A DNA stretch of 64,000 nt from Lutimonas halocynthiae. Its GTDB lineage: Bacteria; Bacteroidota; Bacteroidia; Flavobacteriales; Flavobacteriaceae. The DNA is taken from contig NZ_JAUFQO010000003.1 in NCBI RefSeq assembly GCF_030409835.1, positions 62,001 through 126,000 of the forward strand, given 5' to 3'. Positions within the stretch are counted from its first letter, which is position 1. Each line of letters starts with the position of its first letter. The position numbers and the translations under genes are program-made. The notes beneath the pieces are model-generated. The model had not been told where the DNA came from and made no database searches. It saw only the letters and a list, made by a program, of their open reading frames with translations. This document shows positions 1 to 64,000 of the stretch, in pieces.

Positions 1-1
1 A

Positions 2-67
2 CAAATAGTTTTTAGCTTCCCCTTAGAATCTATCAAAGAAAAGGGCACAATGTCAATACCTCTTTGA
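2..67 (+). CDS. possible 3' end of a gene truncated by the window edge
   Basis: Plus-strand frame 2 is open from the first complete codon and ends at TGA 65-67, encoding about 21 residues that finish in the hydrophobic string FSFPLE followed by a short polar tail. It would converge on the minus-strand gene that ends at 103. The opposite strand is also open over part of this stretch, so coding is not certain. No function can be assigned from so little sequence. Confidence 0.22.
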   Translation, partial: QIVFSFPLESIKEKGTMSIPL

Positions 68-102
68 ATTAAAAAAAAATGTTCTTAACAAATTTGAATC
101 AA

Positions 103-2049
103 TTAAATCAAATTTACATCCGTAGCAATCTCAAGAAGAGCAGGGCCTTGGTGTTCAAATAATTGTTTCATTGCCTTATCTAGCTCCTCAATAGCTACTA
201 CCTTAATTCCTAAGGCTCCGCAACTATTGGCATATTCTGAAAAATCAGGATTTACCAGGTCAGTTGCCCATTTATCCCAACCTCCCGCGCGTTGTTCCTT
301 GCTGATTTTTCCTAGTTCACTATTATTAATGATAATGGTTTTTATTGGCATATTATATTTTACAGCTGTGGTTATTTCAGCCAAATATTGGCAAAACCCT
401 CCGTCTCCTGCAACAGCAATGATGGGTCTGTCATTCCCAACAGCAGCCCATGCACCCATAGAAGCAGGAAATGCAAATCCGATAGAACCCAGATATCCTG
501 ACATGAGAAAAGTATGTTTTTTACTTTCGAAGTAACGCCCAAAAGAATAGGCGTTATTACCGACATCTACACACATTACAGCGTTTTCAGGGGCGTATCT
601 GTTTAGGGCATCGAATACAGCAATTGAACTGAGACCTTGATGTCCATTTTCTCTCAATCGCTTTTGTTTTTCTTCTTTCCAAATACGCCATCTATTTGAA
701 ATTTCATTTCTCTGATCTATTTTGTTGCCAGAAATAGATTCTGTTTTTTCCGAAATCAACCCAACAGTTCTAGAAATCTCTCCGTAAACGGCAACATCTA
801 CTTTATGGAATTTACTCAATGCCATAGGGTCAAAATCAATTTGAATCGTAGGTTTTTTTGGCGTAATACCTGTATGATTAGAAAAGGAAGCGCCAATTAC
901 TAATAAGACGTCAGCCTCATTCATAAAATATGAAGCGATGGGAGTTCCACTCCTTCCCAGCACCCCACATCCTAATGGGTGGCTATCTGAGATTTGACCT
1001 TTTCCCTTAAAGGTTGTCATGACCGGGGCATTTATTTTTTCTGCTAATCCTATAATTTTATCCATGTGGAATCTGGCTCCATGACCAACAATAATAACTG
1101 GGCGTTTAGATGTAGTCAATAGCGAAACGGCTTCGTTTAAACTTTCTTCCGGGGGTGCAATGTCTAATGCTGTAATTCTTTGATGTGGCGTTTGGGCCTT
1201 TGCGCCATTTGCAGGAAGTACCTGCACTTGATCAGGGAATGTTAAATGAGAAACATCCCTATTCAAAATGGCATGTTTTACTGCTAAAGTCATTAATTCA
1301 CTGTGCCTGCTTTGATGTTCCACACGATGGTTAAAACCAGCTACTGATTCAAAGGCGCGTACTAAATCCACTTCTTGAAAATTGCCTGTTCCCACAACTT
1401 GCGTTGCCACCTGACCTGTTAAAGCTAAAATAGGTGCTCTGTCTACTTTAGCATCCCATAAGCCAGTAAACATATTGGTACTTCCAGGACCCGCTATACC
1501 AAAACAGGCGGCAGGTTTTCCGGTCAATTTTCCATAGGCAGCGGCTGCAAAGGCACCTGCTCCCTCATGCCGAATTCCAATAAACTTTAATTTCCCTTGA
1601 ACTTCTAATCTTCTAAACGCATCTGCTAATCCGAGGTTAGAATGTCCAACCATACCAAAAACCCTGTTTACACCCCAATTCACCATGGTCTCTGCCATGA
1701 CATCCGTTATTGTTTTTTCATGAGGTGGTTCTTCTTCTAAACCAACATACACTGCCTCTTCTTCTATTTTTAGATCATACTTTTGTAAGCCATCTCCAAA
1801 ACCATCAGAATCACCGCCGCATGGATTAAAGTCCCAGCCGTGCCAAGGGCAACGCAATAAACCATTTTCTATTGAACCTTCTCCTAAGGGGCCGCCCTGA
1901 TGTGGGCATTTATTTGTAATGGCATTGTATTTACCTTTGAAATGAGTAAGACAAACTTGGGTATGGCCCGCATTCACAGTCATTACCCTATTCTCTTGAA
2001 GCGCGTTTTTATTCTCTAATACTTTATGCCAAATTAATTGCTTACTCAT
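103..2049 (-). CDS. Rieske [2Fe-2S] domain fused to a thiamine-diphosphate enzyme of the pyruvate oxidase/acetolactate synthase family
   Basis: 648 residues. Residues 1-105 form a Rieske domain with cluster ligands Cys48, His50, Cys67 and His70 (CPH...CPWH). From about residue 112 the chain is a complete ThDP-dependent decarboxylase-like enzyme. It has the N-terminal Pyr domain with the conserved RHEGA Glu162, a central domain (about 300-430), and a C-terminal PP domain with GDGG at 548-551 and the downstream NN that bind ThDP and Mg. The enzyme part most resembles PoxB-type pyruvate:quinone oxidoreductase or acetolactate synthase; the substrate is not determinable. A plausible but unproven role is an oxidative 2-oxoacid decarboxylation in which the Rieske centre passes electrons on. 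It is the last gene of a minus-strand unit after the Dyp-type peroxidase (73 nt gap). No signal peptide, so probably cytoplasmic. Confidence 0.88.
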   Translation of the reverse strand: MSKQLIWHKVLENKNALQENRVMTVNAGHTQVCLTHFKGKYNAITNKCPHQGGPLGEGSIENGLLRCPWHGWDFNPCGGDSDGFGDGLQKYDLKIEEEAVYVGLEEEPPHEKTITDVMAETMVNWGVNRVFGMVGHSNLGLADAFRRLEVQGKLKFIGIRHEGAGAFAAAAYGKLTGKPAACFGIAGPGSTNMFTGLWDAKVDRAPILALTGQVATQVVGTGNFQEVDLVRAFESVAGFNHRVEHQSRHSELMTLAVKHAILNRDVSHLTFPDQVQVLPANGAKAQTPHQRITALDIAPPEESLNEAVSLLTTSKRPVIIVGHGARFHMDKIIGLAEKINAPVMTTFKGKGQISDSHPLGCGVLGRSGTPIASYFMNEADVLLVIGASFSNHTGITPKKPTIQIDFDPMALSKFHKVDVAVYGEISRTVGLISEKTESISGNKIDQRNEISNRWRIWKEEKQKRLRENGHQGLSSIAVFDALNRYAPENAVMCVDVGNNAYSFGRYFESKKHTFLMSGYLGSIGFAFPASMGAWAAVGNDRPIIAVAGDGGFCQYLAEITTAVKYNMPIKTIIINNSELGKISKEQRAGGWDKWATDLVNPDFSEYANSCGALGIKVVAIEELDKAMKQLFEHQGPALLEIATDVNLI

Positions 2050-2122
2050 TGCTCAAGTTTCTTTAAATGATTTGTTTAATCCCCAACAGAAGGATTAAGA
2101 TTCTATTGCTAATCAGCAACAG

Positions 2123-3016
2123 TTAGTTTGGAGTTAATATTTCCGATAGTTCCTTGCTTGAAGGAGCGAAATAATAAGCCCCTGATTCCGGTTTTGAAAA
2201 ATCCATAAGTCTATCGCTTATTCCATCATCTGAAAGGCCTAGCATGCTTTTTAACTGCACATCAAAACGCTGAATAGATTTTGAAAAACCTAAAAAGAAC
2301 AGACCATTGTCTTCGGTATTAGCAAAAGGAAAACTCCTTCTATAGATTTTCATAGCCTCACCATCTACTTTTAAATCCACACTACTTACATGCGAATTAT
2401 TGGGTTGAGCATCTCCTTCCAATTCGATACTATCTTCTTTTGTTCTTCCTATTATTTTTTCTTGCTCCTCTACTTTATGTTCGTGAAATGAAGTTAAATC
2501 ATGTGTCCATTTTTGGGTTAAAACAAAAGTTCCATTTTCATGTGTCTCCCCTAAAGGTATTAATACTTCAAGCTTTCTTTTATCACCTTTTGGATTTGCC
2601 GACCCATCAACGAATCCGGTAATATCTCTTGAGTCGTGATATCTAAACCCTTCCTGTTCAATATCAATTGTCAAAAAAGGATTGATCAATTTTTTACTAT
2701 GTAATACAAAATCAAAAATGACACTTTTAGAAAAACTATGCCCCCAAATAAAAATTTCCGATTGAGAACTGGGCATTTTAAGATGATTAATTCCAGTTAA
2801 GCTTTTAAAATCTTTGAAGCCATCAGGAACTTTAGACCCTATTTTTTCATATCCAGATTTACTAAATGATATGAGTACTTGAAGCTGGTCTGAATTCATT
2901 TCAAGAACCTTTATTAAACACTTTTTTAATTGATTGATATCTGCAGCTGATTTTATGCTGCATTCTAGAAAAACAGCACTTGTACTTCCTTCTGTAAAAA
3001 TTGCATTTTGTGGCAT
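2123..3016 (-). CDS. Dyp-type haem peroxidase
   Basis: 297 residues, normal for short (YfeX-like) dye-decolourising peroxidases. The family signature GFVDG lies at residues 134-138 with catalytic Asp137; His209 in NNSHVSS is the expected proximal haem ligand and Arg226 the expected distal arginine. No Tat or Sec signal is present, so it should act in the cytoplasm or inside a compartment. It lies 29 nt after the 91-residue zinc-ribbon gene and 73 nt before the Rieske-ThDP gene, all minus strand, suggesting joint transcription. The physiological substrate is unknown for most of this family; no encapsulin gene is in the window. Confidence 0.9.
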   Translation of the reverse strand: MPQNAIFTEGSTSAVFLECSIKSAADINQLKKCLIKVLEMNSDQLQVLISFSKSGYEKIGSKVPDGFKDFKSLTGINHLKMPSSQSEIFIWGHSFSKSVIFDFVLHSKKLINPFLTIDIEQEGFRYHDSRDITGFVDGSANPKGDKRKLEVLIPLGETHENGTFVLTQKWTHDLTSFHEHKVEEQEKIIGRTKEDSIELEGDAQPNNSHVSSVDLKVDGEAMKIYRRSFPFANTEDNGLFFLGFSKSIQRFDVQLKSMLGLSDDGISDRLMDFSKPESGAYYFAPSSKELSEILTPN

Positions 3017-3045
3017 AACTTTTCCTTTTATTAAATATCTATAAT

Positions 3046-3321
3046 CTATTCATGTTCATATTTAGTACTGCATTGTTTACACTCCCATTCTGTCCCTTTT
3101 TTTTGTAAATCAATTCCATACAAATACTGACTTGCCAGGGCTTGAATCCACCCTTTGTGTTCTTCAATATTATTAAGATCAATATCTTTTTTTCTAACGG
3201 CTTTATAAAACTCACCCCCATATTCTTGCCTTCCCCAGCAATTTGGGCAGTAGCCATGAGGAACTTCTTCTCTTTTTTTACCTTGTTTTATGTAATCGAT
3301 TAAATTTGATAATGCGCTCAT
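3046..3321 (-). CDS. small zinc-ribbon-like protein
   Basis: 91 residues with two CxxC pairs: CPNC near residue 24 and CKQC near residue 80, the usual layout of a four-Cys zinc ribbon interrupted by a helical insertion. An overlapping reading frame on the same strand (3039-3257) lacks this pattern and is a shadow. It is the first gene of the minus-strand unit leading into the Dyp peroxidase. I recognise it only as a conserved small protein of Bacteroidota; a metal-binding or redox accessory role is inference from the cysteines and neighbours. Confidence 0.75.
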   Translation of the reverse strand: MSALSNLIDYIKQGKKREEVPHGYCPNCWGRQEYGGEFYKAVRKKDIDLNNIEEHKGWIQALASQYLYGIDLQKKGTEWECKQCSTKYEHE

Positions 3322-3597
3322 AGTTGCATGCTTTTAATTAGTTAATTGGGTTTTCATTTTTGTATTGAAACAAATGCTTTAGGATAATCTTGAATAGTGC
3401 AGAAAATCACTGCTATTGCTAAAAATACAACTTCTTTTTTTATTTAAAACTTTATCAAAGGTTGCAATTTGAATAGATACTAGTTTGAGACAGCGTCCAG
3501 CCCAAAAATGATTAGAATCAATAGGCGTTTTGATTGAAGTCATTTGATGGGACTTATGTCTGAGGTAACTTTATAATTCAATTTTAAATTCAGTATT
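3322..3597. other. divergent intergenic region without a recognised gene
   Basis: The 276 nt separate the zinc-ribbon gene (minus) from the esterase gene (plus) and must hold both promoters. I found no TAnnTTTG box in either direction. The only structure is two weak inverted repeats: AATCAA/TTGATT at 3516-3535 and AAGTC/GACTT at 3537-3555. Confidence 0.4.
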
Positions 3598-4695
3598 ATG
3601 AAGAAGCCAATTTACCTTATCGCATTATTAGTTGCCATTCTAGGGTTTTGGTCCTGTGAGAATGACGATGATGACCCAGTTTTAGTTAGCAAACTAGAAG
3701 TTAAGGAGTTTACCAGTGAGGCCCTTTTGAATAACCCCATTGGTAATCCTGATGTAAGAAAAATGCAGGTCTATCTGCCTAAGGGATATGATCCAAGCAA
3801 TGCTAAGAAGTACCCGGTTGTTTATCTGCTGCATAGTTTGCCTTTTACAGAGGAATCATTTATTTCTCCGGAAACCTGGGATCCTTGGATTGGAGGAGCA
3901 AGTCCTTTTCAAACCTATCCAGATTTTCCTGAAAATGGATTTAAGAATTGGATTGATGGACTTATTGATTCAGGCCTCATTGATCCCATGATTATCGTTA
4001 TGCCTAACGCAGAGAGTATGTATGGATTTAGTTGGTATTCAAATTCCGAATTGAATGGTGGTTTTGAAGATTATATTGTCAATGATCTGGTCAGTTTTAT
4101 TGACAGTAATTACAGAACATTTGCGAATAAGGATGGAAGGGCAGTTATTGGTGTTTCACAAGGAGGTTATGGCGCAGTAAAAATTGGGATGCAACATCCT
4201 GATAAATTTGGTGTGATAGCGGGTCATAGTGGTATGTTATATCTTGACGGAATTCTGACATGGGGTCAGCTTCTTTTAGATGAGAATCCAGATGGTTTTG
4301 TAGGACCTCATCCAGATAAATTTTTAACAAGTGCAATGTATTCTATGAGTGCTGCCTGGTCGCCCAATATGAATAATCCGCCTTTTATGGTTGACCTCCC
4401 TTTTGCCTACCCCTCTGGTGCCATAATACCCACCGTCAGGGATAGAATGTTGAAACATGATGTATTTACTATGCTGGATACATATTTGGATAATATGAAA
4501 TCTTTAAATGGGATTTTTATTGATTGTGGAGAATTAGACGAACTAGGAATGACAGGTATTGTTAATGCCTTTTGCTTAAAGATGGATGCAATGGGAGTTG
4601 AGCATACTTATGAGACCTTCAATGGAGGACATTTTGATCAGTTGTATTCAAGGCTTGAGCGTTCCCTTACATTTGTTTCTGAGAAAATGAATTGA
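3598..4695 (+). CDS. lipoprotein esterase of the esterase D / alpha-beta hydrolase family
   Basis: 365 residues. An SPII signal ends in the lipobox LGFWSC (Cys20), followed by an Asp-rich tether that fits surface or outer-membrane anchoring. The body is a putative-esterase (EstD) fold with oxyanion segment VVYLLHS and nucleophile elbow GVSQGG with Ser187. The late acid and base are probably in CGELDELG and GGHFDQ. Family members hydrolyse carboxylic esters such as feruloyl or acyl esters; the substrate here is unknown. The gene stands alone, divergent from the zinc-ribbon unit and closed by two hairpins. Confidence 0.85.
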   Translation: MKKPIYLIALLVAILGFWSCENDDDDPVLVSKLEVKEFTSEALLNNPIGNPDVRKMQVYLPKGYDPSNAKKYPVVYLLHSLPFTEESFISPETWDPWIGGASPFQTYPDFPENGFKNWIDGLIDSGLIDPMIIVMPNAESMYGFSWYSNSELNGGFEDYIVNDLVSFIDSNYRTFANKDGRAVIGVSQGGYGAVKIGMQHPDKFGVIAGHSGMLYLDGILTWGQLLLDENPDGFVGPHPDKFLTSAMYSMSAAWSPNMNNPPFMVDLPFAYPSGAIIPTVRDRMLKHDVFTMLDTYLDNMKSLNGIFIDCGELDELGMTGIVNAFCLKMDAMGVEHTYETFNGGHFDQLYSRLERSLTFVSEKMN

Positions 4696-4696
4696 T

Positions 4697-4726
4697 AACT
4701 GCGAATTGATTGATTGAATCGCAGTT
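4697..4726 (+). terminator. stem-loop immediately after the esterase stop codon
   Basis: Perfect 8-bp arms AACTGCGA (4697-4704) and TCGCAGTT (4719-4726) with a 14-nt loop, overlapping the end of the esterase stop codon. No long T tract follows, so it may be a stabilising 3' hairpin and not the main terminator. Confidence 0.5.
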
Positions 4727-4732
4727 TTAAAG

Positions 4733-4766
4733 AAAAAGAGTTGCACTAAACTGTAACTCTTTTTTT
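4733..4766. terminator. bidirectional Rho-independent terminator
   Basis: A 13-bp stem (4733-4745 with 4752-4764, one G-T pair) flanked by A's on the left and seven T's on the right, with a 6-nt loop. It sits between convergent genes (esterase ending 4695, minus-strand gene ending 4778) and can serve both. Confidence 0.85.
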
Positions 4767-4777
4767 ATCAAATTTAA

Positions 4778-5302
4778 TCAATCCAATTTGAGCAAGTCGT
4801 CAAGAGAATCTAATGAAACTCGTTTTCTTAAGATTTTCATTTTTCTCTTAAAGTATTTTTTTTGAATTCTACTGCCGTTTTTCCGAAGTGAGGCCTTAAA
4901 ATTTTGAAATACTGCTATACTGTCTGAATCGGTTTTAGGGCTATAAGGGTTTACCTGAATGAGAAAACTACTAATAAATCGTTTCCATCCAAAAGCAGAA
5001 ATATCTTTAGATTGAAGTACTTGTTTCGTCTCTATTTTAAAAAAATTGAGTTGTAAACTAGTATCAAGCATTTCAATTTTTTCTAATTCTGAATCAGAAA
5101 AAAATTGACATAAGACATCCTTAATTTCCTCAAATGATTCTTTTTTTTTGGTAAATATGTATATCCCTCTGGAAGAATTGAAAACAAATGGTTTATAGGA
5201 TAAATGAGAAGTAATATGATTATTAATCATTTCTTGTTTTTGTCTATTCAAAAACAATGCCTGACAATTTAATCTTGGTTTTAAAACGATACTACAAATC
5301 AT
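4778..5302 (-). CDS. hypothetical protein with a basic C-terminus
   Basis: 174 residues, not recognised. No signal peptide or membrane segment. The middle is a mixed alpha/beta pattern, and residues of roughly 140-165 are rich in Lys and Arg (KKYFKRKMKILRKR), followed by an acidic tail. It lies 88 nt downstream of katG on the same strand, with a strong stem-loop between, so read-through from katG is possible. The opposite strand has no competing frame of this length. Confidence 0.6.
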   Translation of the reverse strand: MICSIVLKPRLNCQALFLNRQKQEMINNHITSHLSYKPFVFNSSRGIYIFTKKKESFEEIKDVLCQFFSDSELEKIEMLDTSLQLNFFKIETKQVLQSKDISAFGWKRFISSFLIQVNPYSPKTDSDSIAVFQNFKASLRKNGSRIQKKYFKRKMKILRKRVSLDSLDDLLKLD

Positions 5303-5337
5303 TTGTTAATTCATTAGTTACATCCCTCGAGTATTAA

Positions 5338-5377
5338 TTTGCCATGCATGCCTTATCGAATCAGCATGCATAGCAAA
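5338..5377. repeat. long imperfect inverted repeat downstream of katG
   Basis: Arms 5338-5351 and 5364-5377 pair at 13 of 14 positions around a 12-nt loop, with the core ATGCATGC/GCATGCAT. It lies 14 nt past the katG stop. On the katG (minus) strand no U tract follows the stem, so it is not a standard terminator. It could protect the katG mRNA 3' end or reduce expression of the 174-residue gene beyond it. Confidence 0.6.
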
Positions 5378-5390
5378 GTTTTTAACTAAA

Positions 5391-7607
<2,217 letters not shown>

Positions 7608-7690
7608 TTAGTGAACTTTAGCTAAAATTCATGTCAATTGGATTAGTTTTTATTGATGGTTGTATAAGTAAAAATGATTTGTCAATGTAA

Positions 7691-7708
7691 ACTACAGTAG
7701 ATTGTAGT
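7691..7708. promoter_or_regulatory. short palindrome upstream of katG, possible operator
   Basis: ACTACA (7691-7696) and TGTAGT (7703-7708) are perfect 6-bp arms around 6 nt. It lies 117 nt before the katG start, in the katG/doxX intergenic region, which otherwise shows no gene. A regulator site for katG is inference only. Confidence 0.3.
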
Positions 7709-7868
7709 GTTTTTGATAATTAAAGGTTTGAACTAAAAGCTTTTTTGTATAAGCTTCACGGACTTTTTCTATTGAATTAAGAGGATGGTTTAAGCGGCCT
7801 CAACACTTATTTTTCTTGAGAGGAATCACTTATTCAATTGAAACTGATCACTCCATTGATAAATTGAC

Positions 7869-7876
7869 TATATTTG
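7869..7876 (+). promoter_or_regulatory. -7 promoter element for the doxX-ohrR transcript
   Basis: TATATTTG matches the Bacteroidota -7 consensus TAnnTTTG exactly and lies 44 nt before the doxX start. No well-spaced TTTG -33 element is seen. The OhrR-type operator begins 1 nt downstream of the box. Confidence 0.6.
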
Positions 7877-7877
7877 C

Positions 7878-7905
7878 ATCGTGCACGATATAAGCGTGCA
7901 CGTTT
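7878..7905. promoter_or_regulatory. tandem palindromic operator, probably for OhrR
   Basis: Two copies of the palindrome CGTGCACG lie at 7880-7887 and 7895-7902, with centres 15 bp apart. The first is part of the perfect 12-bp palindrome ATCGTGCACGAT (7878-7889); the second has looser A/T flanks. They overlap the expected transcription start of the operon that encodes a MarR/OhrR regulator, the classic place for autorepression. Assignment to OhrR is inference. Confidence 0.65.
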
Positions 7906-7920
7906 TAAAAAAAATAGCAG

Positions 7921-8340
7921 ATGAAAACATCAAAAGTTCAAAATATTTTTAGAATTCTATTAGCAGTATTTATGATTTATGCTGGCATCAGTCATTTGAC
8001 TTTTAGCCGGATAGATTTTCAAGCACAGGTTCCTGACTGGTTGCCATTGAGTAAAGATCTTGTAGTGATACTCTCCGGAATAGTTGAGATAACGCTAGGG
8101 TTGGGCTTGGCCTTTTGGAAGAAAGAACGTATTCGATTTGGATGGGCATTGGCCATCTTTTTTATCTTGATTTTTCCGGGGAATATTTCACAATATTTGG
8201 AAGGTAAAGATGCATTTGGGGTTTTAGATTCTGACGGGGCACGTTTAAGAAGGTTGTTTTTTCAGCCAGTTCTGGTAGTGTGGGCTTTATGGTCATCAGG
8301 GGCGTGGCAAGATTGGAGGACTATTAAAACTAAAAAATAA
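7921..8340 (+). CDS. DoxX-family membrane protein
   Basis: 139 residues with four predicted membrane segments (about 10-30, 42-66, 78-97, 105-125), the DoxX fold. Family members sit in the inner membrane; several are linked to oxidative or thiol stress, but the biochemical role is poorly defined. It opens an operon with ohrR: its stop overlaps the ohrR start by one base (TAATG at 8338-8342). The position directly behind the tandem CGTGCACG operator suggests induction by organic peroxides. Confidence 0.8.
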   Translation: MKTSKVQNIFRILLAVFMIYAGISHLTFSRIDFQAQVPDWLPLSKDLVVILSGIVEITLGLGLAFWKKERIRFGWALAIFFILIFPGNISQYLEGKDAFGVLDSDGARLRRLFFQPVLVVWALWSSGAWQDWRTIKTKK

Positions 8341-8807
8341 TGAAAGAGGAAAAACTTTTATTGAGCAGTCAAATTTGCTTTCCAATCTATTCGGTTTCAC
8401 GTCTTTTAACCAAAGCCTATAAGCCACATCTTGAGGAACTAGGAATCACTTATCCTCAGTATTTGGTGCTTATGGTATTATGGGAGAATGATAAAGTATC
8501 GGTAAATCAAATTACTGAAAAACTCTTATTGAATACCAATACCATGTCTCCGTTATTAAAACGAATGGAAAAAATGGATCTAGTCAACCGTACTCGTTCC
8601 AAAGAAGATGAAAGAATTGTCATCGTAGCATTAACAGATAAAGGAAGGGAATTAAAGACGAAGGCGTTGCCAATTCCTGATAGACTATTTGATGAAATAG
8701 TGACAGATGAAATCGAAATCGATGACATGCTAAAATTAAAAGATACTCTTTGTGAATTGATAAGTGTTCTCACGGTTAAAAACGAAGCTTCTGTTCCATC
8801 AGAATGA
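8340..8807 (+). CDS. ohrR: MarR-family transcriptional repressor, OhrR type
   Basis: 155 residues with a winged-helix MarR domain. The N-terminal QICFPIYSVSR closely matches the OhrR peroxide-sensing segment, with Cys13 in the position of the reactive cysteine. YKPHLEELGITYPQYL and the later DERIV wing are also OhrR-like. A second cysteine (Cys138) near the C-terminus could allow disulphide formation. It should repress its own operon until Cys13 is oxidised by organic hydroperoxides. No ohr peroxidase gene is adjacent; the co-transcribed genes are DoxX and probably the nitroreductase. Confidence 0.88.
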   Translation: MKEEKLLLSSQICFPIYSVSRLLTKAYKPHLEELGITYPQYLVLMVLWENDKVSVNQITEKLLLNTNTMSPLLKRMEKMDLVNRTRSKEDERIVIVALTDKGRELKTKALPIPDRLFDEIVTDEIEIDDMLKLKDTLCELISVLTVKNEASVPSE

Positions 8808-8856
8808 TACAAAACGATAAAGAAAATAATAATATTAATAAACAGATTAGATATAT

Positions 8857-9489
8857 ATGGAATTACTAGATAAATTAAATTGGAGATATGCGGCAAAAGC
8901 CATGAATGGTAAAAAGGTGCCTCAGGAAAAAATAGATAATATAATTGAAGCCATTTCATTGTCACCAACTTCGAGTGGATTACAACCGTTTGAGATAATT
9001 GTGATCACGAATCAAGAACTAAAAGAAAAAATTCGACCTGTTTCTTGGAATCAATCTGTGATTACAGATTGCTCACATCTGATTGTTTTTGCAGCTTGGG
9101 ATACCTATACTGCAGAACGAATCAATAAAATGTTTGATTTGACCAATACCGTGAGAGGTTTTGAAAATGAAGGATGGGAGAATTACCGTAAAATGTTATT
9201 GGGCAGCTACCCTCAGAAGGATCCAGAAGTGAATTTTAACCATGCAGCCAAACAGGCTTATATTGCTTTTTCACAGGCCATTGCTGCCGCGGCATTTGAA
9301 GGAGTTGATAGCACGCCATTAGAAGGTTTTGACCCCGATGCATTGGATAAAATACTAGGTTTAAGAGAGAAAGGACTTAGAAGTTGTGTGATGCTTCCTT
9401 TAGGTTATAGAGATGATAAAAACGATTGGTTGGTCAATCTTACTAAGGTTCGCAAGAATAAAGAAGATTTGGTTACACTAATTGAATAA
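8857..9489 (+). CDS. nitroreductase-family NAD(P)H-dependent oxidoreductase
   Basis: 210 residues, typical of NfsB-like FMN oxidoreductases. The N-terminal NWRYAAKAMNG and the SPTSSGLQPFEI segment form the expected FMN pocket. These enzymes reduce nitroaromatics, quinones or other electrophiles with NAD(P)H. It starts 49 nt after ohrR on the same strand, with no terminator between, and is followed by a terminator at 9518, so it is probably the third gene of the OhrR-controlled unit. No signal peptide. Confidence 0.88.
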   Translation: MELLDKLNWRYAAKAMNGKKVPQEKIDNIIEAISLSPTSSGLQPFEIIVITNQELKEKIRPVSWNQSVITDCSHLIVFAAWDTYTAERINKMFDLTNTVRGFENEGWENYRKMLLGSYPQKDPEVNFNHAAKQAYIAFSQAIAAAAFEGVDSTPLEGFDPDALDKILGLREKGLRSCVMLPLGYRDDKNDWLVNLTKVRKNKEDLVTLIE

Positions 9490-9517
9490 AAAATCATTAT
9501 TTAATTACAGAAATAGC

Positions 9518-9545
9518 AAAGAGTCGCCTAAGAGCGGCTCTTTTT
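9518..9545 (+). terminator. Rho-independent terminator after the nitroreductase gene
   Basis: Stem AAAGAGTCGC (9518-9527) pairs with GCGGCTCTTT (9534-9543) through one G-T pair, with a 6-nt loop and a T run at 9541-9545. It closes the doxX-ohrR-nitroreductase transcript. Confidence 0.8.
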
Positions 9546-9604
9546 GATTTCAGAGATATGGAACAAGATTTAATCAGTCTATTAAAATTGAATTTGTTTT
9601 CAGA

Positions 9605-9943
9605 CTACATCTCTTTTAGCGCTTGATCTACGGTTGGTTTTACGTCTATAATGGTATTAAAACCCGAAACATGAAGAATGTCTTTAACAATTTCATTTGG
9701 ATGACAAAGGATCACCTTTCCAGACCGAGCCATCATTTGTTTTGCTGTGGCTAAAAATATTCTTAGTCCGGCACTACTTACATACCTGGTGTTTTCAAGG
9801 TCAATCGCCATCTTAGTAGCGCCTTTTTCTAAAGATTTATTAATCTCAACTTCCGCTTCAGGTGAAGTATTTGTGTCAAGCGTCCCATTTAAACCTATAA
9901 TGACAATATCATTTATTTCTTTCAATGTGATTTTTAAACTCAT
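9605..9943 (-). CDS. STAS-domain anti-sigma-factor antagonist (RsbV/SpoIIAA type)
   Basis: 112 residues, a single STAS domain. The phosphorylation site expected for RsbV/SpoIIAA proteins is in YVSSAGLR (about residues 58-65). Its start codon follows the stop of the large sensor gene by two bases (TAA-AG-ATG), so translation is very probably coupled. It is the natural substrate for both the PP2C phosphatase and the kinase domain of that sensor, forming a partner switch; the final target is not visible here. Confidence 0.92.
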   Translation of the reverse strand: MSLKITLKEINDIVIIGLNGTLDTNTSPEAEVEINKSLEKGATKMAIDLENTRYVSSAGLRIFLATAKQMMARSGKVILCHPNEIVKDILHVSGFNTIIDVKPTVDQALKEM

Positions 9944-9945
9944 CT

Positions 9946-12900
9946 TTATTTAATATTTATATTGTATTTAATCAAATTTATAATATTTCTTTTGGACTGT
10001 CTTATGTAATGGTACTCATCTACTAAATTTTTAACAATATGGACACCTAGACCCCCAAGATTTCTCTCTGAAATCGATAATTCTATATCCGGCGACGCAG
10101 CTCGAAATGGATTAAACGGTATACCATCATCTTCTATAGTAATTATCAGGCGTAAATATTTAAGCTGAAAATTCACAAGAATGTGATGCTCATCATCGTC
10201 TTTGAAGGCGTAAGAAATAATATTATTCAACAATTCATCTAAGACGATATTAAATTTTTGAATAGCTCCTCTTGACAAATCATTTTCCCTTGCAAATGCC
10301 TCAAAATATGCGATAATTTTTGGCATCTCACTGAGTTTATTACGAATTTTAATCGATGACTGTTCGCTGATGTGTTTGTCTTTATACTGCAAATACTGTA
10401 AGGCGAGAACTGTAATATCATCAAACTGTTCTGTGCCATTTTCAAATTCTTTGACACTTTCTACAATGATTTTAGTCAGTGATTTGGTTGAATCATATTT
10501 TCCTTCTTGAATTAATTTTAATAATCTTGGTACCGAATAAAATTCTTCCTTTGTATTTTGGGCCTCAGAAACACCGTCAGTATAGGCGAGAATAATATCA
10601 TCCTTGTCAATGAAAAGCGTCGTTTCATCATAAGCCATGCCCTCCATAGCACCAATAACTGGTCCGTGCAGATCATCCAAAACCATGATGTCTCGATTTT
10701 CTCCAATGATGTACGAAGGATTATGACCCGCATTGGAATAGATAAGTTTTCCGGTATCTGTATTTAATATGGCGGCGAATACTGTTATAAACATATAGGA
10801 ATCGTTGTCTTTGGCAATTTCATTGTTAACCTGTGTTAATATACTCGCTGTAGACTGGTCATTTGCGGCCCTTGATTTTAGCAGGGTTTTGGCTACCGCC
10901 ATCTCCAAAGCAGCTGGCACACCTTTACCAGAAACATCTCCTACGGCAAAGTAAATATGATTTTCATCTAAAAAGTGAAAGTCATAAAAATCACCACCCA
11001 CCTCACGGGCAGGGATTAGGTCAGCGTAAACATCTATTTCATTTCTTTCCGGAAAGGCAGGAAAAGTTAAAGGTAACATGCTCATTTGTATGTTTTTACC
11101 AACGTTTAACTCGCCTTCCATTCGTTTATTTGCCTTCACCAGAATTGCTTCAGTCTTTTTTCGTTTTGTAATGTCTCGAATAATTCCACTAAAATTCATT
11201 CCATTTATTCCTTCCCACATAGATAAGGCCAAGCTAATCGGGAAAATCGTTTTGTCTTTCTTTTGGCCTTCCATTTCAACGATTTTATTTATGGCGTGTT
11301 TTTCACCGCCACTTAAAACCCGTTCCATTCCGGCATGATGACGCGCATGGTATTTTTCAGGGATAATAAGATCAAGGTTTTGCCCTATGGCTTCTTCCTC
11401 GGAAAAACCAAATATTTTTGATGCAGCTGGATTCCATGACTCTATGATGCCATTTTTGTCTGCAGAAATTATGGCATCGATCGCACTTGAGGTTATTGAA
11501 CGAAACCTGTTTTCAGAAGCCCTGATTTTTTCTTCAGCATCTTTGTGTTCTGTAATGTCTCTTCCTATGCCAATGAGTCCGGCCAGATGACCTTCTCTGT
11601 TGAAGTAAGGTGTTTTTAAAGTTTCCATGACAACTCGATTCCCATCAGACTTGATATTAACAGATTCAAATAATTCTGATGAAGCTGAATTCAAAATCAT
11701 TTCATCAGAATCCATATGCTTACCAGCTCTTTCACGAGGTAAAATATCAAAGTCAGTTTTCCCAATTAATTCACTGATGTCCATTTCTATATGTTTTTCA
11801 AATGCACTGTTGGCCCCTACATATTTTTTATTGACATCTTTGTAAAAAATAATGTCTGGAATCGCATTGATCAGAATTTTTAAAAAGGCCTTTTCTTCAT
11901 TTAATTCTTTTGTTCGCAGCACAACTCTTTCTTCAAGTTGATCTTTAGATGTTATCAGAGCGGCATTGGCCTTTTCTCCCAGCTCCAATGAAAACAGAAT
12001 GGCAAAAATCATGAGGATTACCAAGCCACTGAATATGCCTAGTAAGCTCAGTTGCATGGTAGCATAAGTAGACTCTCCTTCCTCGATGTCTATTTCTGAA
12101 GCCATCCCCAGTCCCATTTGTGCATCCCATAACCAAGATCCATAAACTGGTACGCCACGATAATCTCTATACCCCAGCATATTTGTTCCAGATTTACCTT
12201 TGATTGCATCGGATGCCATTACCGTAAGTGGTTGTTGCTCTCTTGGCACCTCTGATCGATACCCGGTTATCATATTTCCTCCTGGGTCTCTGATGTCGAG
12301 TTGAAGTATATCCTCTTGATCATAAGAGATTAAACCTATGTTTCGTAAATCTGATTTGAACCTGCTTTCAGAAAGAAGCCTTCCATTATGGTCAAAGACG
12401 TAGCTCTCGCCAGTTTTTCCAATTCGACTTAATTGCATAACTCTCGAGAATCCCAGAGTGGGGTCGATTCTAATTGCCAGTGCCGCTAATATCTCTCCAG
12501 TGGCACCTTCAACTGGTGTCACGAAAAATATAGTAGGAGGTAAATTTGGGTTTCCGTTTCTTTCAATAGGATCAAGATGGACATCAGACTCTATAGGAGG
12601 AACAAAAACGGAGTTTCCTTCGAACACCTGCTGCATCAGTTCAGGTCTATGGCTGTAAATGACGTTTAGAGTCCCGACATTTTCATCTCTTGAGGAGGCG
12701 AGGTTGAGGTATTCTTTATCGATAATAAAAAAACCGGCACTTTCAAGCGGCCCTTTGTATTTATTATAAAAAGCCCTCAATTTTACCTGGGCATCTGAAT
12801 TTAGCAAGGCATTACTATCTTTAGAAACGGTCAGAATTTCTCTGGTGGCTTCAACCAATATCGGATCTCTTCCAAATTCCTGCGTAATTAACTGGTGACC

Positions 12901-14028
12901 GTCTACCCATATTTTTAATCTCTCATGAGTGCTTTCTAAAGTCATTTCAAGATTGATTTCCAGATCGTTAAGAATTTTATTCTTATTATGTTCCATGGCC
13001 AGCCATCCAAAAAATGAAATAACAAATAAAATTAATAAGGTTCCCATTATCGTAATGACACGAAATCTTTTAGACCCAATTTCAAGCACTATTTCTTCTT
13101 TGACTACTGTTTTGAAAAAATATTTTATTGCGTAATGCCCGATAATAAATAAGATAATAATACCTGATATACTTTTAATTATCAAGGAAGTAAAGTTAAT
13201 AGACTCTTCTATATTAATACTGTCTGCGATAATCCACTTATTACGTAAACCAGCCATTTCTTCTGCTGAAATGCTCTCTAAGCCTTTTTGTAAAATATTT
13301 TTTAGTATAAGATTTTCTTTAGATACAGCCATATGAAGTGCAGGGTAATCCATTTTATCTAGCTTAACTTCTGATGACATCTTAATGTTAGGAATAAAAT
13401 CTGAATTCATATAGTGTGAAACGACTCCAACACTTTCAACAAAGCCATCCAATTCATGAGTGGACACCTTTACCAGCCCTTCGCGAACATTGTCAATCTC
13501 CACCGCATTGATATTGGGATAATTTTTTTTCAACTGAGCAGTGATCGCAAAGCCTTTCATTACAGCAATATTTTTGTTCGAAAGGTCATGAATTGTATTA
13601 ATGGTGTCATTCGTATTGGTAACTAAAACACTTGGCTGTATATAATAACTTGAAGTAAATTCCATATATGATATCCTATCATCATCCTTAAATACGGCAG
13701 GTAAAATTTGAATTTCATCATTTTTAAACAGATCCAGAATCTCATCCCAGGTATAACCATTTACCAGATTAATATCTAAGCCAGTTTTTTCTGCAATGAG
13801 TTTAATTAAATCAATTGAGTATCCTGCCGGATTCTCGTCTGCATCAACATAATCGAAAGGAGGCCAATCTGTTTCATTGGCAACATTTAAAGTTTGATGC
13901 GAAGAAATCCACTCTAATTCTTCCTCTGTAAATTCTATAGGAGTATTTTGAGCCGTTGTTTTTAATACAAAAATAAACAGCATTAGAATTGTTAAGGAGA
14001 GAATTTTCAATGCACTTACAGCCTTCAT
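9946..14028 (-). CDS. giant sensor: solute-binding domain, Cache-like domain, two PAS, PP2C phosphatase and RsbW-type kinase
   Basis: 1360 residues. Order: signal peptide (1-26); family-3 periplasmic solute-binding domain (about 40-270); membrane segment (about 285-310); second membrane segment (about 325-347); double-Cache-like extracytoplasmic domain (about 350-650); membrane segment (about 658-680) and coiled linker; PAS (about 710-825); PAS (about 835-955); SpoIIE/RsbU PP2C phosphatase (about 990-1200, with VGGDFYDF, GDVSGKGVPAA and the late DDITVL metal-site segments); HATPase domain (about 1225-1355, N-box ELLNNII, EDDGIPFNPF, GGLGVHIV). The phosphatase and the RsbW-like kinase are opposing activities on the STAS protein encoded next. 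It reads two types of extracytoplasmic ligand input. A porin gene precedes it by 27 nt. Confidence 0.93.
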   Translation of the reverse strand: MKAVSALKILSLTILMLFIFVLKTTAQNTPIEFTEEELEWISSHQTLNVANETDWPPFDYVDADENPAGYSIDLIKLIAEKTGLDINLVNGYTWDEILDLFKNDEIQILPAVFKDDDRISYMEFTSSYYIQPSVLVTNTNDTINTIHDLSNKNIAVMKGFAITAQLKKNYPNINAVEIDNVREGLVKVSTHELDGFVESVGVVSHYMNSDFIPNIKMSSEVKLDKMDYPALHMAVSKENLILKNILQKGLESISAEEMAGLRNKWIIADSINIEESINFTSLIIKSISGIIILFIIGHYAIKYFFKTVVKEEIVLEIGSKRFRVITIMGTLLILFVISFFGWLAMEHNKNKILNDLEINLEMTLESTHERLKIWVDGHQLITQEFGRDPILVEATREILTVSKDSNALLNSDAQVKLRAFYNKYKGPLESAGFFIIDKEYLNLASSRDENVGTLNVIYSHRPELMQQVFEGNSVFVPPIESDVHLDPIERNGNPNLPPTIFFVTPVEGATGEILAALAIRIDPTLGFSRVMQLSRIGKTGESYVFDHNGRLLSESRFKSDLRNIGLISYDQEDILQLDIRDPGGNMITGYRSEVPREQQPLTVMASDAIKGKSGTNMLGYRDYRGVPVYGSWLWDAQMGLGMASEIDIEEGESTYATMQLSLLGIFSGLVILMIFAILFSLELGEKANAALITSKDQLEERVVLRTKELNEEKAFLKILINAIPDIIFYKDVNKKYVGANSAFEKHIEMDISELIGKTDFDILPRERAGKHMDSDEMILNSASSELFESVNIKSDGNRVVMETLKTPYFNREGHLAGLIGIGRDITEHKDAEEKIRASENRFRSITSSAIDAIISADKNGIIESWNPAASKIFGFSEEEAIGQNLDLIIPEKYHARHHAGMERVLSGGEKHAINKIVEMEGQKKDKTIFPISLALSMWEGINGMNFSGIIRDITKRKKTEAILVKANKRMEGELNVGKNIQMSMLPLTFPAFPERNEIDVYADLIPAREVGGDFYDFHFLDENHIYFAVGDVSGKGVPAALEMAVAKTLLKSRAANDQSTASILTQVNNEIAKDNDSYMFITVFAAILNTDTGKLIYSNAGHNPSYIIGENRDIMVLDDLHGPVIGAMEGMAYDETTLFIDKDDIILAYTDGVSEAQNTKEEFYSVPRLLKLIQEGKYDSTKSLTKIIVESVKEFENGTEQFDDITVLALQYLQYKDKHISEQSSIKIRNKLSEMPKIIAYFEAFARENDLSRGAIQKFNIVLDELLNNIISYAFKDDDEHHILVNFQLKYLRLIITIEDDGIPFNPFRAASPDIELSISERNLGGLGVHIVKNLVDEYHYIRQSKRNIINLIKYNINIK

Positions 14029-14055
14029 GTTTAATTAGATTTAAAATTTATAAAG

Positions 14056-15300
14056 TCAAAAATAGTATCCAAAATTTATGTTCAATCTTGAGTTCCAGGT
14101 TTCATCTTCAGGGTGGGCCAATCCGATTCCAGGACCTCCCGAAAACCACATGTTTTGTCCAAAAATATAATCGAAATAGGCATAAAGCCCTCTTTTGATA
14201 AGCGTTGTTCCCAGTACAATCTGTTTTGAATTACTGCCATAACCTTGTTTCGGACTAACCATGCTCATATTCAAATAGACCTTTATTCTATCAAGGTATT
14301 TCTTGTTGATATGAATATCATTCGCTAGGTTGAAAGTATAGACATCTGCTTTGGTAGTCACTTCAAACGGGAACATAAAAGCCCCAAATTGTATCGTTTT
14401 TTCACTTAGGTCTTCAGGGTTTTTTGGACGATACTCGTAGCTTATCCATTGCAAATGCATATTCCATTTTTTGTAAAACAAATTGTTATGTAAGGCAAAA
14501 GCATGTCTGTTGCCCTTCTCTTTTGTAATCTTGTTATAGATTTGTCCGGCCTCCAGAGACAGACCAAGATTCATCAATAAATCTTCATTTAGGTTCCATT
14601 TATATGCTGACCTTATATTGAATTGGTTAATTTCTTGGTTTGCTTGTATATCATCGGTTACCAGGTCAAATGAATACCTCCCATAACGTTCAGAATCAAT
14701 GTATTCAGGGTTTTTATAAAAAGCGGCTTGAAGGTTCCAGGAAGCATCATCATAGATATATTTAATACCGGCATCATAGTCATCTTCAAAGCCTAAATAG
14801 TAGGTTGCATTGAACCAAAAACTATGGGCTGCATATGGCAGAATCCCGAAAGGAACTTGGTGTATCCCAATTTGCAATGATGAATTTTTTGAGAGATGAT
14901 ATCCAAAATACCCATGGTGAATGGCATTAAAATTCCCATACCATCTATATTCAACAGATAGAAAAATATCCTTGTAGTCAATGTCTGCATTTAATCGAAA
15001 CAACTCAAAGCCAAAATCACCCATACGATCCATGTTTTCCTGATCATAATTTTTATATGAATAATTCAGCCGAAGGGCCCCACCCAGCTTAATTTTCGGT
15101 AATGTCTTTATACTATCTACTTTGTTTTTTTCACTTGAGTTTAGAATATCATTTAAAAAATTAGTTCTCTCATTGTTTACCTGGTCTGACGGGCTTCTTT
15201 TCTGATCGAATGTTTGGTCATTTTGGCTGTAGGTCAAATCGATAACAGAGACTAATAATAGAATTAACAGACCAGTATTTCTATGTGACAATTTTCTCAT
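14056..15300 (-). CDS. outer-membrane porin-like beta-barrel protein
   Basis: 414 residues. It has an N-terminal signal peptide (cleavage near TYSQ, about residue 26), a short charged linker, then alternating amphipathic strands rich in Tyr, Trp and Asn, and a terminal strand ending INFGYYF, the aromatic C-terminus usual for barrels. The pattern resembles OprP/O-type porins, but substrate specificity cannot be read. It is the first gene of the operon porin-sensor-STAS, 27 nt before the sensor. It may admit or bind the ligand that the sensor's solute-binding domain detects (inference). Confidence 0.78.
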   Translation of the reverse strand: MRKLSHRNTGLLILLLVSVIDLTYSQNDQTFDQKRSPSDQVNNERTNFLNDILNSSEKNKVDSIKTLPKIKLGGALRLNYSYKNYDQENMDRMGDFGFELFRLNADIDYKDIFLSVEYRWYGNFNAIHHGYFGYHLSKNSSLQIGIHQVPFGILPYAAHSFWFNATYYLGFEDDYDAGIKYIYDDASWNLQAAFYKNPEYIDSERYGRYSFDLVTDDIQANQEINQFNIRSAYKWNLNEDLLMNLGLSLEAGQIYNKITKEKGNRHAFALHNNLFYKKWNMHLQWISYEYRPKNPEDLSEKTIQFGAFMFPFEVTTKADVYTFNLANDIHINKKYLDRIKVYLNMSMVSPKQGYGSNSKQIVLGTTLIKRGLYAYFDYIFGQNMWFSGGPGIGLAHPEDETWNSRLNINFGYYF

Positions 15301-15779
15301 CGATTCAACAGTGTTTGTTCAGAACTTATTGGATAATCGATGCACTTCAATTGCTAATGCATCAATACAAGATGCATGCAACTTGATTGCAATTAAAATT
15401 TAACGACTAATAAAACCCAACAGTTAACAATAGTGTTATCGCAACAAAATATCAATGCATGGAGAATGAGTTTGGTGGTTGATTCTTAAAGCACTGAATT
15501 AATAATTTCCATTGATTTGCGAAAGTCTCAAACCTAAAGATAGTCAATTTAAATAACTATCTGCGAATCAACCACTAATCAAAAAGTGTGGTGTCAATTT
15601 GATTCTTTTTATAATTGAGTTTGAAAAAACCTAATTTCCTATAGGGAATTAGAAAATGTCGTTAATAAATGTTTTAATAACTAATTGTCAAGCCTATAGC
15701 ATATGTGCAAATAAGTTGGTAGTATGTAGTCTTATTAACCGAAGCCTATTCGGGAATTATTACTCTAACTAATAGATCG
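15301..15779. other. 479-nt divergent intergenic region with several inverted repeats
   Basis: No gene is supported here. ATGCATC/GATGCAT (15357-15363 and 15371-15377, 7-nt loop) lies 57 nt upstream of the porin start. Further right, GTGGTTGATTC (15475-15485) pairs perfectly with GAATCAACCAC (15565-15575) and encloses AGATAGT/ACTATCT (15538-15544 and 15556-15562). No TAnnTTTG promoter box was found for either flanking gene. Confidence 0.5.
15475..15575. repeat. nested inverted repeats, possible structured RNA or operator pair
   Basis: The outer arms are 11 bp and perfect (15475-15485 with 15565-15575). Within them lies a 7-bp perfect hairpin (15538-15544 with 15556-15562, 11-nt loop) placed just inside the right outer arm. 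The arrangement is compatible with a folded leader or a small RNA, or with two binding sites for one regulator. Confidence 0.35.
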
Positions 15780-18704
15780 ATGAAAAAATTTGTTTGTATG
15801 TTATTTCTGTGTGTGTCTTGTGGGATATTCGCACAGGATTCTCCTGGTATTTACACTGTTGAAAATGTAAAAATTAACACTCCCCATTCAGATTTTGGGA
15901 CTGCATTTTTAGGAAAGGATAAAGTCGTATTTGCCGCACCAAGAGATGGGTTTACATTGAACAGAGAAGAATACAAAGGGCAGCCTTTTTTGGATTTGCA
16001 CGTTGCAGAAGTTTCTGAGGATGGGAAATTAATTAGAAAACAGAAGCTGCCAGGTGATGTGAATACGAAATATCATGAGGGTATGGTTACCTTTTCTAAG
16101 GATATGAAAACAGTTTATTTCAGTGCAAACGGGAAAATAAAAAGAGTAAAAAGAAAGAAGGATAAAGACAGAGATAATGAAGTGAAAACCAAAGGAACTG
16201 CCAATATTCATTTGTTTAAAGCAAGTATAGATGAAAATGGCGATTGGGGTAATTTAGAAATGCTTCCATTTAATGATGACCGATATTCAACAGGGCATCC
16301 TGTTTTAAATTGGGATGATTCCAAACTTTATTTTGTTTCTGACAGCCCTGAATCGCTTGGAAGAACTGATATTTTTGTAGTTGATATATACGAGGATGGT
16401 ACGTATGGAGAACCGATTAATCTGGGTCCAAAAATTAATACACAAGAAAGAGAAATGTTTCCCTTTATAGGAATGGATAATGTTTTGTACTTTTCTTCAG
16501 ATGGTTTTGCAGGTTTTGGAGAACTTGATGTCTATGCCAGTAAAATATTTGATAACACTGTTTCTGATCCCATCAATTTGGAAGCACCGGTTAATAGTAT
16601 AAGCGACGACTTTGCCTATATCATTGATGACCAGAAACACAAGGGTTATTTTTCTTCGAACCGTGAAGGCGGAAGAGGAGATGATGATATCTATTCTTTT
16701 ACTGCTTCTCCACCGATATATATTGAATGTCAGCAGGAAATAACGGGTGTCGTCAAAAATATTGACACCCAAGAATTAATTCCAAACGTGACAATTATAT
16801 TGTTTGATAAAGAGGGTGAAAAGTTGCAATCTTTTATGTCAAATGAAGAGGAAGCGGCTTTCAGTTTTATGCAGTCTTGCAATAGCAGTTTTAAAATTCA
16901 AGGCTTTCTAGAAGGATACTTAGTGGGGGAGATGGATATTCAAACCGTGAACGATTTAAATGCGGAGCCGATAGAAATTGTGTTGAACATGACAGTAGAC
17001 CCTGATCTTGCGCCTGATACGATCGTTGAAACCACGCAATTTGATGATACTGAAGCTGAAAATAAAGATGCAGAAGCCAATTCAATTACTGCAGCCGAAA
17101 CTGATAATTCTTCAGCCGCAGTTGTTGCTGTTGTAGCAACTGATCATAATAACAATGAAACTGAATTAAAGGAAGCAGATCAAACCAATCCATCTCAGAT
17201 TGCTGCTAAAGAGGATGCCATTTCGTCAACTGAAACTGCATCTTCGGCGACAGTTGCTGCTGCTGATACGGCAAAGGATAAAGAGAATGAAAAGAACCTA
17301 ATTACGGCAGTTGAAGATGCTAATTCCAGCTCAGTAACAGCTACTGGTACTAATAATTCTACGGCGGGTGAAATTTCAGATAGCGTAGTCTCAAATACTG
17401 AAGTAACTTCGGTTGATCGATCTAATCCTGATAGTTCTTCAGAGGTTGCGAAAACAGCTACAGCAGCATCAAGTTCAAAGGCAACTTCGAGTTCTTCATC
17501 TAATGCTGGTAAAACTTCTGCAGCAGTTATTGCAGCTGCGGCTGTTGTTTCTGGAGCAGATAATGAGAATACTGCAGAAACGCAAGTTGAGGAAAGTGAT
17601 ATCGCCCAGACGGTCGAAACATCACAACTTCCTGATTCTAAAGAGAAGGAAGTAAATGAAGACGGATCTATTGCAGCTAATAGTGCTATAGCTAGTACTC
17701 CGGTAGCTGCTGCCAATACTCAAAATCAAGATACTAAAGGTAGCCAGGTTGCTACTACCGAACAAGAAGTTGCGAATAGTAACAAAAGTGAAGAGCAAGC
17801 TGCTCTTTCTGAAAACACAATAGTTTCAGATGGTCAGGCCATAACTTCTTCTGAAAGTGCTCAACAAAACGAAGCGCTAACTACATCGAGTATCTCAGAA
17901 GAGGCAAAGAGTGATGAGCTTGAGACTGAGACAGCCGTTGCCGCAAACAGCAAAAACGTTTCGCAACCTGATTTGGCCCTAAATTACCAGCAGACTCATA
18001 TTGATTTAGAAGGCTTGAATATCAATACAATTTATTTTGATTTTGATAAGAGTCAGATTAGATATGATGCAAAAATAGAATTGAATAAGCTGGTAAAAGT
18101 GATGAAAGAGTATCCTGAAATGAAGATAGAAGTAAATGCCCATACTGATATCCGAGGGAAGAAGAAGTATAATGATGGCTTGTCAAATAAAAGAGCGGAT
18201 GCTACGACCAAGTACCTGATTGAAAATGGAGTTGAATCAAAAAGAATTGCATCTTATTGGTTTGGAGAACGACGCCCGGCAGAAAAGTGTAGCAAGGAAT
18301 CTCCTTGTTCTGGCTTTCAACATCAATTGAACAGAAGATCAGAGTTTTCAATTATTAATAAATCGTCAGAAGAGGTTATCGTAAAATCTGTTAACAGGAA
18401 AAATACCATGAATCAAAAGGAGGATAGCTATACCTCAAATTCAGGTCTTTTTATGAACTATAATTTTTATGAGGACACTCAGGTTTATACCGTGCAAATT
18501 GGCGCCTTCAAGGGGCAGGTACAAACTGATAAGTACAGTAAACTAACAGACTTGTTTAACCATCGTTATGACGATGGACTCAACAGGTATTATTCAGGTA
18601 TTTTTGAAACCTCTACTGAAGCTAGAAACCATATGAAGCGAATGAGAAAGAATGGTTATGTTGGGGCTTTTGTTGTTGGATTAAAGGGTGAAAATAGATT
18701 TTAA
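15780..18704 (+). CDS. OmpA-family envelope protein with PD40 propeller, carboxypeptidase-regulatory-like and SPOR domains
   Basis: 974 residues. Signal peptide (cleavage after FAQ, about residue 19); PD40/WD40-like propeller repeats (about 35-310, for example YFSSDGFAGFGELDVY); a carboxypeptidase-regulatory-like domain (about 318-405); a low-complexity linker rich in Ala, Ser, Thr and Glu (about 415-735); an OmpA peptidoglycan-binding domain (about 745-865, FDFDKSQIRYDA and NAHTDIRGKKKYN); and a C-terminal SPOR-like domain (about 890-970, VYTVQIGAFKGQ). It should bridge outer membrane or periplasm to the cell wall. The architecture recalls T9SS-associated PorE-type proteins, but no lipobox of good quality and no PorP/SprF partner is nearby. 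Monocistronic by context. Confidence 0.9.
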   Translation: MKKFVCMLFLCVSCGIFAQDSPGIYTVENVKINTPHSDFGTAFLGKDKVVFAAPRDGFTLNREEYKGQPFLDLHVAEVSEDGKLIRKQKLPGDVNTKYHEGMVTFSKDMKTVYFSANGKIKRVKRKKDKDRDNEVKTKGTANIHLFKASIDENGDWGNLEMLPFNDDRYSTGHPVLNWDDSKLYFVSDSPESLGRTDIFVVDIYEDGTYGEPINLGPKINTQEREMFPFIGMDNVLYFSSDGFAGFGELDVYASKIFDNTVSDPINLEAPVNSISDDFAYIIDDQKHKGYFSSNREGGRGDDDIYSFTASPPIYIECQQEITGVVKNIDTQELIPNVTIILFDKEGEKLQSFMSNEEEAAFSFMQSCNSSFKIQGFLEGYLVGEMDIQTVNDLNAEPIEIVLNMTVDPDLAPDTIVETTQFDDTEAENKDAEANSITAAETDNSSAAVVAVVATDHNNNETELKEADQTNPSQIAAKEDAISSTETASSATVAAADTAKDKENEKNLITAVEDANSSSVTATGTNNSTAGEISDSVVSNTEVTSVDRSNPDSSSEVAKTATAASSSKATSSSSSNAGKTSAAVIAAAAVVSGADNENTAETQVEESDIAQTVETSQLPDSKEKEVNEDGSIAANSAIASTPVAAANTQNQDTKGSQVATTEQEVANSNKSEEQAALSENTIVSDGQAITSSESAQQNEALTTSSISEEAKSDELETETAVAANSKNVSQPDLALNYQQTHIDLEGLNINTIYFDFDKSQIRYDAKIELNKLVKVMKEYPEMKIEVNAHTDIRGKKKYNDGLSNKRADATTKYLIENGVESKRIASYWFGERRPAEKCSKESPCSGFQHQLNRRSEFSIINKSSEEVIVKSVNRKNTMNQKEDSYTSNSGLFMNYNFYEDTQVYTVQIGAFKGQVQTDKYSKLTDLFNHRYDDGLNRYYSGIFETSTEARNHMKRMRKNGYVGAFVVGLKGENRF
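17041..17960 (+). repeat. low-complexity Ala/Ser/Thr/Glu-rich coding segment
   Basis: About 300 codons inside the OmpA-family gene are drawn from a small set of residues, with recurrent SS, AA, TAA and VAA strings and no predicted fold. Long spurious frames on the opposite strand here (17195-17716) come from this composition. It is a flexible spacer and probably varies in length between strains. Confidence 0.75.
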
Positions 18705-18819
18705 GCGATCTTATCCTCAATAATTAAGCGCGTATACAGCGTCTGTTAAAGCAGCATTTTTATATTTTTTTGATAGGTATTTTTTTTAAAACTTAGAATT
18801 CCAACTCAAGTTTGTAATG

Positions 18820-18827
18820 TATATTTG
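18820..18827 (+). promoter_or_regulatory. -7 promoter box overlapping the upstream in-frame ATG of the MFS gene
   Basis: TATATTTG fits TAnnTTTG exactly. It overlaps the ATG at 18817 and ends 4 nt before the ATG at 18832, so if used the transcript would begin at or near 18832. No good -33 element is seen at the expected spacing, so this may be coincidence. Confidence 0.35.
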
Positions 18828-18831
18828 CGGG

Positions 18832-19977
18832 ATGAAGCAAAGTACATCTCAAAGGCTGTCTATAAGTGCCTATTTCTTTTTATTTGGATTTGGTTTTGCT
18901 ACCTGGGCTTCAAGAATACCCTCTATCAAATCGAACTTTGATTTTAATGAAGCTGAATTGGGAAATTTATTACTGGTGATGCCAATAAGTTCTCTCATTG
19001 GGCTGCCAATTTCAGGATGGCTTGTTTCAAAATTCAATAGTCGCATTCCCTTATTTATTTCATTCATAATCATTGTTATTTCCTTATACCTAATAGGAAC
19101 TGCGAGTTCTTTAGCCGAATTGGTCATCGCGGTATCCCTATTTGCTTTTTGCACTAGAATAGGCAATATTTCTATTAATACCATGTCTTTGGCGCTTCAG
19201 AAAACACAAGAGAAAAAAATCATTGGATCTTTTCATGGACTTTGGAGCTTAGGAGGATTGGCAGGAGCCTTATTTTCAACAATTATGGTGAGTGCTAATG
19301 TTTTGATGAAAGATCATTTTCTATATGTTTGTATATTTAGCCTGGTTTTTGGGATACTGTCCTTTCCTTTTTTAATGGATAAAGACAAGTCTTCAAGCGG
19401 GAATAAATTAATACTTGGAAAGCCTGATAAATATATTTTATACCTGGGCCTTATGGTCTTTTTTGGAGCACTTTGTGAAGGAGGAATGTTTGACTGGAGT
19501 GGTGTCTATTTTAAAGAAGTAGTTGGTGAAGAAGTGTTTACATTGGGATATCTCATCTTTATGACTTTTATGGCATTATCTCGTTTTTATTCTGATAGAT
19601 TGGTGGATGAAATAGGAATGAAAAACACCTATTTACTAGGTGCCGGAATAGTTACAATAGGTATGGCCATTGTCATTATCTTTCCAACTTACTGGCCGGT
19701 GCTTATCGGTTTTTCTTTGGTAGGAATTGGCGTAGCTTCAGTTTTTCCAATGACTTTTTCTCTAGCCGGAAGTTCGAAGAAGTATTCGCCTGGTATGGCC
19801 ATATCAATAATATCCACTTATGGAATCATAGGCATGCTAATTGGTCCTCCTCTTGTTGGATACCTGGCCCATTTGGTAGGTTTAAAATATGCCTTTATTT
19901 TATTTATTATATGCGGATTGATGCTGATTCCCTTATCAAGAGCGTTTTTTAGATTGGAAAATGATTCAGCAGAATAA
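18832..19977 (+). CDS. MFS transporter
   Basis: 381 residues from ATG 18832 (386 from the in-frame ATG at 18817). It has about 12 hydrophobic segments and the MFS layout: an N-terminal half with FATWASRIPSIK after the first helix (typical of YbjJ-like carriers), a central polar loop near residues 185-200, and a second set of six helices. It should act in the inner membrane as a proton-coupled transporter or exporter of unknown substrate. I prefer 18832 because a -7 promoter box covers the upstream ATG. No operon partner. Confidence 0.88.
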   Translation: MKQSTSQRLSISAYFFLFGFGFATWASRIPSIKSNFDFNEAELGNLLLVMPISSLIGLPISGWLVSKFNSRIPLFISFIIIVISLYLIGTASSLAELVIAVSLFAFCTRIGNISINTMSLALQKTQEKKIIGSFHGLWSLGGLAGALFSTIMVSANVLMKDHFLYVCIFSLVFGILSFPFLMDKDKSSSGNKLILGKPDKYILYLGLMVFFGALCEGGMFDWSGVYFKEVVGEEVFTLGYLIFMTFMALSRFYSDRLVDEIGMKNTYLLGAGIVTIGMAIVIIFPTYWPVLIGFSLVGIGVASVFPMTFSLAGSSKKYSPGMAISIISTYGIIGMLIGPPLVGYLAHLVGLKYAFILFIICGLMLIPLSRAFFRLENDSAE

Positions 19978-20006
19978 TCGATATGATACAGGTTTGCAGT
20001 AAATCA

Positions 20007-20038
20007 TTTGAGAATAGAATCACAATTTAATATATTTG
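20007..20038 (+). promoter_or_regulatory. Bacteroidota-type promoter (-33 and -7) for the esterase lipoprotein gene
   Basis: TTTG at 20007-20010 is followed after exactly 20 nt by TATATTTG at 20031-20038, the consensus pair for Bacteroidota primary-sigma promoters. Transcription would start near 20044, about 17 nt before the ATG at 20061. Confidence 0.7.
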
Positions 20039-20060
20039 AATTTAATGTTATCCGAATATA

Positions 20061-20972
20061 ATGAATCGAATATACATATTGGTTTTTAGCTTGGTTTTTC
20101 TAGCTTGTGGAGGAGGAGATGGGGATGACATCAAAGTTATTCAAGAGAATGAAAACCACGGAAATTATGAAGAAGAAATAATTGAAGAAGAAGTTTTTTC
20201 TGTTACTATTGATGAAACAGACTTAGTAAACCTTCCAAAGGATAATGGAGGAAGTCATATAGCCATTAAAAAAGAAAATACTGATGCAGCTTATGGTTAT
20301 TATATTTACAAACCTGAAGGCTATGCAAATGATGGTCCAGCGTATCCTTTACTTATATTTTTGCATGGCTGGAGTCCTAATTTAGGAAAAGAACCATTAG
20401 AAAGTATATTGGTTCACGGACCTCCCAGATTAATTGAAACCAATAAATGGGACCCTATATTTCCGTTTTTAGTTGTTTCACCGCAATTGACAGGAAGTAG
20501 TTATTGGCCACCATATAAAATGCATTCTTTTATTGAATATTTAATGGAAAAATACCAAGTGAATAAGGATCGCATTTATTTAACCGGCTTGAGTTTAGGA
20601 GGTGGTGGTTGTTGGTATTATGCAGGTGAATACGCCGATAATTATCTTGCAGCTATAGTTCCAATAAGCGCTTCTGGTGCACCCAGTTTGATTGATAATT
20701 TGACGAAGATTCCGATATGGGCTTTTCATGGTGGACAAGACTCAACTGTCAAAGCTTATGAAAACTATGGTTCTGTTCCGCTGGTTGAAGCGATAAATTT
20801 GAATTCCCCCAAGGTAAGAGCACGAATAACCGTGTATGAGAGTTCGGGGCATGATGCCTGGGGAATAACTTATAGTGGCGCTGGAAAAAACTATGCAAGC
20901 AAAAAATACGATAGTTTTAATATGGATATATATGAATGGATGCTGGCCTATAAGAAAAGCGATCAAGACTAA
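20061..20972 (+). CDS. lipoprotein alpha/beta hydrolase (carboxylesterase / prolyl-oligopeptidase-like)
   Basis: 303 residues. SPII signal with lipobox VFLAC (Cys17) and an acidic Gly/Asp/Glu-rich tether. The catalytic core shows the oxyanion segment LLIFLHGW and the nucleophile elbow GLSLGGGG with Ser178; likely late triad members are Asp in GGQDSTV and His in SSGHDAWG. It resembles the large family of secreted esterases/phospholipases annotated as dienelactone hydrolase-like or PHB-depolymerase-like. It should act at the cell surface; the substrate is unknown. It has its own promoter at 20007-20038. Confidence 0.85.
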   Translation: MNRIYILVFSLVFLACGGGDGDDIKVIQENENHGNYEEEIIEEEVFSVTIDETDLVNLPKDNGGSHIAIKKENTDAAYGYYIYKPEGYANDGPAYPLLIFLHGWSPNLGKEPLESILVHGPPRLIETNKWDPIFPFLVVSPQLTGSSYWPPYKMHSFIEYLMEKYQVNKDRIYLTGLSLGGGGCWYYAGEYADNYLAAIVPISASGAPSLIDNLTKIPIWAFHGGQDSTVKAYENYGSVPLVEAINLNSPKVRARITVYESSGHDAWGITYSGAGKNYASKKYDSFNMDIYEWMLAYKKSDQD

Positions 20973-21073
20973 TTAATTGTATCACGTGAATTCTTAATAT
21001 ATCCATGAAACTGATTGAAAAGTGAGTTAATCGACATTATTTTTATATTTTAAGGCATTGAACAAAAGTACTT

Positions 21074-21625
21074 ATGAATAGAAGAGAACTATTAAAAAAA
21101 TCTGCTATTGCCTCTTTAGGCCTAGCCTTTTCACCAGCTTTATTGCTATCTCTTGAAAGTTGTTCTAAAAAAAGACCAACTTCAGATATGCCAGTTTACT
21201 TAGATCAGGAACAGTTTGACAGCATTTGGCAAATTGCTGAGCTCGTTTTACCAAAGACTGATTCACCAGGGGCAGATGATGCAAGGGTTACCCCATTTAT
21301 AGATCAATTATTTGGAGAATTCTTTGAGGAGGAGATAAAAATAAAATACACTAATGGTTTAAAAGCTTTCTTGGAAAACTGTAAAAGCCAGAAAGGAAAA
21401 TCATTTCTAAATCTTGACGAAAAAGGTCAGATAGCATATTTAGAAATGGTAGATAGTGATGAGGCAAAAGACTCTTTTTTTAGGTCTTTTAAAAGGATTA
21501 TTCTTTGGGCTTATTTTACTTCAGAACCTGGAATGAAGAGTATGAATTATTTGCCTGTTCCTGGCAGGTTTAATGGCTGTATTGAAATTGATAAAAACGA
21601 AAAAAATCTGGTTGGAAACCGATAA
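21074..21625 (+). CDS. gluconate 2-dehydrogenase subunit 3 family protein
   Basis: 183 residues. The N-terminus NRRELLKKSAIASLG followed by a hydrophobic stretch ending LESC looks like a twin-arginine signal, possibly with a lipobox Cys. The remainder matches the small subunit (subunit 3) that accompanies membrane GMC dehydrogenases and helps their export (VLPKTDSPGADDARV is typical). It lies 12 nt before the GMC oxidoreductase gene, its expected partner. The cytochrome c subunit of the classical three-part enzyme is not adjacent. Confidence 0.85.
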   Translation: MNRRELLKKSAIASLGLAFSPALLLSLESCSKKRPTSDMPVYLDQEQFDSIWQIAELVLPKTDSPGADDARVTPFIDQLFGEFFEEEIKIKYTNGLKAFLENCKSQKGKSFLNLDEKGQIAYLEMVDSDEAKDSFFRSFKRIILWAYFTSEPGMKSMNYLPVPGRFNGCIEIDKNEKNLVGNR

Positions 21626-21637
21626 GAGAGGCTAGAA

Positions 21638-23320
21638 ATGAAAGAAAATAAATTTGATGTTATCGTAATTGGTTCTGGTATGTCTGGTGGATGGGCTGCA
21701 AAAGAATTTACAGAAAAGGGAATGAAAACCTTGGTTTTAGAAAGGGGAAGAATGGTTGAACATATAAAAGACTATCCTACAACCAATATGCCACCATGGG
21801 AATTTTCTTTTAGGAAAGAACCTACTAAAGAAACCAGAGAAGAGTTTCCTATTCAAAAGGGGGTTTATGCATTTAACGAGGCCACCAAAGATTTTTGGGC
21901 CAGTGATAAAAAACATCCCTATACAACTCCTGAAGACAAGCCTTTCAAATGGTTAAAAGGATTTCAAACAGGGGGTAAGAGTCTTTTGTGGTATCGACAG
22001 TCATACCGCCTGAGCGAAATTGATTTTGAAGCTCATGAGCAAGATGGTCACGGAATAGACTGGCCTGTTCGGTATAAGGATATAGCACCCTGGTATGACT
22101 ATGTTGAAGATTATGTTGGTGTAAGCGGAAGAAAAGAAGGTTTAAAACAACTACCGGATGGTAAGTTTTTGCCTCCGATGGACATGAATTGTGTTGAAGA
22201 AGATTTAAAAAAATCTATAAAGGAGAATTTTGATGGCAGGGTCATGACAATTGGCAGGACGGCACACCTTACAGAAAGACATCTTGAACGAGGCCCTTGT
22301 CAATACAGAAATATGTGCGAAACAGGCTGTCCGTTTAATGGTTATTTCAGTAGTGTGGGTGTGACACTTCCAGCTGCTAAGGCAACAGGTAATATGACCT
22401 TTAAGCCAAATTCTATTGTTCATTCCATTATTTACGATGAGAAGAAAGGGAAAGCAACAGGAGTAAAGGTGATCAATGCTGAAACAAAAGAAACAACAGA
22501 ATATTTTGCAAGAGTCATATTTCTTTGTGCATCAACTTTGCCGAGCACTCAAATTATGTTGAACAGTACTTCAGAACATTTTCCAAATGGAATTGCAAAT
22601 TCAAGCGGTATGTTAGGACATCACCTTATGGATCACTTTATGGTGGGCATGGGGGCGCGTGTTGAAGGGTTTGAAGATGGTTATTACGATGGGCACCGTC
22701 CAAATGGTATCTATATACCGCGGTATCAAAACATAGACCGACAAGAAGAGGACTTTGCAAGAGGTTTTGGGTTTCAGGGAGGTGCAAGCAGACAGAGTTG
22801 GAATAGAGGCTTTGATCAAAAAGGCTTTGGTCCTGAATTCAAAGATTCTCTGGCCAAACCAGGCCCTTGGTATATACATTTAGGTGGCTATGGTGAATGC
22901 TTACCTTATTATGATAATATGGTCTCACTGCATCCTGATAAAAAAGATGAATGGGGCATGCCAATATTGCATATCAGTTGTGAGTTAAAAGAAAATGAGC
23001 AAAAGATCATGGACGAAATGGTGGTGCAGGGGAAGGAAATGTTAGAAAAGGCAGGATACAAAGATATTTATAGCGCATCTAAAGATGAATGGGTATTTGG
23101 AGAAGGAATACATGAGATGGGTACAGCCCGTATGGGAAGAGACCCCAAAACATCAGTATTAAACCAATGGAATGCCTGTCATGATGTGCCAAATTTATTT
23201 GTCACCGATGGCTCTTTTATGACCTCTGCTGGTTGTCAAAATCCTTCATTAACTTATATGGCATTTACCGCACGAGCAGCTAATTATGCCGTGGAACAAA
23301 TGAAAAAAGGAATTTATTAA
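21638..23320 (+). CDS. GMC-family FAD oxidoreductase, large subunit
   Basis: 560 residues. The FAD-binding Rossmann motif is at the N-terminus (VIVIGSGMSGGWAAKEF, about residues 6-22). Active-site region GIHEMGTARMG and the C-terminal NPSLTYMAFTARAA match sugar/polyol 2-dehydrogenases of the GMC family. It probably oxidises a sugar, sugar acid or polyol in the periplasm and passes electrons to the respiratory chain. It has no signal peptide of its own and would be carried out with the Tat-signalled subunit 3 encoded 12 nt upstream. Substrate unknown. Confidence 0.9.
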   Translation: MKENKFDVIVIGSGMSGGWAAKEFTEKGMKTLVLERGRMVEHIKDYPTTNMPPWEFSFRKEPTKETREEFPIQKGVYAFNEATKDFWASDKKHPYTTPEDKPFKWLKGFQTGGKSLLWYRQSYRLSEIDFEAHEQDGHGIDWPVRYKDIAPWYDYVEDYVGVSGRKEGLKQLPDGKFLPPMDMNCVEEDLKKSIKENFDGRVMTIGRTAHLTERHLERGPCQYRNMCETGCPFNGYFSSVGVTLPAAKATGNMTFKPNSIVHSIIYDEKKGKATGVKVINAETKETTEYFARVIFLCASTLPSTQIMLNSTSEHFPNGIANSSGMLGHHLMDHFMVGMGARVEGFEDGYYDGHRPNGIYIPRYQNIDRQEEDFARGFGFQGGASRQSWNRGFDQKGFGPEFKDSLAKPGPWYIHLGGYGECLPYYDNMVSLHPDKKDEWGMPILHISCELKENEQKIMDEMVVQGKEMLEKAGYKDIYSASKDEWVFGEGIHEMGTARMGRDPKTSVLNQWNACHDVPNLFVTDGSFMTSAGCQNPSLTYMAFTARAANYAVEQMKKGIY

Positions 23321-23335
23321 TAAAATAATAGTTGA

Positions 23336-23764
23336 TTAAACTCTGTAAAGATCTGCTCGCCAGGTTTTAACTGATTTTTTTATGTCTTTTTCTGTCATTT
23401 TTTCTTTGATTGCCTTTTTAACCAAAATCGGGAACTCTTCATCTGAAGCAAATCTTAATCCGATAGTTTGGCGCATCGTTAATTCATTTGGTAAAGGTTC
23501 TTTTGTAAGCAGATAGTGTCTAAAATTCTCTTCAGCTCGAATCGCTCTATCTTGGGCTTTTAGTGAAAATACTCTTGCATAAAAAGTAGTAAACAGGAGG
23601 ATAGTTGAACCAAATGTTATCAGTGATGCTGAATAAAGTCCTTCATGTGAGGTGTTTACTAAATTAACAATTGATCCAATAACCAAGATTAGCGAACCCA
23701 AAAGGGCTATAAAATGATAGGCCGGAACTAACCGAGCATGATTGCCGTAATTTTGATGCTTCAT
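23336..23764 (-). CDS. DUF6526 family membrane protein
   Basis: 142 residues. The N-terminal QNYGNHARLVPAYHF is the hallmark of this Bacteroidota family, followed by two membrane helices (about 19-39 and 48-68) and a cytoplasmic charged tail. Function unknown. It converges on the GMC gene with only 15 nt between stops, leaving no room for a terminator. Confidence 0.75.
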   Translation of the reverse strand: MKHQNYGNHARLVPAYHFIALLGSLILVIGSIVNLVNTSHEGLYSASLITFGSTILLFTTFYARVFSLKAQDRAIRAEENFRHYLLTKEPLPNELTMRQTIGLRFASDEEFPILVKKAIKEKMTEKDIKKSVKTWRADLYRV

Positions 23765-24016
23765 TATTTGTGTTTTAAATTATTTCTTAAAAGGTGTTCG
23801 TTTTAATTCACTGTGGAAGATAAGTTTATTTTGTCAAAAATTTTATAGAGCCCCATTCATTTTTTTTTGATTGCTTAAAATGAATTATTTTAGAGAAATC
23901 AACAATTAATACTCAACAGTTCATTCAGAATACGTTGATCGCATACCTATCATTTATAATGGAATAAACAGATCATTTTTAATTTAAGTAATAAAAGTTA
24001 TAATCACTCCTTAATT

Positions 24017-24664
24017 ATGAAAAACCAAACCAAACAAAACCGACGTAATTTTATCAAACAAACTTCTGTCCTGACAGCCGGCATTGGAATCATTCCAATG
24101 CTGAATTATGCGAATACCCAAACTGAGCTTCCACCTGATAATATGTATTTAATCGGGCCAAGAGAAGGGTATTCACCTCAGGTTGGGACCTTATTATCAA
24201 CTATGACTATGATGCGCGCCTGGTTGATCGATTCAGTGAAAGAACTTAGTATAGAGGAGCTTGATTTCCAATTAGACGAAAAGTCAAATTCTATAGGAGC
24301 GATGCTATGGCACCTTGCTGCTACCGAAAAATATTACCAATTGAACACTTTTGATGAAATGGAATGGGGAACCTGGAGCGATGATATTAAAAAAGAATGG
24401 GATGTGCCAATGGGTTTAGGGGAAAAAGGAAGAGAGCAGATTAAAGGACATAGTGTCGATTTTTATCTTGAAAAATTGGAGCAGGTTAGGGCAGTGACTG
24501 AAAAGGAATTCGCAAAAAGAGATGATGAATGGATCATGAAATCAGAACCGTTTTTTCGTGACCAACCAACTAATAATTACTGCAAATGGTTTCACGTTTG
24601 TGAACATGAATCAAATCATCGCGGACAAATTAAGTTTCTATCGAAGCGATTTCCAAAAAGTTAA
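24017..24664 (+). CDS. DinB-family protein with a twin-arginine-like signal
   Basis: 215 residues. The N-terminus NRRNFIKQTSVLTAGIGIIP is a probable Tat signal. The rest is a DinB four-helix bundle with the three metal-ligand histidine positions visible in AMLWHLAATEKYY and CEHESNHRGQIK. DinB-like proteins are metal-dependent hydrolases or thiol S-transferases; the reaction here is not known. Its stop codon (24662-24664) interlocks with the stop of the convergent kinase gene (24661-24663). Confidence 0.82.
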   Translation: MKNQTKQNRRNFIKQTSVLTAGIGIIPMLNYANTQTELPPDNMYLIGPREGYSPQVGTLLSTMTMMRAWLIDSVKELSIEELDFQLDEKSNSIGAMLWHLAATEKYYQLNTFDEMEWGTWSDDIKKEWDVPMGLGEKGREQIKGHSVDFYLEKLEQVRAVTEKEFAKRDDEWIMKSEPFFRDQPTNNYCKWFHVCEHESNHRGQIKFLSKRFPKS

Positions 24665-25560
24665 TTCTTATAATAACTATTGTCTTTGGTTGTAATAAAT
24701 TTTACGGCACTTTTTAATAATTCTACTTGAAGCTTTTCATATTTTTGAATGACTTCCCCATCGAGTTGTAATAACCTGGGCTCATCAAAAATAATTTCAG
24801 CTTTGTCAGTCTGAATAACGGTACTTGTCTGAGCATGATGGAATTTTTCATCCAGCGCGGCGAGGCCAGCTGCAATAAGAGAAACGGTGTCAACTTTTTC
24901 AATGAGGACTATTTCAAATTTCCCATCCATTGGGTTTCCAATAACATTTAACGGAACACCTGTGCCATATTTTCTGGCATTACAAATAGCAGTCATTAAG
25001 GCCTTTGATTCAACCTTTTTTCCGTTAGCATTAACGGTCACATTAAAAGGTTTCAATCGGGTCATTTCTTCAATGAAGTATTTTGCATAGGTTGCCATAC
25101 CTCTGTTTTTGTCTTGTTCATAGGAATCCACAATGCTTGCATTGATGCCAACATCTCCAATATGAAGCGTGTAGTGCTCATTATTGATAAGAATCATGTC
25201 TAATCCTCCTACAATTTCTGAAAGAATCATGTCTTTTAAGGCCTCGATCGGATTTGAATTCACAAAGAGTTCTGTGGCCATTCCATTGGCTGAGCCTAAG
25301 GGAATAATACCCATAGGGTAGTCTGAGTTTAAAAGTAGAATCGCTACAAAAAGCGTGGTTCCATCACCTCCCACAGAAGCTATCTTGTCAGGTTTAAATG
25401 AATCAATAGCTTGTTTTGCCATTTCTTCATCATGTTGCCCTGTTGTTTTAAAAATTTTAAAGACGATGCCGTATTTTTCACACAGTTTAGATGCCTTTCT
25501 TAAAAAGGGTTCTTTATCCACACCTCCGGATATTGGGTTTACAATGAAAAGTAATTTCAT
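24661..25560 (-). CDS. diacylglycerol/lipid kinase family protein
   Basis: 299 residues, DAGK catalytic fold. FIVNPISGG at the start and SVGGDGTTLF near residue 80 form the ATP site; IIPLGSANGMATEL is the following conserved loop. It should phosphorylate a lipid such as diacylglycerol at the inner membrane. It follows the App1 phosphatase gene by 11 nt, at the end of the moxR-bat operon, so the two enzymes catalyse potentially opposing reactions. The last bases overlap the convergent DinB gene. Confidence 0.88.
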   Translation of the reverse strand: MKLLFIVNPISGGVDKEPFLRKASKLCEKYGIVFKIFKTTGQHDEEMAKQAIDSFKPDKIASVGGDGTTLFVAILLLNSDYPMGIIPLGSANGMATELFVNSNPIEALKDMILSEIVGGLDMILINNEHYTLHIGDVGINASIVDSYEQDKNRGMATYAKYFIEEMTRLKPFNVTVNANGKKVESKALMTAICNARKYGTGVPLNVIGNPMDGKFEIVLIEKVDTVSLIAAGLAALDEKFHHAQTSTVIQTDKAEIIFDEPRLLQLDGEVIQKYEKLQVELLKSAVKFITTKDNSYYKN

Positions 25561-25571
25561 AATTTAGAATG

Positions 25572-26471
25572 TTAGTTGGTTTCCAGGTCCTTATTTGTGA
25601 AATATGATGCATCAACACCAGATGCAATAAGGTTATTCCAGTTTTTTGTTTGTTTTGAACTTCTTTTGTTATTTGTTTGACGGATAAATACCTTGGAGAT
25701 TTGTCTACCGTATTTTTTTACTATTTGAGTATAAACCTCCATGTCGGCCTGTGTATCATCACCGATTAAAACCACAGGTAGGTCTTTGCTGCGATCCAAA
25801 ATAAAGCAAATAGATTTAAATTTAAAAGCCGGGTCTTTTGTGTTGCTGATCAATTCAGATACACTAAGATACGGCGTTAAGAATAATGGGCCAAGAGGCA
25901 AGCTGTGATGCATAAGAAATTCAGCAATAAGTCGAACAAGATTGAATTCACTTTTTGAGACATAGAAAAAAGAAGCGTTTTTCTTCAGCAATATTTGATA
26001 AATACCATTTGTGGATGGAATAAGTTCGCGCCTATGGCCACGATAAAAAAGAGTGGTAAACATTCTTTTTAGATAAGTCTGGGTATATGATCTCATGATG
26101 GTATCATCAATGTCAGAAATAACAAGCTGCTCTGTTTTTGAATTTTTAAAAAAGACAGGATAGTTTTGATGGATTGGAATTTCTTCCTGATCTGAAGTGT
26201 ATACCAAGATGTCATTTTCAATGTCTCTTTCAATTGTAAATGAAAAACTTCCTTTTTGATCCGTTGTAGTTTCTATCACCTGTTCGTCAATCTTAACGAC
26301 AATTATTTTATTTGCAAAAGGTTTTTTAAAATAGCCGGCAATTGTTTGGGATGCGTTTCTCAGAATTCCTGAAGATGCGTTTTTATAGCTTAACTTTCCT
26401 TGCAGAATAAGACCAGTCACAACTGTTTGTGCGTTGAATTGAACCGAAGATAAATGCCATAGATAGGCCAT
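25572..26471 (-). CDS. App1-family phosphatidate phosphatase
   Basis: 299 residues. The C-terminal two thirds carry the DUF2183/App1 domain with the HAD-like DxDxT motif ISDIDDTIMRSY (about residues 117-128) and the downstream VLIGDDTQAD. The first 110 residues include a small beta domain (GKLSYKN...TDQKGSFSF). Yeast App1 converts phosphatidate to diacylglycerol; bacterial members are inferred to do likewise. The gene begins 13 nt after batD and lies 11 nt before the lipid kinase. No signal peptide. Confidence 0.82.
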   Translation of the reverse strand: MAYLWHLSSVQFNAQTVVTGLILQGKLSYKNASSGILRNASQTIAGYFKKPFANKIIVVKIDEQVIETTTDQKGSFSFTIERDIENDILVYTSDQEEIPIHQNYPVFFKNSKTEQLVISDIDDTIMRSYTQTYLKRMFTTLFYRGHRRELIPSTNGIYQILLKKNASFFYVSKSEFNLVRLIAEFLMHHSLPLGPLFLTPYLSVSELISNTKDPAFKFKSICFILDRSKDLPVVLIGDDTQADMEVYTQIVKKYGRQISKVFIRQTNNKRSSKQTKNWNNLIASGVDASYFTNKDLETN

Positions 26472-26484
26472 TGATTAGTTTTTA

Positions 26485-27834
26485 TTAAGGGTTGATCCAG
26501 TCGCCTGATTTCGTAATTGAAATTTGATTGGTTGTTTTTAAATATTTTTTCCTGGCCATTTTTATATCTTCAACATGCAATAATGGATCAAATGGCTTAT
26601 CAAGGGATGTTTGTCTTATGCCTGAGATAAAAAGATCGCTGCCGTACGCTGAGGCAAAGTACGTAAGTGTTGGTTCTTTAAGATGCAATCGATCTATCCA
26701 TAGGTAAAGCGCATTAACAGCCTCCTTTTTATTTTTGTTTGAAACTTGCTTAAGGAAGATTTTAAAAAAATGCTGTTCTGATGCTAAAGCTTCCAATCTT
26801 TGCTGTTTCCATTTAGCAAGTAGTCCTTTACTTATTAAAAGCCATTTTAAAAATTTATAAATAAGGTAGGTACAAATCAGTAATAAAATGAGATATATTA
26901 AAAAATCCTTCAATGACAGGCCAAATATTTTCATAGCTTCATCGTCAGAAGATGCTTCGCTAATTTCCTGATTGTCTGTTTGAAGAGAATCTTTAACAGT
27001 TTCCAGCATGCCTAAATCAGGGTTGGGCAATACATCTATAGTTTTTTCTTTTAAGGTGCGCTTTAATAATTTATTTTGATTTGGATTCCACCAGGTAATC
27101 GTAATCTCAGGAAGTGTAACTGTTCCTTCTTTTTCAAACAAATACCTGACGCCTTCTGTTCTTGCTGCGCTTATTGCTGATTTAGTCTTTTCCGTATTAA
27201 TGGAAGATCTTGTAGGATAGATACTTACGCCCTGAATGCTGTCCCAGATTACAGGAGGGATGAGTTCGGATACAGTTCCATAGACTTTCCTAAACACAGT
27301 TCTTTGAACAACATCTCCAACCTTTACGGTCTTTAAGTCACCTTGCCATGATTCATTGACGCTTACATTATTAGCTACAAGCCAATTATTTGCATTATAC
27401 CCATTGGGTACAGCTTTTACGGCAATGTTCCGTGACTTGGTTTTGACGCTTCTTTTTATGCCCTTAAAATCACCTTCATTAGGCGTTTCAACTACCATGT
27501 CAAGAGAAGGAAATATCAAATCTTCATCATCATAAGGAAACACATTGTAAATGGCTACAACTCCGGCATAATTCTTACCATTAATTGTTTTTGACATTGA
27601 GACAGATCGAAAATAAACCGTAAAGGCTCCGTTGACCTTGATATTACCAAAATTTACACCTTGTGTAAACCAAGTAGGGGTAAAAATACCGACACTTACC
27701 TCAACAGGCTGGCCCACATATACGCTCTTGCGATTGATACTTACTTCGCTGAGAACATTATTTTGGGCAAAACCAATGGCTGCCTGAAATAACAAGAGTA
27801 AAATGATTATATGTTTTTTTGTAAAACTTACCAT
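26485..27834 (-). CDS. batD: BatD-like protein of the aerotolerance operon
   Basis: 449 residues. Signal peptide (cleavage after GFAQ, residue 24), beta-sandwich domains that recall BatD (EVSINRKSVYVGQPVEVSV), one membrane helix near residues 310-330, then a cytoplasmic helical tail. It should sit in the inner membrane with its beta domains in the periplasm. Its start overlaps the end of batB by 7 nt. Exact biochemical role in Bat complexes is not established. Confidence 0.85.
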   Translation of the reverse strand: MVSFTKKHIIILLLLFQAAIGFAQNNVLSEVSINRKSVYVGQPVEVSVGIFTPTWFTQGVNFGNIKVNGAFTVYFRSVSMSKTINGKNYAGVVAIYNVFPYDDEDLIFPSLDMVVETPNEGDFKGIKRSVKTKSRNIAVKAVPNGYNANNWLVANNVSVNESWQGDLKTVKVGDVVQRTVFRKVYGTVSELIPPVIWDSIQGVSIYPTRSSINTEKTKSAISAARTEGVRYLFEKEGTVTLPEITITWWNPNQNKLLKRTLKEKTIDVLPNPDLGMLETVKDSLQTDNQEISEASSDDEAMKIFGLSLKDFLIYLILLLICTYLIYKFLKWLLISKGLLAKWKQQRLEALASEQHFFKIFLKQVSNKNKKEAVNALYLWIDRLHLKEPTLTYFASAYGSDLFISGIRQTSLDKPFDPLLHVEDIKMARKKYLKTTNQISITKSGDWINP

Positions 27835-29555
27835 GTTATTTCTTTGTTACGTGCTTTCAGCTTTTGGGTCTTTGCCTGATGTTTGAATTTTCGTTTTAAA
27901 AACAAGGCAGGATCATCATCAACTTTCCGCATTAAAACCTTTTGAGAATTTTCACTATTGCCTGATTCAAAATCTGGTGGTACTTCATCCATTTCCTTTC
28001 CGGTTCTCATATCTGTGCCAACCGTTTCTTCTTTTCTCTCCTTCTTCATATCCTCATCAGTAGCTTTCTGTCCGCCACCTCCTAAGTCTTCACTATCCTT
28101 GTTCTGAATATTCTGTGCACTTTCTTTATTGGGCGCAGCTTCCTCTGCTTCCTCGGCTGAGGCCGGATCTATTTCAGTGATTAACTGATTCATTAAAGCT
28201 TTATTTTTAGCTGCCTCCTCAAATTCAGGATCTAATTCTGAAGCTTTGCCAAAAGCGAGTTCTGCCGCTTCATAATCTCCATTTTTATAATAGGATAGCC
28301 CTAAATTATAGGCTCCTGTGGCAGTTGAATCTTTTTCAAATGCTTCAATGGCTTTTTCATAATCTCCGCTTTTATACCAGGCTACTCCTTCGTGTAGCGG
28401 ATCAGAATAGAGTTCAGCAGCTTCATGATACGCATCTTTGTCATAGGCTTGTTGGGCCTGATAATCTTTGGTTAGCCACAAGTCTTTGAATTTAGATTCT
28501 TTGTTACAAGAACCAAACGTAACAAGAATGAGAAAAGAATAGAGAACCCAGCCTTTTCTAAACCAAAATAACAGAAATATAGCCAAAGGAATCACAAGCC
28601 AAAGCCCTTCATCTTTCCAATTATTTTCTTTTTCTTCAACTGCTTCTGTGAATTGAAGGTTTTTGCTAATATTTTTTGCCAGCAATTGCATGTCACTTTT
28701 ATCAAGAGTCAAGGCGCTAATGCTTATGTTTTCAATTGATGCCAGCTTATTAATCACATTGGTTTCGAGAGATGAGTATACGATTTCTCCTGCAGCATCC
28801 CGTAACTGAGTATTCCTTTTTCCTGAAGGAATACTTGAGCCTTTGGCGGTATTCACAGGCATTATGACAACCTTATTCTTAGGATCCATTGCGAACTCCT
28901 GAATAAGATTAAAACTACTATCATTAAAATCATCTGAAACGATTAATGTGGTTCCGGGGGCAGTTGTTTTAGAAATGATCTTTTTGCATAATTCCAAAGC
29001 AGCTTGTAAATCACTGCCAGGAATAGGCATTATGTCTGGAGAGAGACTCTTTACGTGACTTTTAATGATATTATAATCCTTGGTCAGAGGAACTACGGTA
29101 TGAGCCGATCCGGCATAAGCGATCAATGCAACATTGGCTCCTGGCTTGGCTTCTAACAAGTCAGAAATCTTGAATTTGGCACGCTCAAGTCTTGAGGGTT
29201 GAATATCAGTTGCCATCATGCTTTGTGATAAATCTAACAAGATCACAAAAGGGGTTTCCAATACTTTTTCAGGTAATTCAATTTGTCTCCATGTAGGGCC
29301 GGCGCTTCCTAAAACGGCCATGGAAAGCACTAAGAATAATCCAATATGCATCCATTTCTTGATTTTGTCACTGCCCTTTTGAATCATAAAAGGCCTTAAA
29401 TGCGGCGCGATCACGTGCTTCCATTTAATCGATTCTCTCAGCCCTAACAAGCCAATAATCAATAAAATCAGAACAGGTGTTAACAACCAAAGAAGTTGTG
29501 GTCTTAGAAAATGAAAATCGTCCCAATTGATATATAAAAGTGAATCCTCCATCAT
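27828..29555 (-). CDS. batB: BatB-type VWA protein fused to a BatC-type TPR protein
   Basis: 575 residues. Two N-terminal membrane helices (about 17-37 and 60-80) frame the start of a VWA domain with the MIDAS motif DLSQSMMATD (about 107). A further membrane segment (about 310-328) is followed by a hydrophobic run ending LVTFGSCNKES at Cys350, which looks like a retained lipoprotein signal of a once-separate BatC. TPR repeats (about 365-470) and a charged tail follow. The batA and batB genes overlap by 4 nt, and batB and batD by 7 nt. The same fused design is known from gamma-proteobacterial Bat operons. Confidence 0.88.
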   Translation of the reverse strand: MMEDSLLYINWDDFHFLRPQLLWLLTPVLILLIIGLLGLRESIKWKHVIAPHLRPFMIQKGSDKIKKWMHIGLFLVLSMAVLGSAGPTWRQIELPEKVLETPFVILLDLSQSMMATDIQPSRLERAKFKISDLLEAKPGANVALIAYAGSAHTVVPLTKDYNIIKSHVKSLSPDIMPIPGSDLQAALELCKKIISKTTAPGTTLIVSDDFNDSSFNLIQEFAMDPKNKVVIMPVNTAKGSSIPSGKRNTQLRDAAGEIVYSSLETNVINKLASIENISISALTLDKSDMQLLAKNISKNLQFTEAVEEKENNWKDEGLWLVIPLAIFLLFWFRKGWVLYSFLILVTFGSCNKESKFKDLWLTKDYQAQQAYDKDAYHEAAELYSDPLHEGVAWYKSGDYEKAIEAFEKDSTATGAYNLGLSYYKNGDYEAAELAFGKASELDPEFEEAAKNKALMNQLITEIDPASAEEAEEAAPNKESAQNIQNKDSEDLGGGGQKATDEDMKKERKEETVGTDMRTGKEMDEVPPDFESGNSENSQKVLMRKVDDDPALFLKRKFKHQAKTQKLKARNKEITW

Positions 29556-30553
29556 AAATCAGATTTGGTTTTTACACTTCTACTTAATGAAATGCTGCCG
29601 AGGATAAGGGATAAAACCAGAGCGAGTCCTATGGCCCCGAGCAGTGGATATATATAAAGCAATGTAACAGGGGTAAAGGATTCTTCCTCGAACTCGATAG
29701 GCTCAAGTTTGTCTAATTCTGTATATACCTGTTCTAGATTGTCTGTGTCAATAGCTCTGAAATAAGTAGCTTCAGTTAATTCGGCAATTTCTCTCAGGGT
29801 TTTTTCGTCGAGATCCGATCCTGAGTTTTCAGGATTTCCAATGCCTAAGGTGTATACATGAATACTATCCTTCCTGGCCATATCAGCCGCATCTAAAGGC
29901 AGAATTTCTGTACCTGAATCAACCCCATCTGTTAAAACCAGCATCACTTTGGTTTTGATCGTATCCTGGTCAAACATTTCTATTCCTTTTACAATGGCCT
30001 TCCCTATATTGGTCATTTGACCAGCCATTCCCACATCGGCTTCGTCGAGAAGCTGGTCAACGGTGCTGAGATCAGAAGTAAATGGTGCCTGAATATATGC
30101 GCTTGAACCAAAAAAGATAAGACCCATTCTGTCTCCAGTTCTTTTAGAGATGAATTCATGCATAACGCTTTTTACAGCTTGCCATCGAGTTGCTCTTTTC
30201 CCTTCAAGATACCAGTCATTATTCGCCATGCTAAATGAAATATCAGCAACAATCAGAAAGTTTCTGGAAGTTTTGATTTTAAGCTCTGGTTCACCAACAA
30301 GACGCGGAGAAGAAAGCGTTGCTAATAATAAGGCCCAGATGATAAAAAGAGCGACTGAAACAATACGATTTCTTGGTTTTACCAGCGCTGATTTTTTTGA
30401 TTTAACTCCTGATATGACTTCAGTCTTACTCAAATTAGGAACAAGCAATGCCGCGCTTTTAATTCTAAGCGGGGGAAGCAGCCAAATCACAAGAAATGGC
30501 AGCGGGAGTAAAAACAATACCCATTTATAGGCTAGTTCAAAATTCTCAGGCAT
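29552..30553 (-). CDS. batA: BatA-type VWA membrane protein
   Basis: 333 residues from ATG 30553, chosen because it gives a normal BatA N-terminus and an 8-nt overlap with the DUF4381 gene; an upstream in-frame start at 30592 is less likely. Membrane helices lie near 10-28, 60-78 and at the C-terminus (about 295-320). The VWA domain has an intact MIDAS: VADISFSMANND, a Thr in APFTSDLS and LTDGVDSG. It should form a membrane complex with BatB and the MoxR ATPase. Confidence 0.88.
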   Translation of the reverse strand: MPENFELAYKWVLFLLPLPFLVIWLLPPLRIKSAALLVPNLSKTEVISGVKSKKSALVKPRNRIVSVALFIIWALLLATLSSPRLVGEPELKIKTSRNFLIVADISFSMANNDWYLEGKRATRWQAVKSVMHEFISKRTGDRMGLIFFGSSAYIQAPFTSDLSTVDQLLDEADVGMAGQMTNIGKAIVKGIEMFDQDTIKTKVMLVLTDGVDSGTEILPLDAADMARKDSIHVYTLGIGNPENSGSDLDEKTLREIAELTEATYFRAIDTDNLEQVYTELDKLEPIEFEEESFTPVTLLYIYPLLGAIGLALVLSLILGSISLSRSVKTKSDL

Positions 30554-31076
30554 GTGTCTGTATCCATTTTTTTGATTGAGATATGAGTTCAATAACTACT
30601 GTTTCAGGAACTTTTTCTTCTTTATATACCGCGCGGTAAATGTCTTCTTCATATTTGTTAAACGATACATTTGCAGCTTTGCTTTCTAAAAATGTTAGCC
30701 ATTCGCTACCATGCATTGCCGCGACTTCATGACGGCCATAAGTCTCAAAAGCTACAATTTTTAAAAGGGCAAATACATGGTTAAGAGTGAGGTAATTAAC
30801 TCCTTTTGGGTTTGTATTTTCTATTTGATTCAACTTTTCAATAGCATCTCTTCTGTAGGCGTTTTTTTGATAATTCTTAATGACGCTGATAAGTAACAGG
30901 CAGCCTAAAATAAAAATAACCCCTCCAAGAAAATACCATCCAGGCGTATCAAATGAAAAGCTGATTGGGTCGGGCTCAATAAGAGGCCCAGGATCACTTT
31001 GTCGGGGATCCTGATTTGTCTCAGCCATTTGAATCAAATAGCTAGTCAAAGTTATCAAAAGAGCATTTACATTCAT
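30546..31076 (-). CDS. DUF4381 membrane protein of the bat operon
   Basis: 176 residues with one membrane helix (about 47-67) preceded by a Pro/Asp-rich segment and followed by a cytoplasmic domain containing YGRHEVAAMHGSEWLTFL, the conserved DUF4381 core. It regularly sits between DUF58 and batA in these operons. Its start overlaps the end of the DUF58 gene by 4 nt. Confidence 0.82.
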   Translation of the reverse strand: MNVNALLITLTSYLIQMAETNQDPRQSDPGPLIEPDPISFSFDTPGWYFLGGVIFILGCLLLISVIKNYQKNAYRRDAIEKLNQIENTNPKGVNYLTLNHVFALLKIVAFETYGRHEVAAMHGSEWLTFLESKAANVSFNKYEEDIYRAVYKEEKVPETVVIELISQSKKWIQTHA

Positions 31077-32008
31077 CTTTTATTACTTTTGAATAATTCC
31101 TTCAATTGTACATCAGTATCCTTTACAGTATCTATAGAGGTTACCGGAATCCGATGCTTTTTCATCTGTTCTTTAAATTTTTCAAAATCATCATTGAAGG
31201 TGTTCTCAAATCGATCTCGTAATTTTCTTTCCGCCCCGTCTAGCAATAGTTGCCGTTTCGTGTCACCAGCAATAATTTTGGTTTCAGGAATCATCTTTTC
31301 CATAGGATCATATACTTTCGTAAGGATTACATCATTGTGCAAAGACAAGCGGCTGATAAACTTTATTAAATCAGGGTTGTATCTATGGAAATCACTTATG
31401 ATTACCACCAGAAAATCGTGCGTCACAATATTCTTGACTTTAGAAAGTACGGTATTGAGCGCTTTGTCAAATTCCATGGGTTCTGAATCAATCAACTCTC
31501 GATTTCTAGTAACGATTTTTTCTAAAAAACGAAGGATATTCTTCCGATCTCTTTTAGGATAAATGATGTCAATACCATTATCAGCAAATACTACACCACC
31601 AACGCGATCTCCTTCTTTCAGTACTTTAAATGCTGTTAAAGCTGCAATTTCTGCAGCAACAACTGATTTTGTCTTTTTTTGAGATCCGAAAAACATCGAT
31701 TTTGATTGGTCTACAATAATCAGAGCCGGTTTTTCCTTCTCTTCGCTGTAGACCCTTGTGTGCGTTTTTTGAGTTCTGGCCGTTACTTTCCAATCAATAT
31801 TCCGGATGTCATCACCTGGCACATAATTTCTAACTTCCTCAAAGTCAAGACCCCGACCTCGAAGTTTAGAAGCGTGTTTTCCTCCTAAAATACTTCTCAC
31901 CTTTTGTTTACTCGCTAAAAAGCTAAAGCCACGAGAAAGGTGTTCCATCTTTAAGAGGTCATTTAATGAAACAAAGATATTGCTGGGATATTTTTTTGAA
32001 TCAGCCAT
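31073..32008 (-). CDS. DUF58 domain protein
   Basis: 311 residues. The DUF58 signature is clear: RNYVPGDDIRNIDWKVTAR at about residues 62-80, followed by a VWA-like fold with a MIDAS-type VDQSKSMF. No membrane segment. DUF58 proteins are the usual partners of MoxR ATPases. It starts 5 nt after moxR. Confidence 0.92.
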   Translation of the reverse strand: MADSKKYPSNIFVSLNDLLKMEHLSRGFSFLASKQKVRSILGGKHASKLRGRGLDFEEVRNYVPGDDIRNIDWKVTARTQKTHTRVYSEEKEKPALIIVDQSKSMFFGSQKKTKSVVAAEIAALTAFKVLKEGDRVGGVVFADNGIDIIYPKRDRKNILRFLEKIVTRNRELIDSEPMEFDKALNTVLSKVKNIVTHDFLVVIISDFHRYNPDLIKFISRLSLHNDVILTKVYDPMEKMIPETKIIAGDTKRQLLLDGAERKLRDRFENTFNDDFEKFKEQMKKHRIPVTSIDTVKDTDVQLKELFKSNKR

Positions 32009-32013
32009 TACGA

Positions 32014-32976
32014 TCAGGCTATAACAGCTACTTGTTGAAGTATTTCATCAATAACTTTATCCGCAGTAATTCCGTCAGCATTGGCTTCATAACTTAATAT
32101 GAGCCTGTGTCGTAAACAATCATGGACTACAGCTCTGATATTATCCGGGCTTACATGGTCATTTCCATGCATCCATGCATGTGTTCTACTGGCACGATCA
32201 ATGGCGATACTACCTCTGGGGCTCGCGCCAAAATCAATCCAGTTTCTCAGCTCCTCGGTATACTTTTCTGGATAACGGGTTGCTGAAATAATGTCGACGA
32301 TATACTTTTCCATTGTTTCAGAAATGGGGATCTTTTCAATTTCTTTTCTAGCATCAAATATGATTGTTGGAGACAATCTTTTTTCCTCTTTCTTTTCTTT
32401 GGATTGCTCCTCTCGATTTAACCTCATAATTTTTAATTCAGATGCATCATCAGGGTAATCGATCATGACGTGCATTAAAAATCGATCCATTTGAGCTTCA
32501 GGAAGGGGATAGGTGCCTTCTTGTTCAACCGGATTTTGTGTAGCCATTACCATAAAAAGAGGTTCCATTTTATAGGTTTTCCCGGCTACAGAAACTTGCC
32601 TTTCTTCCATTGCTTCCAAAAGAGCAGATTGGACTTTTGCCGGAGACCGGTTAATTTCATCAGCCAGGATCAGGTTACTAAAAATTGGTCCTTCTTGAAA
32701 TATAAATTTTTCTTTTGCCTCAGGTTGGTAAATTTCAGTACCCGTAATGTCAGATGGTAAAAGATCTGGCGTAAACTGTATTCGGCTCAAACCACAATCC
32801 AGTTCTTTGGCTAAAGATTTAATAGCTCTGGTCTTGGCCAATCCGGGAAGACCTTCTAAAAGCATATTGCCATTGGCAAGAAGCACTAGAATTAGTCTTT
32901 CTATTAAATTAGACTGGCCAATAATTGAGACAGACATTTTATTCTGTAAGTGTAAAATTGATTCATGTGGGGTCAT
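32014..32976 (-). CDS. MoxR-type AAA+ ATPase
   Basis: 320 residues. Walker A is in LEGLPGLAKTRA (about residues 38-49), Walker B in LADEINRSPAKVQ (about 104-116), sensor 1 in MATQNPVEQEGTYPLPEAQ, and the C-terminal lid domain has FGASPRGSIA. MoxR ATPases act as chaperones that assemble or activate VWA-containing complexes. It is the first gene of the eight-gene minus-strand operon that continues to the lipid kinase at 24661. Confidence 0.94.
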   Translation of the reverse strand: MTPHESILHLQNKMSVSIIGQSNLIERLILVLLANGNMLLEGLPGLAKTRAIKSLAKELDCGLSRIQFTPDLLPSDITGTEIYQPEAKEKFIFQEGPIFSNLILADEINRSPAKVQSALLEAMEERQVSVAGKTYKMEPLFMVMATQNPVEQEGTYPLPEAQMDRFLMHVMIDYPDDASELKIMRLNREEQSKEKKEEKRLSPTIIFDARKEIEKIPISETMEKYIVDIISATRYPEKYTEELRNWIDFGASPRGSIAIDRASRTHAWMHGNDHVSPDNIRAVVHDCLRHRLILSYEANADGITADKVIDEILQQVAVIA

Positions 32977-33133
32977 GGAAAATCGTGTTAAGAAGTAAAT
33001 TAAAGATTCAATATTTTAAGGCTCATAAAGATAATGGAAAAAAGAATACTTTTTTTTAAGCGTCGTAAAATGATTGTTTGTCAATGCCCTAAAAAAATAA
33101 TCTCTAAAAAAAAGTTATTTCATTAAAAAATAG

Positions 33134-33141
33134 TATCTTTG
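33134..33141 (+). promoter_or_regulatory. -7 promoter element of the cold-shock gene
   Basis: TATCTTTG, followed by C, is an exact TAnnTTTG box 24 nt before the ATG at 33166. About 19-20 nt upstream lies GTTATTT, a loose -33 match. The box covers the in-frame TTG at 33139, ruling that codon out as a start. Confidence 0.75.
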
Positions 33142-33165
33142 CATCAAAATTATAAATTATTTACA

Positions 33166-33360
33166 ATGAATACAGGTAGAGTAAAATTCTTCAATGACGC
33201 TAAAGGATTCGGTTTCATAAGCGAGGAAGGAACAGGTAAAGAACATTTTGTACACGTTTCAGGACTTGTAGACGAAATTCGTGAGAATGACGAAGTAGAG
33301 TTTGAACTAGAACAAGGAAAAAAAGGATTAAATGCAGTTAACGTAAGAGTTATCTCATAA
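33166..33360 (+). CDS. cspA: cold-shock (CspA-family) protein
   Basis: 64 residues, one cold-shock domain. RNP1 is KGFGFI and RNP2 is HFVHVS, with the usual aromatic residues for single-stranded nucleic-acid binding. ATG 33166 gives the conserved MNTGRVKFFND start. These proteins act as RNA chaperones. It is a single-gene transcript with a promoter at 33134 and a strong terminator at 33386. Confidence 0.96.
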   Translation: MNTGRVKFFNDAKGFGFISEEGTGKEHFVHVSGLVDEIRENDEVEFELEQGKKGLNAVNVRVIS

Positions 33361-33385
33361 TAAAGAATTTTTTTACACTAAAAAA

Positions 33386-33412
33386 GCCCATCAGAAGATG
33401 GGCTTTTTTTTT
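33386..33412 (+). terminator. Rho-independent terminator of cspA
   Basis: Perfect 7-bp stem GCCCATC/GATGGGC (33386-33392 and 33397-33403), extended by A-T pairs, with the loop AGAA and a run of nine T's. Confidence 0.92.
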
Positions 33413-33484
33413 GATATTAACTACCTTTGAAAACAGATCAGCTGAGATCTGATTTGGTCAGATTTATTTAATATAAATCAATCC

Positions 33485-34651
33485 ATGATAAGAATAAGGA
33501 TGATAAGTTTACTATTTATAGTCTTCACGACTTTGCTTTCGTGTGAAAGTAATGACCTGCCGCAGTCAGGGCCAGACCCAATAATACCTCCGGGGGCTGA
33601 AAATCCTGAAAATTCCAATACACAAACTGATTTCTATTATGGTGCTGATCTTTCATATGTTAATGAAATGATCGATTGTGGTGCGGTTTATCGAAATTCC
33701 CAAAATCTTGTTGAAGATCCCTATACTATTTTTAGTGATGCCGGTGCTAATTTGGTGCGTGTACGTTTATGGCATAACCCGAGCTGGACTGACTATTCGG
33801 ATTACCAGGATGTACTGAAAACAATTAGAAGGGCAAAAGAAGAAGGCATGCAGGTATTATTGGATTTTCACTACTCAGATACCTGGACTGACCCTGCAAA
33901 ACAGCAAATTCCTTCAGCCTGGGAAGATGCTTTTGATGATAAAGAGAAACTGGGGTCTTTGCTTTATGATTATACATTTAAAACACTTACTGATCTTTCT
34001 GAAGAAGGATTATTACCGGAAATAGTACAAGTGGGTAATGAAATCAACCCAATGATACTGCAGGGAGAAGAGTTGGTTTGGCCAATTGACTGGAGCAGAA
34101 ATGCCTATTTAATCAATAAAGGCATAGAAGCAGTAAGGCAAGTTTCACAAGAACAGCAAAAAGAGATAGGAATCATGTTGCACATTGCCCAACCTGAGAA
34201 TGCTTTATGGTGGTTCAAAGAAGCCACAGAAAACGGGATAAATGATTATGACTGGATAGGTTTATCATATTATCCGATATGGTCTGAATATGATCTGAAT
34301 GAGGTTGGAAGTGCTTTTAAAACCTTAATTGACAATTATAAAAAGAGGTTGATGGTGGTTGAAACTGCTTATCCTTTTACGATGAATAATGCAGACTCCG
34401 CTAATAATATACTTGACAATAAGTCGCTGATTTCGGGTTATCCTGCCACGCAACAGGGGCAATTGGATTATCTTAATGAATTGAAAAAAAATATCCAGGA
34501 TGCAGGTGGGGAAGGCCTTGTATACTGGGAGCCAGCTTGGGTGTCAACCCAATGTCATACGTTATGGGGTCAAGGTTCACATTGGGACAATGCCACTTTG
34601 TTTGACCAAGATTATAGGGCAAATAAGGCAATGGAGTTTTATAAGCATTGA
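33485..34651 (+). CDS. arabinogalactan endo-beta-1,4-galactanase, glycoside hydrolase family 53, lipoprotein
   Basis: 388 residues. SPII signal with lipobox TLLSC (about residue 20) and a Pro/Asn-rich tether. The GH53 TIM barrel starts FYYGADLSYVNEM. The acid/base is Glu186 (VGNEINPM) and the nucleophile Glu293 (VVETAYPF). It should cut beta-1,4-galactan chains of pectin or algal galactans at the cell surface. It lies 19 nt before the polysaccharide deacetylase gene. No SusC/SusD pair accompanies it. Confidence 0.93.
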   Translation: MIRIRMISLLFIVFTTLLSCESNDLPQSGPDPIIPPGAENPENSNTQTDFYYGADLSYVNEMIDCGAVYRNSQNLVEDPYTIFSDAGANLVRVRLWHNPSWTDYSDYQDVLKTIRRAKEEGMQVLLDFHYSDTWTDPAKQQIPSAWEDAFDDKEKLGSLLYDYTFKTLTDLSEEGLLPEIVQVGNEINPMILQGEELVWPIDWSRNAYLINKGIEAVRQVSQEQQKEIGIMLHIAQPENALWWFKEATENGINDYDWIGLSYYPIWSEYDLNEVGSAFKTLIDNYKKRLMVVETAYPFTMNNADSANNILDNKSLISGYPATQQGQLDYLNELKKNIQDAGGEGLVYWEPAWVSTQCHTLWGQGSHWDNATLFDQDYRANKAMEFYKH

Positions 34652-34670
34652 TTTTTTTAATCTAATAATT

Positions 34671-36017
34671 ATGAGAAAGCATAAATTAATAAAGTTTATC
34701 CTAGTATCAATCATAAGCGGATTGCTTTTTACTGGCTGCACAAAAAAACTTGACCAACATATAGGGCAAACTGAAGTAACTAAATGGCAGGGGAACAAGA
34801 AAGCTGCTGTATCGATAACTTATGATGATGGTATTATTACACAATTTACCGTGGCCAGACCCATCATGAATAAATTGAACCTCCCGGGAACCTTTTTTAT
34901 TCTAACTGGCAAGCTGGCTGGAGCTGCCGAGGGTAGATTTATTGGAAGATCAAAGGATGAAATTATTCGAGAAACCGCCTCGACGAAAACAGATGAAACT
35001 AATTTTTTTGAAAGAGCTTCTCTCATTGGGTTTACGGGTTTTAGTGAAGGCGTATTAGCCCATTCAAATGCAGGATCACTTTTTGAGGCAGGAAAGATTA
35101 CTGAAGCGTATCAAAATATTGATACGGCCTATGAAAAATTGCGAAGAAGCCGCTTAAAAAACACCGAAGAAGTTGTGTATCACGATAACCCACAAGATAC
35201 TACTAGGTGGGAAGATTTAAGAAAATATGCCACAGAAGGTCATGAAATAGCAAGTCATAGTATCACACATCCTAGGATGGCAGTATTAGACGAGGCCAAC
35301 CTATTATATGAACTCGAACAGAGTAAAGCAGAGATATACAAGAATCTGGGTGAGCAGTACACATTTTCTGTCGAGTGCCCCTATGGAACAGAAAATGAGA
35401 GGGTAATGGAATACGCAAGATCAGTCTATCCCGCGCTGCGCAATCGAATGCCAGAGACTTATCTTGATGAAATAAATAGATCCAGTGATGATGACCCTGA
35501 GGTGTCTAAAAATGAATATGTGCAATGGCAACGGGGCCCCTTGACCAATTCGAGTATGGATCTAATGAAATCATGGATAGACAAATGTGTTGCTAACAAT
35601 AATATTTGGCTGGTTCTTGTTTTTCATGGAGTGGATAATTTCGGTTGGGAACCCAAAACTGCTGGTGAATTGGAAACCTATTTCACTTATATAAAAGAGA
35701 ACGAGAACAATCTCTGGGTGGCTACTTTTGCGGATGTGACTAAATATATCAGGGAAAGAAAAAGTATTGAGATAAGTAGCAAGGCTGAAGGGGATACAAT
35801 CATATTGAATTTCACATCTGATCTTGATCCAGAAACTTATGACGTGCCTCTCACTTTGAAAACATATATTCCGAATAGTTGGGAGAAAGTTGAGATTAGA
35901 AATGCTGAAAATGTACTGATGGATGGAGTAGCTATTCACACGGATAAAACAGGAACTTATGTTTTATACTATATGATTCCTCAAAATGACAAGCTCTTTA
36001 TATCGTCATTGAATTAA
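34671..36017 (+). CDS. polysaccharide deacetylase-family (CE4) lipoprotein
   Basis: 448 residues from ATG 34671, where a lipoprotein signal begins (lipobox LLFTGC); longer in-frame extensions run into the GH53 gene. The NodB domain has the metal/catalytic pair Asp52-Asp53 in TYDDG and the metal histidines in HSITH (His196-His200). A large insertion separates the two motifs, which is unusual for a simple CE4 domain. A beta-sandwich tail (about 365-448) follows. It may remove acetyl groups from a surface or dietary polysaccharide together with the GH53 enzyme. Confidence 0.88.
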   Translation: MRKHKLIKFILVSIISGLLFTGCTKKLDQHIGQTEVTKWQGNKKAAVSITYDDGIITQFTVARPIMNKLNLPGTFFILTGKLAGAAEGRFIGRSKDEIIRETASTKTDETNFFERASLIGFTGFSEGVLAHSNAGSLFEAGKITEAYQNIDTAYEKLRRSRLKNTEEVVYHDNPQDTTRWEDLRKYATEGHEIASHSITHPRMAVLDEANLLYELEQSKAEIYKNLGEQYTFSVECPYGTENERVMEYARSVYPALRNRMPETYLDEINRSSDDDPEVSKNEYVQWQRGPLTNSSMDLMKSWIDKCVANNNIWLVLVFHGVDNFGWEPKTAGELETYFTYIKENENNLWVATFADVTKYIRERKSIEISSKAEGDTIILNFTSDLDPETYDVPLTLKTYIPNSWEKVEIRNAENVLMDGVAIHTDKTGTYVLYYMIPQNDKLFISSLN

Positions 36018-36097
36018 TCAAAAGCCCAATATTTATTTCAAATTCATTTTCCAATTTTCTATTTAAGCACTATCTTAACCACATCCAAACCTAAACC

Positions 36098-36862
36098 ATG
36101 AGACCCTATATTTTAGCCGAAACAAACTGGAAGCATTTAAAGAATGAAAAGATAGAATTGGCTGTATTACCCTGGGGAGCCACAGAAGCTCATAATTATC
36201 ATTTACCCTATGCGACTGATAATATTGAATCAGATCATTTAGCGGCTGAATCGGCAAAATTAGCCTGGGATAAAGGAGCCAAGGTTATCGTGTTACCGAC
36301 GATCCCTTTTGGTGTCAATACTGGGCAAAGCGATATCTACCTGGATATTAATCTAAATCCTTCAACTCAATTAGCAATTTTAAGAGATATAATTACAGTT
36401 CTCAATAGACAGGGTATTCACAAACTGTTGATTTTCAACAGTCATGGCGGCAATGATTTTAAAACCATGTTGAGGGAACTTGGTCTTGAATTCCCGGATA
36501 TGTTCCTGGCATCTTCAAATTGGTTTCAAGCTATGGATCGGGCAGCTTATTTTGATTTGGACGGTGATCATGCAGAAGAAATGGAAACTAGTTTATTGTT
36601 GTATTTAAGACCTGATTTAGTATTGCCAAAAAAAGATTGGGGAGCGGGAAGAGAAAAAAAGCCTAAAATTGATTCTTTTAGAGAGAGTTGGTTGTGGACA
36701 GAAAGGAAATGGTCAAAAGTAACAGAAGATACTGGTATAGGCGATCCGAAATTAGCTACCCTGGAAAAGGGAAAGAAATTCTTTGAAGATGTGACGACAA
36801 AAATTGCAAAAGTGATGGTTCAAATTTGTCAGATGGATTCTAATAATAACTATGAAGACTAA
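36098..36862 (+). CDS. creatininase-family amidohydrolase
   Basis: 254 residues. Family motifs are PWGATEAHNYHLPYATD with Glu and His metal ligands, TIPFGVN, and NSHGGND near residue 115. The family includes creatinine amidohydrolase and related amide or lactam hydrolases. No signal peptide. It starts 80 nt after the deacetylase, so cotranscription is possible; no substrate link is visible. Confidence 0.88.
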   Translation: MRPYILAETNWKHLKNEKIELAVLPWGATEAHNYHLPYATDNIESDHLAAESAKLAWDKGAKVIVLPTIPFGVNTGQSDIYLDINLNPSTQLAILRDIITVLNRQGIHKLLIFNSHGGNDFKTMLRELGLEFPDMFLASSNWFQAMDRAAYFDLDGDHAEEMETSLLLYLRPDLVLPKKDWGAGREKKPKIDSFRESWLWTERKWSKVTEDTGIGDPKLATLEKGKKFFEDVTTKIAKVMVQICQMDSNNNYED

Positions 36863-36963
36863 TTTATCTCAAATTATGAATAGTGATACTACAATCGTCT
36901 AAAAAACAATCAAATATTATATCTTAGCGCAAGATTTTATAACCAAACTTTAAAAAAATTCAA

Positions 36964-37554
36964 ATGAAAAAATTCAAAATTTATTTTATTGCAATCGCAG
37001 CAATTATGTTGTTTAGCACTAACTCTTTTGCTCAGGAAAAAGCAGAAAGAAGAGAGGCACGTGAAAAATCGGAGCAAGTTACAATGCAAGGAACTGTTTC
37101 AGCCATCAACAAGGAAACAAGAGAAATCACTTTAATGTCTAAAGAAGGTGGCTTGGTTACTTTGACCGCTGGAGAAGAAATTGAACGATTTGACGAGATC
37201 GCGGTTGATGATGTAATGCAGTTTGATTATTATACATACATCAAAGCCGAATTTAGAGATCCTACGGCTGAAGAATTAGCTGAGCCTGTTCAAATAATGG
37301 CAGAAGGTGGAAAAGCCCCTGAAGGCATGGATCCAGCCGCTGTTATAGGTGCAATCGTAAAAGCTGTTGTGACGATAGAGGTTTTGAACAGACCTAATAT
37401 GGTAGCAACTGTTAAAGGACCAAATGGAAACTATGTTTCTATCCCTATGGAAGATGAAAAGTTAATCACTGAATTAAAAATAGGTGAAGTATTTATTCTT
37501 ACCTATGCTGAAGCAATGGCAGTCTCTTTAGAGAAAATATCAGTTACTGAATAG
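36964..37554 (+). CDS. small exported protein of unknown function
   Basis: 196 residues. A clear Sec signal (cleavage after SFAQ, about residue 24) is followed by a charged stretch (EKAERREAREKSEQ) and a beta-rich core (MQGTVSAINKETREITLMS) that looks like an OB-like or SH3-like barrel. I do not recognise the family. It is 46 nt upstream of an outer-membrane-protein gene on the same strand and is probably cotranscribed. Confidence 0.7.
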   Translation: MKKFKIYFIAIAAIMLFSTNSFAQEKAERREAREKSEQVTMQGTVSAINKETREITLMSKEGGLVTLTAGEEIERFDEIAVDDVMQFDYYTYIKAEFRDPTAEELAEPVQIMAEGGKAPEGMDPAAVIGAIVKAVVTIEVLNRPNMVATVKGPNGNYVSIPMEDEKLITELKIGEVFILTYAEAMAVSLEKISVTE

Positions 37555-37578
37555 AAACTAATTAGTGAAAATTGATAA

Positions 37579-37651
37579 AAAAACACATAGTAAAAGGAAG
37601 ATGAATAATCAATGTAATCATAGATTAGGCTTCTTTTTACTATGTGTTTTT
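37579..37651 (+). promoter_or_regulatory. 17-bp perfect inverted repeat enclosing the start codon of the outer-membrane protein gene
   Basis: AAAAACACATAGTAAAA (37579-37595) and its exact complement (37635-37651) flank a 39-nt loop that holds the AGGAAG ribosome-binding site and ATG 37601. The right arm encodes part of the signal peptide. As RNA this can form a long stem that presents or hides the start site; as DNA it could bind a dimeric regulator. Confidence 0.55.
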
Positions 37652-38530
37652 AGTTTGTTGGTTCAGAACCAATTGTTATCACAGGATCTTGAACCAGGCT
37701 TTTTATCTGCCATGCCCACTGGTAGTAATATTGCCATAGCCTCTTATGGCTATTCACAGGGTGAAATACTGCTCGATAATACCCTTCCTATTGAAGACCT
37801 GAATTCGAAAATGAGTATCATCGGGTTGGGTTATTTCAGAAGTTTTAAATTATTTAATCGATTAGCAAAATTCGATGTGGTTGTCCCCTATGCAATAGGA
37901 GATTATGAAGCCTTGCTTGAAGGTGAAGAAGCCGCTACAACGAAGAATGGTTTTGGTGACCCTTTGGTTCGAATCTCTATGATTCTGATTGGAGTAGATC
38001 CATTAAAGCCCCAGGAATTTTTTAAAAAAGAACAGCAAAAATTCAAACTTGGAGTGGCCCTAAGAGCCAAAGTTCCTTTAGGACAGTATGAGCCCGAAAA
38101 ACTAATAAATCTTGGTGGTAATAGATGGGCATTGAAGGCATCACTTGCAGGTTCGTATACTATAAAAAATAAATTGGTTTTAGAAACCCACGTTTCGGGT
38201 TGGTTTTTTCAAGAAAATGATGATTTTTATGGCGGGAATGTTTCCAAGCAAGCTCCTTTATGGGGGCTTCAGTTTCATGCAACTTATATCTTCAAACCCG
38301 GTATTTGGCTGGCAGCTTCAATCGGTGGGGTTCGCGGAGGTACGACAGAACTTAATGGTGTGGAACAATCGCGTATGAAGAACAATAGATATGGTTTGGC
38401 ATTCGCCTATAGGCTTAATAATAAAAACTCATTAAAAGCCGCTTATACCAATGGGTTATTTACAGTGTCTGGCGCAGATTTCAATACATATCTTATTGCT
38501 TACCAATTCTTATGGTTCGATAAAAAGTAG
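37601..38530 (+). CDS. outer-membrane beta-barrel protein, MetA-pathway (phenol degradation) type
   Basis: 309 residues from ATG 37601; this start has AGGAAG upstream and gives a good signal peptide (cleavage after LLSQ). A GTG at 37565 would add 12 residues before the signal and is less likely. The mature part is rich in amphipathic strands (NIAIASYGYSQGEIL, KFDVVVPYAIGDYE) and fits the MetA-pathway outer-membrane family. The transported substance is unknown. Confidence 0.8.
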   Translation: MNNQCNHRLGFFLLCVFSLLVQNQLLSQDLEPGFLSAMPTGSNIAIASYGYSQGEILLDNTLPIEDLNSKMSIIGLGYFRSFKLFNRLAKFDVVVPYAIGDYEALLEGEEAATTKNGFGDPLVRISMILIGVDPLKPQEFFKKEQQKFKLGVALRAKVPLGQYEPEKLINLGGNRWALKASLAGSYTIKNKLVLETHVSGWFFQENDDFYGGNVSKQAPLWGLQFHATYIFKPGIWLAASIGGVRGGTTELNGVEQSRMKNNRYGLAFAYRLNNKNSLKAAYTNGLFTVSGADFNTYLIAYQFLWFDKK

Positions 38531-38551
38531 CATTAAAATTAAATTTTTATT

Positions 38552-39094
38552 ATGGATAAAGCACTTCAAACAATGATTAACAATATGCCTGAAAAAACGG
38601 GTAAATCTTTAGAAGCATGGCATTCAATATTAAAAACAAAAGGATTTACCAAGCATTCAGAGGGCGTCAATTTTCTTAAGAAGGAATACCAGGTTACACA
38701 TGGTTTTGCCAATACAATTGTTAGCTTATCAAAAGAAGAAAAACAGGATGCAGGAGAATTGGTTAGAAGCCAGTACCAGGGTAAAGAAGCTTTGATTCCT
38801 ATGTATGACTTATTATTGAAAACGATAAAGGGTTTTGGAGATGATATAACAATCACTCCGAAAAAAACAAGTGTAAGTATTGTTAGAAAAAGACAATTTG
38901 CCTTGATTAAACCAGCAACTAAATCAAGAATTGATTTGGGATTAAAACTTAAGGACATACCGATAAAAGGATGTTTAGAGAATTCAGGCCCTTTTGGGAC
39001 GATGTGCACACATCGCATTCAGTTGACTGAGCTCGATCAGATAGATGAAGAAGTGAAGGGATGGTTGCTTGAAGCTTATAAAAGGTCAGTATAG
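38552..39094 (+). CDS. DUF4287 and DUF5655 domain protein
   Basis: 180 residues, two domains. The N-terminal DUF4287 part contains GKSLEAWHSILK and a helical VTHGFANTIV segment. The C-terminal DUF5655 part has RKRQFALIKPATKSRIDLGLK-type text, a fold found in proteins linked to nucleic acid or transport chemistry. No signal peptide. It is 21 nt after the outer-membrane gene. Function unknown. Confidence 0.8.
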   Translation: MDKALQTMINNMPEKTGKSLEAWHSILKTKGFTKHSEGVNFLKKEYQVTHGFANTIVSLSKEEKQDAGELVRSQYQGKEALIPMYDLLLKTIKGFGDDITITPKKTSVSIVRKRQFALIKPATKSRIDLGLKLKDIPIKGCLENSGPFGTMCTHRIQLTELDQIDEEVKGWLLEAYKRSV

Positions 39095-39128
39095 GTTTTT
39101 GGGGAAAACTACTGAAAGTGTCATTGAC

Positions 39129-40064
39129 TTAGCCATAAAATTTACCAGATCTAGTAGTCTCTGAAGGATATTCTCCAAATAACAATCTGTAATCAGAGGC
39201 AAATTTGCCAGAATGCCAAAATCCTATTTGATGGGCAGATTCCACTATTTTTTCAAATTTTCCGGTAACGATTAACTTACGCGCCTCATTTAACTTGTAG
39301 TAGTTAATATATTTTTTAGGAGAAATACCCGCGTGTTGGTTGAATGCATATCTTAAATTACGTTCACTAGTTCCCAATTCATTAAGGAGTGATTGCACAT
39401 TTATAGGATTTTCTAAATTGTCATGAATGAACTTTTTTGCCTTTTCAAACACGATCCCTCTACCAAGCCCTATTTTATGTTTCGTATTTGAATCGCCGGA
39501 TAATATTGTTTCAATGATAAGTTTAGGTAAATCAGTTGTAATTATTTCAGTGTCCTTTATTTCATATTTACAGAGGTTATTGATCAATTGACGAATCATT
39601 GAGGCATCTTTTTTGTCAATTTTCAAAGTCTCGTTATTTTTTATGGTCTTGAAAAAATTGAGGTACCCCATTGATGAGACAAACCTCTCCAAAAAGTTAT
39701 TCTCAAAAGTCACAGAAACACCAGAAAAATTAACAGTAGTAATACAGCTATGTTCCATGTTATCTCTTAAAATTCCAAGTGTATTGCCGTTTAATTTCTT
39801 TTTTCTCCAGTATAGACCTTCTTCTAAATTATCTGTCAACAAAAAAGTTGTGAACCCTGAGGCCCCAATACCATTTTGTAAGAGCTTACGATTCATGCTA
39901 TGCTTGTGAATAATTACAGGGCCACATATGATTTGGGTCAACTCTCCTGTAAAAATACCACAATCCATTTGTGAATGCTCAACCAAGTTTGATATACTCA
40001 TCATTTCTTCAAAATGATCAAAACCAGTGAATTTAATCTGGTTTTTTAAAGCATTATTCATCAT
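39129..40064 (-). CDS. AraC-family transcriptional regulator
   Basis: 311 residues. A C-terminal double helix-turn-helix domain occupies about residues 205-305 (LLNELGTSERNLRYAF and AHQIGFWHSGKFASDYR). The N-terminal 200 residues are an unassigned sensor domain. It is divergent from the outer-membrane/DUF3179/sulfatase operon, with only 94 nt between starts and two back-to-back -7 boxes, so that operon is its probable target. Confidence 0.92.
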   Translation of the reverse strand: MMNNALKNQIKFTGFDHFEEMMSISNLVEHSQMDCGIFTGELTQIICGPVIIHKHSMNRKLLQNGIGASGFTTFLLTDNLEEGLYWRKKKLNGNTLGILRDNMEHSCITTVNFSGVSVTFENNFLERFVSSMGYLNFFKTIKNNETLKIDKKDASMIRQLINNLCKYEIKDTEIITTDLPKLIIETILSGDSNTKHKIGLGRGIVFEKAKKFIHDNLENPINVQSLLNELGTSERNLRYAFNQHAGISPKKYINYYKLNEARKLIVTGKFEKIVESAHQIGFWHSGKFASDYRLLFGEYPSETTRSGKFYG

Positions 40065-40087
40065 TTCTTGCCGATTTAGGACCTTCT

Positions 40088-40112
40088 CAAAGATAAGTAA
40101 TTTTTACATTTG
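40088..40112. promoter_or_regulatory. back-to-back -7 boxes of the AraC gene and the sulfatase operon
   Basis: CAAAGATA at 40088-40095 is the reverse complement of TATCTTTG and serves the minus-strand AraC gene. TACATTTG at 40105-40112 serves the plus-strand operon. Both are exact TAnnTTTG matches separated by 9 bp. Neither has a clear TTTG -33 element, which is consistent with activator dependence. Confidence 0.6.
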
Positions 40113-40158
40113 TATGTTTTATAATAAATGATTCATACTAACTATTAAATGAAATTTC

Positions 40159-40983
40159 ATGAGAAAAGTGGCATTAAATAACAAAGAAGAAACAAAGGGT
40201 AAGTCTATGTTCTATAATCATATTATGATGCTGGCTCTCTTTATAGGTTTTTTATTCATCAATACGATATCAATTAGAGCGCAGAGTCAAGATGATGAGA
40301 ATACTAAAAAATGGAATTTTGTTGCGGCTCCATATTTGTTACTCCCTACAATGCAAGGGGATGTAGCCATAAATGATATACCTATTGAGGTGGATGCAAG
40401 TACAGGAGATATATTCAATGTATTGGAAGGTGGTTTTATGTTGTTTTTTGAAGCTTCAAATTCGAAATGGGCAGTTAACATGGATATCTTATACATGAAG
40501 TTAGGCGAGACCGGAGAGACACCTATTTTAGGTAGGATTGCTGAACTGGAAATAAAACAATTAGGCCTTACTTTTAACGGTTTATACAGGGTTGCACCAT
40601 GGGCCGAAGTAGGTATTGGTGGAAGATTTAATTCAATTGAACAGTCGGCAGAAATTGCGCCTGGTGAAGTAGCCCTTCCTGGTAGGTTCGTTTCAATGAA
40701 AGAAACTTGGTTTGATCCATTGCTTGTAGCTCGAGTCATGACTAGATTTGATGGGAGTCAATGGAGGTTAGGAATGTTAGCAGATATTGGTGGTTTTGGT
40801 GTTGGATCAGATCTGGCTTGGCAAATAAACCCTTTTGTTGGATACCAGTTTTCTAAACTATTTGAAATTGATTTGGCTTACAGATGGTTGTCAATGGATT
40901 ATGAATCTGGTGCTGATTCTAATTACTTTAAGTATGACATGTTAATTAGCGGACCTGAAATTGGATTTTTGTTTCATTTCTAG
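40159..40983 (+). CDS. outer-membrane protein (predicted beta-barrel)
   Basis: 274 residues. An N-terminal hydrophobic stretch and cleavage site (SIRAQS, about residue 40) indicate export; an alternative start at 40207 gives a shorter, more usual signal peptide. The mature protein has alternating strands and ends in GPEIGFLFHF, a barrel-type C-terminus. It is the first gene of a four-gene unit with the DUF3179 protein, the sulfatase and the LTxxQ protein, and is probably under AraC control. Confidence 0.75.
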   Translation: MRKVALNNKEETKGKSMFYNHIMMLALFIGFLFINTISIRAQSQDDENTKKWNFVAAPYLLLPTMQGDVAINDIPIEVDASTGDIFNVLEGGFMLFFEASNSKWAVNMDILYMKLGETGETPILGRIAELEIKQLGLTFNGLYRVAPWAEVGIGGRFNSIEQSAEIAPGEVALPGRFVSMKETWFDPLLVARVMTRFDGSQWRLGMLADIGGFGVGSDLAWQINPFVGYQFSKLFEIDLAYRWLSMDYESGADSNYFKYDMLISGPEIGFLFHF

Positions 40984-41030
40984 ATATTTTAATAGAAAGA
41001 TTATACATTTGAATATTAAACAATAATTTT

Positions 41031-42203
41031 ATGGAATCATCAACCAAATCGAGTAAAAGCATTAAAATTGTTAGCTATACGCTGCTTTTTTTAGCACTGA
41101 TATCCGCCTTGTCTGGAGTTGTTATCATGACCGATATAGGTCAGATATTTGGCATAGATAAGTCTTGGATCATCTGGTATTTTAGCAATAGAACAATGAT
41201 CCAGGTTATTTCTTTATTGCTTTTTGTTGCAGCTGTATTTTTATTGAACAGAGAGAAGTTTTTAAGTACGAAAGTAATTGTTATTATAGGAGTTTGCTGG
41301 TTGGGTGCCATGGTTGCATCCAAATACCTTACACCTTATTTGATGTTTCGTTCTCAGCAACATGACTCAACTTATATATCAATAGCTGAAGCAACTGATT
41401 ATTTAAATGATGACGACAGGGTATTGGTTGTTGACCATAATGGTGTGCAAAAGGCATATCCGCCAGAGGTTATCTGGCAGGCCCATATCTTTGGAGGTGA
41501 TTTTGGTGGAGAACAGGTTGTTTTTACTTATTGCGTAATGACCAATCTGGCGAGCCCTTATTTGAATGAAATTGATGGGGAAACGGTAGATTTTAAAGTA
41601 TTGGCCCAAGTGAACAACAATCTTTTAATTTGGGACACTAAGAGTGATGAGATTATTCAACAGATAACCCAAAAATGCGAATTTTCTGATTACAAACTTG
41701 ACCCCTTGCCTGTATTAGAAATGACATGGGGAGGATATAAAAAACTATACCCTCAGGGTACCGTCTTATACAAAGCTTGGGATGATGTGGTTGAGAAAAT
41801 GATCGCAGCAGTATTTTCAACTGAAGATACATGGCATGGAGAAGATTGGATGTTCGATACGGCTAATTTAGATGACAAAAGGCTCCCTTCAAAAGAGCAT
41901 GTTATTGGCTATAGAGATGATGATAAAAACGAACAACTTGCTGTAACCAAAACCTATATCAAAAAACATGGCGTTTCTAATTTAAGTGTGGGTGATAAAA
42001 GAATCGCTCTGGTATACTTTCCTGAATACGAAACAATTGTAGCTTTTGACAGAATGAAAGATGGCGTCGAGCTAGAAGTCGACGAAATTGATGTTTTTGG
42101 AAATACGCCAAACCATGGAAAATTAAAAAGAGTTTATATTTACAATAGCGTTCTTTGGGGTGTTTGGGCGGAATATTACCCTGAAACTAAAGTGCTACAA
42201 TAG
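41031..42203 (+). CDS. DUF3179 domain protein with three membrane helices
   Basis: 390 residues. Membrane helices lie near 10-32, 47-70 and 78-98. The periplasmic remainder is a DUF3179 domain (NGVQKAYPPEVIWQAHI, VVFTYCVMTNLASPY, LPSKEHVIGYRDDDKN). In this family the Cys of TYC followed by a cluster of polar residues suggests a redox or metal site, but the role is unknown. The gene lies 47 nt after the outer-membrane gene and 48 nt before the sulfatase gene. Confidence 0.85.
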   Translation: MESSTKSSKSIKIVSYTLLFLALISALSGVVIMTDIGQIFGIDKSWIIWYFSNRTMIQVISLLLFVAAVFLLNREKFLSTKVIVIIGVCWLGAMVASKYLTPYLMFRSQQHDSTYISIAEATDYLNDDDRVLVVDHNGVQKAYPPEVIWQAHIFGGDFGGEQVVFTYCVMTNLASPYLNEIDGETVDFKVLAQVNNNLLIWDTKSDEIIQQITQKCEFSDYKLDPLPVLEMTWGGYKKLYPQGTVLYKAWDDVVEKMIAAVFSTEDTWHGEDWMFDTANLDDKRLPSKEHVIGYRDDDKNEQLAVTKTYIKKHGVSNLSVGDKRIALVYFPEYETIVAFDRMKDGVELEVDEIDVFGNTPNHGKLKRVYIYNSVLWGVWAEYYPETKVLQ

Positions 42204-42251
42204 CCTGTAATTGCAAAACTGAATCACAATAATAATTTAAAATAGTACCTA

Positions 42252-43979
42252 ATGAGAAAGAGTAAATACCAATTGTTGATAATGATTTTAATGTTAATAT
42301 GTGGAAACATGCTAGCACAAAATCAAATTATTCATGATGCTGAATATTACATTATCGAAGCGCAAAATGGAAAAAAATGGGCAGTTGAGGATGGAGATCT
42401 TGATAAGAAACTTGATGAACTCAAAAAACAATATAAGACACCTCCAAACATTGTACATTATATGTGGGATGACCAGCCGCCCATGTCATTTGGAGATCGT
42501 ATTTATCAGAAAATGAGAGGCTATGACACACCTGAATTAAACAAATTGGCTGAGGAAGGGATGATTTTTGCCAGAATGTATACTGAACCAGGTTGCACTC
42601 CTAGTAGGGCAGCTGTCTTAACAGGTCAGAATGCGGTGCGAACAGGTACATATCAAATTGGATTCCCAGTTGAGTACAGTGGTTTTTCAAAAGACAATGT
42701 TACCATTGCTGAAGTATTATCAAAAGCAGGTTACAGAACAGGTTTTTTTGGGAAAACGCACTTAGGAGATGTTGAAGAGTCATATATGCAGAACCAAGGA
42801 TTTGACGAAGCTTTTTGGGCAGTATATAATCAGATAACAAGTTTGTACAACATAAATGGAGAAGCTGCAAATGCCGTTATTAATTATATACCGGAATTGC
42901 TCGCTCCGAATCCTTATAAATTGGATAAAAGTTTTGTAAATAGTAAGTCCTTTGTTTTTTATTTGGAAGGAAAAAAAGGGGAATTGGCCAAAGAATGGCG
43001 GAATGGCTCGCAAGGGATTGAAGATTACAGAGACTTTGATGGAGAATCCAGAAAAAGAGCCTTAAATTTTATTTCGCAAAGTGTAGAGGAAAAGAAACCT
43101 TTCTATGTTGCTTGGTGGCCCTTGATGTATAGTTTTATTCCACAGCCTCAAAAAACCACTTTACAAAGAGGAATGGTTGGAGAAGATTATAATCGTGTGG
43201 TTGAAGTTGATATTGCTGAGTTAAGGGCGAAACTAGAAGAATTAGGTGTGGCTGAAAACACCTTAATTGTGGCTATGGCAGATAACGGCCCTATGACGCA
43301 TAACCCGCCTCCGGGAGCAGGATTGGGTGAAGGAATGTTTACCGGTGGTAAAGGCGATTTTACAGAAGGTGGTATTCGCGTTTGCGCTGCAGCTTTATGG
43401 CCAGGGGTTATAGAGCCTGATGGTGTCTCTGGAGATATGATCTCTATAGCAGACCTATTTACCACATTTGCCAGAATTGCTGGTGCTACTAAATACATTC
43501 CGACTGACAGAATTATTGATGGAATTGATCAAACATCCTTATTGTTTAATGGAGATACCTTTGGTCGACGAGATTATTTATTTGTATACCAAGGTTCAAA
43601 ATTGGCGGCAACTATAAAGGATCAATTTAAAATTCATTGGATTCATAAAGATCCTTCTCAAGCTAACTCAGGCCTTACTTCTGTGATAGATCTTTATAAT
43701 GACCATAGAGAGGTTAGCCCAATGGTCGTTCAGGCTTTTCATATGAAAGAACCTTTTAAAAGAATGAAGGCAAGACATGAGGCCTGGACAGAAAAGTATC
43801 CGAACAGAGAACAGAAGCACGGGATGTCTTATACTGGAATTTCAAATGCCAGACCAGAGACTAAGGCTTTGGCCAATCCGCCTGTAGAAATGAAGGATTT
43901 ACCTTTTGATGTAAATGGATTTGTCAAGTATTATGAGAAATACCCTTACGATCCGAGTGGTGGTGTAGATAAACGTTAG
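42252..43979 (+). CDS. exported arylsulfatase-family sulfatase
   Basis: 575 residues. Signal peptide (cleavage after MLAQ, about residue 23). The sulfatase signature GCTPSRAAVLTG has Cys115, the residue converted to formylglycine by a maturase not seen in this window. NIVHYMWDDQ supplies the N-terminal Asp pair of the metal site; MADNGP and GGKGDFTEGGIRV are further conserved active-site elements. It hydrolyses a sulfate ester in the periplasm or outside the cell; the substrate (arylsulfate or carbohydrate) cannot be read. Third gene of the AraC-linked unit. Confidence 0.93.
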   Translation: MRKSKYQLLIMILMLICGNMLAQNQIIHDAEYYIIEAQNGKKWAVEDGDLDKKLDELKKQYKTPPNIVHYMWDDQPPMSFGDRIYQKMRGYDTPELNKLAEEGMIFARMYTEPGCTPSRAAVLTGQNAVRTGTYQIGFPVEYSGFSKDNVTIAEVLSKAGYRTGFFGKTHLGDVEESYMQNQGFDEAFWAVYNQITSLYNINGEAANAVINYIPELLAPNPYKLDKSFVNSKSFVFYLEGKKGELAKEWRNGSQGIEDYRDFDGESRKRALNFISQSVEEKKPFYVAWWPLMYSFIPQPQKTTLQRGMVGEDYNRVVEVDIAELRAKLEELGVAENTLIVAMADNGPMTHNPPPGAGLGEGMFTGGKGDFTEGGIRVCAAALWPGVIEPDGVSGDMISIADLFTTFARIAGATKYIPTDRIIDGIDQTSLLFNGDTFGRRDYLFVYQGSKLAATIKDQFKIHWIHKDPSQANSGLTSVIDLYNDHREVSPMVVQAFHMKEPFKRMKARHEAWTEKYPNREQKHGMSYTGISNARPETKALANPPVEMKDLPFDVNGFVKYYEKYPYDPSGGVDKR

Positions 43980-44017
43980 GTTTCCGTGAATTAAAATAAT
44001 AATAAAGTTAAAAATAA

Positions 44018-44665
44018 ATGATGATAAGATTGATTTTAAAAAGAACAGCAGTTGCCTTTTTGTTCCTGTTTATGACTACTAGCCAGACTTTTGCCCAGGA
44101 AATGGAAACTGCAGTAGTGAATTTGACGGAAACCCTAAATTTAACTGAAAAACAAGTTGCGCAGGTTCAAACCTTAATGGTTCAGTATCGGGCAAAACTC
44201 GATGGTGTGCTACTCAAGCATGAAGGAGAGGAAGAACCGGATGTTGCTGAAATGATTGGAGAAGTGCGAGACGTCAGGGATGCCTATAGAAAAGACCTGC
44301 AAGAGATTCTCTCTAAAGAGCAGTATGAAGGGTATTTGGCGGCTATTGATTCGGTTTTAACAGATATGTTCAATGACCTTGCTGAAATAAGATTAATGGA
44401 TGTGCAATCAGAGGTAGGCCTTTCAGATGATCAACTGGTCAGTTTAATTCCTATCGTGAGTAAAGGTTTAAAAAGCACCGTTCAGTTATTATTCGAAAAT
44501 GCAGGGGGAAGGCTTTCAGTTCCTAAGAAAATAAAACTAAGTAAGAATGTAAAGAAAATTGAGAAAGAGAGACGGGCTGGTATGGAGACGATTCTGACTC
44601 CAGATCAAATGGTCTTATATGATGCCTTCAAGGAAGAGCAAAAAGCAAATAGGAAAAAGAAATAA
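44018..44665 (+). CDS. exported helical protein with LTxxQ motifs
   Basis: 215 residues. Signal peptide (cleavage after TFAQ, about residue 27). The mature part is helical and charged, with LTEKQ near residue 41 and LTPDQ near 195, the LTxxQ motif of the Spy/CpxP superfamily of periplasmic chaperone-like proteins. It closes the AraC-linked unit, 38 nt after the sulfatase and before a strong terminator. A chaperone or sensing role for the unit is inference. Confidence 0.75.
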   Translation: MMIRLILKRTAVAFLFLFMTTSQTFAQEMETAVVNLTETLNLTEKQVAQVQTLMVQYRAKLDGVLLKHEGEEEPDVAEMIGEVRDVRDAYRKDLQEILSKEQYEGYLAAIDSVLTDMFNDLAEIRLMDVQSEVGLSDDQLVSLIPIVSKGLKSTVQLLFENAGGRLSVPKKIKLSKNVKKIEKERRAGMETILTPDQMVLYDAFKEEQKANRKKK

Positions 44666-44715
44666 AAAGATCGTTTTTTTCTTAAAATAAGTGCCATAGA
44701 AGTATGGCGTAAAAA

Positions 44716-44748
44716 AGTGAACCTATTATGTAGGTTCACTTTTTTTTT
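44716..44748 (+). terminator. Rho-independent terminator of the sulfatase operon
   Basis: Perfect 10-bp stem AGTGAACCTA/TAGGTTCACT (44716-44725 and 44731-44740), loop of 5 nt, preceded by A's and followed by a T run to 44748. Confidence 0.93.
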
Positions 44749-44870
44749 GATTGTATCACTAGATAATTTGCAGTACTATTTAGATCTTGAATATTGCTTT
44801 TTCTTGAGAGAAGCAACGAAAAGATTTTGAATTGTTGATTTATGTCATAAAACAAACTAGTCAAGAAAAC

Positions 44871-44878
44871 TAATTTTG
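44871..44878 (+). promoter_or_regulatory. possible -7 box for the carbonic anhydrase gene
   Basis: TAATTTTG matches TAnnTTTG, 62 nt before the ATG at 44941. No convincing -33 element at 19-21 nt upstream. Confidence 0.4.
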
Positions 44879-44940
44879 TAGCGATATACAGTTAGGTAAA
44901 CTATGAATCAAGTATGCCTATTGATTAAAGCCAAAATACT

Positions 44941-45732
44941 ATGAAGGCAATTGTAAAGGGCCTTTGCTCCTTAATTACGTTGTGCTTATTTTCATGTAAT
45001 ACTGCAGAAAAAAGAGAAGAGGTACATCAAAAAGAAGTACATGATAACTGGAGTTACAATGGGGAAACATCACCAGAACATTGGGCTGAGTTGGAAAAAA
45101 ATTCCGATTGTTCAGGAAAAAGACAATCCCCTATCAATATCATTGATATAAATACTGTTGAAAAAGAAGAACCCATTAGGGCTCTTGATTTTTATTATTC
45201 TCCTTCAACTACTTTGTGCAAGGTTCGTAACAATGGACATTCAATTCAATTTGATTTTGATCCGGGTGACTCTATTGTGTATCATGACACTAATTTTAAT
45301 CTGGTACAGATTCATTTTCATGAACCTTCAGAGCATACATTGAATGGTGTGCGATACCCTATAGAATTTCATTTAGTGCACCAGAGTAATGAAAAAAATT
45401 ATGCCGTTCTTGGGATATTTGGAATTGAAGGAGTAAAGAGTGAGACTATGGAACGAATGGGAAGTTTTTTACCTTTGAAAAAAGGAGAAGAAAAGGAATT
45501 TCACAAGGCTTTTGATCTGTCTCACATATTTCCAGAGAATAAATCTTATTATTCATATGGAGGTTCTTTGACCACACCTCCTTGTTCTGAGAATGTTCAA
45601 TGGATTGTGTTTAAAGAGCCTCATGTTGTATCACATGAAAATGTGCTAAAATTAAAGGCAAATATGCCCTTAGAGAATTACCGTGACGAGCAACCTTTAA
45701 ATGACAGGATTGTTTATCTGCATAGCAAATGA
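44941..45732 (+). CDS. alpha-class carbonic anhydrase, lipoprotein
   Basis: 263 residues. SPII signal with lipobox LFSC (about residue 19). The alpha-CA core has CSGKRQSPINI, zinc ligands His125 and His127 (QIHFHEPSEH) and His144 (EFHLVH), and the GGSLTTPPCSE segment of the active site. It interconverts carbon dioxide and bicarbonate in the periplasm or at the outer membrane. It is a single-gene unit with a promoter-like box at 44871. Confidence 0.96.
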   Translation: MKAIVKGLCSLITLCLFSCNTAEKREEVHQKEVHDNWSYNGETSPEHWAELEKNSDCSGKRQSPINIIDINTVEKEEPIRALDFYYSPSTTLCKVRNNGHSIQFDFDPGDSIVYHDTNFNLVQIHFHEPSEHTLNGVRYPIEFHLVHQSNEKNYAVLGIFGIEGVKSETMERMGSFLPLKKGEEKEFHKAFDLSHIFPENKSYYSYGGSLTTPPCSENVQWIVFKEPHVVSHENVLKLKANMPLENYRDEQPLNDRIVYLHSK

Positions 45733-45816
45733 ATTTTGACCAGCATCAATAATTCGATTGATCTCCATCATTCTTAGCACACGGTTAAATGTTTAGTTTT
45801 AGGTAAATTCTTAAAG

Positions 45817-46209
45817 ATGAAAAAACTGAAACCATTTCTTTACTGGTTTCCAAGAATTTTATGCATCTTGGCCATTCTTTTTGTAAGCGTCTTTGCTTTA
45901 GATGCGTTTCAGCCTGAACTCACTTTTTGGCAACAAATTCAAGGATTTATGATGCACTTGATTCCGTCGTTTGTTTTGCTCTTTTTCTTATTAATCGCCT
46001 GGAATTGGGAGTTAATTGGTGGTGTTATTTTTGTACTTATTGGCCTTGTCTTGAGCCCTTTCATCTATATGCATAATTACAATATGAATGGCTCTGTTTG
46101 GATGAGTTTTGGCATTATTGCAATGATTACATTCCCTTTTATTCTTGTAGGCATCTTGTTTATCGTTGGCCATAAAATGAATAAAAATCAAGTTGATATC
46201 AAGGCCTAG
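45817..46209 (+). CDS. small four-helix membrane protein
   Basis: 130 residues with four hydrophobic segments (about 10-30, 42-62, 66-86, 98-120). Aromatic residues (FLYWFPRIL) begin the chain. It resembles small uncharacterised membrane proteins of Bacteroidota; no function is assigned. It is 84 nt after the carbonic anhydrase gene on the same strand, without a terminator. Confidence 0.7.
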   Translation: MKKLKPFLYWFPRILCILAILFVSVFALDAFQPELTFWQQIQGFMMHLIPSFVLLFFLLIAWNWELIGGVIFVLIGLVLSPFIYMHNYNMNGSVWMSFGIIAMITFPFILVGILFIVGHKMNKNQVDIKA

Positions 46210-46363
46210 TTTCAGAATTGTAAGAGATAATAATTGGAATATTTTCTTTATGCTATGGTAAATTCCGGATAGCAATTTGATAAATAATCAATAGCCTTGA
46301 GCCTTCTTGTTTACAAGTAGATTTCATTATATTTACTTTTAAAGACTTTGTAAAATCTCAATT

Positions 46364-47359
46364 ATGTCATTGACTAAACTAACAACAGAAATTGTGCGCT
46401 GGGGCATCATCGGTTGCGGCGATGTTACCGAAGTAAAAAGCGGTCCGGCTTATCGGCTTACAAAAGGATTTGAGCTGCATGCTGTTATGCGCAGAAACGC
46501 AGTGAAAGCAGAAGACTATGCAAGAAGGCATCAGGTTCCTAAATTCTATGCTGATGCTGATGAACTGATTAATGACCCAGAAGTTGATGCTGTGTATATT
46601 GCCACACCACCTGACTCGCACATGTATTATGCTTTAAAAGTAGCCGAAGCCGGAAAACCATGCTGTATAGAAAAACCAATGGCACCGAATTATAAAGAGA
46701 GTTTAGCTATTAAAACTGCATTTGATGTAAAGAAACTGCCTCTATTCATAGCTTATTACAGGCGAACTTTACCGCGATTTACCAAGATTAAGAAATGGTT
46801 GGATGATGGTGAGATAGGAGAAATCAGAACGGTGCACTGGACACTGCATAAAGCGCCTAGTCAAATAGATCTTTCTCAAGAATTTAATTGGAGAACAGAT
46901 GTTAAGGTTGCACCGGGTGGCTATTTCGATGATTTGGCAAGCCACGGTCTTGATTTGTTTAACTACTTATTGGGTGATATCACAGAAGCCAAAGGGTTTA
47001 GCTCGAATCAACAAAAATTATATTCAGCTATTGATTGTGTTACCGCAGCCTGGAAACACAAAACAGGGATAACAGGATCAGGAAATTGGAATTTTGGCAC
47101 ATATCATCGTAAAGACGAGGTCATCATTACAGGTAGCAAAGGAGCGATTCAATTTTCAATTTTTGATAATGCTCCTCTGGTCTTAAAAAACAAAGAAGGT
47201 CAATTGGAGTTTGATATTGAGCATCCAGAACACATACAACTTCATCATGTAGAGGCGATTAGAGACCATTTGTTTTATGAAGATTTCGACCATCCGTCAA
47301 AAGGTGATTCAGCCTTGCATACAAGTTTGGTGATGGATAAGATCCTTGGGAATATCTAA
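46364..47359 (+). CDS. Gfo/Idh/MocA-family oxidoreductase
   Basis: 331 residues. N-terminal Rossmann fold (VRWGIIGCGDVTEVKSGPA), the family motif AGKPCCIEKPMA near residue 100, and the C-terminal alpha/beta domain (GGYFDDLASHGLDL). These NAD(P)-dependent enzymes act on sugars or inositols. A promoter-like pair TTG (46307) and TATATTTA (46328) precedes it by 36 nt. No sugar-pathway partner is adjacent. Confidence 0.93.
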   Translation: MSLTKLTTEIVRWGIIGCGDVTEVKSGPAYRLTKGFELHAVMRRNAVKAEDYARRHQVPKFYADADELINDPEVDAVYIATPPDSHMYYALKVAEAGKPCCIEKPMAPNYKESLAIKTAFDVKKLPLFIAYYRRTLPRFTKIKKWLDDGEIGEIRTVHWTLHKAPSQIDLSQEFNWRTDVKVAPGGYFDDLASHGLDLFNYLLGDITEAKGFSSNQQKLYSAIDCVTAAWKHKTGITGSGNWNFGTYHRKDEVIITGSKGAIQFSIFDNAPLVLKNKEGQLEFDIEHPEHIQLHHVEAIRDHLFYEDFDHPSKGDSALHTSLVMDKILGNI

Positions 47360-47377
47360 GTATCTGCTGAGTTGAAC

Positions 47378-48103
47378 TCAATCCACAAATTCAGTATCAA
47401 TAAAGTAATCGCCAACCTCAAGCATTGAAGAAAAAACAGCTGCGGTTACCAATTGTAATTGTTCATCCATTGATTTTGAGATCCATATAAATTTTTTATA
47501 GCTAAACGAGCCTCCTGAATAATACTGCATTGCTCCCAGCGGATTTCCATTGATATAGGCGATGATCCCTTTAGGAGCTGTTACTTCAGATTTGCCTGTG
47601 GGCTCTCCAATTGAATTTTTGAAAGTGATCTCATCGGTACCATTCGTAAGAAAAATATTCTTTAATGAAAATTCTTTTGTTTCTGGAGTTTTAGCCATCA
47701 GTAAGACCCAGAGATCATCTTGGTCTATGCTGGTGGTTATATAAACACTAACATCCCCTTTTATTTCGACTTCAGTTGAACCTTCTTTTTTTTCAATGTT
47801 TGTTGCTGCCTCTATTGAAGCTTTCTCTCCCGAAGCGTTGAGCAAATCAAATGAAAATAATAAGGGCTTATTGTTCTCGTCCTTAGCAGTTGATACCCCT
47901 TTTCTATTGTCTGAACTAAAGGCTCCAAATTTTAATTTAGCCGGTTTACTGGCTGTAATCATTCCAATCTTAATCAGCAGTCTTTCGCTCTGTTGATCTA
48001 AGGATGATTCAATTGGAATTTGGTCCTTTTGCGCGCTTATATCAGTATTGAATAATACGGTTAGGGAAAGGGATAAAAAAATGGTCAGAAGCTTTACTTT
48101 CAT
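47378..48103 (-). CDS. exported protein of unknown function
   Basis: 241 residues from ATG 48103, where a signal peptide begins (MKVKLLTIFLSL, cleavage after ISAQ); an upstream frame to 48166 adds an implausible leader. The mature chain is beta-rich with many acidic and Ser/Thr residues (FKNSIGEPTGKSEVTAPKG). I do not recognise the family. It converges on the Gfo/Idh/MocA gene (18 nt gap). Confidence 0.7.
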   Translation of the reverse strand: MKVKLLTIFLSLSLTVLFNTDISAQKDQIPIESSLDQQSERLLIKIGMITASKPAKLKFGAFSSDNRKGVSTAKDENNKPLLFSFDLLNASGEKASIEAATNIEKKEGSTEVEIKGDVSVYITTSIDQDDLWVLLMAKTPETKEFSLKNIFLTNGTDEITFKNSIGEPTGKSEVTAPKGIIAYINGNPLGAMQYYSGGSFSYKKFIWISKSMDEQLQLVTAAVFSSMLEVGDYFIDTEFVD

Positions 48104-48350
48104 TATAAAAACATTAGAATCACGAAAATAAGTCATTGTTAATGAAGTTAAAAATAAACACTTCATTTTTTAGAAGTTTGTAAAGAAGAAGTCTTCTTAC
48201 TTTTTATAAAATCCGATTTACTAATTTTAGCATCGGTCTTTCTAATGTTTGAACAATAGATTCTTGAATGAGAAATCTTGATTGAAAATTAATACGTAAT
48301 TTTATTGGAAACAAAGACGGCATTATTTGAAATACAATGTCAATGTAAAT

Positions 48351-49928
48351 ATGCAGCCAATGAAAAGTTTACCCAGTATTTTTAATGATGTAATAGGTCC
48401 GGTAATGAGAGGCCCTTCGAGTTCTCATACAGCGGCCTCATGGAGGGTTGCTATGATGGCTGTGCAGATGATAGAAGGAAATTTGAAAAAGGCTTTGATC
48501 GCATTTGACAAGGAAGGCGCATGGGTAACTAATTATGAAGAGCAAGGCACAGTGCTTGGTATGAATGGAGGCCTTCTTGAAATAGATATGGCTGATGATG
48601 CCATGAAAAAGACTGAAGAAATCGCCTCAGAGAGAAAGATTGAGATTAATTATGTAATCAGCAGTTTTGAAAATATACATGCCAACAGTATGCTGCTCGA
48701 CCTTATATCAGAAAATGGAGATAAAGTATTGGTGCTGGCGGCCTCATTGGGAGGAGGCTCCTTTGAAATTCAAAAAATTAATGATTTTAAGGTAAATATG
48801 CATGGAGACAGTCACACGCTATTAATTTGGGCGGATGATACTGTTGAAGAAGATTTAAGTAGATTAAAACCAGAAGCAGGGAAATTTAAAATAGTCGAAT
48901 CAGAGGATAATAATCTCTATATTATTGAAAGCCCTGTTGCCTTTGACAAGTCACTTGTTGATCATATTGATCAATTCGCTGAAGTAAAGAAAATAAGGAA
49001 TGTCAAACCTATTATGCCTGTCATTTCAGGACGTGAAACGGAATTGCCATTTTCATCGATTGAATCACTTGAGGCTTATAGTCAAAATGAAGGCATGTCA
49101 CTTGGTGAATTGGGCTTGGTATATGAGCAACATCGAAGTGGACTTTCAGTAGAAGTATTGAAAGGAAAAATGAAAAATATTATCGAGATTATCGAAGGAA
49201 GTATAGCAAAGGGTTTATCAGGAACTCAATACGATGACAGAATTCTTCCTCAGCAATCAAATCTTGTCGCTAAAGCTGAAAAAAGAGGGCAGATCCTCCA
49301 AGGCTCGATAATCAATACTATTATTGAAAATGTAGCAGCGATTATGGAATCTAAAAGTGCGCTGGAAGTAATTGTAGCAAATCCTACTGCCGGGTCTTGC
49401 GGTACAGTCGGAGCAGCCTTAAAAGCAGTTTCAGATGAGGTTGAAGCTACTATTGATGAAAAAATTATGGCTTATTATGCAGCTGGTCTTGTAGGAGCTT
49501 ATTTTGCAATGGGTCCGGGATTTTCTGCAGAAGAACATGGTTGCCAAGTTGAATGTGGAGCTTCGGCAGGAATGGCAGCTGCAGGAATTGTAGAATTGTT
49601 TAATGGAAATGCTTCTCAAGGTCTTGGTGCAGCGTCAATGGCGATTCAAAATATGATAGGGCTTGTTTGTGACCCCATTGCTGATCGGGTGGAGGCGCCA
49701 TGTTTAGGAAAGAATACAAGCGCAGCGGTAAACGCACTATCATCAGCTACTATGGCCATTTCTGGTTTTGCTCACTTGATCCCACTAGATCAAGTTTTAG
49801 AAACAGTGCAAAGGGTAAGCGCAGATATGCCTACTTGTGTTAAATGTACTGGATTAGGAGGCTTGGCGATAACCCCTGCAGCCTTGAAGCTCAAAGCACA
49901 GCTGGAAAAAATAAAAAGCGAAAATTGA
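48351..49928 (+). CDS. sdaA: L-serine ammonia-lyase (iron-sulfur L-serine dehydratase), single chain
   Basis: 525 residues from ATG 48351; ATG 48360 is a close alternative and a TTG at 48327 is less likely. The beta-domain begins IFNDVIGPVMRGPSSSHTA. The catalytic alpha-domain has NPTAGSCGTVGAAL, HGCQVECGASAGMA and CDPIADRVEAPCLGKN, whose cysteines bind the [4Fe-4S] cluster. It converts L-serine to pyruvate and ammonia and is oxygen-sensitive in related enzymes. It is followed after 15 nt by hemG. Confidence 0.94.
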   Translation: MQPMKSLPSIFNDVIGPVMRGPSSSHTAASWRVAMMAVQMIEGNLKKALIAFDKEGAWVTNYEEQGTVLGMNGGLLEIDMADDAMKKTEEIASERKIEINYVISSFENIHANSMLLDLISENGDKVLVLAASLGGGSFEIQKINDFKVNMHGDSHTLLIWADDTVEEDLSRLKPEAGKFKIVESEDNNLYIIESPVAFDKSLVDHIDQFAEVKKIRNVKPIMPVISGRETELPFSSIESLEAYSQNEGMSLGELGLVYEQHRSGLSVEVLKGKMKNIIEIIEGSIAKGLSGTQYDDRILPQQSNLVAKAEKRGQILQGSIINTIIENVAAIMESKSALEVIVANPTAGSCGTVGAALKAVSDEVEATIDEKIMAYYAAGLVGAYFAMGPGFSAEEHGCQVECGASAGMAAAGIVELFNGNASQGLGAASMAIQNMIGLVCDPIADRVEAPCLGKNTSAAVNALSSATMAISGFAHLIPLDQVLETVQRVSADMPTCVKCTGLGGLAITPAALKLKAQLEKIKSEN

Positions 49929-49943
49929 TTTAAAAGACTTCAA

Positions 49944-50474
49944 ATGAATAGTAAAAAACTGCTGTTTTTGTACTCATCAGTGGATGGGCAAACGCTTAAA
50001 ATTGCAAATTTTCTGGTGGATGAATTCAATAAAAAAGGGCAAGAGGTTTCCTTATTTGAAGTTGATGCATTTCAGGATAAATTAGAAAATTATGATAAAA
50101 TCATTATTGGTTGCAGTATCCGATACGGAGTTCACCACAAATCAGTGATTGATTTCATCAACCTGCATAAGGAGTCTCTCGAGAAGCATAAAAGCATATT
50201 CTTTTCAGTGAATTTAGTGGCTCGAAAGCCGGAAAAAAATCAAGCTGACACCAATCCTTATGTCATCAAGTTTTTCAAGACAATTACTTGGAAACCTACA
50301 CTTGTTGAAGTGTTTGCTGGGAAACTAGACTATAAAAAATATCCATTTTTTGATAGAATCATGATACAGTTTATCATGTGGATGACCAAAGGACCAACTG
50401 ACAGCAATGCCAAGATTGAATATACAGATTGGGATCGGGTTAAGGCCTTTAGTCAAAAGGTGATGGAATTGTAA
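49944..50474 (+). CDS. hemG: menaquinone-dependent protoporphyrinogen IX dehydrogenase (HemG)
   Basis: 176 residues, flavodoxin fold. The FMN phosphate loop is YSSVDGQT near residue 10, and IIGCSIRYGVHHKSV and the long FDRIMIQFIMWMTKG insertion are typical of HemG. It oxidises protoporphyrinogen IX to protoporphyrin IX in haem biosynthesis, linked to the quinone pool. It follows the serine dehydratase gene by 15 nt. Haem-dependent KatG, Dyp and c-type proteins are encoded elsewhere in the window. Confidence 0.88.
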   Translation: MNSKKLLFLYSSVDGQTLKIANFLVDEFNKKGQEVSLFEVDAFQDKLENYDKIIIGCSIRYGVHHKSVIDFINLHKESLEKHKSIFFSVNLVARKPEKNQADTNPYVIKFFKTITWKPTLVEVFAGKLDYKKYPFFDRIMIQFIMWMTKGPTDSNAKIEYTDWDRVKAFSQKVMEL

Positions 50475-50530
50475 AGTGCTATTTTTTTGTCCTTAGCATA
50501 TCGATATCTTACTGAACCAATTCTTCTCAG

Positions 50531-51673
50531 TTAAGAAAGAATCTTTGAACTTTTTATATAGTGAATGTTTCTCTCTTTCAAATAGTTAAGGAAGTAATCA
50601 AAACAAGGTTTGTGTTTACCAACCAACTCAGGAGGAAAGACGCCTTTTTCTGAGAATAGTCCGTCTAAAAACAGATTTGCAGCAGCCGTAGCCGTATAAC
50701 CAGTTGTTCTTGACATAGAAGAGGTATGTGTCTCATGGCAGTATTCATCGAGAAGATCATATACAATTTCCTCTATTTGACCAGCTGTATTTTCTCCTTT
50801 TAAAGTGATTCGCATTACGGTTAATTCCTCTTCGTTCTCTCCGAGTTTCCATTCGTTAAACAGAATTTTACTGGTAAAATCCAATGGGCTTACGGAAGCA
50901 CCATTTATTTCAATTGCGGTCTCATTAAAGAACCCACTTTCTTTTAAAACTCTTATATATTCTACATGCCCAGGATACCTTAAAGTTTTTTCCTTCATGT
51001 TTGGTATATGCGGCATGGTGTGAATGATAGATCTTAATCCATCAGAATTGAAAGATTCAAGGGTGCCAATTTTTTCAAAATGAACATAATCACAATCGGT
51101 TAAGGCCTCTTTGACCACTTCATGTCCATTCTCTACATAACGGGCAGGCCTTGTATATTCTTCAATCACATCAATAGGAGAAAAGGGTGCTTTGTATGCA
51201 AAGGGCCACTTCTTCTCTTTGGGAAGGCCACCAACCAGGCACTCAAAATCAGTAAGTTTCATGGTTTCATTATAATGGCCAAGAATAACATTATCCATAC
51301 CAGGAGCCACTCCACAATCTACAATGGCTGTGACATTGTTTTCTTTCGCAAGCTGATCCAGGTCCAAAGAATTTTCAGGGAAAAAGGAAATATCAATCAC
51401 GTTTTTTTCTCCTTCAATTATGGCTTTTAAGGTATTAAAACCTAAAAATCCAGGAACCGCACAAATCACCAAATCGAATGATGCAATGGTTTTTTTTAGC
51501 TGGCTATGGTTTCTTACGTCAAGACTCTGAACATTTAATTCAGGGTGTTTAGATTGTATCCTTTCAAGCACTTTATTACTGATGTCAGTTAAAGTGACTT
51601 TGTGATTTTTTGCCATATCAATGGCCATTGCGCTGCCTACCATTCCGGCACCTATTACAATTATATTTCTCAT
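50531..51673 (-). CDS. saccharopine dehydrogenase family protein
   Basis: 380 residues. N-terminal NAD(P) fold VIGAGMVGSAMAIDMA, then the family core with VDCGVAPGMDNVILGHY and the C-terminal catalytic domain. The family includes saccharopine dehydrogenase and lysine 6-dehydrogenase, so a role in lysine metabolism is possible. It is a single gene on the minus strand with 228 nt of upstream sequence before the divergent lipoprotein gene. Confidence 0.9.
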   Translation of the reverse strand: MRNIIVIGAGMVGSAMAIDMAKNHKVTLTDISNKVLERIQSKHPELNVQSLDVRNHSQLKKTIASFDLVICAVPGFLGFNTLKAIIEGEKNVIDISFFPENSLDLDQLAKENNVTAIVDCGVAPGMDNVILGHYNETMKLTDFECLVGGLPKEKKWPFAYKAPFSPIDVIEEYTRPARYVENGHEVVKEALTDCDYVHFEKIGTLESFNSDGLRSIIHTMPHIPNMKEKTLRYPGHVEYIRVLKESGFFNETAIEINGASVSPLDFTSKILFNEWKLGENEEELTVMRITLKGENTAGQIEEIVYDLLDEYCHETHTSSMSRTTGYTATAAANLFLDGLFSEKGVFPPELVGKHKPCFDYFLNYLKERNIHYIKSSKILS

Positions 51674-51902
51674 AAGAATTAGATAAAAAATTTAGATGAT
51701 AGTTGAATAATTCGAAATTAATTCAAGTTACAAACCCGGGATAAGTACCCATGGCATTTCAGAAGTGCTTTTGTATCTATGTATCAGCATAAAACAAATA
51801 TGCAATAAAATTATGAAATCACATCGAAAAATACAGGCTTAATAATTCTTGTCTGAAATAGAGTTGGGAGTTTATACTTAGTTTAAGTATCTTTATAAAC
51901 TT

Positions 51903-52871
51903 ATGAAACCCCTGAGTAGAAAATTAATACATATCAACATTATTTTGTTGAGTTTCGCTTTAGTTCTTGTTTGGTCTTGTGGAGGAGATTCTGAAGAAAT
52001 TATAAGCCCGCCTGAAACCAAAATAGGAGAATTTATTGACGAAAACACATACAAAGTCTTTCCAACGAATACTGATAATTTTGGAGTAGCTGAATTTAGG
52101 CTATGGGTGCCAGAAACTTCCCAAGCTCTTAAAGCTGTTGTAGTGTTGGTTCATAGCTATAATTCAAACGGTCTCGGTTTTGCGAATTCCACTTATTGGC
52201 AAGAGTTTGCCAAAAAGGAAAATGTGGCGCTGTTGGCTGCGAATCTTACGATTAGTAATAGTTCGTCTGTTTCGTATACGGATGCTCGAAGAGGAAGCGG
52301 GAAAGCCCTTCTTTTTAGTTTGGAACAACTGGCTGAAAAAATCGGACAACCTTACGTTAATGACCTGCCAATTTTGATGAGAGGCTATTCAGCCGGAGGT
52401 GTATTTAGTAACAGTTTTTCAGATTTTCAACCTGAGCGTTTATTAGGCTTCGCCAATATAAGAGGGGGTGGCTTACATCTTACTTCAGAAAAAAATATTC
52501 GAATTCCGGCCATGATGTTTTTTGGGGAATTTGATGCGGTTGAAAGAAATAATCGCATCGTTGAAACTATAGCTATTAAAAGAAAGCTAGGGGCTAACTG
52601 GTCATTGATCATAGAACCGGGTTTAGATCATTTTGGGAGTTTGGACAAGGCTGAAGATATGATACAGTTTTTCTTCTCTAAGGTTTTGGAGCATAGACTG
52701 GAAGGTTCAGGTGGTCAGTTAAGAGAAATTAAAGAGGCTGATGGATGGTTAGGAGATAATGTTAGGCTAGAAGCTTATAGTTTTGACAATTATCCTTATG
52801 ATATAACCAAAGCATCCTGGCTAATTGATGAAGAATTTTCATCAAAATGGCTTGATTTTCAGGCTCAATAA
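51903..52871 (+). CDS. lipoprotein alpha/beta hydrolase
   Basis: 322 residues. SPII signal with lipobox LVWSC (Cys26), then an acidic tether. The hydrolase core shows VVVLVHSYNS for the oxyanion region and the nucleophile elbow RGYSAGGVFSN. A box TATCTTTA (51888-51895), one base off the -7 consensus and 21 nt after TTG 51864-51866, ends only 7 nt before the ATG, implying an almost leaderless transcript. The substrate is unknown. It lies 21 nt before the DUF937 gene. Confidence 0.8.
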   Translation: MKPLSRKLIHINIILLSFALVLVWSCGGDSEEIISPPETKIGEFIDENTYKVFPTNTDNFGVAEFRLWVPETSQALKAVVVLVHSYNSNGLGFANSTYWQEFAKKENVALLAANLTISNSSSVSYTDARRGSGKALLFSLEQLAEKIGQPYVNDLPILMRGYSAGGVFSNSFSDFQPERLLGFANIRGGGLHLTSEKNIRIPAMMFFGEFDAVERNNRIVETIAIKRKLGANWSLIIEPGLDHFGSLDKAEDMIQFFFSKVLEHRLEGSGGQLREIKEADGWLGDNVRLEAYSFDNYPYDITKASWLIDEEFSSKWLDFQAQ

Positions 52872-52892
52872 ACAACATTAAAATATAAAATT

Positions 52893-53531
52893 ATGAGTGG
52901 AATACTGGATTTATTAAATAGTGAGATGGGGCAGCAACTGATAAGCGGTGCTGGCACGCAGATGGGGTTAGATAGTAAAAGTACAAGTAGCGCTTTAAGT
53001 GCTGCAATGCCTTTAATTTTAGGGGCTATGAAGAATAATAGTGGTTCAGCACAGGGCTCAGCAGACTTATTGGGAGCATTGAATTCGCCTGCTCACAGCG
53101 GAGGTGCTCGCTTAGATAATCTCGGCAGTATCCTTGGTGGAGATAGTATAGATCAAGACGTGATGGATGATGGCGGAAAAATTTTGGGTCATATTTTTGG
53201 TGGACAGGAGGCGAATGCTGCCAACGCAGTTAGTAAATCTACAGGCTTAAACATGGATTCAGCGATGAGTATGTTAAAAGTAGCGGCTCCTTTAATCATG
53301 AGTTATTTAGGAAAACAAACCCAGCAGAATAATGTTACTGATTCAAATGGTCTGGCAGATATGTTAGGTGGTCTTCTTGGTAGCCAGGGAGGTGATATGG
53401 CATCTATGGCTTCATTAATTCAAGGTTTTGATTCGAATGACACATCAATTGATGACATTGCCGGGATGCTTGGTGGTGGATCAAAATCATCAGGAGGTAT
53501 CGGAGACCTGCTTGGTGGTTTCTTAAAATAG
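52893..53531 (+). CDS. DUF937 family protein
   Basis: 212 residues rich in Gly, Ser, Met and Asp. The DUF937 core has LLNSEMGQQLISGAGTQMG and AMPLILGAMKNN; the C-terminal half repeats LLGG-type strings (DMLGGLLGSQGGDM, IAGMLGGG). No signal peptide. Function unknown. It follows the hydrolase gene by 21 nt and ends before a strong hairpin. Confidence 0.85.
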   Translation: MSGILDLLNSEMGQQLISGAGTQMGLDSKSTSSALSAAMPLILGAMKNNSGSAQGSADLLGALNSPAHSGGARLDNLGSILGGDSIDQDVMDDGGKILGHIFGGQEANAANAVSKSTGLNMDSAMSMLKVAAPLIMSYLGKQTQQNNVTDSNGLADMLGGLLGSQGGDMASMASLIQGFDSNDTSIDDIAGMLGGGSKSSGGIGDLLGGFLK

Positions 53532-53549
53532 AAAACAAAAAGCATATAA

Positions 53550-53585
53550 AAATAGCTCTGAGAATCAGTATTCTCAGAGCTATTT
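53550..53585. terminator. bidirectional terminator between convergent genes
   Basis: A perfect 16-bp stem (53550-53565 with 53570-53585) around the loop CAGT, with A's before and T's after. It separates the DUF937 gene (plus) from the FG-GAP gene (minus), so it can stop both transcripts. Confidence 0.92.
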
Positions 53586-53670
53586 TGAATTTAGCTATTT
53601 TTTTGAAAGTAAATTACGAGCTCATATTCCTGATTTTAAAAGGATCCATGACAAAATAATACGCGCTGAA

Positions 53671-56600
53671 TCACTTTATTTCAAAGACTTTTACAGGCTC
53701 ATCATTTTGGGTAGCAATGATAAGATTTCTTCCCTTAGCGTCTGTGATTTTAATCATGTGGTGAGACTGGCCTTGCACGTTGAAACCTGAAGTCCTACTC
53801 GGTATAACTTCGAATTGTTTTCCATCGGTTTTCACTAATAAGCCTGTTAAGGCATCAAATTGCCCATAATTAGATTCTGCGGTAAAATCGTTACCAACAG
53901 CAAGAAATTCAGATTGGCCGTTTTGATCAAAATCGTAGACCAGCAAGTCATTGATAGGAGACACCTGCAGGCTCTTAGGTAAGCCTCTGATTTTAAAATT
54001 TCCTTCCCCTAGATTCTCAATATAAGAGCTTTCAAAAGTCGTTGCTTTCAGCGTTTCCGATTCGAGGTCTTTGATGTTCAGCAAAGTTTCAAAATCCTTT
54101 TTGACAAAATCTTCGTAAGAATAAAAATCAACCATAGATTCAGGAAATTGCATTTTGATATCTTCTCGGCCATGAATAGGGTATAGAATCTGATCTCCTT
54201 CGTGTTCAAAATATTGGCCTAGAAGTGGGTCGTATATTTCGTTGCCGTTATAGTCTCCATTATAAACATAAACAGGATAATTATCTTTTGGTCTTACAAA
54301 ACCATTTAATCCCTGATTTCCAACAATAAAATCTATATCTCCGTCCTGATCAAAATCGGATGATTCAATGCAGTTCCACCATCCTTCAGTGCTGCTATTT
54401 TTATTATTTCCATCAAACCATTTGATTGATAGATGCTGTAATTTCCCTTCGTAATTTTTGTAAATACTGATAGGCATAAATTCACCAACAACGATGAGAT
54501 CATCCCAGGAGTCATTGTCTATATCTCTCCATATGGCATCTGTAACCATTCCAATCTCAGAGATGCCTGAATGATTTTGCTCTGTAAAAATCCCATTATT
54601 ATTGATAAGAATTGAACTATGAGGTGTTTTTGGATAGTTAAACGCAGTTATTCGAGCGCCAATGAATAAATCCAGATCATTATCTTGATCAATATCTACT
54701 GGTCTAACACAACCAGTACTTTGAAACAATTCAGGTAAAGATTTTTCAGATTTTATAAAATGACCATCTCCGTTATTCAAGTATAATCGATCTAAAAAGT
54801 TTGGAGAATTATTATAAAATTCATTTCCTCCACTTGCCACATACAGATCGAGATCATTGTCATTGTCTGCATCAAAAAAGACGGCATCGGTGTCTTCATA
54901 AATCGAGTCGAGAACCTGTTTAGGATAATAAACTCCATTCTCATTTTGAAACCAAATGGTTCCTGGTTTCTTATGACTGCCACCGATAAATATTTCATCA
55001 CCTTTTATACCATCAATGTCAGCGGCCGCGATGCATGGCCCGGATTGTGAATATTGACGCATCAATAAGGGTTGATCCTTGAATTCGTTATGCCTGTTCT
55101 CTTGATGTGTAAATTTCAATAAACTATCCCTTGATGTGAACTGGAATTCCGCTTGGTTAGTGGGTTTTTTATAGTTCACTCCGCTAACTTGCTCAATTTC
55201 CAATACCTGATCTGGCTTTGGATTGAGCAGGGTGGTTTTAGTTCCATCAGGCCAAATAACATGTAAGGAGTCAATAATGCTTGTTTTTAAACCAAAGTGT
55301 ATAATAGGATCTATCGATGATAAATAGCCTCTGATCACTGAATGGAACTGGTGTTGTTGCTGGCCTTCATGCCAAAGAACAATTTTCGACCCAATGGCAT
55401 GTGTGTTCAGATCGTTGCCTTTTAATTTAAGCCTCAGATAATGATTTTCGAGTTTTTCAGAAGTCTTGTTTTCAAGTAGGAAAGCCTTACTATTGATATT
55501 GTTAATCACCATGTCAAGATCTCCATCCAAATCAAAATCAGCATAGGCCACTCCATTTGACAAAGAAGGCCTGGATTCAGTCCAGATACTGGATACGTCT
55601 TCAAATTGATCACCATCTTTTTGTTCATAAAAGAAGTTGGGTTCTATGATGGCAGGAAGGTCTTGTGCATAGGTTTTTAATTTATCCTTTTTAGGTGTAA
55701 ATAAATTGGTTTTCTGTGTTGTAAAATCAATATAGTCAAGGTCAATAACATCTTTGATATAACCGTTGGTGACAAAAATGTCTTTGTCTCCGTCATTGTC
55801 AAAATCAACCATTAATGAAGCCCAACTCCAGTCAGTGCCTGAAATTCCGTGCATAAACCCTACTTCACTACTTCTAATAGGCTGACCGTCTAGATGTCCA
55901 TTGCCCAGCTGCAGCGTATTCCTCATATATTGCAGCGTATAGTTATTATCCTTGACTACCATATAGGCTGAATAATTCATGCCACCCAACACTCGTTTTT
56001 GGCGATTATAACTGTTTGGAAACATGTCCATTACCAGAATGTCCCAAAGACCATCATTGTTAATGTCACTGATATCCATTCCCATCCCATTGCTGGTCAT
56101 ATGACCAACATACTTTTTGTTGGATTCCTCGAAAAAAGGGTTCAGGCTATCATGATGCGCTTTGTTTATGTATAAGAGATCTTCAGTAATAAAATCATTG
56201 GAAACATACACGTCAACCAGTTGGTCATCATTGAAATCAGCTATGCCAACTCCAAGACCGAAACCGGAATGTGTTACATTTAATTCTTTTGAAACATTTG
56301 TGAAAACAGGATGATCAATTCCTTCAATAGCATCATTTCGGAGTAAATAATCACTGAGGTATTCTGGCCAGAATTGTTTGGGCCTCGCTATATTCCTATT
56401 GTAATTTGTATTGTTTTTATTATGAACGATATACACGTCAAGATCTCCGTCTTGGTCATAGTCAAAAAACACAGATTGCGTGGCATAATTTCCATCATCA
56501 AGACCATATGCCTTAGCCTGTTCGGTAAAGGTTGGAATACCTTCTTCGTTAAGCCCTTGATTCACAAAAAGCAGGTTAAAACAATTGTCGTCGCAGGCAA

Positions 56601-57069
56601 GACCGGCAACATTTAAATAGATGTCATCCCAACCATCTGCGTTGATATCTACTATAGAGACACCAGTTACCCAGCTTTTGGTGATAAATTGAGCCTTTTC
56701 AGAAACATTTTCAAATTTCAGGTTTCCTTTATTGAGATATAAAGCAGACGAAACCTGATTTCCCGTAAAAACAACATCTGAGAGACCATCATTATTAAAA
56801 TCACCGATACCCACACCAGCACCGTTAAAACAATTTAAGCAGTCAATGGGGTTGATACTATCATTCTCCGTTATGGTATTGACAAAATCAAGTTGAGATT
56901 TGTCGGGATCCACAAATTCAAATAGATTTTTTTTGGGATTGGAATTGCACCCTGAGAATAAGATCATTAGTCCAAATACTGATAGCAGTATGCGATTTTC
57001 AAGTCTATAATTGTATAATCTTTTCAAGCTAAAATTTTTCAAATTCTGACATTTTGAAGGGATAGTCAA
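53671..57069 (-). CDS. large FG-GAP/VCBS-repeat lipoprotein with ASPIC/UnbV domain (CRTAC1-like)
   Basis: 1132 residues. Probable lipoprotein: hydrophobic segment ending MILFSGC (Cys about 41), although the N-terminal leader is long and a later start is possible. Repeated Ca-binding loops of the DxDxDG type (DFNNDGLSDV, DYDQDGDLDVY, DINNDGLWDI) mark integrin-like FG-GAP propeller blades on both sides of a central ASPIC/UnbV module (about 570-640, HAIGSKIVLWHEG). Proteins of this size sit at the outer membrane in Bacteroidota, often near SusCD pairs; no such pair is present here. Divergent from the 568-residue CRTAC1 gene. Confidence 0.9.
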   Translation of the reverse strand: MTIPSKCQNLKNFSLKRLYNYRLENRILLSVFGLMILFSGCNSNPKKNLFEFVDPDKSQLDFVNTITENDSINPIDCLNCFNGAGVGIGDFNNDGLSDVVFTGNQVSSALYLNKGNLKFENVSEKAQFITKSWVTGVSIVDINADGWDDIYLNVAGLACDDNCFNLLFVNQGLNEEGIPTFTEQAKAYGLDDGNYATQSVFFDYDQDGDLDVYIVHNKNNTNYNRNIARPKQFWPEYLSDYLLRNDAIEGIDHPVFTNVSKELNVTHSGFGLGVGIADFNDDQLVDVYVSNDFITEDLLYINKAHHDSLNPFFEESNKKYVGHMTSNGMGMDISDINNDGLWDILVMDMFPNSYNRQKRVLGGMNYSAYMVVKDNNYTLQYMRNTLQLGNGHLDGQPIRSSEVGFMHGISGTDWSWASLMVDFDNDGDKDIFVTNGYIKDVIDLDYIDFTTQKTNLFTPKKDKLKTYAQDLPAIIEPNFFYEQKDGDQFEDVSSIWTESRPSLSNGVAYADFDLDGDLDMVINNINSKAFLLENKTSEKLENHYLRLKLKGNDLNTHAIGSKIVLWHEGQQQHQFHSVIRGYLSSIDPIIHFGLKTSIIDSLHVIWPDGTKTTLLNPKPDQVLEIEQVSGVNYKKPTNQAEFQFTSRDSLLKFTHQENRHNEFKDQPLLMRQYSQSGPCIAAADIDGIKGDEIFIGGSHKKPGTIWFQNENGVYYPKQVLDSIYEDTDAVFFDADNDNDLDLYVASGGNEFYNNSPNFLDRLYLNNGDGHFIKSEKSLPELFQSTGCVRPVDIDQDNDLDLFIGARITAFNYPKTPHSSILINNNGIFTEQNHSGISEIGMVTDAIWRDIDNDSWDDLIVVGEFMPISIYKNYEGKLQHLSIKWFDGNNKNSSTEGWWNCIESSDFDQDGDIDFIVGNQGLNGFVRPKDNYPVYVYNGDYNGNEIYDPLLGQYFEHEGDQILYPIHGREDIKMQFPESMVDFYSYEDFVKKDFETLLNIKDLESETLKATTFESSYIENLGEGNFKIRGLPKSLQVSPINDLLVYDFDQNGQSEFLAVGNDFTAESNYGQFDALTGLLVKTDGKQFEVIPSRTSGFNVQGQSHHMIKITDAKGRNLIIATQNDEPVKVFEIK

Positions 57070-57361
57070 TTATTTATTTTGTTGCTTTCAATCTGTTGTG
57101 GATAAGATTGTAAAACACCCGTAAAGAAAAAGGAAAACAACATTTTAATTAATGATTTATGTCATTCTTTTTATGGCAAAACTGAGCCAACTTTGGAAGC
57201 GTAAAAAGAATTGTCGCCTATACCTGTCAGCTGACCAAATATTAGCTCAAATCTGTTTGTTTTTTGATTAAAGCGATTCAAATAATATAAGGATAAAAAG
57301 CTGTTAAAGAGTGCTATATGTAAGTTTTTTTTAGGAAGGTGAGTTATAAAGTTAATGGAAC

Positions 57362-59068
57362 ATGAAACAAAGCTACCAAAAGCAATCATTATATATTTCT
57401 GATATCATAAAGAAAGTATTTGTTTACTTGCTTATCCTGATACTCTTTAATTTTTGTAACTCAGAAGACAAAAAGCAGTTGCCTAAAACCGAACATAAGA
57501 TTGAAAATCCTGACGCTAATGAGGAATATTTTCAGGAAATCGCAGCTGATATAGGACTTGACTTTGTCCATAGTATTGGTGCCGCAGAAATGGAAAATAT
57601 TATAGAGTCAGTGGGGGGTGGAGCAGCCTTTCTTGATTTTGATCAAGATGGTTTTATGGATATTTATACTTGTAGTGGAACCTGGGTAGAGGGATTTAGT
57701 AAAACTAAACCGCCCGTCTCTGATCATTACAATCGATTATACAGGAATTTAACGGATGGAACTTTTCAGGAGGTGAGTATAAAGGCTGGCGTGGCAGGCC
57801 CATGGTATAGTATGGGTATTACGGTGGGTGATGTGAACAATGATGGGTATCCTGATATTTATTTAAGTAATTATGGAGACAATACACTATACCTTAATAA
57901 AGGGGATGGAACCTTTGAAGATATTACTGAACAAGCCGGCGTTGGGGGAGGTACAAATTGCAGTGTGGGTGCAGTATGGTTAGATTTTGATAATGACGGA
58001 CTACTCGATCTTTATGTCGGAAATTATCTCAATTATGACCCTGATTATTCCTATTATTACGCACCTGATGGTTTTCCCGGTCCGCTGGCATATGACAGCC
58101 AAAAAGATATTTTATACAAAAATCTTGGGAATAATAAATTCGAGGATGTTACAACCCCAATGGGCATCATTGATATAGATGGAAGAGCAATGGGTGTAGG
58201 AGCGGCAGACTATGATGATGACGGATTTGTTGATATTTATGTGGCCAATGACCATACGGCCAATTTTTTATGGCACAATGACGGTGGGAAAGGGTTTACA
58301 GATATGGGAACTTTGTCTGGTACTGGCTTCAGTCAGGCAGGCGAAGCTACGGTAAGCATGTCTGTTGATTTTGCTGATTATAATCATGACGAGTTGCTTG
58401 ATATATTTATTTCGGATGATAATTATTGCTCGTTATATGAAAACATTGGCAACGGTGTTTTCAAAGATAATTCATATGCTTCCGGAATTTCGATGGCCTC
58501 AGGTCAATTTGTTGGCTGGTCTTCTTCCTTTTTGGACTATGACAATGACGGTAACCCGGATATTTTTAAAGCCAACGGTGAATTAAAGCATTTATACGGG
58601 CAAGAAGACCAAATGTTTAAGAATGTTGGCGAAGGTAAGTTCAACGATACTTCACTTGATTTGAGTGCTTATTTTAGAGAAGAACATGTAGGCAGAGGTG
58701 CTTGTATAGGAGATTATGACAATGATGGAGACCTTGATATTTATATTGTCAATTTAAACGGATCAGGAAAATTCTTAAGGAATAATAAAGGGAATGCATC
58801 TAATTGGATCATTTTAGATCTGGCAGGTACCAAGAGTAACAGAGACGCGATAGGTTGCCGTATTAAGATTGTAAGTGATTCAGCTGTTCAAACCTCACAA
58901 AAAAAGAGTACTACCGGTTATCTTTCTCAGAACGATTCAAGGATACATTTTGGGCTTGGAGAATCAAACATTGTAGATCAAATTGAGATCAGGTGGCCAT
59001 CAGGGACCCATCAGGTTTTGAAACAGGTCCCCTCAAATCAGATCTTAAAAATCACAGAACCCAAATAG
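57362..59068 (+). CDS. CRTAC1-family FG-GAP protein with C-terminal ASPIC/UnbV domain
   Basis: 568 residues. N-terminal hydrophobic signal (about 18-32) ending FNFC, a non-canonical lipobox. At least six Ca-binding loops mark the blades (DFDQDGFMDIY, DVNNDGYPDIY, DFDNDGLLDLY, DYDDDGFVDIY, DYDNDGNPDIF, DYDNDGDLDIY). The C-terminal ASPIC/UnbV domain has NRDAIGCRIKI and SRIHFGLGE. Exported, probably surface-anchored. It is the first gene of the five-gene plus-strand operon; the next gene starts 11 nt later. Confidence 0.92.
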   Translation: MKQSYQKQSLYISDIIKKVFVYLLILILFNFCNSEDKKQLPKTEHKIENPDANEEYFQEIAADIGLDFVHSIGAAEMENIIESVGGGAAFLDFDQDGFMDIYTCSGTWVEGFSKTKPPVSDHYNRLYRNLTDGTFQEVSIKAGVAGPWYSMGITVGDVNNDGYPDIYLSNYGDNTLYLNKGDGTFEDITEQAGVGGGTNCSVGAVWLDFDNDGLLDLYVGNYLNYDPDYSYYYAPDGFPGPLAYDSQKDILYKNLGNNKFEDVTTPMGIIDIDGRAMGVGAADYDDDGFVDIYVANDHTANFLWHNDGGKGFTDMGTLSGTGFSQAGEATVSMSVDFADYNHDELLDIFISDDNYCSLYENIGNGVFKDNSYASGISMASGQFVGWSSSFLDYDNDGNPDIFKANGELKHLYGQEDQMFKNVGEGKFNDTSLDLSAYFREEHVGRGACIGDYDNDGDLDIYIVNLNGSGKFLRNNKGNASNWIILDLAGTKSNRDAIGCRIKIVSDSAVQTSQKKSTTGYLSQNDSRIHFGLGESNIVDQIEIRWPSGTHQVLKQVPSNQILKITEPK

Positions 59069-59079
59069 AAAAATCAAGC

Positions 59080-60495
59080 ATGAATAAAAGAACGACATCT
59101 TTTTTTATCAGTATTAGCCTAATTGTAATTGTGGCAGGGCTTTCGTTTTCATGTGAGAAAAGTGTCAAGGAAGGAGAGATTCTTATTACAGCTATTAATC
59201 CTCAATTAGATATTGTAGCATCAGAATTAAACAAGAGCGTTGCATTTTTAGAGGGCGCTGAAATTGTCATGTTCGATCCGGCGCATCCTAATAATGCCCT
59301 CTTGTCAGTTAGCAAAGAATTTTATTCGGCTGCCGGCCCATCAATTTCCTTTGATGCTCAAAAAATGTTGTTTTCAGCTCAAAAATTAAAAGGTGACTCT
59401 TGGCAGATCTATGAGATGAAACTTACAGATTTAAAATATAAACAATTGAGCGATTCTAAAACTAATTGTTATGAGCCAGCCTATCTTCCGGGTAACCGAA
59501 TAGTTTACAGTAAGGAAACAATGTTGCAAAACGGAGATATAGGGCACGCTTTATTTGTTATTGATAATGAGAATTCAACAGAGGAGAGAATAACCTTTAG
59601 TCCGGGGTCTTACTTATCTTCAAAAATACTACATGATGGCAGGCTTATAACGGTAAGTCAACAAGAGTTTTTGGATGAGGGAAGGCCTAATTTAATGGTC
59701 ATGAGGCCTGATGGTTCCAAAGAGATGAGGTTTTATAATAGCACAAAAACCGAAACTAAAATTCTCTCCGCAAATCAAGCGATAAATGGTGATATATACT
59801 TGATAGAGTCCAATAATAATGATAAAGCTTTGTTGAGCAGTATCACTTATGCCAATCCTTTGGCAAGCCGAAAAGACCTAACAAAGAATATCCGGGGTGA
59901 TATCATTTCTGCTCACCCTATGGCAGAAGGAAGTTTACTGCTTTGCTACAAAAAACTAAACGATGAACATATTGGTTTATATGAATTTGATCCTGTGCAA
60001 CAACAATTGGTGAGAACAATATATAAAAACAAAGAATACACATTTGTAGAAGCAGTTCAGGTCAGCGCAAGAACGAGACCAAAAAAAATACCAAGTGAAG
60101 TCAATATTGAAGAAAAAACGGCCTTGTTATTATGCCAGGATATCAATTTTTCGGGTCACCCAAAAAAAGACGATTTAGCACTTATTGAAAAGGCAGTTAG
60201 CATTGAACTTTTAGGCCTAGAGCAGTCTATGGGAATTGTAGATGTTGAGCAGGATGGTTCGGTTTATTTAGAAGTGAAAGCAGATACTCCTTTTAAAATA
60301 CAAACACTTGATAAGAATGGGAATATCCTTTATGGACCAAGTAGCTGGATAAATTTAAGGCCAAATGAAAGAAGGGCCTGCGTAGGTTGTCATCTAGGAA
60401 ATGAAATTGTTCCGGAAAATCGACAACCACTTGCGGTAACAAAAGATCCGATTCAAATTCCTAAAGTCGAAACACTATTGGCCAAAACAGAATAA
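59080..60495 (+). CDS. HzsA-like propeller lipoprotein with one c-type haem motif
   Basis: 471 residues from ATG 59080 (an upstream in-frame extension overlaps the previous gene). SPII signal with lipobox LSFSC (Cys25). A PD40-like propeller (about 35-350) is followed by a tail with NERRACVGCHLGN, haem motif CVGCH at 434-438, and PENRQPLAV. This tail pattern is that of hydrazine-synthase-alpha-related proteins, which are widespread beyond anammox bacteria. One haem suggests electron transfer or substrate binding; hydrazine chemistry should not be assumed. Confidence 0.86.
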   Translation: MNKRTTSFFISISLIVIVAGLSFSCEKSVKEGEILITAINPQLDIVASELNKSVAFLEGAEIVMFDPAHPNNALLSVSKEFYSAAGPSISFDAQKMLFSAQKLKGDSWQIYEMKLTDLKYKQLSDSKTNCYEPAYLPGNRIVYSKETMLQNGDIGHALFVIDNENSTEERITFSPGSYLSSKILHDGRLITVSQQEFLDEGRPNLMVMRPDGSKEMRFYNSTKTETKILSANQAINGDIYLIESNNNDKALLSSITYANPLASRKDLTKNIRGDIISAHPMAEGSLLLCYKKLNDEHIGLYEFDPVQQQLVRTIYKNKEYTFVEAVQVSARTRPKKIPSEVNIEEKTALLLCQDINFSGHPKKDDLALIEKAVSIELLGLEQSMGIVDVEQDGSVYLEVKADTPFKIQTLDKNGNILYGPSSWINLRPNERRACVGCHLGNEIVPENRQPLAVTKDPIQIPKVETLLAKTE

Positions 60496-60500
60496 ACTAA

Positions 60501-62534
60501 ATGAACAAGCTAAAGACATACCTGATTATCGGATCCGCATTGGTTCTTGGGCTGCTTGTTTTTTATCCGGGAAGACAACTGGCAAGGGCTCATGTGAATG
60601 AAAGAACCGCAGTTACTGATCATCCTCTATTATGTACCTCTTGCCATATCAGTATTTCTAAGAATAAATTGATTACCAAAATGATCAATTCAGATTATTA
60701 TTCGCCTTTTAATCTTGCTGTGGATGATGCTGAAAGCAGAATGTATGTTATAGCCCAGGATACTGACGAATTACTTGTGGTAAACCTTGAAACAAGGGTG
60801 GTCATTTCAAAAATTAAAGTAGGGAAACATCCTCATAGTGTTATTTTGGATAAGACAGCTAAGAAGGCATATGTCAGTAATCAATGGTCTGATAATGTTA
60901 ATATTATTGATTTGGAAAGTTTAAAGATTATCGCATCGCTCCAAACAGGTAATGGCCCGTCGGGGCTAATGCTTGATGCAGAAGAGAAATTCCTTTATGT
61001 TGTCAATACCTTTGCTTCAGACGTTTCAATTTTCGATTTAGCCAGCAAGCAAGAAATAAGGAGATTACAAACAGGAAATGATCCTACCGGGATTACGCTC
61101 TCCCCCTCTGGAGATCAATGCATGATCACTGCCAGAAGAGCAAATTTATCCGAATACAACGAAACCTTGATCACCGAATTAACCTTCATCGATACTAAAA
61201 ATCAGCGCGCAGTGAAACAAAATGTTGAAAGCGCTTATTTAATGGAAAATGCTGCCTATACGCCTCAAGGTGATCTTGTTTTATTCACTTTGATAAGACC
61301 AAAAAATCAGTTACCATCCGTTCAAGTAGAGGGAGGTTGGATGATGACGCATGGATTTGGGGTCATGGAAACAAATGGAGGGAATATCACACAGTTTCTT
61401 CTTGACGAACCCAATGCCTATTATCCTGACCCTTTTGATATTGAAATTGATGCGGATGGGAGAAGAGCATTTATTTCGAGCTCAGGAGTAGATCGGATTT
61501 CTGTTATAGCATTGGATACAATTAGAGCCTTACTGAAAGATGCTGATGATAAAACCCGCAAGAGTTATGCGAATAATTTAAACTTGAGTAGCAGGTTTAT
61601 TGTGAAGAGAATTCCAACGGGTGCCAGCCCGAAAGGAATAAGCCTGTCTGCTGACGGTGAAAAACTTTACGTGACTGAACAGCTCAATGATAGGATAGCC
61701 ATTATAGACACAGAAAAACTTATCAAAACGAATGAAATAGATCTTGGAGGTCCGGTAAGAGTGACGGTTGCAAGACAAGGAAGACGCCTGTTCAGTAACG
61801 CTGGGCATACTTTTCAAAATCAATATTCCTGTTATACTTGCCATCCTGATCATCATGAAGACGGATTGATTTATAATATGGCCGGAAAACATATGGGACG
61901 TAATTTGACCAATACCCAATCTTTGCGAGAAATTGGGGATACTGCTCCCTTTAAATGGAATGGAAAAAACCAAACGGTTTATAAGCAGGATGGTATGCGT
62001 TTTTCTACTGTCTTGACAAGAACTGAACAATTCAACTATGATGACCTGGATGCTATTTCTGCCTATATCATGCGCGGAATTAAACAGCCTCCAAATTTAA
62101 TGTATAATCCAAGTGGTGAATTGACGGCATCTCAGCTCAGAGGAAAGTCACTATATGAAAGAGATCATGACAAGCTGGGCAACCCGATACCTGAGAATAA
62201 CCGATGTGTCACTTGCCATCCGGCTCCCTTATATTCAGATTTGAATCTGGCAGACGTGAGTACTTTGGCAACATCTGATGATCCAATTTTATTCGATACC
62301 CCTCACTTATCCAATATTTTTGCCTCAGCACCCTATTTACACGATGGTCGTGCGAAAACGCTTGAAGAAATCTGGACCCTCTATGGTACAGATGATAAGC
62401 ATGGCTATGTTAACGATATGAGTAAAAGTGAACTCAATGATCTGGTAAATTATTTAAAATCTTTAAGGAGTCCTACATACGACAATCCCGGTCAGGAAAC
62501 ACAGCATGCAGGGCTATCCTTCTCACATAAATGA
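60501..62534 (+). CDS. triheme YVTN beta-propeller cytochrome with CCP/MauG-like C-terminus
   Basis: 677 residues. N-terminal membrane anchor or signal (about 8-22) and a first haem motif CTSCH at 45-49. A YVTN/YncE-type propeller spans about 60-420 (KVGKHPHSVILDKTAKKAYV and similar repeats). Two further haem motifs, CYTCH at 444-448 and CVTCH at 569-573, lie in a C-terminal half that resembles di-haem cytochrome c peroxidase/MauG (FDTPHLSNIFASAPYLHDGR, TLEEIW). It may oxidise or reduce a substrate, or modify a partner, at the periplasmic face. It begins 5 nt after the HzsA-like gene. Confidence 0.9.
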   Translation: MNKLKTYLIIGSALVLGLLVFYPGRQLARAHVNERTAVTDHPLLCTSCHISISKNKLITKMINSDYYSPFNLAVDDAESRMYVIAQDTDELLVVNLETRVVISKIKVGKHPHSVILDKTAKKAYVSNQWSDNVNIIDLESLKIIASLQTGNGPSGLMLDAEEKFLYVVNTFASDVSIFDLASKQEIRRLQTGNDPTGITLSPSGDQCMITARRANLSEYNETLITELTFIDTKNQRAVKQNVESAYLMENAAYTPQGDLVLFTLIRPKNQLPSVQVEGGWMMTHGFGVMETNGGNITQFLLDEPNAYYPDPFDIEIDADGRRAFISSSGVDRISVIALDTIRALLKDADDKTRKSYANNLNLSSRFIVKRIPTGASPKGISLSADGEKLYVTEQLNDRIAIIDTEKLIKTNEIDLGGPVRVTVARQGRRLFSNAGHTFQNQYSCYTCHPDHHEDGLIYNMAGKHMGRNLTNTQSLREIGDTAPFKWNGKNQTVYKQDGMRFSTVLTRTEQFNYDDLDAISAYIMRGIKQPPNLMYNPSGELTASQLRGKSLYERDHDKLGNPIPENNRCVTCHPAPLYSDLNLADVSTLATSDDPILFDTPHLSNIFASAPYLHDGRAKTLEEIWTLYGTDDKHGYVNDMSKSELNDLVNYLKSLRSPTYDNPGQETQHAGLSFSHK

Positions 62535-62541
62535 CAGGTAT

Positions 62542-63759
62542 ATGAAATATATGAAGCAACATAAAAAATCACCTACAGCCATAATCATAGCTGGACTTTT
62601 CATTTTTATTTCGGTCAGTTTTATCAAAATAAATCTCGGTGCTGATGAGCCTGTATCTTCAGGTTTTTTAGCAGATGAAAATAACTTGGATGTAACTTCA
62701 ATATCGAACGAATCGACTCTTTCCGAATCAGATAACGTGATGCCGATTTACGGTAATTGGGAACATTTTACATCGAAAAATGGCTTGCCTTCAGATAAAA
62801 CATATTGCGTTCGAATTGATGAAGGCCGGGTTTTAGTTGGCACGCATGATGGATTATCCGTATTTGAAAAGGGCGCATGGACTACCTATACTACTGAAGA
62901 TGGCTTGGCCCATAACGGCGTATTGGCTATAGACGTTAGCGAACAAACAGGAGATGTTTGGGTCGCCACAATGGGTGGCTTGTCTCGTTTTACCGCGGGC
63001 AAATTCGAAAATTTTAACCAAATGAACAGCGGTATGCCCAATGATCTTATCTATGCAGTAACCTGCGATGGCAAAGATGTTTGGGTTGCTACAGGTGGAG
63101 GTGCAGGTAAATACAACACGTTTAATAAAGAATGGGAGATCTTCACTGAAGAAAATGCACCTATGCATGAACCTTGGACCTATGGAATTTGTAGCGGGGA
63201 TAATAAAATTTATATAGCTGCCTGGGGAGGAGGTATCGTAGAATACAACAAGAAAAACGGACAATTCAGAGATTATACTGATCCGGATGGTAATATGGAA
63301 ATCGATCTCTTCCCGGATGACGGTCTGGTTCATGACATCACAACTGGTGCTTCCTGGGCTGATGGTATGCTATGGGTGGGAACTTATTTTGGGCTCAGCC
63401 GATATGATGGAACACGATGGAAAGGATATTTTGATCACGATAGCGGACTGGCCAGTAATTTTATCAATTATATCAAGGCTTCCGGAAAGTATGTTTATAT
63501 CTGTACAGACAAAGGGTTAAGTATCAGTGATGGTGAAAACTGGGTGACGTATACCCGCAACAAGGAAAATTTTTCAGGAAGCGCTGAGATCTTGATGGGA
63601 ACTCAAAAGACTGAAATCCCATTAAATCCTTCTTTGTCTCATAACTATGTTTTAGGCGTGGATATGAAGGATGACATGATCTGGGTAGCCACCTCAAAAG
63701 GCTTGAGCCGAGGTGAAATAATTAACAAAGAAGATATGGGTCTGGCTACGTCAGACTAA
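62542..63759 (+). CDS. exported two-component-regulator-type propeller protein
   Basis: 405 residues from ATG 62542, preceded by AGG and 7 nt past the previous stop; ATG 62551 is a close alternative. An N-terminal hydrophobic segment (about 12-28) is a signal or anchor. Repeats with NGLPSDKTYCV, GTHDGLSVFEKG, VWVATMGGLSRF and related strings are Reg_prop blades, as in the sensor parts of hybrid two-component systems, but no histidine kinase follows. It may be a free-standing ligand-binding propeller. Confidence 0.87.
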   Translation: MKYMKQHKKSPTAIIIAGLFIFISVSFIKINLGADEPVSSGFLADENNLDVTSISNESTLSESDNVMPIYGNWEHFTSKNGLPSDKTYCVRIDEGRVLVGTHDGLSVFEKGAWTTYTTEDGLAHNGVLAIDVSEQTGDVWVATMGGLSRFTAGKFENFNQMNSGMPNDLIYAVTCDGKDVWVATGGGAGKYNTFNKEWEIFTEENAPMHEPWTYGICSGDNKIYIAAWGGGIVEYNKKNGQFRDYTDPDGNMEIDLFPDDGLVHDITTGASWADGMLWVGTYFGLSRYDGTRWKGYFDHDSGLASNFINYIKASGKYVYICTDKGLSISDGENWVTYTRNKENFSGSAEILMGTQKTEIPLNPSLSHNYVLGVDMKDDMIWVATSKGLSRGEIINKEDMGLATSD

Positions 63760-63797
63760 AACCAATATAGATTATAAAATAATAAAAAGCAGGAATT

Positions 63798-64000
63798 ATG
63801 AGCAATACATTAGACATTCAGGAAAGAAAATTATTGATAGACCTTAATAAACTCACCGACGGTGAAAAATTAGAAATGCGCAAACTGGGAATTTTATCTG
63901 ATGATAATATGATAAGCCCATCTGTTTATCCAGAGGTTCACGCAGACAGGCCTCCAATTGAAAAACATGTGGTTCATGCGCCACAAACTATCAACGAAGC
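63798..64000 (+). CDS. partial gene of unknown function, truncated by the window edge
   Basis: ATG 63798 with GGA at 63792-63794 upstream opens a frame that stays open through the last 67 codons of the window. The visible N-terminus is charged and polar (MSNTLDIQERKLLIDLNKL) with no signal peptide, then a Pro/His-rich stretch. It is 38 nt downstream of the Reg_prop gene and on the same strand, so it is probably the fifth gene of that operon. Confidence 0.75.
   Translation, partial: MSNTLDIQERKLLIDLNKLTDGEKLEMRKLGILSDDNMISPSVYPEVHADRPPIEKHVVHAPQTINE

Follow-up and report, generated by a model that had tools for sequence, protein, structure and literature searches.

Hydrazine synthase (HZS) was held to have no homologues in other species, a view from which PMC12758564 sets out. 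The same report, published in December 2025, describes "clade III" HZS homologues, to which it assigns no function, and in its section 8 gives similar catalytic-residue differences from HZS for clades I–III. In HZS, Tyr591 is the proximal ligand of haem αI, according to the accessible portion of PMC12607021.

Here, we describe a gene cluster of Lutimonas halocynthiae, two haem proteins of which are shown by sequence profiles and a predicted fold to be homologous to HZS α and HZS β–γ. The source bacterium itself is marine and does not look like an anammox organism.

Layout and distribution of the gene string

The window—the 64,000-nucleotide stretch of DNA that was analysed—ends in four complete open reading frames and a fifth cut by its edge (Table 1). 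All lie on the + strand with intergenic gaps of 11, 5, 7, and 38 nt, reproducing positions and strand of the first-pass annotation. The fifth protein, which had been called unknown, turns out to be a Rid/YjgF-family protein of 197 aa once the sequence right of position 64,000 is read from the window's own genome. Six further same-strand genes follow 3' of it, two of them for periplasmic binding proteins (SBP1 and SBP2) and one each for a TPR–FG-GAP–ASPIC lipoprotein, a second ASPIC protein, an AsnB-like and a radical SAM protein; hence, the string comprises 11 closely spaced genes and extends over ~17 kb. The short gaps suggest that the whole string forms one transcript; a promoter/terminator scan gave no excess over shuffled sequence (58 vs 58.1; 10 vs 11.1).

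Table 1. Genes of the string that start within the window
Feature	Position	Strand	Length	Families, motifs, and remarks
ASPIC1, FG-GAP/ASPIC (CRTAC1-like) lipoprotein; opens the string	57362..59068	+	568 aa	PF13517, PF07593
HZS α-like (HzsA-like) lipoprotein	59080..60495	+	471 aa	PF18582; one haem c motif, CVGCH
HZS β–γ-like fusion (triheme)	60501..62534	+	677 aa	NF052342 (below cut-off); CTSCH, CYTCH, CVTCH
Reg_prop β-propeller protein	62542..63759	+		PF07494; N-terminal hydrophobic segment
RidA/YjgF-like gene, start in window	63798..64000	+	197 aa	PF01042; end at 64391 in window numbering; L003:6798-7391

The four different propellers proposed for these genes are backed at the family level: FG-GAP (PF13517), TolB/HZS-α-type, YVTN/YncE, and Reg_prop (PF07494). 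Thirty loci from Bacteroidota and Balneolaceae carry the cluster, and gene order is conserved across families and classes—the first nine genes recur in one order, which is rearranged in Balneolaceae. The first-pass annotation had made its reading depend on such conservation across Bacteroidota and on the lack of a matching pathway; the neighbours are indeed conserved, mostly in the same order, and no characterised pathway that fits was found, so that its reading survives this check. The cluster is rare (4 of 395 sampled genomes of the phylum) and is also present in Lutimonas saemankumensis, Maribacter arenosus, M. polysiphoniae, M. luteus, and Lutibacter citreus.

Two haem proteins related to hydrazine synthase

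The HzsA-like lipoprotein matches the HZS α middle domain PF18582 with 65.8 bits (cut-off 26.6) and stays far under the cut-off of the curated model NF052339 (91 against 800 bits). Its top PDB sequence match is 5c2v_A, and the same chain is the top Foldseek match of its AlphaFold2 model (pLDDT 83; E 1.2e-25; TM 0.80 by query length). Of the 27 distinct orthologues that reach 400 aa, 23 have a CVGCH-type motif; outside this count stand L041, with a shorter, broken HzsA-like frame that still carries a haem motif, L017, which begins at a contig end, and L016, which has no HzsA match and lies beside a run of N. The motif is missing from all four Balneolaceae loci and from a fifth sequence, whose genome bears that family label too. 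No second haem motif (αII) occurs among the 27 distinct sequences, each of which bears at most one CxxCH, and none of the 23 CxxCH-bearing proteins shows a Tyr within six residues after the motif His, as the Tyr591 feature would demand.

The triheme protein is built like HZS β and γ in one chain: an N-terminal hydrophobic segment, an extra haem motif (CTSCH), a YVTN propeller, and a CCP/MauG-like di-haem domain (CYTCH and CVTCH; C444–H448 and C569–H573 in the window protein). It matches 5c2v_B with an E value of 4e-36 and 5c2v_C with 5e-16, while the NCBIfam models for β (166 bits, cut-off 560), γ (76, cut-off 625), and the fusion NF052342 (187, cut-off 1250) are not reached. For PF03150, the whole protein scores 33.5 bits (cut-off 25.6), yet no single stretch passes. 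A profile of the CCP part finds 5c2v_C, that is HZS γ, with 106 bits and, as runner-up, an MbnH-type chain with 39 bits. All three CxxCH motifs are kept in 30 of 30 distinct orthologues, Balneolaceae included, which together with the count for the HzsA-like protein means that the four motifs of the first-pass annotation are real and not chance occurrences. Identity to the window protein is 45–74% for the β–γ-like and 24–51% for the α-like orthologues.

The AlphaFold2 model of the triheme protein is poor in the CCP half, with pLDDT below 50 at residues 431–538, 570–637, and 655–677, and hence statements on the active site rest on sequence alignment. Aligned to 5c2v_C, W486 stands at the position of γ His144 in 30 of 30 orthologues, so that the bridging Trp of CCP and MauG is present. 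The position of γ Cys165, which in HZS makes a third bond to the haem, is taken by Asp in 26 of the 30 (D497 in the window) and by Cys in the four Balneolaceae; that of γ Asp168 corresponds to F501 of the window protein in a match that adjoins a gap. Trp486, Gln496, Arg500, and Glu509 are invariant (30/30). In the propeller, a PKN/PRN...E.G loop aligns with PKNWLPVCEAENG of HZS β and is, as we take it, the tunnel loop of the HZS papers.

Partner genes and candidate functions

ASPIC1 (PF13517, 165 bits; PF07593, 75 bits) carries a lipobox-like LFNFC, as read from its sequence, and is followed by the HzsA-like gene in 28 of 28 testable loci. The Reg_prop gene, which bears an earlier in-frame ATG at 62506, lies directly after the β–γ-like gene in 29 of 29 and passes PF07494 with 22.6 bits (cut-off 20.4). 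The RidA-like gene (PF01042, 56.7 bits; no signal peptide by eye) comes next in 23 of 26 and is not next in three. RidA imine deaminases hold their catalytic Arg in a PAR motif; this position is Ser or Ala in all 20 resolved distinct RidA-like sequences—L026 is unresolved—and a normal deaminase was therefore dropped as a candidate. SBP1 and SBP2 match Peripla_BP_6 with 142 and 76 bits (cut-off 31.7) and are the only two such matches in the window genome. A LivH/LivM-type permease (PF02653) had no match in that genome, which is 99.9% complete (the control search matched in 12 of 14 genomes), and the two LivJ-type binding proteins thus look like orphans. The first-pass annotation had argued from the absence of SusC/D against ordinary polysaccharide uptake. 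This argument is weak, as three of the four Balneolaceae loci have a SusC-like gene on the downstream side of SBP1 (L037, L038, and L040; a SusC family search confirmed L038 only, and L036, the fourth, ends before this position).

We consider it fairly likely that the cluster encodes an HZS-like envelope haem oxidoreductase that is not a hydrazine synthase. The surface or periplasmic redox assembly of the first-pass annotation fits lipoprotein-type N-termini seen by eye, conserved haem motifs, and conserved gene order, while its statement that no described system matches is superseded: the haem proteins are relatives of HZS α and β–γ, and the arrangement fits clade III as far as the accessible text of PMC12758564 describes it. 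That the cluster makes hydrazine is unlikely, because catalytic residues of HZS are missing from the aligned sequences. Since Balneolaceae lose the α haem and keep the three β–γ haems, the conserved engine is probably the propeller–CCP/MauG-like protein.

A specific scheme of oxidation and ligand supply can be sketched tentatively. The α-like lipoprotein, the β–γ-like, Reg_prop, and ASPIC proteins might be located together on one side of a membrane, periplasmic or surface. There the di-haem domain with its CCP/MauG-type Trp would turn peroxide, O2, or a nitrogen oxide into an oxidising species, with electrons relayed by its second haem and by the additional haem near the N-terminus. Past the conserved propeller loop, an intermediate or substrate might move on to the α-like domain, in the way proposed for HZS. 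What is oxidised would be a small ligand that the two orphan binding proteins hold, and the RidA-like protein—with DAHP synthase where present—might make or process this ligand in the cytoplasm. Gene order by itself suggests such a shared role of the binding proteins, the RidA-like protein, and the haem proteins; biochemistry on cluster proteins did not appear among the matches listed in the open-access literature. A bolder extension, which we regard as unlikely, sees clade III as a two-site, tunnel-connected enzyme: the γ-like haem would form a reactive nitrogen or oxygen intermediate that is passed on to an organic amine or aromatic at the α-like domain in N–N, N–O, or C–N chemistry, fed by the orphan LivJ-type receptors.

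Rather unlikely, and partly compatible with the HZS-like oxidoreductase, is a small-molecule system in which cytoplasmic enzymes (the RidA-like, AsnB-like, and radical SAM proteins, with DAHP synthase where it occurs) produce a chorismate-linked compound that would then be completed, bound, or sensed by the envelope proteins, the binding proteins being its receptors. Such a pathway would agree with the orphan appearance of the binding proteins and with a DAHP synthase gene that separates SBP1 from SBP2 in 7 of the 22 loci open to this test (401 bits, cut-off 268, in a profile scan of L039 only), but this gene is missing from the other 15, the window included. The RidA-like profile matches the chorismatase FkbO, yet with 21 bits the link is weak. 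AsnB and/or radical SAM adjoin the cluster in two different layouts; however, AsnB occurs in 24 of 395 genomes of the phylum, and HzsBC gave no match in 20 of the 23 that remain when the window genome is set aside. Because the AsnB–radical SAM pair is also found without the cluster, it may be a mere neighbour, and it was dropped as an obligate part. In the PDB, phmmer returned nothing for the AsnB-like and nothing credible for the radical SAM protein; the AsnB-like profile matched four asparagine synthetases with 27–31 bits.

Protein modification of the MauG/MbnH type, in which the di-haem domain would build a protein-derived cofactor by oxidising a residue in one of its cluster partners (the α-like, Reg_prop, or a binding protein), appears unlikely. 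The kept Trp and the adjacent partner genes would suit it, as would matches to MbnH-family (30.2 bits), MauG (20.5 bits), and quinohaemoprotein amine dehydrogenase β (31.6 bits) models, all far below cut-off. However, HZS γ is a nearer relative of the di-haem domain than the MbnH-type chain is, no small protein that could serve as a dedicated substrate came to light, and the α-like partner is less conserved than the protein that would modify it.

We deem it very unlikely that the cluster is purely an electron conduit or respiratory module whose CCP domain does no chemistry of its own: an extra haem, a propeller scaffold, and three retained haem motifs speak for this reading, but it leaves the binding proteins, the RidA-like protein, and the four invariant residues unexplained, and the labelled genes of the conserved set include no porin or multihaem chain.

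A genuine hydrazine synthase in a cryptic anammox-like metabolism is extremely improbable, since homology to all three HZS parts and the Cys of Balneolaceae at the γ Cys165 position face widely missed curated models, the lack of conservation of Tyr591, haem αII, His144, and Asp168, and a window genome with no NirK match (controls matched in 7 of 14, over cut-off in one). The HAO/HDH-type family PF13447 had no match in this genome either, but the controls were equally silent; NirS (PF02239) gave one weak, partial match elsewhere in it (27.1 bits, cut-off 25.5; positions 191–356 of 368).

Comparison with known systems

HZS relatives in a large conserved cluster of named strains make the role of HZS-type complexes outside anammox testable. 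Balneolaceae, with no α haem motif and the third γ Cys, and Bacteroidia, with the reverse, offer a natural comparison of the catalytic site, and the orphan binding proteins are a direct route to the ligand. Should the two-site reading be true, the chemistry that gave rise to hydrazine synthase would have a living relative in clade III.

With the PQQ-dependent catabolism cluster, the locus shares a YVTN propeller (TIGR03866, 112 bits; cut-off 287 missed) and presumably also the placement of LivJ-type binding proteins near haem proteins; in contrast to that system, its labelled genes include neither an ABC permease nor a PQQ dehydrogenase. MauG, bacterial cytochrome c peroxidase (CCP), and MbnH have two CxxCH motifs and the Trp in common with the di-haem domain, which in contrast is fused to a propeller, comes with an α-like partner, and matches them more weakly than HZS γ. 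PMC12758564 compares the Trp at the W486 position with the one that acts catalytically in CCP and MauG.

Kuenenia stuttgartiensis HZS (PDB 5c2v) shows the same α fold, a β propeller with a similar loop, and the γ di-haem domain. However, the cluster lacks the α Tyr ligand, haem αII, γ His144, and Asp168, has Cys165 only in Balneolaceae, carries β and γ fused with an extra haem, and sits among other neighbours.

The closest likeness is to clade III, which the cluster core matches by shared features rather than by a tree with the sequences of PMC12758564. As described in the accessible text of that report, both have an FG-GAP gene upstream of α, α upstream of a fused β–γ with an extra haem motif, a short α without haem αII, and two ABC substrate-binding genes downstream. 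The same text does not mention, for clade III, the Reg_prop, RidA-like, TPR–ASPIC, second ASPIC, DAHP synthase, AsnB, and radical SAM genes, the absence of a permease, or the α haem loss in Balneolaceae. A description of the longer cluster was not among the matches listed in the open-access literature, though one may exist elsewhere. Relative to the accessible clade III account, the present analysis hence adds this longer cluster, the apparently orphan binding proteins, an intermittent DAHP synthase gene, and the loss of the α haem in Balneolaceae.

Kinship of the two haem proteins with hydrazine synthase

The 471-aa (alpha-like) protein scores 65.8 bits against the Pfam middle domain of hydrazine synthase (HZS) alpha (cut-off 26.6), and its closest solved relative is HZS alpha. 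Its AlphaFold2 model (pLDDT 83) has the alpha chain of the Kuenenia stuttgartiensis HZS as best fold match (5c2v_A, E 1.2e-25, plus the second copy 5c2v_D)—with the next fold, TolB, far behind (E 3.6e-12). The 677-aa protein matches HZS beta at residues 62-404 and HZS gamma at residues 418-655, and a profile of its di-haem half, built from nine sequences, reaches 106 bits against HZS gamma versus 39 bits for the next-best chain, the di-haem enzyme 6e1c. Hence, this protein (HzsBC) is a beta-gamma relative of HZS, and its reading as a generic YVTN plus CCP protein is rejected.

Extent, conservation and distribution of the gene string

The first-pass annotation had described an operon of four complete genes and a fifth cut by the window edge; their positions and order were confirmed on the window sequence, and the observation proved wider than stated, with same-strand genes continuing past the edge within contig C15 of this 3.99 Mb genome (99.9% complete). 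The gaps from the RidA-like to the radical SAM gene measure 12, 37, 81, -11, 89, and 5 nt, and this spacing suggests that the whole string would form one operon. Lipoprotein-type N-termini, as judged by reading the sequences, are found on ASPIC1, the alpha-like protein, and TPR-ASPIC. A 1132-aa FG-GAP/ASPIC lipoprotein is encoded divergently from the cluster, and several other loci have relatives of it next to the cluster, sometimes in two copies.

Features of the HZS-like cluster and of related loci. Positions are in window numbering (position in the fetched stretch L003 + 57000) unless a locus or genome is named; the last column gives the loci in which the next labelled gene is as in the window, counted only where the contig allowed the test
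Feature	Position	Strand	Next gene as in window
1132-aa FG-GAP/ASPIC lipoprotein	53671-57069	-	
ASPIC1, FG-GAP-ASPIC protein	57362-59068	+	28/28
Alpha-like protein	59080-60495	+	28/28
Beta-gamma protein (HzsBC)	60501-62534	+	29/29
Reg_prop protein	62542-63759	+	23/26
RidA-like protein	63798-64391	+	23/23
SBP1, substrate-binding protein (Peripla_BP_6)	64404-65714	+	13/22
SBP2, substrate-binding protein (Peripla_BP_6)	65752-66810 (TTG start)	+	20/24
TPR-FG-GAP-ASPIC lipoprotein (TPR-ASPIC)	66892 (probable start)-70452	+	17/33
ASPIC2, FG-GAP-ASPIC protein	70442-72097	+	12/12
AsnB-like asparagine-synthase-domain protein	72187-73518	+	2/3
Radical SAM protein	73524-74480	+	
AsnB-radical SAM pair	L003:15187-17480	+	
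SusC/SusD pair directly after SBP1	L038:15665-20168		
SusC/SusD pair two genes further on	L037:18419-21854		
Second, more distant HZS-like pair	G384:C2:92007-98107		

Gene order was compared across 30 distinct loci, i.e., the window genome, 28 loci from a search, and one same-genus genome. The alpha-like and ASPIC1 genes were not found in L016, which has a run of N upstream, or in L017, where the contig ends. Among the nine loci in which SBP2 does not follow SBP1, a same-strand DAHP synthase gene intervenes in seven of the 22 testable loci (L026, L028, L031, L034, L035, L039, and L041), and the other two are Balneolaceae. The 16 misses between TPR-ASPIC and ASPIC2 include the Balneolaceae loci, L032, and L016, plus upstream homologues of the 1132-aa protein, which the TPR-ASPIC query also matched. 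The low count after AsnB arises because most loci end inside this gene. In the four Balneolaceae loci, TPR-ASPIC and SBP2 stand before ASPIC1, and ASPIC2 was labelled in none of them; in the beta-gamma tree (30 rows), these four rows (support 100/100) lie apart from the 24 Bacteroidota rows.

Few genomes have the HZS-like system. In the phylum sample of 395, four carry it with 45-100% identity and a fifth with 27%, and among relatives—many of them incomplete bins—it is present in 9/22 same-genus genomes and in 0/18 outside the genus. Genome G384 carries a more distant pair (loci L066, L109, and L128), whose alpha partner has a strong HZS_alpha domain (130 bits) within a 1338-aa frame and whose beta-gamma relative (27% identity) contains one in-frame TGA.

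Binding proteins and cytoplasmic genes

The only two Peripla_BP_6 matches in the window genome are SBP1 and SBP2, and a LivH/LivM-type permease (PF02653) gave no match in this genome, with the control positive in 12/14 genomes. Both proteins would best fit a ligand-binding role in the envelope rather than membership of a LIV-type importer. With few exceptions, both families carry a G(S/A)-x-(D/E)-x4-H motif, whose His is invariant (24/24 SBP1 and 23/23 SBP2 rows) and which is absent at the matching place in solved amino-acid binders among the alignments listed. In Balneolaceae, a SusC-like gene lies downstream of SBP1 in L037, L038, and L040, and a SusD-like gene in L037 and L038—an assignment backed by family search for L038 alone—hinting at a link of the cluster to outer-membrane uptake in this family.

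Conservation of the RidA-like protein is among the highest: nine other aligned sequences share 66-93% identity with the window copy. Since its Rid arginine position holds Ser or Ala in 20/20 resolved sequences, canonical imine hydrolysis is unlikely. The intervening DAHP synthase, which passed the family cut-off in L039, the single copy scanned, makes a connection to the shikimate pathway possible. AsnB was found in 24/395 genomes, with a radical SAM gene nearby in 23/23 other loci fetched and HzsBC present in 3/23 of the other AsnB genomes; we regard the pair as a cassette in its own right, one often found adjoining the HZS-like cluster. The radical SAM protein is RaSEA-like, at 102 bits versus a cut-off of 212. 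A third gene accompanies the pair in 20/23 other Bacteroidota loci; its copy in L087, the one that was scanned, shows a resemblance to FAD-dependent halogenases and monooxygenases, with scores far under the cut-offs. The set of three has the look of an independent small-molecule cassette.

Haem sites, proposed reaction and comparison with known homologues

All three CxxCH motifs are kept in 30/30 distinct beta-gamma proteins, and the alpha haem motif in 23/27 when distinct alpha-like proteins of 400 aa or more are counted; L041, whose frame is shorter and falls outside this count, carries it too. In the four Balneolaceae loci (L036, L037, L038, and L040), GCVGCH is replaced by a GFxxW-type sequence, and a fifth sequence, whose genome bears the same family label, lacks the motif as well. 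The position of gamma Cys165—the unusual third haem-binding Cys of HZS gamma—is Cys in the four Balneolaceae beta-gamma proteins and Asp in the other 26. A strongly conserved propeller loop aligns with PKNWLPVCEAENG of HZS beta, and we take it to be the putative counterpart of the HZS tunnel loop, an identification of our own. Two studies place the HZS loop at the tunnel that joins the gamma site to the alpha site (PMC12758564, PMC12607021), and the former reports its magnesium-binding Glu as not conserved in homologues. We take this pattern of haem, residue, and loop conservation to mean that the beta-gamma protein is probably the catalytic core and the alpha-like protein a partner whose haem seems dispensable; the architecture of the channel may have been retained.

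Our best reading is an envelope HZS-like haem oxidoreductase. In a specific scheme for it, held with low confidence, CCP/MauG-like di-haem chemistry, served by a retained channel, might oxidise some small ligand that the orphan SBPs bind. The homology, gene order, residue, and orphan-SBP observations behind this are shown; inferred are which way electrons flow, what the oxidant and the ligand would be, and that a complex forms.

Hydrazine synthesis by the window proteins is unlikely. They miss the curated HZS models by wide margins. According to PMC12607021, the genuine enzyme features Tyr591, a His587 that binds zinc, Asp168, and a bis-His haem, alphaII. A Tyr within six residues after the alpha CxxCH was found in 0/23 alpha-like sequences, and no second CxxCH was found in these proteins. 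In the alignment of beta-gamma proteins, Trp486 occupies the gamma His144 position (30/30) and F501 that of gamma Asp168 (30/30), the latter site adjoining an alignment gap.

PMC10732223 describes hzs-like genes in Planctomycetota and KSB1. It puts forward some Phycisphaerae as possible new anammox bacteria and suggests that the enzyme family is wider, with members acting on other substrates. The core of the cluster is already in the literature, as HZS homologues of uncharacterised function; the published passages covered here mention neither the longer cluster nor the missing permease, the loss of the alpha haem, or a link to DAHP synthase. PMC12758564 reports replacements of this kind at HZS residues for clades I-III of HZS homologues and argues against hydrazine synthesis by them, assigning no further function in the passages covered. 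Its clade III has FG-GAP upstream of alpha, two ABC substrate-binding genes downstream, a beta-gamma protein with one extra haem, and an alpha protein without haem alphaII—and the window locus agrees with clade III on each point described there.
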